From a virus: a stretch of 46,027 bases of DNA. The notes under the pieces were generated by a model, which was given only the letters and a program-made list of their open reading frames with translations, was not told where the DNA came from and made no database searches. Both the position numbers and the translations under genes were made by a program. Location of the stretch: positions 1-46,027 of IMG/VR virus record IMGVR_UViG_3300042541_000829, one strand, 5' to 3'. Positions 1-46,027 of the stretch are shown one piece after another (within the stretch, counting starts at the first letter, position 1; every line of letters starts with the position of its first letter).

Positions 1-224
1 TGTAGGTATTGACTGCTCATACTATCAACTAGTAATTTAGCACCACCAAATTCTAATTCAAAATCATCTTCATTGGTAGTTTCGTCAAAGGTAAATCCGT
101 AACTAAATCCGCTACAGCCACCGCCCTGTACAAAAATACGTAGCTTGATGTTAGGGCTATCTTCTTCCGCTATTAAAGCATTGATTTTTTTAACTGCTGA
201 TTCTGTCATTGATACTAAGTTCAT
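1..224 (-). CDS. erpA: A-type iron-sulfur carrier (ErpA/IscA/HesB family), C-terminus cut off by window edge
   Basis: The frame read leftwards from ATG at 224 runs off the window after about 74 codons. It contains the family signature [12 protein letters not shown] followed by an acidic stretch (DETTNEDD), as in ErpA and IscA, which hold an Fe-S cluster and pass it to apoproteins in the cytoplasm. The first conserved Cys is visible. The C-terminal CxC expected near residue 100 lies outside the window, so completeness cannot be judged. The start is supported by an AAAGGG ribosome site. The gene follows infA by 11 bases and probably shares its transcript. ErpA versus IscA cannot be separated from this fragment. 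In a phage it could support maturation of Fe-S enzymes such as the radical SAM protein at 24559. Confidence 0.88.
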
Positions 225-235
225 ACTTTACCCTT

Positions 236-451
236 TTATTTTCTGTAAACAATTCTAGCTTTGGTTAGATCATACGGAGACATTTCAACATCAACTAGGT
301 CTCCCATGATAATTTTAATAGTAAATTTACGCAATTTGCCACCAATGTAGGCAGTGACTATGTGATTGTTTTCAAGCTTCACGCGAAACATCGAATTGCC
401 TAATACTTCCTCAACAACTCCGCTTAATTTAATGACTTCTTCTTTGGCCAA
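236..451 (-). CDS. infA: translation initiation factor IF-1
   Basis: This 71-residue protein aligns along its whole length with bacterial IF-1 (about 72 residues), a single S1-type OB fold that binds the 30S A site during initiation. Visible family motifs are the N-terminal [23 protein letters not shown] in the middle, and [14 protein letters not shown] at the end. The start codon is TTG at 451, preceded by GAGGAAG at good spacing. An ATAAATA late-type motif at 472-478 sits just upstream, so the gene may be expressed late. It is followed closely by the ErpA-like gene. A full-length IF-1 in a phage is uncommon. It could bias initiation towards phage mRNAs, many of which here have short leaders, but that role is inference. 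Confidence 0.95.
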
Positions 452-471
452 CAGTACTTCCTCTAATAGTG

Positions 472-478
472 TATTTAT
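472..478 (-). promoter_or_regulatory. T4-like late promoter motif ATAAATA
   Basis: The minus strand reads CAATAAATAC, with the end of ATAAATA 20 bases ahead of the infA TTG codon. It matches the core of T4 late promoters (TATAAATA) and recurs at other genes in this window. Confidence 0.5.
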
Positions 479-777
479 TGTTCACTGTTGATGATTGCCC
501 AAGTCATCCACTTTTTAAATGCTTCGTATACGTACTGGGCTTCTTTTTCGTCTGCTTCTACTCGAACGCCACGCACATAGAATCCATCCGGCGATACACG
601 TAACATCTCATCACCACCGCCGGTTAACACAATATTGTTTTGGCTAGTTGTATTATCCCAATAATTATCGGAATTCAAACCCTCAATAGTTATAGTAGAA
701 TCTGCGCTGTAATATGATGTCAGATCGATATCACTTATGTCTAAAGTATAGGTATCTACTGATACGTCATCACCCAT
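475..777 (-). CDS. conserved phage protein, possibly virion-associated
   Basis: A 100-residue acidic protein with no recognised enzyme motif. The N-terminal half is a beta-rich, Asp/Ser/Thr-rich segment. The C-terminal half contains [18 protein letters not shown] and then an amphipathic helix rich in aromatics ([12 protein letters not shown]). That tail pattern resembles short accessory proteins I know from T4-like phages, but I cannot name a function. The start at 777 is chosen over an upstream in-frame ATG at 825 because GGAGAG lies six bases before it. It then overlaps the preceding gene by 8 bases, as is usual in this operon; the longer form would overlap by 56. Confidence 0.75.
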
Positions 778-958
778 CGGTTTCTCTCCACGGACCATTA
801 GCACCGGCCCAATCTTGTATGTCATAACTCCAGATCATTAGACGATTGTATACAGGATATAACCACCATAGATCAATATAGTGCATAGGTTTACTCACTA
901 GATCACCTAGTCCGTATAATAGCCAACTTACTACATAACCTATAAACTTTTTAATCAC
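770..958 (-). CDS. small aromatic-rich phage protein
   Basis: This 62-residue protein begins with a hydrophobic helix (IGYVVSWLLYGLGDLV) that could be a signal anchor or membrane segment. Next comes an aromatic-rich stretch, WWLYPVYNRLMIWSYDIQDW, of a kind I recognise from small uncharacterised T4-like phage proteins. The start is GTG at 958, with AAAGGATG upstream. It overlaps the next gene by 8 bases. No catalytic motif is visible and the function is unknown. Confidence 0.75.
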   Translation of the reverse strand: MIKKFIGYVVSWLLYGLGDLVSKPMHYIDLWWLYPVYNRLMIWSYDIQDWAGANGPWRETDG

Positions 959-968
959 GCTTCATCCT

Positions 969-1091
969 TTAACAAAATTTAACAATTTTAACTGTGTAAA
1001 ACAATTCATTAATGTATTGCTCCACTCGGTAATAATCTGTGTCACCGATTTTTGTTGCATTTCTCTGATTAGGAAGTATTACGTAGCCCAT
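969..1091 (-). CDS. 40-residue phage protein coupled to its neighbour
   Basis: A short frame from ATG at 1091 encodes 40 residues beginning MGYVILPNQRNATKIGD. The start overlaps the stop of the preceding gene as TAATG, and GGAGAGGG gives a strong ribosome site. It fills the only gap between two coupled genes in the operon, which argues it is translated. It contains a Tyr-rich amphipathic helix (DYYRVEQYINELFYTVK). No family is recognised. Confidence 0.65.
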   Translation of the reverse strand: MGYVILPNQRNATKIGDTDYYRVEQYINELFYTVKIVKFC

Positions 1092-1486
1092 TACCCTCTC
1101 CGCATTTTACTAATATCAATAGCATCTTCTTGACGAAATACAGGAATGCCATTTGACTTATGTAGTACACTTACACCTAACATAGCATCACCTGTGTAGA
1201 CTTTATCTGCTGGTCTTGCCGCTATACCTTGCCCAGTATCCACGCTAGGAATATGGCGGGTACTGCGCTTAGGATCATGTAAAGGAGAATAACCACTAGT
1301 TGTAGCCACTCTGGTAGGTTGTCGTACTTTGGTAACTTCATCTTTGACCCCCCATTTGTCTAATAATGCTCTCCACGATTCGGCATTTTTACGTGCTGTA
1401 TTAGCCGCATTAGCATTGCGATGTTTCTGTTTACCTTTACGCTTACCTGTAGTTGAAAGATAAGGACCAACCATGTGCATAGTCAT
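1091..1486 (-). CDS. conserved phage protein of unknown function
   Basis: This 131-residue basic protein has a Lys/Arg-rich N-terminal third (TTGKRKGKQKHRNANAANTA). Its C-terminal segment VYTGDAMLGVSVLHKSN followed by PVFRQEDAIDISKMRRG is a recurring pattern in uncharacterised proteins of T4-like phages. The basic N-terminus could bind nucleic acid, but no fold can be named. It overlaps the preceding gene by one base and the next by three, in the 1803-to-1 gene string. Confidence 0.8.
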   Translation of the reverse strand: MTMHMVGPYLSTTGKRKGKQKHRNANAANTARKNAESWRALLDKWGVKDEVTKVRQPTRVATTSGYSPLHDPKRSTRHIPSVDTGQGIAARPADKVYTGDAMLGVSVLHKSNGIPVFRQEDAIDISKMRRG

Positions 1487-1803
1487 TATTGCGTATCCTT
1501 AGAAAAGTCTGCTTCTTTAGTAGTTTCAAAAAATCTTAAATTAGGATATTGTTCTTTGGCTTTGTTCCACAGCTCATCTTTAGTTGTAGCCTGTAGCAAG
1601 AAGTTGTTAGTAAGTTTATCGTACATGTAAACAGCATCGCCTACTTGTTCAATATATACCAAACGCATTGTGTTTAGTACTTCAGTACTTTTCTTATCAG
1701 AAAGCACTTCACGTATATTTTTAAATAATCTAATCATGAATATGGTAAATGCTATAGTACTGACAGTAACGTATACCATACCTAATGCTTTTAAAAATTC
1801 CAT
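1486..1803 (-). CDS. small membrane-anchored phage protein
   Basis: A 105-residue protein with one N-terminal transmembrane helix (about residues 5-27: KALGMVYVTVSTIAFTIFMI). A soluble domain follows, with a short beta-rich segment (AVYMYDKLTNNFLLQATTKDE) and an amphipathic helix (LWNKAKEQYP). This looks like an N-in, periplasm- or cytoplasm-facing anchor protein; orientation cannot be decided. It is the first gene after a consensus sigma-70 promoter (1834-1862), and an AGGTG ribosome site precedes ATG. No family is recognised. Confidence 0.75.
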   Translation of the reverse strand: MEFLKALGMVYVTVSTIAFTIFMIRLFKNIREVLSDKKSTEVLNTMRLVYIEQVGDAVYMYDKLTNNFLLQATTKDELWNKAKEQYPNLRFFETTKEADFSKDTQ

Positions 1804-1833
1804 TGATACACCTAAGTTGTTAGTATATATGCT

Positions 1834-1862
1834 ATTATACTATCATTTTGATTATTTGTCAA
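1834..1862 (-). promoter_or_regulatory. sigma-70 early promoter (perfect consensus)
   Basis: The minus strand has TTGACA at 1862-1857, exactly 17 bases of spacer, and TATAAT at 1839-1834. It drives the string of small genes starting at 1803. Confidence 0.85.
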
Positions 1863-2038
1863 GAGCTAAGTGCTGCCAACGTTGTCATATGTGCGTCTTT
1901 AAATTCAAACTTATAGTGTGTTGGGAATAAAGTTAATACCTCTAATTGCCAGTCTTCGTTGGCTAGGTTCTTTTGACACCAACGACTAATTTTAGTAACC
2001 TTGTTAACATTGCGGACATCTAATCTATTTGTCATCAT
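1859..2038 (-). CDS. 59-residue phage protein
   Basis: A short frame with two consecutive ATG codons at 2038 and 2035. It overlaps the end of the preceding gene by 11-14 bases, and CGAGG acts as a ribosome site. The product contains SRWCQKNLANEDWQLEVLTL and ends in HMTTLAALSS. Its stop lies inside the -35 box of the next promoter. Coupled starts and the absence of any other gene in the gap support it. No function is recognised. Confidence 0.65.
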   Translation of the reverse strand: MMTNRLDVRNVNKVTKISRWCQKNLANEDWQLEVLTLFPTHYKFEFKDAHMTTLAALSS

Positions 2039-2411
2039 CTGCCTCGTGTAACAATGCTTCTAGAGTTTTGTAGTGTTCATATGCTTGACGTAGATTTTCA
2101 TACTTAGCTAACAGCTCTGGTTTGGGCTGTAGGATAGTAAGACGATCAGTAATAGCATTTAAGGTCTCCTTAAGACTAACACCGTTCATAACAATGTCAG
2201 CATCTTCACCTTCTAAGTGCATCTGCCCTTTAGTAGTCAGTTTAGCATTAGTATTATTTGCCCAAGTAGAACCAGTACCACTTGCTGTAGTTAATATTCC
2301 ACCACCACCCCCTGCGCCTGTTACGCTAATGGTATGTGTACCTGCTCCACCACCGCCAATAGTAATATTACTTGTTGGTACTACGCCATTACCTGGATAC
2401 ACAGTTGCCAT
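2025..2411 (-). CDS. glycine-rich phage protein with C-terminal helical domain
   Basis: A 128-residue protein. Residues 15-50 are Gly/Thr-rich with GGGG runs (ITIGGGGAGTHTISVTGAGG), typical of flexible or polyglycine-II virion surface segments. Residues 66-128 form an acidic helical region starting LEGEDADIVMNGVSLKETL and continuing ITDRLTILQPKPELL. That second part is a pattern I know from small T4-like phage structural-region proteins. The role is probably virion-associated, by analogy only. ATG overlaps the preceding stop by one base. Confidence 0.78.
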   Translation of the reverse strand: MATVYPGNGVVPTSNITIGGGGAGTHTISVTGAGGGGGILTTASGTGSTWANNTNAKLTTKGQMHLEGEDADIVMNGVSLKETLNAITDRLTILQPKPELLAKYENLRQAYEHYKTLEALLHEADDDK

Positions 2412-3136
2412 TATTCTTCGCCAAGCCCTGCCACGTCATCGATGTCTTCATCATCATTGTAATCATCTTCATCGCGTTCTACACCTTGGTAAACTGGTTC
2501 TCCACCTACAATGATCCACTTGTTCTCACCCCATTTACCGTTGGTGTCGTAATCATTGCCGTCAATGTCTTCACCATCATATTGTACACCAGTGGTAATT
2601 TCCCAACCATCAATGTCCTCGTACAGTACTCGTAATTTGCTAGGATCAAATGGTGCTTTAATCTCAAAGTCGTTGCCGAAGAATGTACCCTTTTCACCTT
2701 GCGCACCGTAGAATACCACAGTGCCCGCAGGATAATCACTGATATATTTTTCATCAACACAATCATATTCTGCTCCATGATCGCTTAGTGCGCCACCTAA
2801 TGGACTAGTCCAAATTTCTGCGCCAGTTTCATCATAGACTGTGATGTTGCTACTGTCATCGAATGTAGCACCACTGGTATGTACATCGTCACATTCATAC
2901 GGACTGCCTGGTGTAAATGGCTGTAGGTCAAATGGAACATCATCCCACATACGTTCTTCCCAACTGCCAGCATACTGTTCGATATCAATGGCCTTATCTT
3001 TAAAGAAGTCGTAGATCTTACGGTCAACCTTGCCCCAATAGACTTCGCCACCTCGACCCCAAATCTCAACACGATAAGTCTGTGGTGTGAATTTAAGTGT
3101 TTGTAGTAGCTCTTCCTTTTCTTGCTCAGTTGCCAT
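2411..3136 (-). CDS. acidic conserved phage protein
   Basis: This strongly acidic 241-residue protein contains many Asp-rich segments, including a C-terminal stretch with DEDDYNDDEDIDD. The N-terminal part (YRVEIWGRGGEVYWGKVDR, then DFFKDKAIDIEQY) looks like a small ordered domain; the rest is beta-rich and aromatic. I recall similar long uncharacterised proteins in T4-like marine and freshwater phages but cannot assign a function. The acidity could suit DNA mimicry or metal binding, though nothing proves either. AAAGGA precedes the ATG, and the start overlaps a 30-residue upstream frame. Confidence 0.8.
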   Translation of the reverse strand: MATEQEKEELLQTLKFTPQTYRVEIWGRGGEVYWGKVDRKIYDFFKDKAIDIEQYAGSWEERMWDDVPFDLQPFTPGSPYECDDVHTSGATFDDSSNITVYDETGAEIWTSPLGGALSDHGAEYDCVDEKYISDYPAGTVVFYGAQGEKGTFFGNDFEIKAPFDPSKLRVLYEDIDGWEITTGVQYDGEDIDGNDYDTNGKWGENKWIIVGGEPVYQGVERDEDDYNDDEDIDDVAGLGEE

Positions 3137-3218
3137 AACGTAATCCTTTCCACCATTTTTGTATACGCCATTTGATATAGGCTAAGCGTTCACCTTTACG
3201 TACATTCCATAACATCAT
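3126..3218 (-). CDS. 30-residue Trp/Arg-rich microprotein
   Basis: A frame from ATG at 3218 overlaps the stop of the FlgT-like gene as ATGA and the start of the next gene by 11 bases, so it fits exactly into the coupled string. AAAGGA lies seven bases upstream. The product is basic and Trp-rich, including LAYIKWRIQKWWKGLR, an amphipathic helix that could lie on a membrane. Translation is supported only by context and ribosome-site spacing. Confidence 0.5.
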   Translation of the reverse strand: MMLWNVRKGERLAYIKWRIQKWWKGLRYGN

Positions 3219-4288
3219 ATACAGGTCCTTTGTATGTTAAGTTTAATTTTTGCCAGCTCTTGAAGTTGCTGTGTGTTGTTGATGTGTACTCGCAACTTAC
3301 CAAAGACGTTGTTCTGCCCCATAACATTAGGGCGTGAATTTGCTTGTTTATCACGTAGATTATACACACCAGCGGGAGCAGTGTAATTGATGAATAGCTG
3401 GTTGTTTATTCTTGCGCACCGACTATCCAACACATTACCACTGGCATCTAGCATATCTACTACCAGGCCAAGATGTTGTTGCCCTTGTTCAGACCGTAGC
3501 TCACTGTTGATCGCATGTAGTGTTTCCAAGTCTGGCAAGTAATAGCTATTTGCTCTAGGAATAAATCCAGTCTTATAAAATACACGGATATCGGGCTCAT
3601 TGCCACACATACTGCCTGCTATTTTTTTAACCAAATGACCTGTACGATCATGCGCAACAATGTCAGCAGTTACCATAGTCGCAGTTGAACAGCTATTTTT
3701 ATCCACACTTACTGCTTTGAGTGCTTCGTCAAACGAAGATACCCATTCCTTGTTCATGGTAATAGTATAAGGAATTTCTACATATGGTTGGCGTAGTTTA
3801 TTAATATTAAATTCAGTTTGGCCGTTGTTGATTACATAGGCCTGTTGGGGATAGTTGGCCAACACTGTGCCCAATAACATGTCACCGTTAGCACGTTCCT
3901 CAAAGCGTGTGTCCAATTGAGCCTGTACTTGATCACCCTGTACAATAATGTCTTTTCCGGGTTTGGCCAACATACGATTGGCAATCTTGCTACTGCCCAC
4001 GTCTACTATCATTTCAACGTGCCAATTGCCCTTATCGTCTTGGTACTGGTCAAGTACTTCGTAATGGTTAACATAACCTGCGCTATAGCTACCAGCACGA
4101 TCATGAACTAACTTACCATCACGGGCCTCTTGTTCGCCAACAACCACACTTCCGACTGATTGCTCGATTGCTCGATTGAAAGCAGATTGTTTAGCCTGAT
4201 CAAATGTGCGCCCAATGCCTTCAACTTGTACATTGTCGGCAAGGGCAGCACTACTGAATAATAAGGCTAAAGTGGCTGCTAGTTTCAA
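3215..4288 (-). CDS. secreted FlgT-N/LPP20-like periplasmic protein
   Basis: This 357-residue protein begins with a Sec signal peptide (MKLAATLALLFSSAALA, cut before DNVQ). Residues 20-105 match the FlgT N-terminal/LPP20 type of domain: the motif VEGIGRTFDQAKQSAFNRA, an Asp-Gly-Lys-Leu turn and SAGYVNHYEVLDQ. In Vibrio FlgT this fold belongs to the flagellar H-ring. The remaining 250 residues contain a paired-Cys, beta-rich region without a recognised family; cysteines in the exported part could form disulfides. It sits directly after a lipoprotein of the same flavour (4289), with no gap, under the promoter at 5034-5062. A phage-encoded envelope protein could alter flagellum, envelope or superinfection behaviour, which is inference. 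Confidence 0.75.
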   Translation of the reverse strand: MKLAATLALLFSSAALADNVQVEGIGRTFDQAKQSAFNRAIEQSVGSVVVGEQEARDGKLVHDRAGSYSAGYVNHYEVLDQYQDDKGNWHVEMIVDVGSSKIANRMLAKPGKDIIVQGDQVQAQLDTRFEERANGDMLLGTVLANYPQQAYVINNGQTEFNINKLRQPYVEIPYTITMNKEWVSSFDEALKAVSVDKNSCSTATMVTADIVAHDRTGHLVKKIAGSMCGNEPDIRVFYKTGFIPRANSYYLPDLETLHAINSELRSEQGQQHLGLVVDMLDASGNVLDSRCARINNQLFINYTAPAGVYNLRDKQANSRPNVMGQNNVFGKLRVHINNTQQLQELAKIKLNIQRTCI

Positions 4289-4987
4289 TTATTTACTGCC
4301 CATTGCTTTGCGCAATTCATTAGCGGCTGCCACAGTGGTCATACCTGTTTTAACTTCAACTACGATCGTACGACCTGATTGGTCAATTTTTTCATCAGTG
4401 ATAACAACACCACGTAGTAATGCTGTACTTGATGTAGTGATGTTTTCACGTACAATCTGTGCGATCTTTTCGCTGTTGGTATTTGGGCTTCGTTCATCAG
4501 CCGGAGCAGTAACTTCTTTACTAGGATCTTTGTAGGCTGTGATAATTGGATCACCACTAGCATCAAAGTCTTTGTCTTCAACTACAGTTTCGGATGTCAT
4601 ACCATTTGTGGTATTTTCTAAACTCTTTTGTACCGTAGTGCTCAACACTTTTAACGAACGTGTAGTTGTTAAGTCTGTACTGATGAACTCGGCGATGTTA
4701 CGTTTAGCACGTAGTTGGGCTACCTGTGCCGCTTGCTCGATTGAAAAAGCATTGTTGCCTGCGATAGGTGCTGTGCCTTTTGAAGTAATCTCAAGGAAGT
4801 TACCTTTACTATCAAACGTGATAGTCATAGTACCTTGTGGACGATGGAACACAGTACTCACTGGTTTAGGACGGATACTGTCCGTATCTGGTTTAAGATC
4901 AGCATTTTTAATGCCACCATTGTTACTAGCACAGCCAACAACTAACAAAGCACCTGCTACTGCTAAACTAAGTTTTGTAATATTCAC
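4289..4987 (-). CDS. LPP20-like lipoprotein
   Basis: A 232-residue protein with a type II signal peptide and lipobox (ALLVVGCAS, Cys19), so it is predicted to be lipid-anchored. The mature part has an AQLRAKRNIAEFISTDLT helix, like the LPP20 or curli-CsgG-adjacent envelope proteins that use an A-x2-A-x5 helix followed by a beta sheet. Near the end, TVAAANELRKAMGSK resembles the C-terminus of such lipoproteins. The start is GTG at 4987 with AAGGAAA upstream. It is the first gene after a perfect sigma-70 promoter and is probably co-expressed with the FlgT-like protein at 3215. Family assignment is moderate; lipoprotein status is strong. Confidence 0.78.
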   Translation of the reverse strand: MNITKLSLAVAGALLVVGCASNNGGIKNADLKPDTDSIRPKPVSTVFHRPQGTMTITFDSKGNFLEITSKGTAPIAGNNAFSIEQAAQVAQLRAKRNIAEFISTDLTTTRSLKVLSTTVQKSLENTTNGMTSETVVEDKDFDASGDPIITAYKDPSKEVTAPADERSPNTNSEKIAQIVRENITTSSTALLRGVVITDEKIDQSGRTIVVEVKTGMTTVAAANELRKAMGSK

Positions 4988-5033
4988 AACTATTTCCTTC
5001 TTAATAAGTGATTAATCTATCACGTTAATAAAC

Positions 5034-5062
5034 ATTATACAGTCTTTTGGACAATTTGTCAA
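5034..5062 (-). promoter_or_regulatory. sigma-70 early promoter (perfect consensus)
   Basis: TTGACA at 5062-5057, a 17-base spacer and TATAAT at 5039-5034 on the minus strand, ahead of the lipoprotein gene at 4987. Confidence 0.85.
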
Positions 5063-5496
5063 CCAAAATATGGTTCCTTGTAATTCATATGTACACGGTC
5101 AATAGCATCATCTAATTGGTCCAAACTAATACCGTGGTCCTCATATCCGTCCGCTACCAAATCGTAGTAGCTATTACTTGGTAAATTAAGCACTTCATCT
5201 GGGTACATTAAATAGGTCATCGCAGTATGCGGTACACCATCAATTAGCACTGTGACTATTTGCTTGGTATAGTATACAGGATAGCCTTCTAGTACGTCTA
5301 AGGCATCTTCACAATCATCTGATATTTCCCATACTACACCAACTGTATCACTTTGATAATCAGCCACTACAGTAGCAAATGATTTGAACTCAAATCGGAA
5401 CCCTGGTAATACAGCGGCGCCTAAACTCACTGCTTTTGGGCAACGATGATTCATTTGAACCAAGTTTGTGTTCATTCCATAACTAAAATACTTCAT
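5059..5496 (-). CDS. gamma-glutamylcyclotransferase-like (GGCT/AIG2 fold) protein
   Basis: This 145-residue protein starts KYFSYGMNTN, the nucleotide-like YGxN loop that opens the GGCT/AIG2 fold. It carries GVVWEISDDCEDALDVLEGYP, where Glu70 occupies the usual catalytic position before GYP. Family members cyclise gamma-glutamyl amines or related amides to 5-oxoproline in the cytosol. Length and motif order fit. The substrate is unknown, and many phage members have never been tested. It overlaps the upstream SleB-like gene by four bases (ATGA), so the two are translationally coupled although their functions look unrelated. Confidence 0.82.
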   Translation of the reverse strand: MKYFSYGMNTNLVQMNHRCPKAVSLGAAVLPGFRFEFKSFATVVADYQSDTVGVVWEISDDCEDALDVLEGYPVYYTKQIVTVLIDGVPHTAMTYLMYPDEVLNLPSNSYYDLVADGYEDHGISLDQLDDAIDRVHMNYKEPYFG

Positions 5497-6071
5497 AGTG
5501 ATAATGTGCTACCTTTCGCTTGTGAATAAAAAATGTGTTGTCCTACTTTAACAATACGCTTACTGTTATCACGCCAATTTGGCTTAACATAATCCGCATG
5601 ATAAAACAATGCTTTCTTCAATGGCTTAACACGCATGCCATAGCTTAAGACCTGTGTAGCTACCTGTTTACTTTCTTCCCAATTAGAGCCTTTATTCTGT
5701 AACCAAGCACGACGTTTATCTCGAGTCCAACTAAACTGGTCTTTAGCATAGACTACTTTACAGATATTGTTGCCCCAGTAACCACTCTTAACACGATTAA
5801 GAGTGACCTGCGCCACAGCAACTTTACCAACATGCGGTTCAATACCTGCTTCGTAGTAGATGTTGCGTGCCATACAATCAAATTCTTTTTTACTATACTT
5901 AACTGGTGTAGCAGACTGCTCTACTATAACTGTTTTGATATCTTGTACGTCATTATGTATGGATTCTATGGTATCTTCTATGCTTGAAATACGTGATTCT
6001 TGATTATAAGAATAAATCGCATTTGCTGTAAATACCGCTATGCCAATTGCTAGGTAAACTTTAGTTTCCAT
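5493..6071 (-). CDS. SleB-type cell wall hydrolase with N-terminal anchor
   Basis: A 192-residue protein with an N-terminal hydrophobic segment (YLAIGIAVFTANAIY) and a short coiled-coil-like linker (ISSIEDTIESIHNDVQDI). A Hydrolase_2/SleB domain follows from about residue 63. The signature FDCMARNIYYEAGIEP contains the likely catalytic Glu74, followed by VAQVTLNRV. Later YHADYVKPNW and HIFY match the end of the fold. Family members cleave peptidoglycan glycan strands. Membrane anchoring suggests a signal-arrest type endolysin or a wall-remodelling enzyme. It follows a consensus early promoter, which is unusual for a lysis enzyme and leaves its timing open. Confidence 0.88.
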   Translation of the reverse strand: METKVYLAIGIAVFTANAIYSYNQESRISSIEDTIESIHNDVQDIKTVIVEQSATPVKYSKKEFDCMARNIYYEAGIEPHVGKVAVAQVTLNRVKSGYWGNNICKVVYAKDQFSWTRDKRRAWLQNKGSNWEESKQVATQVLSYGMRVKPLKKALFYHADYVKPNWRDNSKRIVKVGQHIFYSQAKGSTLSL

Positions 6072-6103
6072 GATGGTCTGCCATAAAGTTATTAAGTCTG
6101 TGT

Positions 6104-6132
6104 ATTATATACTCAGTTTTAAAAAAAGTCAA
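6104..6132 (-). promoter_or_regulatory. sigma-70 early promoter
   Basis: Minus strand TTGACT at 6132-6127, a 17-base spacer and TATAAT at 6109-6104, in front of the SleB-like gene. Confidence 0.8.
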
Positions 6133-6141
6133 CCTAAAATG

Positions 6142-6148
6142 ATAAATA
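6142..6148 (+). promoter_or_regulatory. T4-like late promoter motif ATAAATA
   Basis: GATAAATAAT lies 27 bases before the ATG of the plus-strand gene at 6176, which also has AAGGAT as ribosome site. It shares the intergenic space with the divergent early promoter. Confidence 0.5.
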
Positions 6149-6175
6149 ATTAAAAGAAACAAGGATATTCTTACT

Positions 6176-6691
6176 ATGACTGCTGTTTATAAATTTATTA
6201 CTACTAGACCTAGTTTAACTGATCTATTTTATTTTGAATTAGAAAGAGTTAATTTTATTTGCCCACTAAGCGAACAGCATGCAGGAGCAAATGGTTTGGT
6301 TTCTCCTGGTACATACGAAGAACTATTAACACCACAAGAAGTTAAAGATAGAAAAGCTGAATTGGCTAGTGTTAGACCAGATTTGGTAGAATACTTATGG
6401 CCAACTGAAGATGATTGCTTAATTGACACAGTATTAGACCCCAATCATCCATTTTACCAAGGTCACAAAGATCCACTGTTTAATCCATTTGTAACTATTC
6501 ACACAGCATATTGGACCTTTGATAGTTTAGAAAGCCTTAAAGCATATTACGAAACCGCTTCTATCGGTAATAATACCGAAGAGTTAGCTAAACTTAATGC
6601 TGAAGTAGCACAGTATGGTAATACTATTAAAGAAAAAGTATTTGTCGACGGTGTAGAAACCGCAGTAGATTTCTTAAAAATAGCACCATAA
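6176..6691 (+). CDS. phage protein of unknown function
   Basis: A 171-residue protein of mixed alpha/beta composition, acidic overall. It has aromatic- and proline-rich stretches (DLVEYLWPTEDD, DPLFNPFVTIHTAYW) and a helical C-terminal part (ELAKLNAEVAQYGNTIKEK). No signal peptide, membrane segment or known catalytic motif is visible. It is one of the few plus-strand genes in the left half. It has a late-type motif upstream and a strong terminator directly after, so it forms its own transcription unit. The pattern suggests a late or structural-region product, which is inference. Confidence 0.75.
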   Translation: MTAVYKFITTRPSLTDLFYFELERVNFICPLSEQHAGANGLVSPGTYEELLTPQEVKDRKAELASVRPDLVEYLWPTEDDCLIDTVLDPNHPFYQGHKDPLFNPFVTIHTAYWTFDSLESLKAYYETASIGNNTEELAKLNAEVAQYGNTIKEKVFVDGVETAVDFLKIAP

Positions 6692-6702
6692 CTAACAAAA
6701 AC

Positions 6703-6729
6703 AAAAAAGCCGCGTTAAGCGGCTTTTTT
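6703..6729. terminator. bidirectional rho-independent terminator
   Basis: Stem GCCGC/GCGGC (6709-6713, 6719-6723) with loop GTTAA, flanked by A6 and T6. It serves the convergent genes ending at 6691 (plus) and 6754 (minus). Confidence 0.9.
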
Positions 6730-6753
6730 ATGGGTCCGTAGACTGCTACTTAA

Positions 6754-7002
6754 TTACGCAGCAAATACGCGAGCACGTGAACCTTTAACATCACGGGCAG
6801 TAACAGCATAAACTGTTTTACCTGTTGAGTTAACATCAGTTTTAACATTCAGACCGCATTTACGGAACTCTGACATACGAGCTGGTAAGTTTTTGATACC
6901 GTAGTTAGCAGATGCCTGTGCAGCTGATAATGTTTTACCTGTACCGCGTAAATACTTTTCTAAGAATGCTACCTGGTTTGTTACTTTAGCTAAATTTGCC
7001 AT
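6754..7002 (-). CDS. winged-helix-like DNA-binding phage protein
   Basis: This 82-residue basic protein matches a small helix-turn-helix pattern common in T4-like phages: VAFLEKYLRGTGKTLSAAQA, then NYGIKNLPARMSEFRKCGL (recognition-helix-like), then a beta hairpin (VKTDVNSTGKTVYAV) as the wing. It is probably a transcription regulator or DNA-binding accessory protein; the target is unknown. It has its own perfect early promoter (7066-7094). A roughly 60-base leader holds a small hairpin (TGCTTA/TAAGCA) before the GGAGAAG ribosome site, so leader-based control is possible. Confidence 0.75.
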   Translation of the reverse strand: MANLAKVTNQVAFLEKYLRGTGKTLSAAQASANYGIKNLPARMSEFRKCGLNVKTDVNSTGKTVYAVTARDVKGSRARVFAA

Positions 7003-7065
7003 TGTTTACTTCTCCATAACGATTAAAAAATATATATATGTTGCTTAATTTCTAAGCATGTATAT

Positions 7066-7094
7066 ATTATATACTCTGTTAATGAGTTTGTCAA
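7066..7094 (-). promoter_or_regulatory. sigma-70 early promoter (perfect consensus)
   Basis: TTGACA at 7094-7089, 17-base spacer, TATAAT at 7071-7066. The -35 box overlaps the stop codon of the upstream AbrB-like gene. It drives the gene at 7002. Confidence 0.85.
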
Positions 7095-7258
7095 CCACTT
7101 TTGGTTAACCTTATTTCTTTAGTTTCTTTATTAATCGACCACACCAACGTATCTTCCTCTTTCCAACCCAATTGTTCTATTAAATCAGTTGGTAGAGGAA
7201 GAATTAGTTCACCTGTGGCCAAATCTTCTTCTAATACCGCAGTCCATTGTTTAGTCAT
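7091..7258 (-). CDS. AbrB/MazE-like small DNA-binding protein
   Basis: A 55-residue frame from ATG at 7258 directly follows the stop of the gene at 7259. It has the swapped-hairpin AbrB/MazE order: WTAVLEEDLATGELILPLP, DLIEQLGWKEEDTLVW, then a short strand. Such proteins bind DNA as dimers and act as transition regulators or as antitoxins; no toxin gene is adjacent here. A phage regulator is the simpler reading. The family match is convincing over the whole length, and the gene is easily missed because of its size. Confidence 0.75.
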   Translation of the reverse strand: MTKQWTAVLEEDLATGELILPLPTDLIEQLGWKEEDTLVWSINKETKEIRLTKSG

Positions 7259-7531
7259 TTAAAATCCATGTAATTCAACTTCAATTTTAAAATCAGTTAC
7301 GCTGTCTACACGGAAACTGCGCCATGCCTGTTTGTCTATACACCAAACGCTAATTGTAGCAGATTCCTTTTCAGTAGCCTCTTTAACCGGTGTTTTACGC
7401 TCATACGCAGGCACAAGGTCTGCTCTAAGGGTACAGGGCATAGTGCGAGTTTCGCCGTTTACTTTGGTAAATGTTACTTCGCATACACGATCCCTTAATT
7501 TTCCTAACAATTCTTCTTTAGTAAGTTTCAT
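7259..7531 (-). CDS. WYL_2/DUF2693-type small phage protein
   Basis: From ATG at 7531 the product is 90 residues, beginning MKLTKEELLGKLRDRVCEV, then TFTKVNGETRTMPCTLR, and later WRSFRVDSVTDF. This order is typical of the small T4-like family described as WYL_2 (DUF2693), whose members are thought to bind nucleic acid or ligand through an SH3-like fold. An in-frame ATG at 7585 would add 18 residues and overlap the previous stop as TAATG. The 7531 start is preferred because AAAGGA precedes it and the family begins there. The AbrB-like gene follows directly. Confidence 0.78.
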   Translation of the reverse strand: MKLTKEELLGKLRDRVCEVTFTKVNGETRTMPCTLRADLVPAYERKTPVKEATEKESATISVWCIDKQAWRSFRVDSVTDFKIEVELHGF

Positions 7532-7584
7532 ACGATTCCTTTCGATTGATTCAGTAAATGCGTCCATTCCCCAGGCTAATAACA

Positions 7585-7842
7585 TTATTCTTTACCTTTC
7601 AAAATGTCAAATGTAATATCTTTCGCACGTTGGTCAACAGCCTTACGTTCCAATACATCTACAGTACGCAGTAGGTCCTGCATTAGATCTACAATAACTT
7701 CTCGGCCTTCTTCTGTAAGATAGCAATACTCGCGGCCAACAGGACTACTGCGCCATAGGCGTGGATTCTTGGTAATTTCTAACATAGCACCGTAGACAGT
7801 GCCCTTATTAGCTTCTTGCGCTAGTTTATAGTTTTTCGCCAA
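7585..7842 (-). CDS. phage protein, possibly winged-helix
   Basis: An 85-residue protein is obtained from TTG at 7842, which is preceded by AGGGGG and overlaps the end of the ligase gene by 17 bases. The first ATG in frame, at 7917, would overlap the ligase by 92 bases and is less likely. The sequence NKGTVYGAMLEITKNPRLWR, followed by EYCYLTEEGREVIVDLMQDLL, has the look of a small helix-turn-helix regulator with a YxLTxxG turn. It is translated next to the WYL_2-like and AbrB-like genes, so this may be a regulator cluster behind DNA ligase. Start choice and family are both uncertain. Confidence 0.6.
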   Translation of the reverse strand: MAKNYKLAQEANKGTVYGAMLEITKNPRLWRSSPVGREYCYLTEEGREVIVDLMQDLLRTVDVLERKAVDQRAKDITFDILKGKE

Positions 7843-9136
7843 CTTCAAACCCCCTAAAACGCAAGAACCTAGGAAATCTAAGCGAGTAAGTGCCGTCTTG
7901 ATTTTGCGTAACAGCATCTGCCCTAACCTCTACAATCTGTCCAATAATTGAATCACGATGAATCCAAAACTCATCACGATCATTATCTGTGAAACCACTA
8001 CCAACGTTGACCACAATTTGTCTCCCGTCGTCGAGTCCCGAACAAACAACTGCGCCAAGTCTTCCTTGATTCCTTCCAGTACCTTCTTCAACATCTGTTA
8101 CCTCCAGACTAACTTCGATAAATGGCTTAAGTTTAAGCCATGCTACACTACGTTTACACTCATAGATGGCGTTAGGATCTTTGATCATAATGCCTTCATA
8201 ACCGCCTGCCACTGCTTCTTCGTTAATCTGCTTAAAGCGAGCCTGACCATGCGGAGCACTAAGGTCAACTAACTCTTGTCCAACCATTGTAACATTAGGC
8301 ATATGATCAGCAAATTCGCTGTACCATGCGGCTAATGTAACACTACGATCAATTTGACGATGCTGGCCTTGACCTGCTTGGAATTCTTTAAGCGTAATAA
8401 TATCAAATAAATTAAGTACAGCGTCAGTTGATTTTACCTCGCTCTTACGATGTACTTGCTTCATTAGATCTTGGAAACTTGCTGACATAATTTCACCGTC
8501 AAGTACTACGGGCTCAGCAAAGAAACGTGCGTGTTTACTTAGTTGTTGCTCAACCAATGGAAAGTTTGCTAATGATTTACCGTTCCGGCTAAAAAGATTA
8601 ACAGTCCCAGTTGGAAACACAATAGCAATGACACGTACTCCATCAAGTTTAACTTCGATGAGTTTTTCTCCTGCCACCTTAGTTTCGTGATTGGCAGAAT
8701 CATGAGCAAGTTGGCAACTAAACACAGGAATAACGTAATCCGCATAATTCTTCTCCACTACTTTATTGATTGTTTTTTCACTGAATCCGGCACGCATATC
8801 TTTAATTAATATACGACGATACCAATAGTTCCACTGTTCTTCTGTGGCTTTAAGTCTGATTGTGTTCACAGCGGTTAATGCTGCGTTGCCTGTTAATTGA
8901 CGGGTAGCAAGAGCATCTGCTGTTTTCTTAAAAGTTTCCCAACTTAATCCAGTACCATCACTAGTCTTTGGTTCAACTTGTTTAACACCAAAGGTAATCA
9001 TTGAATCTAACGCAAGACGACAACCCGTAAAGAATTCATCGTTGCCAGCAGATGCCTGCGCTTCAATGATCTGTTCTTTATTAGTACGGAGATTGTGTAG
9101 TTCTAAATCTTTGATTACTTGCCAAGGAGTGTCCAT
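7826..9136 (-). CDS. ATP-dependent DNA ligase (T4 gp30-like)
   Basis: This 436-residue protein contains the nucleotidyltransferase motifs of ATP-dependent DNA ligases. Motif I is EVKLDGVRV, with Lys163 as the adenylated residue; motif III includes LDGEIMSASF; motif IV is EGIMIKDP; motif V is WLKLKPF. The N-terminal 150 residues form the helical DNA-binding part (WYRRILIKDMRAGFSEKTIN is typical), and the OB domain follows motif V. T4 ligase has 487 residues, so this is a compact version. It seals nicks during replication and repair in the cytoplasm. It follows a perfect early promoter (9166-9194), with AAGGCA as ribosome site. Confidence 0.95.
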   Translation of the reverse strand: MDTPWQVIKDLELHNLRTNKEQIIEAQASAGNDEFFTGCRLALDSMITFGVKQVEPKTSDGTGLSWETFKKTADALATRQLTGNAALTAVNTIRLKATEEQWNYWYRRILIKDMRAGFSEKTINKVVEKNYADYVIPVFSCQLAHDSANHETKVAGEKLIEVKLDGVRVIAIVFPTGTVNLFSRNGKSLANFPLVEQQLSKHARFFAEPVVLDGEIMSASFQDLMKQVHRKSEVKSTDAVLNLFDIITLKEFQAGQGQHRQIDRSVTLAAWYSEFADHMPNVTMVGQELVDLSAPHGQARFKQINEEAVAGGYEGIMIKDPNAIYECKRSVAWLKLKPFIEVSLEVTDVEEGTGRNQGRLGAVVCSGLDDGRQIVVNVGSGFTDNDRDEFWIHRDSIIGQIVEVRADAVTQNQDGTYSLRFPRFLRFRGFEVGEKL

Positions 9137-9165
9137 AACATGCCTTATTAATTAGTATAAAGCAT

Positions 9166-9194
9166 ATTATACAACCAATTTGATTGATTGTCAA
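9166..9194 (-). promoter_or_regulatory. sigma-70 early promoter (perfect consensus)
   Basis: TTGACA at 9194-9189, 17-base spacer, TATAAT at 9171-9166, upstream of DNA ligase. Confidence 0.85.
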
Positions 9195-9197
9195 CCG

Positions 9198-11480
9198 TTA
9201 ATTGCGTCCAACTACTACTTCAATTGTGGCTATTTCACCATCTGGCACAGAGTCTAATGCCTTGCCAATGATACAACCTGGTTGATATTTGGTCATATCT
9301 AAACGTTCTGCTACACCGCGTACATCACTAGTAACTACACGATCACCTTTAACCACAGGACCTAATACACGACAGGGTACACGACCTTGTAGAGCTACTG
9401 CTACACCCTCTAACTCACTATTCATTAGATATGCCGGGTTAGTTGACACCACACCCGCAACTTTGGTATCATGGCTAGTTAAACTGACTGTAACTTCACT
9501 AGTACCACCAAATACTACTACAGTGCCCGGTATATAGTTACGATCACTAGCATAGACTTCGGCTAAGTCAGCGTAACGTGCGGTAGTTGCTGTGCCGGTA
9601 ATAACTCCTGCAGATGTAACCTGCATACGATATGTACTTGCACCGTCCGACCAACCACCAATCTTAAACACATTATCGGTATCGAGCCCCATATTAATTG
9701 CGTATGCGCCCGGTCGATGGAATGAAATTACTGCCGCATTAGTGCTGTCACCGCGGACACTCATTGATCCTGAATCATTTGATGCCGCTACCGTACCGCC
9801 TGTGCCAGTTTTACCGGTAATCGTTCCAGACAAGGTCAAACCAGTCAATGTTCCCACAGACGTAATATTCGTCTGTGCCGCAGTGGTTAATGTAACTGAT
9901 GCTGTAACAAATCCTGCACCATTGGTAAGTTGATTGGTGTTAGTTACATTAGTTGCACCGGCCGCAATACCATCTAATTTAGAGGCATAGGTGCTGGTCA
10001 TGTAACCATTAGCTGATGCAGTTGCGGCTGCCATACTAATTGCCGGTGTAGTTCCGCCACTTGATGTAACTGGTGCGGTTCCTGAAACACTTGTAACACG
10101 TGCAGTTAGCCCGCTGTCAACATACCCTTTCATTGCTGTGTTGGCTGTGGTAATAGCTGTTGTGGCACTGGCAATAGCATCAGACTGTACAGCAGCATTT
10201 GAAGTTAGTGTTGTGTTTATTGCATCAACATATCCTTTCATTGCTGTGTTGGCAGAGGTAACATTTGCTTGTACATTACCAATTAACGAGGTAAGTGTCA
10301 CACTCAAATTAGCATCATTGCCTAACGCAGATGCAAGTTCATTTAACGTATCCAATGTCGACGGGGATCCATTAACCAGACTAGTAATCTGCCCATCTAC
10401 ATACCCTTTCATAGCTGTGTTAGCTGTGGTAATAGCTGTTGTGGCACTGTCAATAGCACCGCTTTGTGCTCCGGCATTAGCAGTCCACGCAGTAGTAACT
10501 GCGTCAACATAACCTTTCATAGCAGTATTAGCTGTTACTATACTGCCCGATTGTACTCCGGCGTTTGCGTAAAGAGTTGCTATATCACCTGCTTGTACTG
10601 CCGCGTTGCTGGTTAACGTTAATACAGCACTGTCAGCATAGCCTTTCATAGCAGTATTAGCAACATCAATCATAGTATTCACTAGAGTCATCAACGGAGT
10701 ACCGTTAGCAAATAGATAATTAGTAGCTGTCACATTACCTGAGACATTGGCGTTTGGTGGATTGAAGTCGGTATTTTTTCCTAACTCAACAGCAGCTCCG
10801 TCTGTAGTAAATGTCCATTTACCATTACCGTCAACACTAATAGATTCACTACCAATATGAATTGTGCTACCACTGAACCAACCTTCGCGCCAACGTTGTG
10901 TTGGGCTGCCTAGATCGTAGGTGATATTTGCTGTTGGCAATATACTACCTGTTACATTAATATTACCACCAATAGATAGTACGTTTCCAGTTTTATTAAA
11001 TGTTAAGCCAGCACTTGCTCCAGCAACTCCACCGTCATTGAATTGAACTTGCGTATTTGCGCCTGCGGCCGAGCCCGCCACAAATGGATTAATAAAGGTT
11101 AATCCCGTAACCCCAATAGTGATTGGATCCGGTGTAGAAAGTTTATATGTTTTAGATACGTTAATGTCGCCTTCGGCAACAGTAGTGGTCATACCACTGG
11201 TAACCTTACCCACACCGTTAGCATCAGCATCAGTAGAGCGTATCCATGTACCGTTACCACCAGTACCCACAGTTACAACTCGATAGATACCATTTTGTTT
11301 AGCGTCTGCTTGATCTTTAACTAATATACGATCAGCGACTGCTAGTAGTTTACCATCAATGGTATCGACCATATTGCCGGTGGCTAATAGATTACCAACG
11401 TCTGCTGTAGTTGCTACACGCACACTTTGTTTGTAATCAGTATCGTAAATTTGACTATATCTAGGTCTAGTTAATGCCAT
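9198..11480 (-). CDS. tail fibre with C-terminal autoproteolytic/chaperone-like domain
   Basis: This 760-residue virion protein has three parts. The N-terminal domain (about 15-130) has the phage-fibre pattern with LAVADRILVKDQADAKQNGIYRV and a TPDPITIG segment. The middle (about 265-475) carries five copies of NTAMKGY(V/A)D separated by Ala/Thr-rich, coiled-coil-like stretches. The C-terminal domain (about 631-760) starts ARYADLAEVYASD and contains VVSTNPAYLMN, as in Peptidase_G2/intramolecular-chaperone-type ends of T4-like fibres. That domain probably helps trimerisation and may be cleaved. A late motif at 11503-11509 lies upstream and a terminator separates it from the next gene. A paralogous C-terminus occurs in the protein at 16728. 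Host receptor binding is the likely role. Confidence 0.88.
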   Translation of the reverse strand: MALTRPRYSQIYDTDYKQSVRVATTADVGNLLATGNMVDTIDGKLLAVADRILVKDQADAKQNGIYRVVTVGTGGNGTWIRSTDADANGVGKVTSGMTTTVAEGDINVSKTYKLSTPDPITIGVTGLTFINPFVAGSAAGANTQVQFNDGGVAGASAGLTFNKTGNVLSIGGNINVTGSILPTANITYDLGSPTQRWREGWFSGSTIHIGSESISVDGNGKWTFTTDGAAVELGKNTDFNPPNANVSGNVTATNYLFANGTPLMTLVNTMIDVANTAMKGYADSAVLTLTSNAAVQAGDIATLYANAGVQSGSIVTANTAMKGYVDAVTTAWTANAGAQSGAIDSATTAITTANTAMKGYVDGQITSLVNGSPSTLDTLNELASALGNDANLSVTLTSLIGNVQANVTSANTAMKGYVDAINTTLTSNAAVQSDAIASATTAITTANTAMKGYVDSGLTARVTSVSGTAPVTSSGGTTPAISMAAATASANGYMTSTYASKLDGIAAGATNVTNTNQLTNGAGFVTASVTLTTAAQTNITSVGTLTGLTLSGTITGKTGTGGTVAASNDSGSMSVRGDSTNAAVISFHRPGAYAINMGLDTDNVFKIGGWSDGASTYRMQVTSAGVITGTATTARYADLAEVYASDRNYIPGTVVVFGGTSEVTVSLTSHDTKVAGVVSTNPAYLMNSELEGVAVALQGRVPCRVLGPVVKGDRVVTSDVRGVAERLDMTKYQPGCIIGKALDSVPDGEIATIEVVVGRN
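10085..10670. repeat. five imperfect coding repeats in the fibre shaft
   Basis: Five copies of a segment encoding NTAMKGY(V/A)D recur at irregular spacing on the minus strand; on plus the marker is a CATA-CCTTTCAT core near 10120, 10227, 10402, 10510 and 10640. They are in frame and explain the internal similarity of the fibre gene. No direct sign of phase variation was seen. Confidence 0.8.
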
Positions 11481-11502
11481 TGTAATTTCTCATCATTTAG
11501 AG

Positions 11503-11509
11503 TATTTAT
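11503..11509 (-). promoter_or_regulatory. T4-like late promoter motif ATAAATA
   Basis: GATAAATAC on the minus strand, 23 bases before the fibre ATG at 11480. Confidence 0.55.
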
Positions 11510-11513
11510 CAAG

Positions 11514-11538
11514 AAAAAAGGACCCGAAGGTCCTTTTT
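11514..11538 (-). terminator. rho-independent terminator with UUCG loop
   Basis: On the minus strand AAAAAGGACC-TTCG-GGTCCTTTTTT, just after the 1,439-residue structural gene. Confidence 0.9.
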
Positions 11539-11553
11539 CCAATACAACAAGTA

Positions 11554-14500
11554 TTACGCTTGTGATTCGCTAAACGCTAACTGTACATCAGCAAACTGTT
11601 GTGTAGTTTGTGTTGCGATACAGGTAATTGTAATAGCAAGAACCTCTGGACCGTCTGGGTAAACACCGTTACCTGGAACAGCACTAGTACCTAATTGTTT
11701 AACTTGACTTAGATCTAGCAATCCTGAGTTAGTACCACTAATTGGAATAGCAAATAGTCGCTCACCACCTGTTACAGAACCAGATACAGATTGTACTGTA
11801 ATAGTCATGTCGTTAGTTACGTTAGCCGCATTAGCACCAAATACATAACCTAATACTTTCAATGTATCGCCTGGTGAATAGTTGTCACCTGGGTTATTAA
11901 TTGAATAAGATATAGAACGTTGACTATAACTAGAAACGTTGGTGGTATGTGAAGCACTGGCTAACGAAATATTAGCCCCACTACCTGAACCAGATACTGT
12001 TGAAGGTTCTGTGTAGGCTATACTGATTGGGTCAATACCAACAGAGTTGATTTTAATATATAGATCGTTAGTAGTACTTGTACCACCCAACGCTGTACCT
12101 AAAATCTTAACGTTACTGTCTGTAGCAACATATCCGCTACCACCACTACGTACAGTTGCTGAAGTAATTCTACTTGCGTAGGTTGCTGTTGTGACTAGAT
12201 GTGACACAGTGATGTCAAACGTAGCACCCGCACCAGCGCCAACAAAGCTAGTAGTAGTCAAATTAGTATAAGCAGTCACTCTAGCTGTAGTTTTAGCAGC
12301 CGCCGTACCTGAATATTGAGCACTGTCAATTTTTGCTGGACCACGGAATGGTTGCTGACCATCAAAGCTCAATGCTGAACCAGTTTGTAAGCCACCAACA
12401 GTAGTTCCCTGGAATTGAATGTTAGTACTAAACTGCGTAAATGATGGTTGATTACCAAACGCAAGTGTATTCAAGTTTAAGAACTGTGTGGTACTTGTAT
12501 TAATATTTGTAGGATTTAGAACACCTTCAATCAAATAACGTCCGCCAGTTAAGTTAACAACCAAGTTATTCAAGTCCAACGCAGCACGGTTTACTAAGTC
12601 ACGTGTACCAAGTGTACCAATAATTGTGTTAGATACTGCTGGTGCTAAACGCATTAAGAACAATGTAATTTTACTACCAATTGTACTTGGAAGCGCAACG
12701 TTTTGACGATTGAACGTAAAACTAAAGCCCTTATCGTTTTGGTAACCACCGTCCATGATAACTGCTGAACCCCAGTGGGTAATTGTTGGAGCTGCTGTAC
12801 AACCTAGTGTATAAACACCAGACTGGTTAGCATGCGAAACTGCTGAACCTTGTGTAAATGTTTTACTTGAACCTTCAATAAACTGTGTTAATGAAGTAGC
12901 ACGTGTTACACCAGTTACGTTAGCTACAGTATTACCATTGCCGTACATATTTTTAGTAATACCTGTGTACTTGATAATTTCGTTTTCAATTGACAAGTAT
13001 ACCGGATATTCAACAGTTACGTTGCCTGGTAAGAATGTACCATCTAACACACGGAAATGTGTAATACTGTCATCAATTGCGCCAAACATTTTAGTCAACG
13101 CACCTGAACTTGATGCTTCGTAACGTGCTGGCAAGTTACCAGAACGCATATAAGCTTCATCGTTTACGTTATTATTTTTAATACGATGTGCTAGGATCAT
13201 TTTACCGTTAGGGCCACGTACTCCATACTCAATAAAGCCAGCACCGTACCATGTGTATTGAATCATAATCATCTGCATCTTAGCAGGATCAATTACATAT
13301 CCGCTTGGACCAGTTCCGTCCATAACGTCAACGTTGAATTCATCTTGCGGAATACGTTGGTCTTGAACTAATAATAATTTAACACGAGTTTCGTTAGTTA
13401 GTCCACGATACTCTGGGACCACTGTCATAGTATTCTGATCAGTAACACTTGTTACTGTATGTGTCATACCACGAATAACCACGGTACTACCAATGGTTAA
13501 TTGATCTACAAATTTAGCAGTACCGTCACCTGTAACTAGGTTACTATTAGCCTGTACACTAACTAAACCAGCACATTGATAAGTTGCTGAACGTTTAACT
13601 ACGTTAAGTTTTTCACCGTCATATTCCCAGAATACACCGTTTTGGTCATCGAACATACCAGCACGTACAACACCGCCGTACCAGCCAGTGACGTTAATAC
13701 GTGGTTGAGGAGCAAATACAGGAGTTGTAGCACCTAACGATTGTCCTGCTTCAACAACAAAACTACGATCGTTTAAGATCTGTGTAACGCGACGTGTAAC
13801 ACCTGCGTAACCAGATGTTACAATACCACTGAATCGTACAATAGCACCAACTTGAAGTTGATGATTTTGTTCTGTACCAATTGTAATATTGCTGTTAGAA
13901 TTTGTTCCATCTGCTGAACAACTAGCAATATCAAATGTTGGGCCAAATAGTGTACCTGATGTAAAGAATAGACCTTTACCAGATTGGTAACGGAAGTATT
14001 TCTTAGTTTGACGTGCTGCTGTAGCGCCATGGTGCGGACTACCGCAGGTCATAGCAATACCACCATCAAATGGTCTATGTACAAAGTAACTGTTTGGTTT
14101 AATAATAACGTTACCTGCTAGTGTACCATCAACCTTAGCGCCACCTTTAGCAGAGTATGTAAATGTAGTTAAACTTGGCACTGACAAGATTGGGAACGCA
14201 CCTGAACCATAAGACACGTTACCACCTGATGTTAATTGAATCAATAATGGTGTGCCAGGCGATAAACCGTGAGCATACGGAGTTGTTACAGTAACAGTAC
14301 TCACCGGAGCAGCTGCGTCACTAGCAATACTAGTTACCGGAATAGCGGCGCCTGTGTAGGCTGTTGCTTTACGTAATACTGTGTCGTATTGGTTTAATGG
14401 GTAACCCGACGGTAGGCCACTTGCTTTCTTTGGATAGTAGAACAGGTTATTTGATTCACTGCTATGGACAAAGTATAAACCTTCTGTATCCGGATGTCTG

Positions 14501-15873
14501 TGATTTTGTGTACTAATGTAGGCATTAGCAGACACACCATGTGATGTGCTGTTAAGACCAACCTGCGCTACGTTACCAGCACCAGCTTGATACGCACCAA
14601 CTAATCTAATTAGTGGGCAACCTGATGTTGCTGGTGATGCCTTAGCAGTAGTACCTAATACTGAACGAGTAGCTATTACTGTGTTACCCATTGCTGTTCC
14701 AATGGTAGTAAGTTTAACAATTTCTAAGTTACCAGTTGCTCCTTCACTTGTGTTAAGTTTTTGGATTTGGCTACCTAAAGTAATAAAATCCAACGGAGTA
14801 GTATTGTACCAACCGCGGTTAATAACCATCTCAGTATTGCTAGTTACACTGAACACGTTAGCAACTTCAACGTTGGCTAATTCAATAATAGCAGCACCTG
14901 CTGGTAAGTTAGCACCTGTTGGATTTGAACCGTTACGTTGACGTACTACTGTGATACTTCCTGTGCCGCCGCCGCCTGTTACCGCTACTAGTTCGTATAC
15001 ATTTGATACTGCTGTTCCTACTTGTAGGAAATCACCAGTAGCAATAGAATTAGCACCGTCTAGGTTAATTGTAGTTGTGCCTGTGCTGGTAACATCACCT
15101 GCTACTGTGACTGTTGAAGCTTCAGGTTCAACTTTAAGTATCAATAGTAAATCGCCAGCAGTATAAGCACTGGTATTACCTGAGAATGTAATTGTACGTT
15201 GTTGACTACCATTTACGTTAGCAGTAATTGTACCGGCACTTGGTGCTACGTTGGTTTGATTGATTAAGAGAGCGTAATCATCAGTGACCCAGTTAGGCGC
15301 ATACGCACCGCTACCTTGGTTAAGAATACCCCAACCTGTATCTGCGTTATTAGCAATAGTATTAACACCGTTGACTAGCGTAACATAACCAACTGTGTTT
15401 AATGGCAAGTCAGCACCCGGATTTTCATAAATCGCAGGCATGTTGTTGTTTAGTGCTAATGACTGCCATTTGGTATTTTGTAGGCCGTACTCAAAGTCAG
15501 CGTCAATTAGTGATTCTGGTTGAGCAAAGCGTTGACGCTCAATTGCGTCAGTACCAAAGTGCCACGGACGAGTAATAACTTCACGTGTTTCTACATAAAT
15601 TTGTAGTTTATCGTTAGCAGTCATTAGGCTAGTATTATAGTCTAGAGTAATTGTAGTTACACCGTTTTGTGACTGTGGATAGTCCACATCAGTACTTGGG
15701 TTATATGCTACAGTAGCACCTTTGTTTGGATCACTAAACTGATAGATAATAGTGTTAGTAGTTACGTTAGTAATAACTAAAATATCCGCAGTTTCAATAT
15801 AGCCTTGTAACTTTATAGTGCCTGCGCCGCCTACTCCCGGTGTAAACACATAGTTCTGTATACGCTCTCTCAT
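11554..15873 (-). CDS. large virion structural protein (tail/fibre-associated)
   Basis: This 1,439-residue protein is Ser/Thr/Asn/Gly-rich and beta-rich, with no signal peptide. Near residue 100 it has TRPWHFGTDAIERQRFAQPESLIDADFEYG (residues given in part), a conserved block I associate with very large structural proteins of T4-like phages. Later segments contain many repeated TVTS/VTSVT-type strands and a central aromatic region naming no enzyme. It sits in the virion block, downstream of small adhesin-like proteins and upstream of the fibre, and ends at a terminator. It is probably part of the tail fibre network, baseplate or neck; which one cannot be decided. ATG at 15873 has AAGGAAAT as ribosome site. 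Confidence 0.82.
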   Translation of the reverse strand: MRERIQNYVFTPGVGGAGTIKLQGYIETADILVITNVTTNTIIYQFSDPNKGATVAYNPSTDVDYPQSQNGVTTITLDYNTSLMTANDKLQIYVETREVITRPWHFGTDAIERQRFAQPESLIDADFEYGLQNTKWQSLALNNNMPAIYENPGADLPLNTVGYVTLVNGVNTIANNADTGWGILNQGSGAYAPNWVTDDYALLINQTNVAPSAGTITANVNGSQQRTITFSGNTSAYTAGDLLLILKVEPEASTVTVAGDVTSTGTTTINLDGANSIATGDFLQVGTAVSNVYELVAVTGGGGTGSITVVRQRNGSNPTGANLPAGAAIIELANVEVANVFSVTSNTEMVINRGWYNTTPLDFITLGSQIQKLNTSEGATGNLEIVKLTTIGTAMGNTVIATRSVLGTTAKASPATSGCPLIRLVGAYQAGAGNVAQVGLNSTSHGVSANAYISTQNHRHPDTEGLYFVHSSESNNLFYYPKKASGLPSGYPLNQYDTVLRKATAYTGAAIPVTSIASDAAAPVSTVTVTTPYAHGLSPGTPLLIQLTSGGNVSYGSGAFPILSVPSLTTFTYSAKGGAKVDGTLAGNVIIKPNSYFVHRPFDGGIAMTCGSPHHGATAARQTKKYFRYQSGKGLFFTSGTLFGPTFDIASCSADGTNSNSNITIGTEQNHQLQVGAIVRFSGIVTSGYAGVTRRVTQILNDRSFVVEAGQSLGATTPVFAPQPRINVTGWYGGVVRAGMFDDQNGVFWEYDGEKLNVVKRSATYQCAGLVSVQANSNLVTGDGTAKFVDQLTIGSTVVIRGMTHTVTSVTDQNTMTVVPEYRGLTNETRVKLLLVQDQRIPQDEFNVDVMDGTGPSGYVIDPAKMQMIMIQYTWYGAGFIEYGVRGPNGKMILAHRIKNNNVNDEAYMRSGNLPARYEASSSGALTKMFGAIDDSITHFRVLDGTFLPGNVTVEYPVYLSIENEIIKYTGITKNMYGNGNTVANVTGVTRATSLTQFIEGSSKTFTQGSAVSHANQSGVYTLGCTAAPTITHWGSAVIMDGGYQNDKGFSFTFNRQNVALPSTIGSKITLFLMRLAPAVSNTIIGTLGTRDLVNRAALDLNNLVVNLTGGRYLIEGVLNPTNINTSTTQFLNLNTLAFGNQPSFTQFSTNIQFQGTTVGGLQTGSALSFDGQQPFRGPAKIDSAQYSGTAAAKTTARVTAYTNLTTTSFVGAGAGATFDITVSHLVTTATYASRITSATVRSGGSGYVATDSNVKILGTALGGTSTTNDLYIKINSVGIDPISIAYTEPSTVSGSGSGANISLASASHTTNVSSYSQRSISYSINNPGDNYSPGDTLKVLGYVFGANAANVTNDMTITVQSVSGSVTGGERLFAIPISGTNSGLLDLSQVKQLGTSAVPGNGVYPDGPEVLAITITCIATQTTQQFADVQLAFSESQA

Positions 15874-15906
15874 TTCTTAATTTCCTTGTTTATATCTATA
15901 TTTAAT

Positions 15907-16305
15907 TTAAATTCCAAACGTGATAATATTTCCAAGGATAGTAGCAATAGCATCCCCAGAAAGTTTTTCATATTCGATTGTTGATACTGCTATCTTACTG
16001 TTAGTAACTGTTCCGTCACTTGGTACACCTGTAAATCTCGCTCTACCTAATGTAGTAATCCAGATAATTTCATTACTTAGTGGTGCCGGAGAAATAGTGA
16101 TATATGTACCGTTAACAGAATAGTCTGCTCCTGGTTCCAATACAACACCATCTTTAATAACTAGTAATTGATATGCGTTATCCGGAGTATATGGCACATT
16201 ACTAACCAATAACTGGAAAGCTGTGGTAATACCATTCTGTAGACCCGCTATACTATCTAATTTTGTAATAGTACCGATTTCGGGTACTTTTCCTAAATAC
16301 GCCAT
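15907..16305 (-). CDS. small tail-fibre-like structural protein (paralogue 1)
   Basis: A 132-residue protein with MAYLGKVP at the start and a beta-rich adhesin-like body, including AYQLLVIKDGVVLEPGADYSV and ITISPAPLSNEIIWI, typical of phage fibre or receptor-binding modules. It ends ILGNIITFGI. The next gene has the same architecture and the near-identical ending IIANIITFGL, so the two are paralogues. It lies in a string of structural genes downstream of the late motif at 19188. Precise virion position is unknown. Confidence 0.78.
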   Translation of the reverse strand: MAYLGKVPEIGTITKLDSIAGLQNGITTAFQLLVSNVPYTPDNAYQLLVIKDGVVLEPGADYSVNGTYITISPAPLSNEIIWITTLGRARFTGVPSDGTVTNSKIAVSTIEYEKLSGDAIATILGNIITFGI

Positions 16306-16308
16306 TTT

Positions 16309-16728
16309 CTATAATCCAAAAGTTATAATATTAGCAATAATATTACTCTGTGCTTGAGTTGTAAAATTACTATAATTTACACTGCCATCAGCAAACTGAC
16401 CATCTTCAACTTGTCCATCATCCGGAGTTCCAATTACCATTGGTTCTGCCAGTGCTCTAATAGATATACTCTGTATAGTAGTCGGAGTGTTTAACGCATT
16501 AAACGTAATATTGCCATTAGCTACAGTATATTGTGTTGTCGGCTCTAATGGTGCTCCGTCAACAATCACAAGTAATGAAAACGGGCTTATAGCATCCAAT
16601 GTGTAGCTACCCAAATTACTTGTAACGGTGAGTGGAAATGTTACTCTAGTATTATTCACAAATGCGCTAATACTATCAACACCTTTAAATTCTCCACCAC
16701 CACGCGGTTGTCTACCAATGTATGACAT
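16309..16728 (-). CDS. small tail-fibre-like structural protein (paralogue 2)
   Basis: A 139-residue paralogue of the protein at 15907. It begins MSYIGRQPRGGGEF, has FSLLVIVDGAPLEPTTQYTV in the middle (matching the first paralogue's LLVIKDGVVLEPGADY) and ends in NIITFGL. The shared core indicates duplication of a beta-sandwich-like structural module. ATG at 16728 overlaps the previous stop by one base, so translation is coupled to the fibre protein upstream. It is likely a fibre accessory or adhesin tip; evidence is composition and context. Confidence 0.78.
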   Translation of the reverse strand: MSYIGRQPRGGGEFKGVDSISAFVNNTRVTFPLTVTSNLGSYTLDAISPFSLLVIVDGAPLEPTTQYTVANGNITFNALNTPTTIQSISIRALAEPMVIGTPDDGQVEDGQFADGSVNYSNFTTQAQSNIIANIITFGL

Positions 16729-18416
16729 TAGTGTTTACCTACTACAACTTCAATTACACCACTTTCACCTTCAAAGTTTTCTAGAGCTTTACCTACTACG
16801 CTACCAACACGTGGGTTTGCTTCTGCTCTAGCACGACCGTTACCGGCTGATACTAACATATCACCTTTGGTAATAGTTCCTTCAACCTTACATGGGACAC
16901 GACCTAACAATGCTACATCAACTACGTATTCACTAATTAGTGTATTGTTCATCAAATAAGCTGGGTTAGTTGACACTACACCGGCAATACGTGCGCAATG
17001 ATCTACATTACATTGGCTAACTTCATAGTCGCCACCAAAGTGTAATACTGTGCCTGGTTCATACTGACTGTCTGATGTATATCGCTCAGCAACGTCAGCA
17101 TAGCTAGCTGTTGTAGCGCGAGCATGAACTGTGTTAAACACACTAGTTAGGCTACCAATGTTACTTACGTTATTACTTGCTGGGAAAATGTTAGCAGTAA
17201 CTATTAAGCTACCACCGATATTAACATTACCGCCAACACCAAGGCCGCCGCTGTTAGGTATAACAATAGCACCTGTAGTAGTTGATCCAGAAATTACGTT
17301 AGCGTTAGCCCAAATTCTACCTGTTGTACGGATCGTACCAGATGTTTCAATACTAGCAACATTACCCAACGAACCTGTAGAGTTAATAGAGCCACTACCT
17401 GCTTCTAGGTTACCACCAATATATAGTGCTCCGGTGATACCTACGCCACCAGTTACCTGTAAGGCACCCGTTGTTGTTGAACTTGCGGCTTCAGTACTGG
17501 TAGCAAGTAATGTACTTGCGGCTGTGATAGTTGCAGCTTTGAATGGAGCAAAAGAAAAACTTACGTTAGCAGTATCAACAGTTGTACTTGGTGCTAAGGT
17601 TAAGTTTGAAAATACTTTAAACACACCATCCGTCACATCACGGAAAACTCCGTTGTATCTTGTAAGAACCCCATCAAAGTACTCAGCAATGACACCAGTA
17701 TCAGCAGAGTCGCCCGAGTTACCTGTTGCCAAGAACAAGAACGGGTCATTAATAGCTAGTGAATCAGACGCTGTGGTTGTAAACGTACCAGCAACTGTAA
17801 AGTCACCTGTACATTGAATATCACCACCTACGTTTAGGTTTTTAGCTAGTCCCATACCACCACTTACTACTAATCCACCTGTTGATGTGCTAGAACTTTC
17901 TGTGGTGTCTGTTAATCTAACTAATCCACCTGCGTATACGTTACCAGTAGCACCTAAGCCACCGGATACTTGTAAGGCACCCGATGTTGTTGATGTGGTA
18001 TCAGTTGCGGCGTCTATTTGTAGACGCTTAACACCCTGAGTAGCAATAGCTACCTGTGTACCACTTGGCCAATATATACCAGTGTTAGTACCCGATGTGT
18101 AGTAAACTGATGGACTAGCAGCACTACCTGCTGGGAAACTTGTAGCAGTGGTATCTAATGTTTGTAGCGCACCAGCACGATAGATAACTGTAATGTTATT
18201 AGTGCCGCTTGCTGGCGGACTAATAAATGTTAATTCGGTGCCCACCGCAGTAAACAAACTAGGTAATTGTTGTGCGGTACCAATGAATACTTCTAAGTCC
18301 TCTGATCTTGCCACTGCTCGACTAAGGAGGAATTGTACATCACTAGCATTACCACTGAATCTTTCAGAGAATGTAGCAAGGAAGTTGGTTACCGGAGTTA
18401 AGCCGATATACGCCAT
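16728..18416 (-). CDS. tail fibre protein with C-terminal autoproteolytic/chaperone-like domain
   Basis: A 562-residue protein. The N-terminal part is fibre-like (MAYIGLTPVTNFL, ELTFISPPASGTNNITVIY). The middle is a series of beta-helix-like repeats of the type TTGALQVTGGVGITGALYIGG. The C-terminal domain (about 435-562) has ASYADVAERYTSD, GVVSTNPAYLMNN and VVGKALENFEGESG, closely paralogous to the end of the 9198 fibre. This suggests that two fibres share a trimerisation or cleavage module. It overlaps the preceding short gene's region by position only (18416/18418, one base apart). Host-range determination is the likely role. Confidence 0.87.
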   Translation of the reverse strand: MAYIGLTPVTNFLATFSERFSGNASDVQFLLSRAVARSEDLEVFIGTAQQLPSLFTAVGTELTFISPPASGTNNITVIYRAGALQTLDTTATSFPAGSAASPSVYYTSGTNTGIYWPSGTQVAIATQGVKRLQIDAATDTTSTTSGALQVSGGLGATGNVYAGGLVRLTDTTESSSTSTGGLVVSGGMGLAKNLNVGGDIQCTGDFTVAGTFTTTASDSLAINDPFLFLATGNSGDSADTGVIAEYFDGVLTRYNGVFRDVTDGVFKVFSNLTLAPSTTVDTANVSFSFAPFKAATITAASTLLATSTEAASSTTTGALQVTGGVGITGALYIGGNLEAGSGSINSTGSLGNVASIETSGTIRTTGRIWANANVISGSTTTGAIVIPNSGGLGVGGNVNIGGSLIVTANIFPASNNVSNIGSLTSVFNTVHARATTASYADVAERYTSDSQYEPGTVLHFGGDYEVSQCNVDHCARIAGVVSTNPAYLMNNTLISEYVVDVALLGRVPCKVEGTITKGDMLVSAGNGRARAEANPRVGSVVGKALENFEGESGVIEVVVGKH

Positions 18417-18417
18417 G

Positions 18418-18750
18418 TTATGAAATCTCCATGATACTCATTACTACGTCCAATGATGTAGTAACATCACTGATAACTCTCATACTATCACTGGCTTGTA
18501 GTACTACTTTTTGGTCTCCACCAACAATAACTAAAGATCCGCCGCCTGGAATTGGTGCGTCTTTAATTAGATAGTAGTCTAATGAACCGTCATTAATATA
18601 AACGGAACCATTGACTGAAGCACCAGTAACATTACATACTGTTAGTCCTAATACAATAGCTGTATTGCCTGACCCAACTGTATAACTACCAACTGATACC
18701 GCAGTATTGCCTACGTTTCTACTTACTTTTCTTCTAAATGTATTTGCCAT
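18418..18750 (-). CDS. conserved small structural protein
   Basis: This 110-residue protein starts MANTFRRKVSRNVGNTAVSV and continues SYTVGSGNTAIVLGLTVCNVTG, a pattern I recognise from short conserved proteins in T4-like structural regions. It is beta-rich, with a C-terminal SDVTTSLDVVMSIMEIS segment. No enzymatic motif. It is in the late virion string between the 129-residue repeat protein (19152) and the 562-residue fibre. Function is probably an assembly or adaptor subunit, by context. Confidence 0.78.
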   Translation of the reverse strand: MANTFRRKVSRNVGNTAVSVGSYTVGSGNTAIVLGLTVCNVTGASVNGSVYINDGSLDYYLIKDAPIPGGGSLVIVGGDQKVVLQASDSMRVISDVTTSLDVVMSIMEIS

Positions 18751-18762
18751 TTTATTTTCCTA

Positions 18763-19152
18763 TTAACCACCTAATGCTATTGATAATGCTGTAGCATCAT
18801 CTACTGTTGCGGCTATTTTGCCATCAATAGTTACCGATGTCGCAGACATTGTGCCTGTTAAATCTAATCCTGTTGAACTAATGTTTGCTCTGGTTGAGCC
18901 ATCAATTGCTACAACAACAGTGCTGCCCGAGCCAGTGTCATTAATACTAATACTTGAATCGTTTTTAGAGATCTGATCGACACCAAGATCACCTGCGATA
19001 GCGATATTACCAGTGACTGATAAGTCACCAATTACGTCTAATCTACCTGCGATATTAGCACTGCCTGAAGTTGTTAGATTGCCGGATGAGGCTTCGATTG
19101 TTAAGGGGCCTACCGTGAGTCCGTTATGGACTACGAAGTTTGAATTAGCCAT
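18763..19152 (-). CDS. small beta-helical tail-fibre-like protein
   Basis: From ATG at 19152 the product is 129 residues, beginning MANSNFVVHNGLTVGPLTI. It consists mostly of beta-helix-like repeats (GSANIAGRLDVIGDLSV, TGNIAIAGDLGV, IDGKIAATVDD). An in-frame upstream ATG at 19215 would extend through the late-promoter region and the groEL terminator and is rejected. GGGAG lies ten bases before the chosen start. It is the first gene of the late virion transcript (late motif 19188-19194). Likely a fibre shaft or adaptor component. Confidence 0.8.
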   Translation of the reverse strand: MANSNFVVHNGLTVGPLTIEASSGNLTTSGSANIAGRLDVIGDLSVTGNIAIAGDLGVDQISKNDSSISINDTGSGSTVVVAIDGSTRANISSTGLDLTGTMSATSVTIDGKIAATVDDATALSIALGG

Positions 19153-19187
19153 TGTTCCATATCTCCCAAATGTGCTATTGTTTATGT

Positions 19188-19194
19188 TATTTAT
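19188..19194 (-). promoter_or_regulatory. T4-like late promoter motif ATAAATA
   Basis: CATAAATAAC on the minus strand, 35 bases before the ATG at 19152; it would start the virion transcript that ends at the terminator at 11514. Confidence 0.55.
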
Positions 19195-19206
19195 GCTAGC
19201 CAAAAA

Positions 19207-19230
19207 AAATAGCACCCGCAGGTGCTATTT
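19207..19230 (-). terminator. rho-independent terminator of the groESL operon
   Basis: On the minus strand AAATAGCACC-TGCG-GGTGCTATTTTTT, 25 bases after the groEL stop. The poly-T run continues for eight bases. Confidence 0.9.
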
Positions 19231-19255
19231 TAGGAACAATTAACTGTGTAGTTAA

Positions 19256-20872
<1,617 letters not shown>

Positions 20873-21166
20873 TTAGTTCTCCTCAATAACTGCATAAATT
20901 TCTTCTTCTGTTAAGACCAATACTTCTTCACCATTAATCTTAACAATCTGCCCAGCGTGTTTGCCAAATAACACTCGGTCGTTTTCTTTAACTGACATTG
21001 GTACAAGTGTGCCTGCTTCTGTGCGGCGGCCTAGGCCTACAGCTAGAACAACACCTTGGTCTGGCTTTTCTGCAGCATTGTCGGGGATAATAAGACCTGA
21101 GCTTGTTTTTGTATCGGCTTCGATACGTTTAACAACCACACGGTCGTGTAGAGGATTTAATTTCAT
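20873..21166 (-). CDS. groES: co-chaperonin GroES
   Basis: This 97-residue protein matches GroES along its length: [18 protein letters not shown] at the start, the mobile loop [17 protein letters not shown], and [21 protein letters not shown] near the end. GroES caps GroEL. It precedes groEL by three bases, the usual bacterial order, and AAAGGAG is an excellent ribosome site. Many phages carry only a GroES analogue (gp31, CocO) or only a GroEL, so a regular groES-groEL operon is less common. Confidence 0.97.
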
Positions 21167-21235
21167 TGTTTTACTCCTTTAGTTAAGCAAATAAAATTGT
21201 TCGCTTTCGCCCTTGAATTAGGCACGTAAGCTACT

Positions 21236-21264
21236 AGTATATACTAGAAAAATATTTATGTCAA
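21236..21264 (-). promoter_or_regulatory. sigma-70 early promoter with internal late motif
   Basis: TTGACA at 21264-21259, a 17-base spacer and TATACT at 21241-21236, ahead of groES with a leader of about 60 bases. The spacer itself contains ATAAATA (21253-21259), so early and late recognition could overlap here. Confidence 0.78.
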
Positions 21265-21777
21265 CAGATTTGATAGATAATTTAATAATGATTGTTTTTC
21301 GTTTGTATCATCAATATCGTTAAACATATCGATAATAGTAGCACGTCTCTCTTTGTTAGAGTTAGTGTTGCCCCTATTTTCATTTAATCTGCGGCAACGG
21401 ATACGGAAATTCTGCGGCCTGTTATCTGTCCTTTCGCCGATACTAGCCGGAATAATATGATCTAAATTTGGAACATGTAGATAATCTTTTGTAATTATGT
21501 TCTTACCTCTGCCCCAGTCATAATAATATGTTTGGCTCCCATCAGACCAACTTACCGAATTTTCCCTTTGCGTTTCAATAAACCACTCTGTTTCATCGTT
21601 AGTCCACTTATAATGTTTTTGATAGTATCCGTAAATAGCTATCTTAAATAACACATAAGGATCTGTAAAGTTATCACAAGCAAATCCGTACAAGTGCTCG
21701 TTGTAATAGGTATCGTCATCGTTTCCGGTATGTAATCGTCTGTCTTGTATCTTTTGATTAATTTCGGTATGTACCAT
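21256..21777 (-). CDS. HNH endonuclease
   Basis: A 173-residue protein with an HNH motif near residues 105-138: VPNLDHIIPASIGERTDN, then RPQNFRIRCRRLNENRGN, giving His, Asn-rich and His/Asn positions of the beta-beta-alpha metal fold. The N-terminal 100 residues are aromatic-rich and unassigned. No zinc-finger Cys pairs. It begins two bases after the gene at 21779 and ends within the groES promoter. The sequence looks like a freestanding homing or restriction-type HNH nuclease of phage. Substrate unknown. Confidence 0.8.
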   Translation of the reverse strand: MVHTEINQKIQDRRLHTGNDDDTYYNEHLYGFACDNFTDPYVLFKIAIYGYYQKHYKWTNDETEWFIETQRENSVSWSDGSQTYYYDWGRGKNIITKDYLHVPNLDHIIPASIGERTDNRPQNFRIRCRRLNENRGNTNSNKERRATIIDMFNDIDDTNEKQSLLNYLSNLLT

Positions 21778-21778
21778 A

Positions 21779-22987
21779 TTAGGCCTTAGGCATTACAAAG
21801 AACGATTTGAGTGCGTCTAACACATCTTTACCTTGATAGTTAATCGGAGCCCAAGTTAATTCTGGGCTAGTTATTTTACACAATTTAAGAATTCCTGCGG
21901 CAATTCTACGTGGCTCTGGACAATCCATATACACGTTTGCTCTATTAGAATGGTCTAAGAAATCTTTAAATGCTTTTTTAATATCAAGATGCATACCATT
22001 CTTTCTGCTATCACTATATTTGTATAGTATTGCTTGTTGAACGGCCCAATCTAATTCTGCCGGTGATTCCCAACTACCATTATTAGATTGCTCACGTAAA
22101 AATTCCATTAATCCCCAAGCATTACCGGTGGCAAATGATGATTTAGAAAAAACAGAACATACAATGCTCACCGCACGTTCATAGATATCTGCTCCGTAAG
22201 TATCGTAATAGTTGATCATATTACCAACACCTGTACACTCACGTGGTAGAGTTTCTTCTTGGCCTTTCTCTACAAATCGACTACCGTACCGAGCATGTAT
22301 GTCAAAAATATGTTCACATTTAACATCATCTTCGATAAGATCTGTACGTCCTTCTGCTTTACGCACTTGATTTCTACGTACTTGGATGCGATATTCATCA
22401 AACGGACTAGCCGAAAGTGTGTGCAGATTGTCTGTAGCATATAAGTCTACATCAACACTTTCTAAATCACTTTCTTGCCATTCAATGGGTACTTCTCTAA
22501 TACCCATAATAATACAACCTACTGTACGATGTTGCCCGTTATTTAAGTTAGCTGTACCATCACTTAGTTTACGTGCTAGACCCATGAGTACATGATTTGG
22601 ATCAAATTGGAATAGGATATCGCCTAGTAAGTGACGTAGCCAAATACCACGTTGTACGGAATTATTTTTATATGCCTTACTTACTGAGAAGTAATGATCT
22701 GGATGTCTACACATAGCTCGATTGGCTAATGATGGACACCAATCCAAGTCAATGCCATTTAAAGCCTGTGTTTGCTGTAGTATCCACAAAATTTTATTAG
22801 TAATTTGAAAAAAGCTAGGTCTATCGCCCAAGTCGTCGGTCTCAACATAATCAGGTACATTATTTAAAATAGTCTGCTTTTCTTGAGGAGACAGTGTACT
22901 AATATGTCTACGTTGTGCTTGTGGTCCAAACACTTTAATTAAGTCTTGTCCGTAAATTTCTTTAGGATCTTTATTAGGAAAAGCCAT
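21779..22987 (-). CDS. GQHR-motif (ParB/DGQHR-like) phage protein
   Basis: This 402-residue cytosolic protein has LSDGTANLNNGQHRTVGCI near residues 140-160. The (D/N)GQHR signature is shared by DGQHR-domain proteins and the wider ParB/Srx nuclease superfamily, where the motif lies in a nucleotide-binding pocket. The preceding HHHL-like segment is absent, and the rest (helical, aromatic-rich) has no recognised domain. It may act in DNA modification, partition or nucleotide chemistry. Family evidence is one motif plus fold-level resemblance. AAGGAG precedes ATG, under a promoter at 23023-23050 with a second possible promoter further upstream. Confidence 0.68.
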   Translation of the reverse strand: MAFPNKDPKEIYGQDLIKVFGPQAQRRHISTLSPQEKQTILNNVPDYVETDDLGDRPSFFQITNKILWILQQTQALNGIDLDWCPSLANRAMCRHPDHYFSVSKAYKNNSVQRGIWLRHLLGDILFQFDPNHVLMGLARKLSDGTANLNNGQHRTVGCIIMGIREVPIEWQESDLESVDVDLYATDNLHTLSASPFDEYRIQVRRNQVRKAEGRTDLIEDDVKCEHIFDIHARYGSRFVEKGQEETLPRECTGVGNMINYYDTYGADIYERAVSIVCSVFSKSSFATGNAWGLMEFLREQSNNGSWESPAELDWAVQQAILYKYSDSRKNGMHLDIKKAFKDFLDHSNRANVYMDCPEPRRIAAGILKLCKITSPELTWAPINYQGKDVLDALKSFFVMPKA

Positions 22988-23022
22988 ATTTCTCCTTGGT
23001 TGATAATTAACTTACAAGTGCT

Positions 23023-23050
23023 ATTATACACTCTTTTACTAAAAAGTCAA
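23023..23050 (-). promoter_or_regulatory. sigma-70 early promoter
   Basis: TTGACT at 23050-23045, 16-base spacer, TATAAT at 23028-23023, ahead of the GQHR gene at 22987. Confidence 0.75.
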
Positions 23051-23080
23051 CTAAAATTTGTATGACATATTTTGTTGTTT

Positions 23081-23135
23081 GTGCCACGCAAATATTATAG
23101 CATAGTACTCGTGCCACACAAACAGTCTTGTGTGG
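23081..23135 (-). promoter_or_regulatory. possible second promoter with paired operator-like repeats
   Basis: Between the tmRNA terminator and the early promoter lies a TATAAT (23099-23094, minus). It is flanked by two direct repeats, GTGCCACGCAAA at 23081 and GTGCCACACAAA at 23111, spaced 30 bp start to start (about three helix turns). A perfect 8-bp hairpin (CCACACAA/TTGTGTGG, 23114-23121 and 23128-23135) overlaps the second repeat. This looks like a protein-binding site or regulated promoter, but no -35 consensus is visible. Confidence 0.4.
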
Positions 23136-23163
23136 AATATACTGCTAGAAATACCAGACAAAA

Positions 23164-23185
23164 GAAAGCACCCGAAGGTGCTTTC
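23164..23185 (-). terminator. terminator of the tmRNA transcript
   Basis: Minus strand GAAAGCACC-TTCG-GGTGCTTTC followed by TTTTG, directly after the tmRNA coding piece. Confidence 0.9.
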
Positions 23186-23230
23186 TACTAGTTTTGGTAA
23201 CAAGGTATAGCTACCCCGGACGAGCAGTTT

Positions 23231-23317
23231 TTAGGCTGCTACAGCTTCTGTACCACGAGCGAAGCGGAAGCCACGACCCATAGATACTTTAACTACGTCT
23301 TTTGTATTTGCGTTTGC
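23231..23317 (-). other. tmRNA tag reading frame (28 codons)
   Basis: Read from the likely resume codon GCA at 23317, the tag is ANANTKDVVK, then VSMGRGFRFARG, then TEAVAA. The AVAA end is a typical ClpXP degron. Tags are normally about 10-15 residues, so this one is unusually long and has a basic GRGFRFARG middle. The resume codon is inferred from the GCAAACG context and not proven. Confidence 0.7.
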
Positions 23318-23396
23318 ATTTACGATTTTTGTATTTTACGTGACCCCACGTGTTGCCCTTTATCCTATCTCACGCTGTCGAAACCTGGTCATCCCC

Positions 23397-23454
23397 GGCA
23401 TAAACATACTACGAGATTTTGGCTTCAATTGCCTGGTCGAGTTCAATATGTTTA
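23397..23454 (-). other. tmRNA intervening segment
   Basis: The 58 bases between encoded CCA and the 5' GGGG are flanked by TAAACATA (23454-23447) and TATGTTTA (23408-23401) and would be removed to give two RNA pieces. Confidence 0.8.
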
Positions 23455-23522
23455 TGGTGGAGATGGGCGGAATCGAACCGCCGTCCAACATGCCTTACTT
23501 TAAGAGTTATACAACAATTTCT

Positions 23523-23765
23523 TTAATCAGTTGCCTTTTCCATGTAAGGAAGTTTACCTAACATGTGTAAACGCAACGTCTGATGTTTTTTATCAACCAC
23601 TACTTCTTCTGTTACACTAGCACCTTCAAGAACTTCTTTCTCTTTAACAGGTGCCGCATACGAACGTTTAGCTAGTTGATGTTGATTAACAACATTGCTC
23701 GGTTCATCTGCCTGTGCTACTCCTACTGCTAAAAGTGCTACGAATACTAAACTACGTGCTAACAT
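23523..23765 (-). CDS. small secreted protein preceding tmRNA
   Basis: An 80-residue protein with a clear Sec signal peptide (MLARSLVFVALLAVGVAQA, cut before DEPS). The mature part is about 60 residues, Lys/Glu/Val-rich, with no cysteine and no known family. GAGGAGAAA is the ribosome site. The leader contains a long hairpin (CCTCTTCC... /GTGTATA with TATACAC near 23774-23808) that would pair with the GAGG of the ribosome site, so translation may be structure-controlled. It ends two bases before the acceptor piece of tmRNA, so both may share one transcript. The mature peptide probably works in the periplasm; its role is unknown. Confidence 0.7.
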   Translation of the reverse strand: MLARSLVFVALLAVGVAQADEPSNVVNQHQLAKRSYAAPVKEKEVLEGASVTEEVVVDKKHQTLRLHMLGKLPYMEKATD

Positions 23766-23773
23766 TTCACTTT

Positions 23774-23808
23774 CTCCTCTGTGTATACTATTAATTATAC
23801 ACGGAAGA
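23774..23808 (-). promoter_or_regulatory. leader hairpin covering the ribosome site of the secreted peptide gene
   Basis: GTGTATA and TATACAC form a 7-bp stem with loop ATTAATAG, extended by CCTC/GAGG; the GAGG is the ribosome site of the gene starting at 23765. The same sequence contains TATAAT (23799-23794), but without a good -35 box, so a promoter here is possible only in a weak or activated form. Confidence 0.4.
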
Positions 23809-23840
23809 GGCCGAAAATCGTGTGCTAGTTAACAGACCTC

Positions 23841-23864
23841 AGTATATGCTACCCAGCATATACT
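23841..23864. repeat. perfect 10-bp hairpin
   Basis: AGTATATGCT (23841-23850) and AGCATATACT (23855-23864) are exact reverse complements around a 4-base loop. There is no T-run on either side, so it is not a standard terminator. It may be an RNA processing or stability element. Confidence 0.6.
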
Positions 23865-23876
23865 AGATAGCATACT

Positions 23877-23957
23877 TTAATACTTTGCCATCCAGTAACC
23901 TTCGTAGTAAACTTCTACTTCTCCAGTTACCGGGTTTAATCTTAACTCACCATTCAT
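23877..23957 (-). CDS. 26-residue microprotein (tentative)
   Basis: A frame from ATG at 23957 encodes MNGELRLNPVTGEVEVYYEG plus WMAKY. The pattern resembles the short GELRLNP..GEVE hairpins in phage tail proteins. A late motif (23963-23969) lies five bases before ATG and no ribosome site is visible, so the mRNA might be leaderless. Length and missing ribosome site keep confidence low. Confidence 0.35.
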   Translation of the reverse strand: MNGELRLNPVTGEVEVYYEGYWMAKY

Positions 23958-23962
23958 GTGAG

Positions 23963-23969
23963 TATTTAT
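23963..23969 (-). promoter_or_regulatory. T4-like late promoter motif ATAAATA
   Basis: CATAAATAC between the gene ending at 23979 and the possible microprotein at 23957; it could also start the transcript for the secreted peptide and tmRNA. Confidence 0.45.
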
Positions 23970-23978
23970 GATTTACTA

Positions 23979-24287
23979 CTAGGCTGGCACAGCTTCAGCA
24001 CGTGCCTTTAAACTTTCCAAACTGATTGCTGGCTTAGAAACTTTAACAGTATTACTGCCGTTATATTTTTCATCTGCGGTGTCGATAGCCACTTTGAATT
24101 GACTATACAATTCTGTGGTCATTAGATACTTGACACAATCTTGTTTAGACAATGCGTTTGGAAGTTCGATAAGTTCAATGTCTTGATGCCCATCCTTAAC
24201 CAAGATTTTAACACGGCTAACCAAATCATTAGCAAAACGAACTTTAGTTTGACCTTTAATAGTTGAAATACCAGTTACTGTAAACAT
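23979..24287 (-). CDS. phage protein of unknown function
   Basis: A 102-residue soluble protein: beta-rich N-terminus (MFTVTGISTIKGQTKVRFAN, then LVSRVKILVKDGHQ), a helical segment with YLMTTELYSQFKVAIDTAD, and an Ala-rich tail. No motif or family is recognised; the tail (LESLKARAEAVPA) is helical. ATG overlaps the preceding stop by one base, so it is coupled to the 69-residue gene upstream, in a short early operon driven by the promoter at 24506-24534. Confidence 0.72.
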   Translation of the reverse strand: MFTVTGISTIKGQTKVRFANDLVSRVKILVKDGHQDIELIELPNALSKQDCVKYLMTTELYSQFKVAIDTADEKYNGSNTVKVSKPAISLESLKARAEAVPA

Positions 24288-24496
24288 TAATAATTCCCTT
24301 CTTGTTGTTGACGATCTTGAATTACAAAACTTTGGATATCACCAAAGTTTGTGCCCATTTCAAACATATACTCCCAAAACTCTTGCTTAACGGCAGTAGT
24401 TTGAAATTCTATATCCACAAACACCAGTTTAAGTGCCTGCGGAGTGATGTTCCCACCACAAATTCTTGTTAATTCTGAATACTCTTTAATTTTCAT
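24287..24496 (-). CDS. small phage protein, probably from a leaderless early mRNA
   Basis: From ATG at 24496 the product is 69 residues, starting MKIKEYSELTRICGG, then helices with FWEYMFEMGTNFGDIQ. An in-frame ATG at 24514 is excluded because it lies inside the promoter (-10 at 24506-24511). The chosen ATG is about 10 bases from the -10 box, so the transcript would start at or within a few bases of it. No ribosome site is possible. Function unknown. Confidence 0.68.
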   Translation of the reverse strand: MKIKEYSELTRICGGNITPQALKLVFVDIEFQTTAVKQEFWEYMFEMGTNFGDIQSFVIQDRQQQEGNY

Positions 24497-24505
24497 AATA
24501 CAAGT

Positions 24506-24534
24506 ATTATACACTCAAAAAACCAAACTGTCAA
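24506..24534 (-). promoter_or_regulatory. sigma-70 early promoter (perfect consensus)
   Basis: TTGACA at 24534-24529, 17-base spacer, TATAAT at 24511-24506. It fixes the downstream start at 24496 rather than 24514. Confidence 0.85.
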
Positions 24535-24558
24535 CCGAAATCTACCATAAGTATTCAT

Positions 24559-25701
24559 ATGGAATGTAAATTTTTATCTAACGGCATAGCCCTACAATAT
24601 CATGACTTTTTAAAGCCCTGCTGTACGTGGCGTAGCGACGATCAATGGCGTAGCAATCATACCGTACAAAAGGTCAGCATAGTTAACTGGCATCAACACC
24701 CAGATCTAGTACAGGCACGCCAGCAATTAGCTGATAATGTGTGGCCTAAGGGCTGTGAAGATTGCCGTGTAGTGGAAGAACAAGGGCGAGCAGACAGCAT
24801 ACGTTTAGGGGGTGCTAGCGCCTATGCTAATTACTCGCTAGATGATATAACCTTAGAAATCCGCCCGGGTAATGTATGTAATTTTGCCTGCCAAACCTGT
24901 TGGACACCTGCTAGTACTAGAGTAGCGGACTTTTACAAACGAGCAGGTCTAGCTGACCCATTTAAAGACTACGTTAAGAATACATCATCACCGTATGATT
25001 CACTACTAGCAGTTAAAGATAGACTGAAGAATATTATTGTACTTGGTGGTGAACCATTCTATGATCCAAGTTGCTTGGAGTTTTGGCAGTGGAGTTTAGC
25101 CAACACTCGAGCAGACCTGTCTGCGTTTACTAATGGGTCAGTCCTACGAACAGATCTACTAGCTAATACTGATCGTAAGTTTACCTTGATCTACAGTTTA
25201 GATGCTGTGGGCCATGCCGCCGAGTATATTAGATTTGGTACAATTTGGTCCGATGTCCAAAGTAACTTTGATCATGTGCGCAAAGAACTACCGCACGTTG
25301 AAGTTAGAGTAAACATAACTACATCAGTTTACAATTACTACTATCTATTAGATGTTGTTAGTCTATTGGCTCAAGATTGGCCTAAGGTTGTTTCGTTTGG
25401 TATTGCTGCCGAAGATATCTTTACAGAAGCTGTGATTCCCACAAGTCTACGACCCAAGCTAACTGCTAGACTAGCGGAATGTTTAACTGTGCTTGATTCG
25501 GCTAATATAGAATCAGATCAAAAATCCAATGCTGTTAATGCTGTTACAGCTATCATTAATAATCTTAATACTGTTAAATATAACAGAGAACTACACGAAA
25601 AATTTGTGGATTATGTTACAAAAATAGATCGCGCCAAGAACGCATATCTAGTTGACTATTGTCCAGAGGTGTCAGAGCTGTTAGATTTTCCAAGTAAGTA
25701 G
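24559..25701 (+). CDS. radical SAM protein (phage twitch-type)
   Basis: This 380-residue protein has the radical SAM cluster motif CNFACQTCW (Cys107, Cys111, Cys114) preceded by LEIRPGNV, and the GGEPF motif that contacts SAM near residue 155. The N-terminal 100 residues carry CCTW (Cys21-22) and CEDC (Cys66, Cys69), an auxiliary-cluster-like set seen in twitch/SPASM-type phage proteins. It generates a 5'-deoxyadenosyl radical, substrate unknown. No ribosome site is visible; CATAAGTATT before ATG may be a late-type variant. Its 3' end overlaps the convergent AsnS-like gene by 86 bases. It is not PqqE: the cluster order differs. An Fe-S supply from the ErpA-like carrier would suit it. Confidence 0.88.
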   Translation: MECKFLSNGIALQYHDFLKPCCTWRSDDQWRSNHTVQKVSIVNWHQHPDLVQARQQLADNVWPKGCEDCRVVEEQGRADSIRLGGASAYANYSLDDITLEIRPGNVCNFACQTCWTPASTRVADFYKRAGLADPFKDYVKNTSSPYDSLLAVKDRLKNIIVLGGEPFYDPSCLEFWQWSLANTRADLSAFTNGSVLRTDLLANTDRKFTLIYSLDAVGHAAEYIRFGTIWSDVQSNFDHVRKELPHVEVRVNITTSVYNYYYLLDVVSLLAQDWPKVVSFGIAAEDIFTEAVIPTSLRPKLTARLAECLTVLDSANIESDQKSNAVNAVTAIINNLNTVKYNRELHEKFVDYVTKIDRAKNAYLVDYCPEVSELLDFPSK

Positions 25702-26809
25702 TTGAATTCTTTTGCTCGGACAAATAACCCAATATATCTGGATTATTTTTAGCTATCAATTGTTTATGTAGTGCGCTGTCCATAATCTGTTTAATTAAAT
25801 CATTGGGCTGTAGTCTAGCTACTAATTTAAATATCTCGATATCTCGCAAAGGTGTCCAAGTAATAGTATTACCAAAATGCCAATGTTGCCAATCGTTAAC
25901 ATTATAATTAGCGCAGACTTTGATTGTATCTGCTAGTCCTACGTGAGTATATTCATCTTGCTGTTTATGCCAAGCATCTAGATACTTCTGTTGGTTGAAA
26001 TAGGTATAGTGTAGACAGTTGGTATTCTCTTCCAACAGTTTAGGAATACTAGTACCATAGTGTAATAACAGCATATTACTAGTAACGGGACTGCGTAGAG
26101 TAAATTCATCACCCGGCGCACCACTGGCCAGCACACATGGTTCATTCCAATGATGTATCTGATGATATCCCCAAAACTGTCCTATCTTTCCGTGATTCTT
26201 TAGATAGAAGTAATCATAGTCTACATGATTGTTTAGCACTAGTTTGTATTCTGCGTGTTTTTGGATATAGGAAAACAGCAGGGCAGTGTCCATGCCGCCA
26301 CTTAGATATACTCGTATAGGGTCTGACAACTGCGACAAGAATGTCTGTGCTTTGCGATCTAATATAAGATCAACTTGCTCTACTACTTGTTCTAAGGTCA
26401 ACGGACTAGTGTCGATTGAACCAATTGGATCAAAGTATTCACGGCTCAAAGACAGGTCCGGATTTAATCTAACTAGGCAATCAGTCCAAATTGTTTCGTC
26501 AAACTTGTGTAAATTCGAAAGCCCTAGTGTAGGACTATAAAACAAAGGAAAACTGCGTAAACGGTCACTGTGTATGCGTACACCGTCTTCTGTACAGTTG
26601 ATTACACAGAAGTTACCTGTGCGACTAGGTTCAAGTTCCTGGCATATATCGTCTATATGATCTAATAGTAGCCCGCTATCGAGATAACCTTTAAACCAAA
26701 CTCCATCAGCGTAACGAGTCCATCCGTTGTCCATACTAACAACAAAGTTGTCAACTTGAAAGTTGTGCGGAAAGTTATCCTGATGTGAGTGACTGACGTG
26801 AAAGAACAT
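25616..26809 (-). CDS. asparagine-synthetase-like ATP pyrophosphatase with degenerate amidotransferase domain
   Basis: A 397-residue protein resembling AsnB. The N-terminal 120 residues look like the Gln-amidotransferase fold (TEDGVRIHSDRLRSFPLFYS) but start MFFHV, without the catalytic Cys2, so glutamine hydrolysis is not expected. The second domain has the PP-loop YLSGGMDTALLF (residues 168-179) and SGAPGDEFTL, as in AMP-forming amide synthetases. Ammonia or another amine would have to be supplied. The gene ends inside the convergent radical SAM gene and begins one base into the clpP gene. Family members make Asn, beta-lactams, lasso peptides or tRNA modifications; the product here is unknown. 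Confidence 0.82.
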   Translation of the reverse strand: MFFHVSHSHQDNFPHNFQVDNFVVSMDNGWTRYADGVWFKGYLDSGLLLDHIDDICQELEPSRTGNFCVINCTEDGVRIHSDRLRSFPLFYSPTLGLSNLHKFDETIWTDCLVRLNPDLSLSREYFDPIGSIDTSPLTLEQVVEQVDLILDRKAQTFLSQLSDPIRVYLSGGMDTALLFSYIQKHAEYKLVLNNHVDYDYFYLKNHGKIGQFWGYHQIHHWNEPCVLASGAPGDEFTLRSPVTSNMLLLHYGTSIPKLLEENTNCLHYTYFNQQKYLDAWHKQQDEYTHVGLADTIKVCANYNVNDWQHWHFGNTITWTPLRDIEIFKLVARLQPNDLIKQIMDSALHKQLIAKNNPDILGYLSEQKNSTTYLENLTALTPLDNSQLDMRSWRDLFL

Positions 26810-27429
26810 TATCGTTTAGTAATCACTTCGTCTGCTAGACCGTAGGCCACTGCTTCTTCTGCTGATAAGAACGTGTCAAACTTCATAGTTTCGTATAGTT
26901 CTTCATAGGTTTTACCAGCAGTGTTGTGCTTGACATACAACTGTGTTAGGCGTTCATTTAAGCGTTTACTTTCTCCCATGCTACGTATAGCATCTTCGAA
27001 CTGTAGTTCCTGTACGTGTACGCTACCACGTGTACCCGGAGTACCTGAGCTAACACGGTGAATCATTGTGCGGCTTTCTGGCAGAACAAAACGCTTACCT
27101 GCTGTACCTGCTTGTGCTAAGAAACTGCCCATTGAACAGGCCTGTCCAATAACAATAGTACGAATATCAGGACGAATAAACTGCATGGTATCATAAATTG
27201 CTAGGCCAGCAGTAACACTACCACCCGGACTATTAATATAGAACATGATATCCTGCTCTGAATTTTCTGCTTCTAAGAACAGCATCTGTGCTACAACCAA
27301 ACTGGCTGTATGCTCGTTGACATCAGTATCTAACATAACAATACGATCTTTAAGTAAACGCGAATAAATGTCATAACTACGTTCACCTTGTGCGGTGCGT
27401 TCTACTACTATTGGTACTAAGGTTGACAT
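26809..27429 (-). CDS. clpP: ClpP protease subunit
   Basis: This 206-residue protein has the full ClpP order: N-terminal loop ([18 protein letters not shown]), [14 protein letters not shown] with Ser99, TMIHRVSSG with His124, and [19 protein letters not shown] with Asp185, so the catalytic triad is intact. It forms a barrel that degrades proteins fed by ClpX or ClpA. The start overlaps the next gene by one base. In this phage it is notable because a tmRNA with a ClpXP-type tag is also encoded (23186-23520). No ClpX appears in the window, so host ATPases are presumably used. Confidence 0.96.
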
Positions 27430-27439
27430 TATATTTCCT

Positions 27440-28333
27440 TTATATAAATTTAATTGATTTTATCTGCTGTCTTGTTGCTAACTCTGCTACTACATCTGTA
27501 GAAAAATTATCAATATCTGCCAAGGGCAATCTACCTGAGGTTAGATACGGGTGATTCCATTCTAACCCTCGAGCAACAAAAAACTCTTGGTTTCTATCAT
27601 AGTATTGTTTTAGTTTAACACGTTTCTCTTCTATTAGTCTAGTGTCTTCGGTATAATAGTTGACAAAAAAATCAGCACTACAATGCCTAAACGGGCGAAA
27701 TGCTTCGTCATGTATATATTGATCGGCATCGATGGCAAGGTCTTCAAACGTTTTGCCAATTTCTGTATAGAGTAGATAGATAGTACCTGCTTGACTGCGA
27801 TCTTCGAATAGTGAATAATCGCTGTCAGCCAACACATCAAACTTGGGCATTTTATACCAAGTTACAATATGGAATGGTTTGCTGACATCAACATTATATC
27901 GCCCAACAACTTCACACTCGTGTACTTGAATGTTTAGATCAGCCAGGGCACGATGTACCTCGGGTGTGCTACGTTGCCAAAACTCGGATGTCTGCTGGTC
28001 TAACAGTCCGTGATAGACTTCAAATATATGATGTAGATAATTTAATGTATCTTGATCGTGTATATCTGACAGGCGTCGATCTATGATTGGCTCAAATTCA
28101 TTAATAACATCTATAGTGCTATTAATCTTTGATAGGGCTGTTGTGACCTGCTGACTAAATGGACTAAAACTATAAAATCTATTAGGATCATCAATTGTCC
28201 ATTTAGTCTGTGCTATCTGTACCTGTTTGACCCAACGGCCAACAACCGAGTTTGATCTTAAATTGAATGAGACTGTATAGGTATCATCTAATTGTTGAGG
28301 GTTAGCATATTCAATTTGAACTTGTGTGAGCAT
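27440..28333 (-). CDS. unknown protein between clpP and TraR-like gene
   Basis: A 297-residue protein with no recognised domain. It contains helical stretches ([15 protein letters not shown] at the start, [34 protein letters not shown]) and His/Trp/Tyr-rich segments such as [11 protein letters not shown]. No signal or membrane helix. A GTG at 28336 precedes the chosen ATG; neither has a good ribosome site. It is transcribed between traR-like and clpP genes and near the radical SAM and AsnS-like genes, so a shared pathway is possible but not shown. Confidence 0.68.
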
Positions 28334-28341
28334 CACTATAT

Positions 28342-28593
28342 TTAATGACGTTCTTGTTTCTCTTTACAAAAAATACAAAGTTTACAACCTGGCATAGCTA
28401 ACCTACGTGCTTCCGGAATCTCGTCACCACACTCCTCGCACTCTTCTAGACTCGGCTGTGCGGCTTGTTGTTCAAGTTGACGACGGACATTAGCAATGGC
28501 ATTCATGTTATTATGAATAGCATGTAGCTGTCCCATTTCGGCTTCTTCTTCGTTGTTATATGCGAAGTCGTCGTTTAACTGTAGTTCTTTCAT
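28342..28593 (-). CDS. TraR/DksA-type zinc-finger protein
   Basis: An 83-residue protein. A helical acidic N-terminus (EEEAEMGQLHAIHNNM) precedes the TraR/DksA zinc knuckle: ECEECGDEIPEARRLAMPGC, then CIFC. The spacing, with EIPEARRLAMPG between the Cys pairs, is diagnostic. Such proteins enter the RNA polymerase secondary channel and alter promoter use without ppGpp. It is the first gene after an early promoter (28624-28652) with AAGGAA as ribosome site, and clpP lies two genes downstream. Confidence 0.9.
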   Translation of the reverse strand: MKELQLNDDFAYNNEEEAEMGQLHAIHNNMNAIANVRRQLEQQAAQPSLEECEECGDEIPEARRLAMPGCKLCIFCKEKQERH

Positions 28594-28623
28594 GGTGTTC
28601 CTTGTTAATTAATTTCAAATACT

Positions 28624-28652
28624 ATTATAGACTCATTTAATCAAAAAGTCAA
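28624..28652 (-). promoter_or_regulatory. sigma-70 early promoter
   Basis: TTGACT at 28652-28647, 17-base spacer, TATAAT at 28629-28624; it precedes the TraR-like gene and, by co-direction, 27440, clpP and the AsnS-like gene. Confidence 0.82.
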
Positions 28653-28882
28653 CCAAAATATTTCCAAAGCATGCCACCAATTGATGTCATCATCATAACA
28701 ATGTTAACCACAACTAGACTAGGTTTATTCCAGCGTATACTAACCGCTAGCCAGAACGCACCGCCCACACATAATATTATCGGACCAACGGGATAGTACC
28801 CCATACTGTTGACTGCGGTACCTAAGATTAGAATAACAGTACCAACCCATTCTAACCAAATGGTTATTTGGTCTTTGGTCAC
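28649..28882 (-). CDS. small integral membrane protein
   Basis: A 77-residue protein with three predicted membrane helices: WLEWVGTVILILGTAV, PVGPIILCVGGAFWLAV and LVVVNIVMMMTSIGGML. Short loops and a Lys-Tyr end suit a bundled membrane protein. No family recognised; it could be holin-like or part of a superinfection system. It overlaps the preceding stop by one base. Confidence 0.72.
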   Translation of the reverse strand: MTKDQITIWLEWVGTVILILGTAVNSMGYYPVGPIILCVGGAFWLAVSIRWNKPSLVVVNIVMMMTSIGGMLWKYFG

Positions 28883-29064
28883 TAGGCTAGTGCTCCGTCT
28901 TCAACAAATTCTAACTCCATTAGTGCTTCTTCTACTGAGTCAAAGCCACACACGTCATAGCCTGTGCGATAGTGCTTAACATAGTAAGGACCTGCGCCCG
29001 GGCTAGCATTTGTGTCAATACCAACTTCGCCAATACCTTTAATTACTTTAATTGCCTTATCCAT
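28882..29064 (-). CDS. small phage protein of unknown function
   Basis: A 60-residue soluble protein with DKAIKVIKGIGEVGIDTNAS, PYYVKHYRTGYDV and an acidic end (EEALMELEFVEDGALA). The alternating pattern of short strands and an amphipathic helix looks like a compact single fold. No match recognised. It lies one base after the gene at 29066 and one before the membrane protein, all in one string. Confidence 0.68.
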   Translation of the reverse strand: MDKAIKVIKGIGEVGIDTNASPGAGPYYVKHYRTGYDVCGFDSVEEALMELEFVEDGALA

Positions 29065-29065
29065 A

Positions 29066-29302
29066 CTATTCTCCGATTAATTCCAATGCTTGTTCAATAA
29101 TTTCGTGCGCATCACCCTCGGACTCAAATCCGTATTCATCAGCAAAATCAATACTACTACTATTGTAAATTTCTGACTCTAGAGTAACACCGTGGGTTCT
29201 AAATAGCTCTGCAAGTTCTTGGGCTGAGTTAACAGAACCTACTACAGAATCGTCTATACTAACTACAATTTTGCCTTCATCTGCTTTTAGGTATACAAAC
29301 AT
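29066..29302 (-). CDS. small acidic phage protein
   Basis: A 78-residue acidic protein (FVYLKADEGKIVVSIDDSVV start; C-terminal EGDAHEIIEQALELIGE helix). No known domain. ATG follows AAGGAG. The promoter at 29332-29337 has a good -10 but a degraded -35 because that position lies within the preceding gene. Early expression is likely. Confidence 0.7.
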   Translation of the reverse strand: MFVYLKADEGKIVVSIDDSVVGSVNSAQELAELFRTHGVTLESEIYNSSSIDFADEYGFESEGDAHEIIEQALELIGE

Positions 29303-29331
29303 ATTGGCTCCTTATCTAACTGTTAAATGCT

Positions 29332-29354
29332 ATTATAGACTCATTTAACCAAAA
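29332..29354 (-). promoter_or_regulatory. partial sigma-70 promoter
   Basis: TATAAT at 29337-29332 is perfect and the neighbouring bases match the other early promoters, but the -35 (GGTAGA at 17 bases, or TTGGTA at 19) is weak because it overlaps the end of the gene at 29356. Confidence 0.5.
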
Positions 29355-29355
29355 T

Positions 29356-29784
29356 CTACCAACTTGAATTATAAAAAACACGTAAACCTAAGAACAACTG
29401 ACTACGTGCTTCTCGAATAAACTTTAAGTCATCTTCACGGTAGTAGTCATCTGCTGGATCACCAAAGAAGAAACCACTGGTACCGGGTAGTGCGCCTTGA
29501 TTGATGTCTTCCTCTAACATGTCTATATCTTCCCATGTTAGTTCAAGTTCAATACCGTTGAACATTGTGTCATCGTCGACATCTGCAGGTGAACCTTTAC
29601 TGCGCCAAAGTTCTTCCATCCAACCATGTAGGTTTGGGTGTTTGCGCCAATAGGCAATTTCAATAGGTTTGGTTACTTTATCGTTAACGTAGTCACCAGT
29701 TTCTGGATCAAATTCACCATCGGCCCAAAATTCTTTTTGTTGTCCGTCTCTAGCGGCGGCATACGCATACATGTCTAAGCCCAT
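29356..29784 (-). CDS. conserved phage protein with MGLDMYAY start
   Basis: A 142-residue acidic protein starting MGLDMYAYAAARDGQQ. It has EIAYWRKHPNLHGWMEELWR, then an acidic middle (WEDIDMLEEDINQGAL), and DPADDYYREDDLKFI. The MGLDMY...YWRK.NxxHGW order defines an uncharacterised phage and bacterial family. No catalytic residue can be named. It is encoded one base before the zinc-binding protein at 29784 and is a likely early, host-directed protein. Confidence 0.78.
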   Translation of the reverse strand: MGLDMYAYAAARDGQQKEFWADGEFDPETGDYVNDKVTKPIEIAYWRKHPNLHGWMEELWRSKGSPADVDDDTMFNGIELELTWEDIDMLEEDINQGALPGTSGFFFGDPADDYYREDDLKFIREARSQLFLGLRVFYNSSW

Positions 29785-29981
29785 TAATCACTCTCCTCTT
29801 CAAGATCTTCATCCGTTGATAATTGACTAACCATGTCACACATCGAACTAAAACAAAACGGACAAAACGCCACTGGCAACATACCAAAGTATCCTAGTAG
29901 GCCGCCCTCGTCTTCAGTGAATTCGCAAGAGCAAACACTACACTTATGATCGTCACCTACATGATCAAATCCATCTATCAT
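29784..29981 (-). CDS. small zinc-ribbon-like protein
   Basis: A 65-residue acidic protein with two Cys pairs, CSVC (residues 14-17) and CPFC (40-43), which would hold one zinc in a ribbon. The acidic tail (STDEDLEEESD) and a hydrophobic loop (GGLLGYFGMLPVAF) surround it. Such mini zinc ribbons often bind RNA polymerase or nucleic acid. Start and stop overlap neighbours by one base. Function unknown. Confidence 0.7.
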   Translation of the reverse strand: MIDGFDHVGDDHKCSVCSCEFTEDEGGLLGYFGMLPVAFCPFCFSSMCDMVSQLSTDEDLEEESD

Positions 29982-30259
29982 TAAGCTGCTGCTCTTTCTT
30001 CACGCATTTGATTGAACATGATGTATTTGGCGCAGTTAATCATCTGGCGAGCGCGGTTAGCATGATGAGCATCTACGCCGTTTGGGTTCCATTCTGCTGA
30101 AAGTATTTCTTGAGCATCACTTAATATACCAGCGGCAAACATTAACTCTGTACCTGGAAAAGCCTGTGATTCTACAAGGTGTTTAACAGAACCTTCTGTC
30201 ATACCGTAGCATTGAATTTCCCAATCTAAATCAGCTTGTGTTTTAATTGAAGTTGTCAT
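29981..30259 (-). CDS. small helical phage protein
   Basis: A 92-residue protein of helical composition. It has DLDWEIQCYGMTEGSVKHLV, FPGTELMFAAGILSDAQEIL and NRARQMINCAKYIMF, a pattern I recall from T4-like phage accessory proteins. The C-terminus is Arg/Ala-rich (MREERAAA). The first gene after the promoter at 30292-30320, with CGGAGC as ribosome site. Unknown role. Confidence 0.72.
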   Translation of the reverse strand: MTTSIKTQADLDWEIQCYGMTEGSVKHLVESQAFPGTELMFAAGILSDAQEILSAEWNPNGVDAHHANRARQMINCAKYIMFNQMREERAAA

Positions 30260-30291
30260 ATTTTGCTCCGTGTTGTTAGTTTATGTGTTGC

Positions 30292-30320
30292 ATTATACAG
30301 CCAAAAAACCAAAATGTCAA
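30292..30320 (-). promoter_or_regulatory. sigma-70 early promoter (perfect consensus)
   Basis: TTGACA at 30320-30315, 17-base spacer, TATAAT at 30297-30292; upstream of the gene at 30259. Confidence 0.85.
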
Positions 30321-30336
30321 CCAAAATCTTCCAAAA

Positions 30337-30361
30337 AAATAACACCTTGCGGTGTTATTTT
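30337..30361 (-). terminator. rho-independent terminator
   Basis: AAATAACACC-GCAA-GGTGTTATTT with a T run on the minus strand; the stop codon of the gene at 30360 lies at the stem base. It closes the uvdE operon. Confidence 0.85.
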
Positions 30362-30584
30362 ACGACTCTTGTAACGCCTTCCAGGTATATTCTTCAGCGG
30401 TCATATACTGGTATAGTACAACCGGAGTGCCGGGTCCATGAATAATCCTGACACCGTGATAGTATTCACGCCACCAAACAAAATCACCGTTATCTAGTTT
30501 AGCAGGCAACCAAGCAAACTTTAGAGTCCATTGCCAATTACTGTCCCACATACTTCCCCAATAATTTGTGTAACCGGTTCCCAT
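30360..30584 (-). CDS. aromatic-rich small phage protein
   Basis: A 74-residue protein from ATG at 30584, rich in Trp and Tyr (MGTGYTNYWGSMWDSNWQW, then FAWLPAKLDNGDFVWWREYY). It looks like a short beta-structured protein (strand-turn-strand with paired aromatics). It is coupled to the upstream 15-codon remnant through TGATG. No family recognised. A GTG at 30587 is an alternative start. Confidence 0.65.
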   Translation of the reverse strand: MGTGYTNYWGSMWDSNWQWTLKFAWLPAKLDNGDFVWWREYYHGVRIIHGPGTPVVLYQYMTAEEYTWKALQES

Positions 30585-30631
30585 CACTTAGTGGCGTGAA
30601 TACTATCACCAATAATCATACAATCAATCAT
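30584..30631 (-). pseudogene. 15-codon stump resembling an SGNH hydrolase start
   Basis: Frame MIDCMIIGDSIHATK from 30631. The IIGDSI block resembles block I (GDS) of SGNH/GDSL esterases, which would continue for over 100 residues. Here a TGA follows at once. Start and stop overlap both neighbours (ATGA, TGATG), so it may be an eroded gene kept as a translation-coupling leader, or chance. Confidence 0.3.
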
Positions 30632-30726
30632 TTGGCCGCCGTTTTTAAGTTGTGGTTATTAAACGTGTAGTCATAGTGTGCGCATCCAGATACTAATAAT
30701 GTCACAGTTAAGATTATTACTTTCAT
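30628..30726 (-). CDS. 32-residue lipoprotein
   Basis: ATG at 30726 overlaps the uvdE stop as ATGA and is preceded by AGAGAGGA. The product has a lipoprotein signal, MKVIILTVTLLVSGC, with the lipobox Cys at residue 15 followed by a 17-residue tail (AHYDYTFNNHNLKTAAK). A lipoprotein this short recalls outer-membrane spanin subunits or entry-exclusion peptides, though no partner is adjacent. Lipobox evidence is good, function unknown. Confidence 0.65.
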   Translation of the reverse strand: MKVIILTVTLLVSGCAHYDYTFNNHNLKTAAK

Positions 30727-31754
30727 ACTAATCCTCTCTCTACTGCTCGTTGATGTAAACTAAAACTTGCTAGATTCTTACCCTTAGCCTCGCACATAAT
30801 ATCAGCCCATGCTAAGTGTTCTAATGCCCAATCGTTAACCACAGTGTTCCAATAGAAGTCACTGTGTGCTCGCATTTTACTTTTCTTGTAGCCAGTCTCT
30901 AATAGCTGTTGGTAGTTAGGGGCAACGTCAGTAGCATGCCCAACCAATACGTCCTCACGAGATACGCTGTAATGACAAGCAGGACGCACGCCACGCCAAC
31001 TTTCAATAACCTTCGCAACTCTTGGGTCATTACTTGAGATATATTCTCCCTCTCGGACCCAATGATGATGTATATCAAGCACAATTGGCACAAGATCATA
31101 AAGCTCAAGGCAATCCACAAGTCCATGTTTCATCTCCTCATTTTCGATAGTAATAGTATTACGTGCTTCGACTGAAAGTTTAGGATATACATCGCGTATA
31201 CCCTGTGCGCCACGTCGACCTGCGATGTGTACGTTACATTTAAAGTCTTGGAATCGTTGTCCGTAGCCCATCCAACGGATCATGTCCGCATGGTACTCGA
31301 ACTCTGCTATACTTCTGTGAACAATGTCGTCATTATCACTCGCAAGTACTGTGAATTGACCTGGATGAAAAGATAAGCGCACATCACTGTTACGAGCAAG
31401 CTCGCCCACCTTACCCAGGGCCTGCTCGCAATAACTAACGACATCAGGCTTGCGCCAAAAATAACTCCAATCAGACTGAGTGTATACTGGTAATATATCA
31501 GAGCTGATACGAACCATCCTAAGGTTGCCATCTAATGTTCCAATTCTTTCAATTAACTTACGGGTCGATTCTATGTTACCTACCATTAGGTCCCATAGTT
31601 TTTCTTCGGCAACTTCCTTAGTTTGACGGTTAAGCCATGCTACTGTTGTACTGCCAGTGTTATACTGTTTAGCATCATCAAGCGGTTTGATACCATTAAC
31701 CTGATCTGGGCTATCGATCCACTTACAGGCAAAGCCTATGCGTTTAGTATTCAT
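30723..31754 (-). CDS. uvdE: UV damage endonuclease UvdE
   Basis: A 343-residue TIM-barrel repair enzyme. Family blocks in order: N-terminal RIGFACKWID, RMVRISSDILPVYTQSDW, RLSFHPGQFTVLAS (metal-binding His), NTITIENEEM (Glu), PIVLDIHHHWV (Asp, His), and ACHYSVSRE. These are the metal-ligand motifs of UvdE/UVDE, which nicks DNA 5' to UV photoproducts. In a sunlit-water phage this would replace excision repair. ATG lies exactly seven bases after a perfect TATAAT, so the mRNA is probably leaderless. Lipoprotein and small genes follow by overlap. Confidence 0.94.
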   Translation of the reverse strand: MNTKRIGFACKWIDSPDQVNGIKPLDDAKQYNTGSTTVAWLNRQTKEVAEEKLWDLMVGNIESTRKLIERIGTLDGNLRMVRISSDILPVYTQSDWSYFWRKPDVVSYCEQALGKVGELARNSDVRLSFHPGQFTVLASDNDDIVHRSIAEFEYHADMIRWMGYGQRFQDFKCNVHIAGRRGAQGIRDVYPKLSVEARNTITIENEEMKHGLVDCLELYDLVPIVLDIHHHWVREGEYISSNDPRVAKVIESWRGVRPACHYSVSREDVLVGHATDVAPNYQQLLETGYKKSKMRAHSDFYWNTVVNDWALEHLAWADIMCEAKGKNLASFSLHQRAVERGLV

Positions 31755-31760
31755 AAAACT

Positions 31761-31789
31761 ATTATACTACCAAACGGCTAGTTTGTCAA
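31761..31789 (-). promoter_or_regulatory. sigma-70 early promoter (perfect consensus), leaderless
   Basis: TTGACA at 31789-31784, 17-base spacer, TATAAT at 31766-31761. The uvdE ATG starts at 31754, at the expected transcription start, leaving no room for a ribosome site. Confidence 0.82.
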
Positions 31790-31792
31790 CCG

Positions 31793-33061
31793 TTATTCTA
31801 TCTTGCCAAATCCCGACCAACGAGTTCCGCCTAGACATACCCAACCTATAAATGCGCCAGGTTGTGGCGATTCATTCCAATAAATCTGACCAAGTTGGCC
31901 TTCGGTATTGGGTACACCGCGTGTTGAAGACATAGGTACTTCACCAATTGATAGTTTTTGTATCTTAGTCGAGCCGTCTGTGTTTAACACAACGTTTTCT
32001 TTGTTGTTACTGCCCAGTATAAGTGATTGATTTCTGCTGGTACCTATATATCCAACGTCTTGACGTCGTTTGGTTACTAGCATTTCAACTTCTTCATCCC
32101 ATACTACAAATGTAGCACTAGGATCCATAGTATTAACACCGACACGATTGCTGGTCACATACAAAGTGTCAACTAATAACGTTTCACCCGTTGTGGTTAG
32201 ATCTCGTACTATACCCAATCGTTGTAGGTTACTGTCTGTAATGTGATAACCTAACTGACTGCCTTTGAGTATTTCCTTGCCGCCTTGAGTTAATCGATCT
32301 AGGTCAATGCCTGTTTCTCTAATCTTTTGATGTACAGTAGAACTAAAACCTTCAAACAGTTCAGCATTTAGACTTTCACGCACCTTTTCTGTACTGTAGG
32401 CCACTAGCTTGCCAAATACAGCACTGTCTGTGGGGATATCACCTTTGACCACAAGGTCACCGTCTACAGTCAATGTGCCTTTAATACTTGCGCTTGGCGC
32501 AAATAAAGCAGTTTCAAATGCTACACCGTGATCTAGTATAGTCATTTGAACAAAGGTAGCACGGTCTTCAATACCGGTACTACCAAAGTTTTCAATGATA
32601 CCACCTTTGACATTGTCTCCGCTTAGGCCAAAACCCGCAAAGTTTATACTACCGTGTGGAATACTTGCTACTGGAAATGCGCCTGACGTTACTAATCCTA
32701 CCAGTTTACTTTCTATCACTGATCCAACTACAGTACGCACATCTACACTGGCTATCTGTCGACTAATTTCTGTTGAGATTTGATTGTTTGCTGTAACTAC
32801 TAACGTTTTGCCCAATTGATCAGCTAGATCTTTAACTACACGATCAATGTGAGCCTGTGCTACACCTTGGAAGTTGTACTGTGCTATGTTTTTGTCTATA
32901 TACTGTGTTACCAGTCCTTTAACTATGGTGTTAAATTCTTCGCTAGCTAGTTTACTAACTACTTCGTTAGACAATTTAGTTCGTAGGTCATCTTCAATAG
33001 ATGCTTTAATGCCGTCTATTAGGGAGGCCACGATTGGTTGTAGTTGTTGATTGATATCCAT
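31793..33061 (-). CDS. fibre-like structural protein
   Basis: A 422-residue protein. The first 130 residues are a long coiled-coil or helical part (QQLQPIVASLIDGIKASIED and following Ile/Val heptads). The middle has beta-helix repeats (GTLTVDGDLVVKGD). The end matches a fibre-tip pattern (GQIYWNESPQPGAFIGW, then WSGFGKIE). This looks like a baseplate or tail-fibre needle. It stands apart from the virion block, next to small-molecule enzymes, and the preceding gene is a methyltransferase-like protein. A structural role is likely; attachment to the virion is inferred. Confidence 0.75.
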   Translation of the reverse strand: MDINQQLQPIVASLIDGIKASIEDDLRTKLSNEVVSKLASEEFNTIVKGLVTQYIDKNIAQYNFQGVAQAHIDRVVKDLADQLGKTLVVTANNQISTEISRQIASVDVRTVVGSVIESKLVGLVTSGAFPVASIPHGSINFAGFGLSGDNVKGGIIENFGSTGIEDRATFVQMTILDHGVAFETALFAPSASIKGTLTVDGDLVVKGDIPTDSAVFGKLVAYSTEKVRESLNAELFEGFSSTVHQKIRETGIDLDRLTQGGKEILKGSQLGYHITDSNLQRLGIVRDLTTTGETLLVDTLYVTSNRVGVNTMDPSATFVVWDEEVEMLVTKRRQDVGYIGTSRNQSLILGSNNKENVVLNTDGSTKIQKLSIGEVPMSSTRGVPNTEGQLGQIYWNESPQPGAFIGWVCLGGTRWSGFGKIE

Positions 33062-33085
33062 AAATTCTCGAATGTTTAGCTTAGA

Positions 33086-33817
33086 TTAAAAGCTAATTGA
33101 AATCACATGTTCATAATTTTTCTTAATTAAACTCTTGTACATTAAATTTTTATGTACGTAAAATTCTTTAGCACCAGCATCGATACTAAATTTAGCCATT
33201 TGTTTAAAAAACATATTACGTCTGTTGTAGGGACCGTAGGTTATACAATTAGCTCCTTCTAACTCGTATAAGGTAGTTTTCCAAACATTTCTGTCTGCGT
33301 AGTCATGATCGTGATATTCTACAAATAACCTACTATCTTTGCCACGGCGTATAGCCAGTGGCTGACTAAATTCTCTATCTTTAAAATCTTGATTCTTATA
33401 GTCACGTAGTGTAGTGACTATGGCAGTACGAGCAAGATTAGATAATTTTTGTATGTTGGCTAGTTGCTCGCTTTCTGAGCTAACAAAGGTAAAATATTCA
33501 TCCACTGCCACTACCCAATCAAACTGTTTAGTATACTGTCCAAGATCGTCTTTATCAATATATGTGTATTTAATGCCTAGATCTGTTAGATATTTTTTTA
33601 TTGGATCTGAAATAGCTGTAACTGATATTTGCTTAAATGAACTGGCTTGTATTAATGGACTAAAACCGTAGAACAACACATTAGCAGGTGTTGAGTTATA
33701 GTGCTGGGCAATTGATTTAAGAATCTCTTGCTTGCGCTCAATCACTTCTTGGCTTTTTGGGTTGAACGTTAATGCGGTCACTGATGCTTCTGTGTATCTA
33801 GTAAAGTCTTGCGCCAT
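33086..33817 (-). CDS. unknown protein, possibly methyltransferase-like
   Basis: A 243-residue protein. Near residue 45 it has NVLFYGFSP, then strands and helices resembling a Rossmann-type fold (ISVTAISDPIKKYLTDLGIKYTY, then FDWVVAVDEYF, then RTAIVTTLRDYKNQ). The order could be a degenerate SAM-methyltransferase; the DxG motif is not clear. The C-terminal half is basic and aromatic (KNLMYKSLIKKNYEHVIS). No firm family. It lies between the fibre-like gene and the amidinotransferase. Confidence 0.55.
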   Translation of the reverse strand: MAQDFTRYTEASVTALTFNPKSQEVIERKQEILKSIAQHYNSTPANVLFYGFSPLIQASSFKQISVTAISDPIKKYLTDLGIKYTYIDKDDLGQYTKQFDWVVAVDEYFTFVSSESEQLANIQKLSNLARTAIVTTLRDYKNQDFKDREFSQPLAIRRGKDSRLFVEYHDHDYADRNVWKTTLYELEGANCITYGPYNRRNMFFKQMAKFSIDAGAKEFYVHKNLMYKSLIKKNYEHVISISF

Positions 33818-33848
33818 ATGGTATCCAATTGTTACAAATATTTAGCGA

Positions 33849-34763
33849 TTATTCTCTAATTAGGTCTAAAGTAACACAGTGGAATCCACCGCCCAGCGTT
33901 CTACTATGGCGCATCTGTAGGGGTATAACAGTAAATCCAGCACGTTCTAGGTCTTCTATTAGTGTATATTGTTGTCTATCAACAATAACTGTTTTAGGAT
34001 CAACACTTAACATATTCATGCCAATCCACTTACTAGCATAAGGATACTCATGAAAACTTTGTGCTTCTACATCAGTAACCCATAGCTTAGTCCAGCCATC
34101 AAAGGATTTTGGGCAGTTTGTTGGTGTAACACGACTAGCATTTAATACTACAAACCCATCGCGCAATGGGCAGATAGTACTGTCAATATGTACACCAGCA
34201 TAGAAGTTTACTAGTTCAATAGTAATGTCAGGTAGTTGCTTACACAACCAATCGTAGGCGGCACGGTTACCGCTATCGCTTTCTAGGTATAACCAAGTAT
34301 TGCCTAATCGGCATACATTAGCAGCATCCATAGTCATACCCTGCCCACGTGGCATATTGTGTACTACACGTGCGGCATCTAACACATAGTCTAATGTAGC
34401 GATTTCTTGATCGCGGCAAGGATACATCATAGCAGGATCAATTACTCTATCACCTGCGATTAATAATCTATCACGTGGGCAATAGTTATACATACCATTG
34501 AGCTCAACAAAGTTCATAGCATTTGGGCGGAATACTTCTATACCTAATTTAGTCAGTACGCCAGCAAGCTCATCTAGGTCTTCGTTGGCTTCATCAACAA
34601 TCCACTGTGGTACTGCTCCACTAGGTACCGGTGTTTCTTTCCATAAGGTCTTTAAATGTTCTTGACTGAATACAGGATCATTGCTGGGCCAATTGGCATG
34701 TGTTGCTGAACCTACTACTACGCTTTTTAATTTGCCCCATTCATTATTACTACTTAATTTCAT
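33849..34763 (-). CDS. amidinotransferase (glycine amidinotransferase/DDAH fold)
   Basis: A 304-residue protein of the arginine-deiminase superfamily. YCPRDRLLIAGD and MTMDAANVCRLGN form the substrate loop, AGVHIDSTICPL carries the catalytic His192/Asp194, and RTLGGGFHCVTLD carries the nucleophile Cys296. The order and length fit glycine or inosamine amidinotransferases, which move an amidino group from arginine to an amine. The amine acceptor is unknown. It is one of a set of small-molecule enzymes around 24.6-38.3 kb. AGAGACAT is the ribosome site. Confidence 0.87.
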   Translation of the reverse strand: MKLSSNNEWGKLKSVVVGSATHANWPSNDPVFSQEHLKTLWKETPVPSGAVPQWIVDEANEDLDELAGVLTKLGIEVFRPNAMNFVELNGMYNYCPRDRLLIAGDRVIDPAMMYPCRDQEIATLDYVLDAARVVHNMPRGQGMTMDAANVCRLGNTWLYLESDSGNRAAYDWLCKQLPDITIELVNFYAGVHIDSTICPLRDGFVVLNASRVTPTNCPKSFDGWTKLWVTDVEAQSFHEYPYASKWIGMNMLSVDPKTVIVDRQQYTLIEDLERAGFTVIPLQMRHSRTLGGGFHCVTLDLIRE

Positions 34764-34774
34764 ATGTCTCTTTG

Positions 34775-34781
34775 ATAAATA
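34775..34781 (+). promoter_or_regulatory. T4-like late promoter motif ATAAATA
   Basis: GATAAATAAT before the plus-strand GIY-YIG gene; 61 bases to its ATG. Confidence 0.4.
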
Positions 34782-34841
34782 ATAGTACCAGTCGCGATAT
34801 TGGCGTATCCACTGGCCCTAACATAAAGGAACTATGTCAGC

Positions 34842-35372
34842 ATGTGTATTTATTTGTATGTAAAGACCCATCTTAAAACTGGATTAAAATACCTAGGAAA
34901 AACTACAGCAAAGAACCCTCACGCTTATCCTGGAAGCGGTATTTACTGGAAATCACACCTAAAAGTTCATGGATATAATTATTCAACAGAAATTCTTAAA
35001 GAATGTCAAAACATTGATGAGTTTAAGTACTGGGGAGAATACTATAGCAAACTATGGAATGTTGTTGCTAGCAACGAGTGGGCAAATCTTAAAGAAGAAT
35101 CAGGCGATGGTGGCGACCCAGGAAAAGTAGGAAGAGCTAAAATAAGTAAAACTTTGTCTGGCAGAACATTAAGCGAAGAAACTCGAAAAAAATTAAGTGA
35201 TGTTAAGAAAGGCAAAAAACAAAAGAAATGTTCGGAGCAAGGCCGAACAAATATTAAAGCCGCAAATCAAGGTAAAAATATTGGCAGGGTTTTGTCTGAA
35301 GAAACTAAAGCTAAAATACGAGCATCAAACAAAGCAACCTGGGCTAAAACTCATCCTACAAATGACCAGTAA
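34842..35372 (+). CDS. GIY-YIG homing endonuclease
   Basis: A 176-residue protein starting CIYLYVKTHLKTGLKYLGKT, the GIY-YIG catalytic N-terminus in which YLYV and YLGKT replace the classic letters, then YPGSGIYWKSHLKVHG with the conserved Arg/Lys and Glu positions. Residues 100-170 contain NUMOD3-type repeats (GRTLSEETRKKLSDVKKGKK, GRVLSEETKAKI) that bind DNA. It is a freestanding Seg-like homing nuclease on the plus strand. Its end overlaps the convergent oxygenase gene by 17 bases. AAAGGA lies before an ATG at 34834 that opens only a nine-codon frame; the ATG at 34842 is the usable start. Confidence 0.9.
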   Translation: MCIYLYVKTHLKTGLKYLGKTTAKNPHAYPGSGIYWKSHLKVHGYNYSTEILKECQNIDEFKYWGEYYSKLWNVVASNEWANLKEESGDGGDPGKVGRAKISKTLSGRTLSEETRKKLSDVKKGKKQKKCSEQGRTNIKAANQGKNIGRVLSEETKAKIRASNKATWAKTHPTNDQ

Positions 35373-35859
35373 TTTGTAATGTATATCTGGGAGTCAATCC
35401 CATGTTTGCTGCCATATGCGGGGTATCGTAACACCATACTACCACATCGCCTGCTTTCCATTTGGTAACAGGTTCATTGTCTATTTCTAAATAGTGCCCA
35501 CTGGCCCAATCCTCTAGAAAAACTATAGCACGATGTACAGTATGTTCTCGACCCTTAAGGTCAAACAACTCTATGTATCGTTTGTAGGTATCTTGGTGAA
35601 CTGGTAATATGGTACCACTGCTCATACGATAGTAACTTGTGCCTATGTCCTGCCAGCCAAGCCGCTTAAAGTATTTAACAAACATTGCGTTCCAAACTGG
35701 TTGAGGTCTGCGCATATCGCACATAGCACCAGTGAACTTACCTGGATATCCCTGCTCCATCCACTGTGCTATATCATTAGGATTATTAAATGCTTCTACA
35801 GCATAATCCAACTGCTTAAAGCTATCATCCCAAAACGGCTCTATGTTAAATCTGTCCAC
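35356..35859 (-). CDS. Fe(II)/2-oxoglutarate oxygenase
   Basis: A 167-residue double-stranded beta-helix protein. The iron ligands are visible: His88 and Asp90 in LPVHQDTY and His148 in TPHMAANMG. Arg158 in PRYTLQITG is the 2-oxoglutarate-binding residue. RAIVFLEDWASGHYLEID forms the core strands. Such proteins hydroxylate amino acids, sugars, nucleobases or proteins. It overlaps the UDP-sugar dehydrogenase gene by 14 bases and is coupled with it. A tail-fibre or sugar target is possible; substrate unknown. Confidence 0.85.
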   Translation of the reverse strand: MDRFNIEPFWDDSFKQLDYAVEAFNNPNDIAQWMEQGYPGKFTGAMCDMRRPQPVWNAMFVKYFKRLGWQDIGTSYYRMSSGTILPVHQDTYKRYIELFDLKGREHTVHRAIVFLEDWASGHYLEIDNEPVTKWKAGDVVVWCYDTPHMAANMGLTPRYTLQITGHL

Positions 35860-37084
35860 GAGTGTTTCCGTAGTGGATGACCTTGTAGTTTAGGTCATTG
35901 AATGATCGCCAAGGGTCTACAATAATACTGTTTGGCCCGGGTTTAAAATACATTTCTGATGCGGCGTTATTGCCTGTGTATCCATAGGTAACTTGTCTGT
36001 TGTGTGCTAGTAATATAATAGCGTCTGTACCATCTGCTACATGGTCACCTGTTAGTGGGTCAGCATACATATAGGTAACTCTTACATCTTCTAGATAGTG
36101 ACCGATTAATAAACTGTAACTACCATCTAACATATCTATGTCAGGCTTGTAAGCCTTACCGTGAATCACAATAGGTAATTGGTAATCGTCGGATAGGTCT
36201 GTTAGATACATAGCTAGGTTATCTGCTTGTTTTTCACGAGCATTCATAATAGTATCAAAAATGTCGTAGCCTAGATTTAATTCCTGTGCTAGATAACGTA
36301 GAGCAATGTTATCTCTAGGATGACAAGGTCCAGCATCACCCATGCCTGCTGTCATATACTTGCCGCTGATAATTCGAATGGTACTATTAACTAGAGCATC
36401 TGTAACTATGTCAACATTGATATTACCTTGGCGCATGGCCACGTCTTGTATCATATTAACCAGACCAACTTTAGCACTGATGAATGTATTATAAAATATT
36501 TTAATACATTCTGCTTCGTCCCAGGTACCAATGGCATAGCGTGGATTGTTTGCCATAAGTGGTCTGTAGAAATCTTGTAGTAAACCAGCATCACCAGTTA
36601 GGCTACCGTCTTCTGTACCTATGATAACCATCTCTGGATTGACCATATCCCAAGCAACACTGCCCATGGCAATCAAATATGGATTGTAGATAAAGCGTGC
36701 GTTAGTAATATGCCGGCGTAGTTCTCTACGTGTTGTACCTGGTAGTACAGTACTAATTAAAACTACAAGTTGGTCCTGTGTGACGTATTGATTAATGTCA
36801 GCTAATACTTGATTGACAATAGTGTAGTCAAAGTCTTTGTTTGCCAAGTGAGTAATAGGTTGGCTACCATCATAGATGGGATCATGTGGAGTTTGTACTG
36901 CTACAAAGATAACATCTTTGTCTTTGACTGCGCCTTCTAACGTATCAGATATTACGATCTTACTACTAGTACGTGGGTAAATATCATAGCCGGTAACAGC
37001 ATATTTTTCTGCCATTACTTCAGCACAAGGAAGACCTAGTTTGCCAATACCTATGAAACCTACTGTTTTTAATTGATTACTCAT
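35846..37084 (-). CDS. UDP-glucose/GDP-mannose dehydrogenase family protein
   Basis: A 412-residue two-Rossmann-domain enzyme. NAD-binding GFIGIGKLGLP (residues 9-19), a TP segment (VQTPHDP), STVLPGTTRR, KIFYNTFISAKVGLVN with the usual Lys/Asn, and GPCHPRD with catalytic Cys254. Family members oxidise the C6 hydroxyl of UDP-sugars to the uronic acid in two steps. The N-terminal and C-terminal halves are complete. The start lies one base from the divergent gene at 37086, leaving no room for separate leaders. It probably makes an activated uronic acid for the neighbouring glycosyltransferase-like protein. Confidence 0.9.
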   Translation of the reverse strand: MSNQLKTVGFIGIGKLGLPCAEVMAEKYAVTGYDIYPRTSSKIVISDTLEGAVKDKDVIFVAVQTPHDPIYDGSQPITHLANKDFDYTIVNQVLADINQYVTQDQLVVLISTVLPGTTRRELRRHITNARFIYNPYLIAMGSVAWDMVNPEMVIIGTEDGSLTGDAGLLQDFYRPLMANNPRYAIGTWDEAECIKIFYNTFISAKVGLVNMIQDVAMRQGNINVDIVTDALVNSTIRIISGKYMTAGMGDAGPCHPRDNIALRYLAQELNLGYDIFDTIMNAREKQADNLAMYLTDLSDDYQLPIVIHGKAYKPDIDMLDGSYSLLIGHYLEDVRVTYMYADPLTGDHVADGTDAIILLAHNRQVTYGYTGNNAASEMYFKPGPNSIIVDPWRSFNDLNYKVIHYGNTRGQI

Positions 37085-37085
37085 A

Positions 37086-38324
37086 ATGCTCCAAATTGAT
37101 CACGTTTACGAATTTTTACACAAAGAATTGTTTTATGATTTTGAGTTCTGGTCTTGTAAAAACGGAGTTGTTAAAACAGACAACGTCGACATCAATGATG
37201 TATCAGTATTTACGCCAGCACACAGCTACACTAAAAAAATATTCTTCTACGATCAAGAGCCTTTTGTGCCAAAATTACACACACCCTATACCGGTATGTT
37301 TACTTGGCAAAATAATGTATCGTTAGAGCGAACAATATCATTAAATGAGCGAGGTAAGATTCCGTACGGAATGTACATTAACCCGTTACAGGTAGCATCG
37401 TTTGTTAACGATCCTACTACTTATAATAAACAGAGTATATTATCAACTAGTGAACATTCAGAATACCTTACTAATTTTGCCAGCAATAATAACCTAACGT
37501 TGTTATATTACTTCTTCCACGGCTACGCAGCCTTAGATTGGTATCGCGGGTACTACGCATTGAACTACAGCAAAGTCGTAGATAAGACTTATGAATATGA
37601 CTATGTTAGCTATAATAGAATCATTGACAATGATCGTAGTTATAGGATTTATTTTGTTAGTTTGCTTAATGAACTAGGATTACTCAACTATGGACAGGTT
37701 AGTTTTGGTGTCACTGACTATGAAAGTAACTGGCAAGATGAAACAAGTGACGTTGACAGCAAGTTAAGTGAGTCGGCTAAATTACATATTGAACAACACC
37801 TAACTGGTATTAATAAACTAGTAATAGACCGTGCTGACATTCATGGCAGTGCCAGCGCAGATATCCCAAGAGAGCCCGATGCGTTTTGGCATATAGTAAC
37901 AGAAACTGTGTTCTATTACGATAAGCTACACTTAACCGAAAAGATATTTAAACCTATTGTCAGCAAACAACCATTTATGCTGTTAGCGGCTCCAGGTAAT
38001 TTAGCCTACTTACGAAGTTATGGATTTAAAACCTTTGACAGTGTGATAGATGAAGGCTACGACCTTATACAAGATAATGACCTACGTACCAAGGCAGTAG
38101 TTGAACAACTCAATTGGTACTGTAACTTAAGTGGTGATCGTAAACAACAAATAATTAAACAGCTTGAACCAATTATTGAATATAATTTTAATCACTTTTA
38201 TACCACGTTTAAACACACTATCACACAAGAGTTATTGACTAACGTACAAAAACTGTTTAAGGAATTGGACTATTCCGATAGTCACATAAACTATAATACT
38301 ATATACAAAGTATTAACTGCTTAA
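37086..38324 (+). CDS. possible glycosyltransferase
   Basis: A 412-residue protein with an acidic, aromatic N-terminus. It has the block YYDKLHLTEKIFKPIVSKQP (about residues 277-296), then FMLLAAPGNLAYLRSYGFKT and FDSVIDEGYD, a pattern shared by fucosyltransferase-like (GT10-type) and related phage and giant-virus glycosyltransferases. The nucleotide-sugar donor is unknown; a UDP-sugar from the adjacent dehydrogenase would fit. Divergent from that gene with one base between starts. Assignment rests on one conserved block. Confidence 0.6.
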   Translation: MLQIDHVYEFLHKELFYDFEFWSCKNGVVKTDNVDINDVSVFTPAHSYTKKIFFYDQEPFVPKLHTPYTGMFTWQNNVSLERTISLNERGKIPYGMYINPLQVASFVNDPTTYNKQSILSTSEHSEYLTNFASNNNLTLLYYFFHGYAALDWYRGYYALNYSKVVDKTYEYDYVSYNRIIDNDRSYRIYFVSLLNELGLLNYGQVSFGVTDYESNWQDETSDVDSKLSESAKLHIEQHLTGINKLVIDRADIHGSASADIPREPDAFWHIVTETVFYYDKLHLTEKIFKPIVSKQPFMLLAAPGNLAYLRSYGFKTFDSVIDEGYDLIQDNDLRTKAVVEQLNWYCNLSGDRKQQIIKQLEPIIEYNFNHFYTTFKHTITQELLTNVQKLFKELDYSDSHINYNTIYKVLTA

Positions 38325-38384
38325 TATCAGATCTGCTACTAGTATACTGATCTGTTGTTAAATAATTATAGAAGGAGATTTTCA

Positions 38385-38759
38385 ATGATTAAATTTATCA
38401 AAAACTTGTTAGGCTTTGGTTCTACAGAATCTAACACGCCAAAAGAAACTGTTAAAGAAATTTTAACACCACCAAGTAAAGCAAAAGCGCCGGAGGCTAT
38501 TTACATTCCGCCAGCTAAACCTATTAATAAGGTACGGGCTATTACTGACCCTAACCCCGACGCAGTTAAGGCAGCTACGGCTCCAAAACCAGCTAACAAA
38601 AAACGTCGTCCTTATCGTGGCAACAAGGTTAACGCAGGTAGCGTTAAACCGGCAGTAACAGAAGGCAAAACTAAAGGTGGTAATAATGCTGTTAAACCAG
38701 CTCAGGTTGCTAAGTCTAAGCCAGTGGCACCTAAAACACCAGTAGCTAAAAAGAAGTAA
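38385..38759 (+). CDS. basic Lys/Ala/Pro-rich protein with amphipathic N-terminus
   Basis: A 124-residue protein starting MIKFIKNLLGFGSTES (amphipathic membrane-binding helix) and then an unstructured basic body with many Lys, Pro and Ala (AKAPEAIYIPPAKPINKV, ANKKRRPYRGNK, ending PVAKKK). The composition resembles histone-H1-like or nucleoid-associated tails. An upstream in-frame ATG (38355) is rejected because AGAAGGAG, a strong ribosome site, precedes ATG 38385. Possible DNA- or membrane-binding packaging or host-takeover protein. A terminator follows. Confidence 0.7.
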   Translation: MIKFIKNLLGFGSTESNTPKETVKEILTPPSKAKAPEAIYIPPAKPINKVRAITDPNPDAVKAATAPKPANKKRRPYRGNKVNAGSVKPAVTEGKTKGGNNAVKPAQVAKSKPVAPKTPVAKKK

Positions 38760-38774
38760 TTAGTAATTAAAAAC

Positions 38775-38797
38775 AAGCACCTTAGGGTGCTTTTTTT
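38775..38797 (+). terminator. rho-independent terminator
   Basis: AAGCACC-TTAG-GGTGCTT followed by T5 on plus, after the basic protein. Confidence 0.88.
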
Positions 38798-38809
38798 ATG
38801 ACCTGTGCC

Positions 38810-38816
38810 ATAAATA
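38810..38816 (+). promoter_or_regulatory. T4-like late promoter motif ATAAATA
   Basis: CATAAATAC 37 bases before the holin-like ATG at 38854; it starts the plus-strand membrane cassette. Confidence 0.5.
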
Positions 38817-38853
38817 CTTGTATAACAATAAGAAGTTTTTCAAGGAGCATGAC

Positions 38854-39135
38854 ATGGGCGATATCTTCAAACTCATCGGAGACCTAGGGTTTCCTGTAGC
38901 AATGGCATTAGCCGGCGGCTATTTCGTTTATCTTACAATCAAACTACTATTACAGGGCGTGCTAGGCAGTATCAAAGGCATGGCCGGTATCATCACAGCA
39001 TTAGACAATCGCGTTAAAACAATGAATCATGATGTTATACGTATTGATACCGTAGTATCTAATGCGTTAGGGCTACGTCCAGATGTAGACCGTATTAGTC
39101 GTGCTGATGGTAAAAATGACGCTCGGAGAGATTAA
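38854..39135 (+). CDS. holin-like small membrane protein (paralogue 1)
   Basis: A 93-residue protein from ATG at 38854 (AAGGAG, six bases before). The start MGDIFKLIGDLGFPVAMALA is followed by a membrane helix (GGYFVYLTIKLLLQGVLG) and a helical tail (ALDNRVKTMNHDVIRIDTV). The GFPVAMA pattern resembles YvrJ/BhlA holin-like proteins. The gene at 41253 has the same start and order, so they are paralogues flanking a lipase and an HNH gene. Upstream in-frame ATG at 38818 is excluded. Holin function is inferred. Confidence 0.72.
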   Translation: MGDIFKLIGDLGFPVAMALAGGYFVYLTIKLLLQGVLGSIKGMAGIITALDNRVKTMNHDVIRIDTVVSNALGLRPDVDRISRADGKNDARRD

Positions 39136-39299
39136 TGTTTGAACCTACTAAATTAGAACAATGGTACAATAATTTACCAGCACACACAAAAGCATACCTA
39201 AAAAAACAAGCAGTATGGCATGACATAGACATGTTTAAGGCTTTTGCTGTTGGTGTGTTTTTTGGAATACTTATAGGAGTAGTATTATGTCTGCAATAA
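39135..39299 (+). CDS. 54-residue membrane-anchored protein
   Basis: ATG at 39135 overlaps the preceding stop by one base, with GGAGAG as ribosome site. The product has a soluble N-terminus (FEPTKLEQWYNNLPAHTKAY) and one membrane helix at the end (FAVGVFFGILIGVVLCL). It overlaps the lipase start by 13 bases. Size and C-tail anchor resemble spanin- or holin-accessory proteins. No family recognised. Confidence 0.65.
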   Translation: MFEPTKLEQWYNNLPAHTKAYLKKQAVWHDIDMFKAFAVGVFFGILIGVVLCLQ

Positions 39300-40063
39300 A
39301 CATGCGAGCGTTTCCGGAACAAGCCTGGCTATTTGCTAAAATTAGCGAACTAGCTTACTTGGATGAAAAAGAAGGTAAAGCGGCATTTAAAGAACTTGGG
39401 TTTAAATCAACCCTGATAGATATTAAAGGTAGTCAAGCGTACTGGCTAGAAAACAAAACTGATCTAGTTATTGCCTGTCGTGGTACACAGCCTACAGAGT
39501 TTGCTGATATTGCCAGTGACTTAAAAGCTCGCCCGGTAAAAAGCGACTCGGGTGTAAAATGGATCCATCGTGGATTTAAAGAAAGTGTAGATAACATTTG
39601 GCCTAAACTAAAAGACCTAGCCGACGATCATGGTAAGACACGTACAGTATGGTGTACTGGACACAGTCTAGGAGCCGCAATGGCCACATTAGTTGCGTAT
39701 CGTCTACAACACGCAGAGGACTGCCCTAGTCCACAGGCTTTGTTTACCTATGGTAGTCCAAAAGTAGGCACTAAAAATTACATTAACAAAATTGAAGCAA
39801 CAGGTGTACTACATTTCCGATTCGTCAACAATGCTGATATCGTAGCACGTGTTCCGCCCTGGCCATACAAACACTTTGGTGGTATGTACTATATGAATCA
39901 CTATGGTCACTTACGTGCCCCAACAGCATGGCAGGTTACTAAAGACGTTTGGCGTGGATTCTTAGTAGGACTTAAACGTCGAGAAATTAACTTCTTTACT
40001 AACCACAGTATTACACGCTATGCGGCTATATTAGAGCGTTGGAAGAATGGAGATAATGGATAA
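39287..40063 (+). CDS. class 3 lipase (alpha/beta hydrolase)
   Basis: A 258-residue enzyme with the GHSLG nucleophile elbow (Ser127), the acid NADIVARVPP (Asp184) and FFTNHSITRY (His240), and IACRGTQPTEFADI, which forms the oxyanion region of Lipase_3. No signal peptide, so it would act inside the cell or need holin-like leakage to reach membrane lipids. It sits between small membrane proteins, so lysis or membrane-lipid attack is plausible. It overlaps the 54-residue gene and the next gene by one base. Confidence 0.88.
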   Translation: MSAINMRAFPEQAWLFAKISELAYLDEKEGKAAFKELGFKSTLIDIKGSQAYWLENKTDLVIACRGTQPTEFADIASDLKARPVKSDSGVKWIHRGFKESVDNIWPKLKDLADDHGKTRTVWCTGHSLGAAMATLVAYRLQHAEDCPSPQALFTYGSPKVGTKNYINKIEATGVLHFRFVNNADIVARVPPWPYKHFGGMYYMNHYGHLRAPTAWQVTKDVWRGFLVGLKRREINFFTNHSITRYAAILERWKNGDNG

Positions 40064-40620
40064 TGGCTTTACATGATACAGTAATTAAAATGGTAACACG
40101 TCAAAAGAAAGACGGTGTCGAGGAAGACGTTTCAGCAACTGAAAAGTTAATTAAATCAAAAGCTGGTCTAGTTATTAACATCTTTGCGGCATTGTTAGCA
40201 TTCAACATGTGGCTACAAGGTAGTTTAAACAGTAAGGTAATGAACAACACTATACAGGCCAATGACATTTGGGCTTTTTACCAAGCCAAGAGTATTAAAC
40301 AAACGCAATACGAATTAGCCGCGGCACAAACAACTAATGCTGCCCTGGCTGAAAAGTTTACTGCTAAAGCAAAGTCATATGAACTAGGTGAAGAAGGCAA
40401 ACCAGCACTATTCAAACAGGCCAAAGCATTAGAAGCGGATCGTGACCATTATAAACAACAATTACCGTGGGTAGGTTATGCTTCAACGGCATATCAACTA
40501 AGCATTGTATTATTGTCAGCTAGTATCTTAAGTGTTAGCATGGCCTTGTTTTGGGGTAGTTTTGTTATGGCAGGCGCTGGCATATTCTTAATGTTACAAG
40601 GGATTTTATTATGGATGTAG
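40063..40620 (+). CDS. DUF4337-like membrane protein
   Basis: A 185-residue protein with a membrane helix near residues 34-52 (GLVINIFAALLAFNMW), the DUF4337 block NTIQANDIWAFYQAKSIKQT, a Gln/Ala/Lys-rich helical middle, and two more membrane helices near the end (STAYQLSIVLLSASIL and SMALFWGSFVMAGAG). DUF4337 proteins are inner-membrane proteins of unknown function. It overlaps the lipase end by one base, so the two may work together at the membrane. Confidence 0.8.
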   Translation: MALHDTVIKMVTRQKKDGVEEDVSATEKLIKSKAGLVINIFAALLAFNMWLQGSLNSKVMNNTIQANDIWAFYQAKSIKQTQYELAAAQTTNAALAEKFTAKAKSYELGEEGKPALFKQAKALEADRDHYKQQLPWVGYASTAYQLSIVLLSASILSVSMALFWGSFVMAGAGIFLMLQGILLWM

Positions 40621-40648
40621 TAGATTAAGCCATTTCCAAACATAGATG

Positions 40649-40655
40649 ATAAATA
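40649..40655 (+). promoter_or_regulatory. T4-like late promoter motif ATAAATA
   Basis: GATAAATAATAAT only five bases before the HNH ATG at 40661, with no ribosome site, so a leaderless mRNA is possible. Confidence 0.4.
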
Positions 40656-40660
40656 ATAAT

Positions 40661-41260
40661 ATGAAGCATTTACATCATATTATTCCGAAACATGCCGGCG
40701 GCACAGACGAACCGAGCAATCTAATAGAACTCACTGTAGAGGAACACGCAGAAGCACATCGTAAATTATACGAAGAATACGGGCGTGTACAGGATAAACG
40801 AGCTTGGTTAGGGTTAGCAAAAATAATGACAGGTGAAGAGATTATAAAAGAAATACTCCATCAACCTAAAAGTGAAGACATGAAACGGAAATTATCGTTG
40901 GCTCGTAAAGGAAAATCAAATCCTTGGGCAATAGGAAATACAAATGCTTCTGTATTAGCAGGTCGTGTAAGATCAGAAGAAACTAAAAAGAAAATATCTC
41001 AAAGTAAAACAGGTAAGCCTAGAGAAGATTTAAAAGGTAATACCTTTGCTACTGTGCTTAAAGGCCGTAAAAAATCAGAAGAACACAAACAGGCAGTACT
41101 AAATGCGTTAAACAATAAAGAAGTAAAAGATAAGATATCTGCTAGTTGGGCTAGTAAACCATTAGTAAAGTGCCCGTATTGTGGTATAGAAGGTAAACAA
41201 GGACATAATATGAATAGATATCATTTTGATAATTGTAAAAAGGTAAAAGAAAATGGGTGA
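40661..41260 (+). CDS. HNH homing endonuclease with NUMOD3 and zinc finger
   Basis: A 199-residue protein from ATG at 40661. The HNH motif is LHHIIPKHAGGTDEPSNLIEL followed by EEHAEAHRKLYEEYG (His positions). NUMOD3-type helices (VRSEETKKKISQSKTG, RKKSEEHKQAVL) follow, and the C-terminus has a CPYC...H...C zinc finger. This is a freestanding homing nuclease. An in-frame ATG at 40646 lies inside the late motif and is rejected. It ends over the holin-like paralogue by eight bases. Confidence 0.85.
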   Translation: MKHLHHIIPKHAGGTDEPSNLIELTVEEHAEAHRKLYEEYGRVQDKRAWLGLAKIMTGEEIIKEILHQPKSEDMKRKLSLARKGKSNPWAIGNTNASVLAGRVRSEETKKKISQSKTGKPREDLKGNTFATVLKGRKKSEEHKQAVLNALNNKEVKDKISASWASKPLVKCPYCGIEGKQGHNMNRYHFDNCKKVKENG

Positions 41261-41582
41261 TATAGCAGATTTAGTGAACAAATATGGCTTTCCGATTGTT
41301 ATGGCAGTTGGCTTTGGTTTTATTATCAAATACGTGTGGGAATGGGCAACAAAAGAGGTAAAACCAGTCATTTCAGACGCAAATACTGTGCTTATTGCCT
41401 TAATTGATCGCATACGTATGTTAGACAACGATTTGATACGTTTAAATCAAAAAGTAAACACAGTATTACACCTACGTGGTAAAACAATTGAATACGAACG
41501 TGTCGAAGCTGAAAAAGAAATTAATCAAGCAGTTCATAAGAAATCAGAAGATGACAAAACCGCTAGTGGCGGTAGTGACTAA
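41253..41582 (+). CDS. holin-like small membrane protein (paralogue 2)
   Basis: A 109-residue protein: MGDIADLVNKYGFPIVMAVG, then a membrane helix (GFIIKYVWEWATKE) and LIALIDRIRMLDNDLIRLNQ, matching the order of the protein at 38854 (GDLGFPVAMA; ALDNRVKTMNHDVIRID). The acidic tail (AVHKKSEDDKTASGGSD) differs. The pair suggests a holin/antiholin-like or duplicated membrane function. It overlaps the convergent peptidase gene by four bases and the HNH gene by eight. Confidence 0.72.
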   Translation: MGDIADLVNKYGFPIVMAVGFGFIIKYVWEWATKEVKPVISDANTVLIALIDRIRMLDNDLIRLNQKVNTVLHLRGKTIEYERVEAEKEINQAVHKKSEDDKTASGGSD

Positions 41583-42370
41583 TCAACATCAATATCGCTG
41601 TGGCTTACTGTTACAGCGATTTTTTGTGCTTCTGGGAATCTAGTACGGGTATTCTTACTACCAAGTAACACAATTACACGCTGTCCTAATTCAGTATCAA
41701 TCAGCATAACCACACAACCACCGCTAGCACCAATATATCCTGTTTTACTAACTCGCACATCGTTGCTATTTCTAACCATTGGATTAGTGTTACCAAACTG
41801 CCACCAACGACGTTTAACTTTTATACTTACTTGAGGTTTACCACTGGCTTCAGTAATCTTTGTATATTCGTTTGCGGCCAGCACTAACTTACTTAGGTCA
41901 CGGGCATTACTGACATTGTTAGGATCTAATCCAGTTGGATCAGCAAACGTTGTACTTGACATACCTAGTACAAACGCAATGTGATTCATCTCAGCAATAC
42001 ATCGTGCCACACCGCCTGGATAATTTGCGCCTAACGTATATGCGGCAAAGTTATCACTCTTAACAATAGCAAGATCAATCAACTCACCACGAGTAAGTTG
42101 TTTAACACTACGAGGTAGTCGAGTATGATACTTGCCGACCAATCTACGATCAAGTGTGATCATTTCATCTAAGTTTTGATTAGCATTTAGTACAACCATT
42201 ACCGTCATTAGTTTAGTAATGCTAGCGATAGGTTGTACATGATCAGCATTCTTTTCTAATATAACTTCACCAGTAGTATCAGATACTAAAAATGATTTTG
42301 CTGTAATTGGTTTTGCTACCACTGCGGAGCAAAATAATAGCAGTAATATAAAACTACTTGCTCGTAGCAT
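41579..42370 (-). CDS. PBP7-type D,D-endopeptidase/carboxypeptidase (S11)
   Basis: From ATG at 42370 the product is 263 residues, with a signal peptide (MLRASSFILLLLFCSAVVAKP). Active-site motifs of the S11 penicillin-binding family: SITK (Ser50, Lys53), SDN (Ser105, Asn107) and KTG (Lys209). DPTGLDPNNVSNARDLSKL is typical. Such enzymes cut D-Ala crosslinks in periplasmic peptidoglycan. An upstream in-frame ATG at 42418 would remove the signal from the N-terminus and is less likely. It ends over the holin-like gene. In a phage this could modify the wall during infection or lysis. Confidence 0.88.
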   Translation of the reverse strand: MLRASSFILLLLFCSAVVAKPITAKSFLVSDTTGEVILEKNADHVQPIASITKLMTVMVVLNANQNLDEMITLDRRLVGKYHTRLPRSVKQLTRGELIDLAIVKSDNFAAYTLGANYPGGVARCIAEMNHIAFVLGMSSTTFADPTGLDPNNVSNARDLSKLVLAANEYTKITEASGKPQVSIKVKRRWWQFGNTNPMVRNSNDVRVSKTGYIGASGGCVVMLIDTELGQRVIVLLGSKNTRTRFPEAQKIAVTVSHSDIDVD

Positions 42371-44375
42371 GGTAAGTGCCGTCGAAATTTGCTGGTAATC
42401 CACCTTCCATACGTTCAATCATTAGTTCATAATAATGTTTAATTGTTACTTCGTCGTTGTTAACTAATTTCTTAGCCCACATGATAGCTTTCTTCCAATC
42501 ACCTCGAGTATATTCTTTACGATATTCTTCGTGCATGTGCGCGACAGTATGGCCCACAGTGTAGATGTCTAGGCCAATTGCTTTACCTTTAACAGCAATC
42601 TTGTCTAGCCACACCAGTTCAAAACGATCTTTAACTAATTCAGCAGTGTCTGGGCCTATGATCATTAACACACCATATGATTTAGTTTGACTTTCTAAAC
42701 GACTCGCTACACTAACAGGATCGCCCAATACATCGTAGCCCATCTTGCCTTCACTACCAATGTTACCTACTAGGATCTTGCCTGTATTAACTCCACAGCC
42801 CATACCTACATGTGGTTTGCCAATGCTGTCTAAATGTTCATTAAACTTGTCAACTGCTTCAATCATTTCTAATGCGGTCTTAACACCGTTGTAGGCATGA
42901 TCAATATCATCAATAGGAGCACCGTGAATATGTAATGACGCATCACCGATGAACTTAATCAGTGTACCATCGTTAGCAAACACAGGTTTACTGATAGCAG
43001 TCATATAGGCGTTCATGATAGCAGTGAAACCTTCTACATCCGCACCATACCGTTCGCCAAGGCCAGTGAAGTTACGCATGTCTGTCATAACCGCAGTAAG
43101 TTGTTTTTCCTCGCCACCTAAACGAATTAGGCTTGGATCTTTTTGTAAGCGTTCAACAATCACAGGACTTACATAGCTACCAAATTGTTTCTTGATCTGT
43201 TGTTTCTGTAAGAACTCACTAATAAACTTAACACCATAAGCGTGTAGCATAACCAGTACACCACCAGCTGTTGGCACAATAGCATCAAACAAGAAGTTGT
43301 AATGCGCAAACGCATACATTGTTAGCGGAGTAATACCAGCAAGTAACACAATACCTACACCTAAGCCAACATATACCCAACGGCTTAAGATTAAGATGAT
43401 AAGTGAGATAGCAATAAGAGCTAATAGTTCAGCACCTGGTGCCCAATCGGGACGTTCAATGTTTACGTTGTTGGCTAGTGTGCCGATGACAGCGGCCTGC
43501 ATATCTTGTGGCCAAATGCTACCAATTGATGTTGGTACTGGGTTAGCTAGACCTGCGGCACTTAATCCTACAATAACTACAGCACCACCAAAGTCTTTAG
43601 GTAAGTTGACTGCTGATACTTGTTGTGATTTTTGACTCCAATCTACCCAGATTCGTCCTTGACTGTCTGTAGCTATAGGACGGAAACTAGGAATACGCAT
43701 CTTCTCAACGCCATTCTCATTTAGCTTAACTTGGAATGTTGAATCTTGTGAAATAACACGCAGTACTTCTAAAGGAATACTTGGATATACTTCATTATTG
43801 TACCCAACAAATAAAGGTAGTCTACGATTAACACCGTCTACTTCCGGAAACGTATTAGCAATACCAACGCCTGCGGCGTTCTTTTCTAAACTTGGAATGT
43901 TAGCAATGATTCCCGGGTATTGAATAATAGTGTTGCTGTATTCTGCTCCAATAACAGCACTACCTGGCTTACGTGGAATATTCTTGCTAGCCTGACTAGG
44001 CATGTTAGTTAAGATAACTGGATGGTCTTCTAACTCTAATGCTAAGGCCGCATCGCCACCTTGACGATCTGCTTCTGGCATCATGACAGTCCAAACAACT
44101 AGACCAGCATTGCGACTATATAGGTCACCAATAATATTAGCGTACTTGTCACGCTTAAATGGCCATTGCCCGTACTTGTCTAATGTTGCTTCATCTATGT
44201 TTACAGTATAGATATTATTTTCTGTAGGAGCCTTACTGGAAATGAGTGTATCAAAGTATCTGAGCCTTACTGACTCTACAAACGTAGGTCCTTGTAAAGT
44301 AACAGCTACAATAATAGCAAGAGTAATTACCGCAGTCCATGGTGATACTAATATTTTCTTAAGTTTATTTTTCAT
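42354..44375 (-). CDS. CHASE2-transmembrane class III nucleotide cyclase
   Basis: A 673-residue protein. Residues 12-30 form a membrane helix. A CHASE2 sensor occupies about residues 38-308 (YTVNIDEATLDKYGQWPFKRD and PTSIGSIWPQDMQAAVIG are typical). Three membrane helices span about 315-380, and the class III catalytic domain covers about 420-610. Metal-binding Asp432 (TDMRNFT) and Asp478 (IGDAS), adenine-selecting Lys474 and Asp548, and Arg559 are present, but the transition-state Asn of the VNxAxR motif is Ser555 (GDPVSVASRL). Activity may be reduced or altered. It would make cAMP (possibly cGMP) at the inner membrane in answer to a periplasmic signal. It overlaps the peptidase gene by 17 bases. 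A late motif is seven bases before ATG with no ribosome site. Confidence 0.9.
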   Translation of the reverse strand: MKNKLKKILVSPWTAVITLAIIVAVTLQGPTFVESVRLRYFDTLISSKAPTENNIYTVNIDEATLDKYGQWPFKRDKYANIIGDLYSRNAGLVVWTVMMPEADRQGGDAALALELEDHPVILTNMPSQASKNIPRKPGSAVIGAEYSNTIIQYPGIIANIPSLEKNAAGVGIANTFPEVDGVNRRLPLFVGYNNEVYPSIPLEVLRVISQDSTFQVKLNENGVEKMRIPSFRPIATDSQGRIWVDWSQKSQQVSAVNLPKDFGGAVVIVGLSAAGLANPVPTSIGSIWPQDMQAAVIGTLANNVNIERPDWAPGAELLALIAISLIILILSRWVYVGLGVGIVLLAGITPLTMYAFAHYNFLFDAIVPTAGGVLVMLHAYGVKFISEFLQKQQIKKQFGSYVSPVIVERLQKDPSLIRLGGEEKQLTAVMTDMRNFTGLGERYGADVEGFTAIMNAYMTAISKPVFANDGTLIKFIGDASLHIHGAPIDDIDHAYNGVKTALEMIEAVDKFNEHLDSIGKPHVGMGCGVNTGKILVGNIGSEGKMGYDVLGDPVSVASRLESQTKSYGVLMIIGPDTAELVKDRFELVWLDKIAVKGKAIGLDIYTVGHTVAHMHEEYRKEYTRGDWKKAIMWAKKLVNNDEVTIKHYYELMIERMEGGLPANFDGTYHATSK

Positions 44376-44382
44376 AGTAAAA

Positions 44383-44389
44383 TATTTAT
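44383..44389 (-). promoter_or_regulatory. T4-like late promoter motif ATAAATA
   Basis: GATAAATATT lies seven bases before the cyclase ATG and over the end of rpoZ; a transcript from here would be almost leaderless. Confidence 0.4.
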
Positions 44390-44637
44390 CTACCCTGACG
44401 TACCTTACCTAAGTACTCACGACCAACTTTACCTTCTTCTACTTCCTGTAAGGCTGCGCTTACAGTACGATTACGATATTTTAACTTAGGGTCTGCTTGT
44501 TGAGCAATACGTCTAGTAGATTCAATTTCTCTAGCACGAGTAGCGGCAATAAGAATCATTTCAAATTGATTACCACCTATGTTTTTTAATGCTAAATCTG
44601 CGTCAATTTCTCGTCCTAATTTGTCAATATGGCTCAT
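44386..44637 (-). CDS. rpoZ: RNA polymerase omega subunit homologue
   Basis: An 83-residue protein from ATG at 44637 (AAGGAA, eight bases before). It matches bacterial omega: IGGNQFEMILIAATRAREI corresponds to the IGNRFDLVLVAARRARQ helix, and NRTVSAALQEVEEGKVG to the KTVIALREIEEG segment. Omega binds the RNAP beta-prime subunit and helps assembly. An in-frame ATG at 44697 lies in the promoter and is excluded. The early promoter at 44669-44697 suggests early expression, when a phage omega could replace the host's or mark RNAP for phage use. Confidence 0.88.
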   Translation of the reverse strand: MSHIDKLGREIDADLALKNIGGNQFEMILIAATRAREIESTRRIAQQADPKLKYRNRTVSAALQEVEEGKVGREYLGKVRQGR

Positions 44638-44668
44638 TATGGTTCCTTGGTTATGTTGTAGTATTATC

Positions 44669-44697
44669 AGTATACATTCATTAAACATAAAAGTCAA
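44669..44697 (-). promoter_or_regulatory. sigma-70 early promoter
   Basis: TTGACT at 44697-44692, 17-base spacer, TATACT at 44674-44669; leader of about 25 bases to the omega start. Confidence 0.78.
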
Positions 44698-44776
44698 GTG
44701 CTATATCAAATATGTGCTGTCTTTTTATTTGTGTAGGTTAAATACAATGTAAGCTAACTTTTATGAAAGGGTCAAA

Positions 44777-45073
44777 ATGAAAACTATTTTAGCAGTATTA
44801 TTATTAGGTAGTTGTATCACAGCAAATGCTAATCAAGCATTGGCACAGAAAAGTGGCTGTTTAGCTTGTCACGCAGTTGATCATAAGATCTTAGGTCCAG
44901 CGTATCGAGACGTTGCTGCCAAATATAAAGGTCAAGATGTTGAGGCTAAACTAGTAGCAAAGGTCAAAGCAGGTGGTAGTGGAGTATGGGGTCCTATTCC
45001 AATGCCGCCAATGAGTCCACAGATCAAAGACGAGGATATTAAAACGCTGGTTAAATGGGTGTTGACGCAGTAA
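44777..45073 (+). CDS. c551-like cytochrome c
   Basis: A 98-residue protein with a Sec signal (MKTILAVLLLGSCITANANQA). The heme-binding CLACH (Cys28, Cys31, His32) is followed by LGPAYRDVAAKYKG and GVWGPIPMPPMSP, where Met76 is the axial ligand, and WVLTQ closes the fold. This is the c8/c551-552 family of small periplasmic electron carriers of proteobacteria, about 80 mature residues. It carries electrons from periplasmic donors to terminal oxidases or nitrite reductase. AAAGGG is the ribosome site; TTAAATAC at 44738 may be a weak late motif. It faces the pqqA-like gene across a shared terminator. Confidence 0.95.
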   Translation: MKTILAVLLLGSCITANANQALAQKSGCLACHAVDHKILGPAYRDVAAKYKGQDVEAKLVAKVKAGGSGVWGPIPMPPMSPQIKDEDIKTLVKWVLTQ

Positions 45074-45075
45074 TA

Positions 45076-45103
45076 AAAAAGCCCCAATTGCTTAGGGCTT
45101 TTT
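45076..45103. terminator. terminator shared by cytochrome and pqqA-like genes
   Basis: AAAAAGCCC-CAATTGCTTA-GGGCTTTTT works in both directions between the convergent genes. Confidence 0.85.
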
Positions 45104-45158
45104 CTTTTCATTTTGAACTTTATGAGTTCAGATTGAAATCAATGTATAACGAATAAGA

Positions 45159-45230
45159 CTACTTATTCATCACGTACATAGTGATTTCAAACCCAAAGCG
45201 CATTTCAGTTGCTGATGGTGTTGTCCACAT
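45159..45230 (-). CDS. pqqA: PQQ precursor peptide PqqA
   Basis: A 23-residue frame from ATG at 45230, with AGGAG nine bases upstream. The peptide starts MWTTPSATEMRFGFEITMY and ends VMNK. It matches PqqA in length and in every conserved position: the MWT-P start, a T-x-x-R-x-GFE core, and the E-x-x-x-Y pair (Glu15, Tyr19) that PqqE crosslinks to build pyrroloquinoline quinone, the cofactor of periplasmic methanol, glucose and alcohol dehydrogenases. No other pqq gene is in the window, so host PqqBCDE would process it. Transcription could come from 45795 through the gene at 45446. The frame is too short to judge codon bias, so recognition rests on the conserved pattern. Confidence 0.85.
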   Translation of the reverse strand: MWTTPSATEMRFGFEITMYVMNK

Positions 45231-45445
45231 AATGTATAACTCCTGTATTTGTAAATTACGTTAATAATCACAAATCAGATCATTGGAGATATCGATCATT
45301 TGATAAAGGTCCAACTTGAGATTGCTAAGTACCGCAACAAGTTCACATTACTGTTTGCTTGTTACTAGTACTTATACATATAGTAACACCGTTTTGACCT
45401 AAATAACATACGTAAAATCATTAAAGACTAGTAATTTTTTTGTAA
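45231..45445 (-). other. 215-base leader region of the pqqA-like gene
   Basis: No convincing gene. It holds an imperfect hairpin (AACTTG...TTGC...GCAA...CAAGTT near 45310-45340), paired GATCATT repeats near 45275 and 45294, and an ACAAATAC motif at 45245-45252 that resembles the late promoter core. It could be a structured leader or a small RNA. Confidence 0.35.
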
Positions 45446-45766
45446 TTAACGTTTAAACTTCTCGTTAAATTCTTCCATGTGTGTACGAGGTAAGTTACGT
45501 ACTGCCGCCATAATAATAGCCGCATCTCTACTGTCAAAATTAGGATGCTTAATGTTCCAATCTCGTTTGCTTTCGGCACGTTCTAAACAAATACGTAAAT
45601 CTGCTTTAGTTTCAAAATCTTTTTCTACTAGAATAAGTGCGTTCATATCTATAATGTCTAAACAATATTCTACATATTTCTTAGTGCTGTTAATACTGTT
45701 ATAGTTAGTAGCACCACCTTTAAACACAGGCTTAATGCTTTTATATTTTTTTACAAAGTAGTTCAT
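45446..45766 (-). CDS. small phage protein of unknown function
   Basis: A 106-residue basic protein from ATG at 45766 (AAGGAG upstream), starting MNYFVKKYKSIKPVFKGGAT. It has a helical middle (YVEYCLDIIDMNALILVEKD) and a basic end (RTHMEEFNEKFKR). An in-frame ATG at 45823 is excluded because it lies in the -35 box. No motif recognised. It is the first gene after a perfect early promoter and may share a transcript with pqqA. Confidence 0.72.
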   Translation of the reverse strand: MNYFVKKYKSIKPVFKGGATNYNSINSTKKYVEYCLDIIDMNALILVEKDFETKADLRICLERAESKRDWNIKHPNFDSRDAAIIMAAVRNLPRTHMEEFNEKFKR

Positions 45767-45794
45767 AGTCTGCTCCTTGTATAAAAGAACAGCC

Positions 45795-45823
45795 ATTATA
45801 CTATCTTTTGGGTCAAATGTCAA
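45795..45823 (-). promoter_or_regulatory. sigma-70 early promoter (perfect consensus)
   Basis: TTGACA at 45823-45818, 17-base spacer, TATAAT at 45800-45795. Confidence 0.85.
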
Positions 45824-45850
45824 TTGATTAATCTATATTGTATAATCGTA

Positions 45851-45876
45851 AAAAAGCCCACCGAAGTGGGCTTTTT
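45851..45876 (-). terminator. rho-independent terminator with UUCG loop
   Basis: Minus strand AAAAAGCCCAC-TTCG-GTGGGCTTTTT, 14 bases after the partial CDS at the window end. Confidence 0.9.
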
Positions 45877-45889
45877 ATTCAACTACAGA

Positions 45890-46027
45890 TTAAAGACTGA
45901 ATACAGTTAAAGCACCGCCACCAGGAGCAGCATTGTATTTTGTTAATTCAGCATAACCACCAGCAGCACCTAAAGCGTCTGTTGGGTTAGTCATACCAAG
46001 GTTCATCGCCACACCAGCCCAGCCACC
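45890..46027 (-). CDS. C-terminal part of a probable virion protein
   Basis: The open frame enters from the window edge and gives 45 residues ending in TAA at 45890. It is Gly/Ala-rich (WAGVAMNLGMTNPTDALG, then AAPGGGALTVFSL). The composition and a strong terminator suit an abundant virion or structural protein, but the fragment is too short to name it. Confidence 0.6.
   Translation of the reverse strand, partial: GGWAGVAMNLGMTNPTDALGAAGGYAELTKYNAAPGGGALTVFSL

Follow-up and report, generated by a model that had tools for sequence, protein, structure and literature searches.

The locus considered here raises the question of why a virus would carry a gene of only 23 codons for PqqA, the peptide precursor of the cofactor PQQ, and how such a peptide would be used. 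The window, i.e., the whole stretch of DNA analysed, is an IMG/VR virus record of 46,027 bases whose tail-fibre, virion, endolysin, DNA ligase and GroEL proteins match PHROG phage families. A nucleotide search of phage records with its last 11 kb gave no match.

The first-pass annotation, made from the letters alone, had placed at 45159-45230 a small open reading frame with a ribosome site and had read its product as a PqqA with all conserved features, including the Glu-x3-Tyr pair. The coordinates are right, whereas the strand has to be corrected, as the gene is encoded by the minus strand; on the plus strand, this interval has an internal stop. The frame (45159..45230, minus strand) comprises 23 codons and a TAG stop, and a Shine-Dalgarno sequence AGGAG read from the sequence (45240..45244, minus strand) is separated from the ATG by a 9-nt spacer. 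The 23-aa peptide, MWTTPSATEMRFGFEITMYVMNK, matches the Pfam PqqA profile (PF08042) over positions 1-19/19 with an E-value of 1.7e-10 and 41 bits, for a curated cut-off of 21.1 bits, and the NCBIfam equivalog TIGR02107 with an E-value of 8e-10 and 38.3 bits, for a cut-off of 20 bits. Profile support for PqqA, named beforehand as a check, is thus provided by both curated models, and the pair of residues crosslinked in PqqA is present as Glu15-x3-Tyr19. In the 46-kb record, the match has a genome-level E-value of 8.3e-11, and the same search in 14 control genomes returned zero matches; the match is far above chance level. A PDB search with the peptide gave no match. Judged from its sequence, the ORF is a genuine, full pqqA gene.

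A phage-borne pqqA is not new, although the first-pass annotation named no precedent. Indeed, a study published in 2020 describes a methylophage of Lake Baikal that encodes both PqqA and methanol dehydrogenase (VP_266, PMC7678222), and virus-encoded pqqA is also listed in a reservoir study of 2026 (PMC13188868). Like the window, the Baikal populations VP_139 and VP_266 are predicted Methylophilaceae viruses with methanol dehydrogenase. That study (PMC7678222) places PqqA in one population only, VP_266, mentions neither a cytochrome nor an operator in its accessible part, and assigns radical-SAM proteins to PQQ biosynthesis, whereas the one in the window is a twitch-domain protein and not PqqE. 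What the present analysis adds is the dehydrogenase and cytochrome context, the recurrence of the gene in isolates and in IMG/VR, its purifying selection, its host-type dyad and the copy-number pattern of the hosts.

The surroundings of pqqA point to methanol oxidation. The last 138 bases of the window (45890..46027, minus strand) hold the 3' end of a gene for methanol dehydrogenase, an enzyme of which PQQ is the cofactor; as the gene runs off the contig, only its last 45 codons and the stop are seen. The 45-residue C-terminus is identical to that of P0003, a 621-aa XoxF-type enzyme of the related viral contig G019, which scores 613.5 bits against TIGR03075 (cut-off 480) and has XoxF 6oc5 as its best PDB match. 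In XoxF, the second Asp of an Asp-x-Asp motif, two residues past the catalytic Asp, is a lanthanide ligand, and this motif is present in P0003 (DEWDYDGINE aligned with DEWDFDGINE of 6oc5). P0003 is 84-92% identical to the best host enzymes in most Methylophilaceae genomes searched. A GC-rich hairpin with A/T tails, AAAAAAGCCCACCGAAGTGGGCTTTTT (45850..45876), read from the sequence and absent from the scanner's list, is likely an intrinsic terminator serving the dehydrogenase gene. pqqA is flanked on its other side by a convergent gene (44777..45073, plus strand) for a monohaem cytochrome c of the c551 type, 98 aa long and secreted (CLACH, MPPM), and a further hairpin with A/T tails between the two (45075..45104, also read from the sequence) is likely a terminator common to both. 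The best host homologue of this cytochrome is 61-74% identical in seven of 12 genomes, and lower or absent in the rest. In the hosts G001 and G002, it starts 31-54 bp behind an xoxF-like gene (908610 after 906712-908556; C5:124813 after 122928-124781).

As the dehydrogenase end, pqqA and the c551-type cytochrome occur together, the window holds parts of a PQQ-dependent methanol-oxidation module, and the cluster looks like such a module devoid of PQQ-maturation enzymes. The pqqBCDE genes, whose presence near the phage pqqA had been put forward as a point to check, were not found: no PqqE above cut-off was detected in the 50 viral records searched, and the radical-SAM protein of the window (24559-25701, plus strand), tried as a PqqE, was rejected as it has no PqqE match at E<=0.001, its best NCBIfam match being the twitch-domain radical SAM family NF033640 (186.4 bits, cut-off 170). 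In hosts, pqqA copies are also scattered, and adjoining pqqBCDE genes are common without being required. Two related contigs display other arrangements. On G019 (L278, 8184-12903), genes for PstS (phosphate-binding), a porin-like protein, a phosphoesterase and AhpC stand between the dehydrogenase and cytochrome genes. On the phage contig G050 (L279, 3990-12790), pqqA accompanies genes for an XoxF-type dehydrogenase, the alpha subunit of a formate dehydrogenase (884.8 bits for a cut-off of 666) and a SoxYZ-like carrier of the quinoprotein-associated kind, which together form a predicted longer methanol-to-formate oxidation set.

With pqqA less than 900 bp from the contig end and beside a host-like dehydrogenase, this end might be a host fragment or an assembly chimera, in which case pqqA would not be on a phage at all. 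That explanation is extremely improbable and already refuted for the phage group, as the pqqA and cytochrome neighbourhood recurs on the viral contigs G019, G021, G028, G029 and G030, G019 carries virion and replication genes, and complete isolate genomes carry pqqA. The gene is not fixed among the relatives of the window phage: among 12 viral loci with a cytochrome at least 86% identical, pqqA is found in five, and the other seven have another gene context without it.

The isolates extend this distribution well beyond the window. Besides two mislabelled Acinetobacter contigs (see below), a PqqA tblastn search of 50,697 phage records retrieved only the Methylophilales phages P19250A, Venkman, MEP301, MEP401, MEP402 and Melnitz (four strains) and a podovirus from spring water. 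The gene is thus carried by all six named methylophage isolates checked and annotated as pqqA in none. This annotation gap takes two forms: the site bears no annotated feature in the records of five isolates (P19250A, Venkman, MEP301, MEP401 and MEP402), and it is overlain by an antisense hypothetical ORF in the sixth, Melnitz (L002 4961-5056), as in the Manatee Spring podovirus (L004 2067-2195), both antisense ORFs being probably spurious. All six isolates share with the window a pqqA ORF with an SD-like sequence, but their genomes, Melnitz excepted, are smaller than that of the window phage, and neither a methanol dehydrogenase nor a c551-type cytochrome of the window kind was found in any of them. 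Term searches of the publications describing Venkman, MEP301, Melnitz and MEP401/402 gave no mention of pqqA, the Melnitz paper citing PQQ solely as a medium supplement. 'Acinetobacter phage MD-2021a', considered as a non-methylophage carrier, was rejected because its contig shows the bacterial order ppk-pqqA-pqqB-pqqC; the two records of that name (L314) look like mislabelled bacterial chromosome contigs (ppk, pqqABC, gcd).

A degenerate sequence scan also locates pqqA on at least 120 IMG/VR contigs, some of which may be host fragments, unlike the isolates. Among the matches listed, each reads as a full-length PqqA and nearly all have an SD-like sequence. Glu15 and Tyr19 occur in all phage copies listed, the IMG/VR search pattern itself requiring both. 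Twelve pqqA-bearing viral records also display a capsid or terminase match over the cut-off.

On the host side, the genome matches listed for the strict PqqA pattern are Methylophilaceae, methylotrophic betaproteobacteria that are abundant methanol consumers of the coastal sea and lakes, or unclassified MAGs consistent with Methylophilaceae. The 18 host genomes considered carry 1-12 pqqA each (at least two in 17 of them) and at most one pqqC; being chosen for their match to the PqqA pattern, and in part draft genomes or MAGs, they do not give a random sample of counts. Published figures are 3-12 pqqA copies for single copies of most other pqq genes (PMC4109929). Many pqqA with at most one pqqC fit precursor dosage as a limiting step. 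The initial proposal that precursor supply matters in a PQQ-dependent host is strengthened by these multiple copies, together with the methanol dehydrogenase and cytochrome genes adjoining the phage pqqA.

Among phage copies not picked by DNA pattern, pN/pS is 0.142 in the window lineage (six sequences), 0.166 in six reference phages and 0.165 for all twelve sequences, with a pS of 0.49-0.57 across these sets. Phage pqqA is under purifying selection, and the frame, whose recurrence in related phages had been set in advance as a test, is both recurrent and constrained. This bears on the idea that pqqA is a passenger, i.e., a host fragment captured recently and devoid of any selected role in the phage, an idea to which the shortness of PqqA, the multicopy state in hosts and the near identity of phage and host peptides lend some weight. 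A pN/pS of 0.14-0.17 with pS near 0.5 indicates, however, that the copies are old and constrained. Moreover, the SD-like sequences and an upstream dyad (see below) are kept while the flanks are not conserved and the spacing differs, and unrelated phage lineages all carry the gene. A passenger is therefore already disfavoured and quite improbable. With its location in a phage genome, its host homologue and its maintenance by selection, pqqA has these three attributes of an auxiliary metabolic gene.

Selection could also maintain a decoy, the peptide occupying PqqD or PqqE so as to lower host PQQ synthesis and shut down host methanol metabolism. Phages do encode short inhibitors, and no phage PqqE was found. 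Such a role is nevertheless highly improbable, as Glu15, Tyr19 and the whole substrate motif, which a decoy would be free to lose, are kept, and as methanol dehydrogenase and cytochrome genes, which call for more PQQ, not less, occur in the same phage group.

The upstream regions suggest how a phage copy serving as a true precursor gene may be controlled. In 119 host pqqA upstreams, expectation-maximisation identified the dyad nTMATGAnnTTMMTTAGn, 18 bp long and located some 125 nt ahead of the start (log-likelihood of 840 versus 61 when shuffled), and 114 phage upstream regions run alone gave a nearly identical motif (664 versus 60). With the host-trained matrix, a score of at least 8 is reached by 69% of the 114 phage pqqA upstreams versus 3.9% of 1,119 other phage genes (p=6e-56), and in five of seven reference phages a dyad site scoring 11.9 or more lies within 65-109 nt. 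Dyad sites also precede host pqqB. The bacterial pqqA of Methylophilaceae and the phage gene share peptide family, length and upstream dyad, but the distance from dyad start to -10 is mostly 61 nt in hosts and 37-39 nt (about 38) in phages, and no pqqB-E genes are seen beside the phage copies. Because of this different spacing, and of the low information of the columns flanking it, the phage dyad is not simply a copied block.

In the window, the putative pqqA operator is the 18-bp dyad TTAATGATTTTACGTATG (45407..45424, minus strand), 176 nt upstream of the start codon. At 13.1 bits, it is the top-scoring site of the 46-kb window and is weaker than many host sites; a site as strong occurs somewhere in 36% of simulated 46-kb sequences, but about 0.001 are expected in 300 nt. 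A putative -10-like TACTAT (45380..45385, minus strand; four of six consensus bases) lies 39 nt downstream of the dyad start, the usual phage spacing. No dyad site was detected upstream of the G019 phage dehydrogenase. A possible structured RNA leader (TTGGAC...TCCAA) upstream of pqqA was not supported, being present in few sequences only. The dyad that phage pqqA has in common with host pqqA and pqqB suggests that the PQQ-regulon activator of the host also acts on the phage gene; no published regulator for this dyad was found in the literature, and the dyad provides a way to approach an apparently uncharacterised PQQ regulator. Farther upstream on the minus strand, an ORF at 45446..45769 (ATG start, longer frame possible) encodes a 107-aa protein of unassigned function with no family match and two viral relatives, and is preceded by a sigma-70 promoter, TTGACA-17-TATAAT (45795..45823, minus strand; 12/12 consensus).

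Taken from sequence comparison, the reading that we hold with good confidence is that the auxiliary pqqA of this large Methylophilaceae phage would feed the host PqqB-E pathway and would thereby sustain methanol oxidation in infection. Phage PqqA would feed host PqqD/E, PqqB and PqqC during infection, the host enzymes crosslinking Glu15 to Tyr19 and processing the peptide to PQQ. As one PqqA is consumed per PQQ, extra precursor could raise the cofactor pool. This PQQ would load XoxF methanol dehydrogenase, both host-encoded and phage-encoded from the nearby gene, and the electrons of XoxF would be accepted by the c551-type cytochrome whose gene flanks pqqA on the opposite side, with phage pqqA responding to the host activator via the common dyad. 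The data directly show the identity and recurrence of the gene, its purifying selection, the common dyad, the module context and the lack of PqqE in the phage records searched; in this scheme, we infer the expression of pqqA, the conversion of its product to PQQ, the identity of the activator and the benefit to the phage.

The extra PQQ might instead serve another PQQ enzyme, or an antioxidant role, in the infected cell. Hosts have further PQQ-enzyme homologues, AhpC is encoded near the cytochrome in a relative, and a dehydrogenase is missing from most of the pqqA phage records searched; the closeness of XoxF and the c551-type cytochrome to pqqA, in the window and in a relative, makes this use very unlikely compared with methanol oxidation. 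More broadly, we lean, with some reserve, towards the view that pqqA under a host-type PQQ-regulon operator is near-universal in Methylophilaceae phages of several unrelated lineages, that it has been almost wholly missed because of its 23 codons, and that precursor dosage is the common bottleneck relieved, some phages adding XoxF and a cytochrome acceptor.

That unrelated phages infecting the same host group have a cofactor-precursor gene in common points to one particular step as limiting in infected cells, an idea testable in existing phage-host cultures (Venkman with H5P1, Melnitz with H5P1). Cyanophage photosynthesis genes of the psbA type also supplement host central energy metabolism; they supply a turnover-prone enzyme subunit, whereas phage pqqA supplies a cofactor precursor peptide.

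The window includes several further genes. A tmRNA gene (23140-23561, minus strand) matches the permuted-tmRNA model RF04321 with 120.5 bits and the betaproteobacterial tmRNA model RF01850 with 104 bits, the only matches of the Rfam search, which is consistent with a methylophage; Melnitz reportedly encodes a two-piece tmRNA. A phage-encoded rpoZ, for the RNA polymerase omega subunit, is found at 44389-44637 (minus strand; 27.1 for a cut-off of 23.6). Next to the cytochrome and conserved in relatives, the gene at 42357-44375 (minus strand) encodes a CHASE2 sensor fused to an adenylate/guanylate cyclase domain, a phage-encoded cyclic-nucleotide signal being unusual. At 24559-26809, the twitch-domain radical-SAM protein (plus strand) overlaps an opposite-strand protein with an asparagine-synthase-like SGGMD motif, and both could possibly form a candidate peptide-modifying pair. 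Finally, a GroEL-like protein, a small GroES-like protein and ClpP are phage-encoded at 19256-21166 and 26809-27429 (both minus strand).
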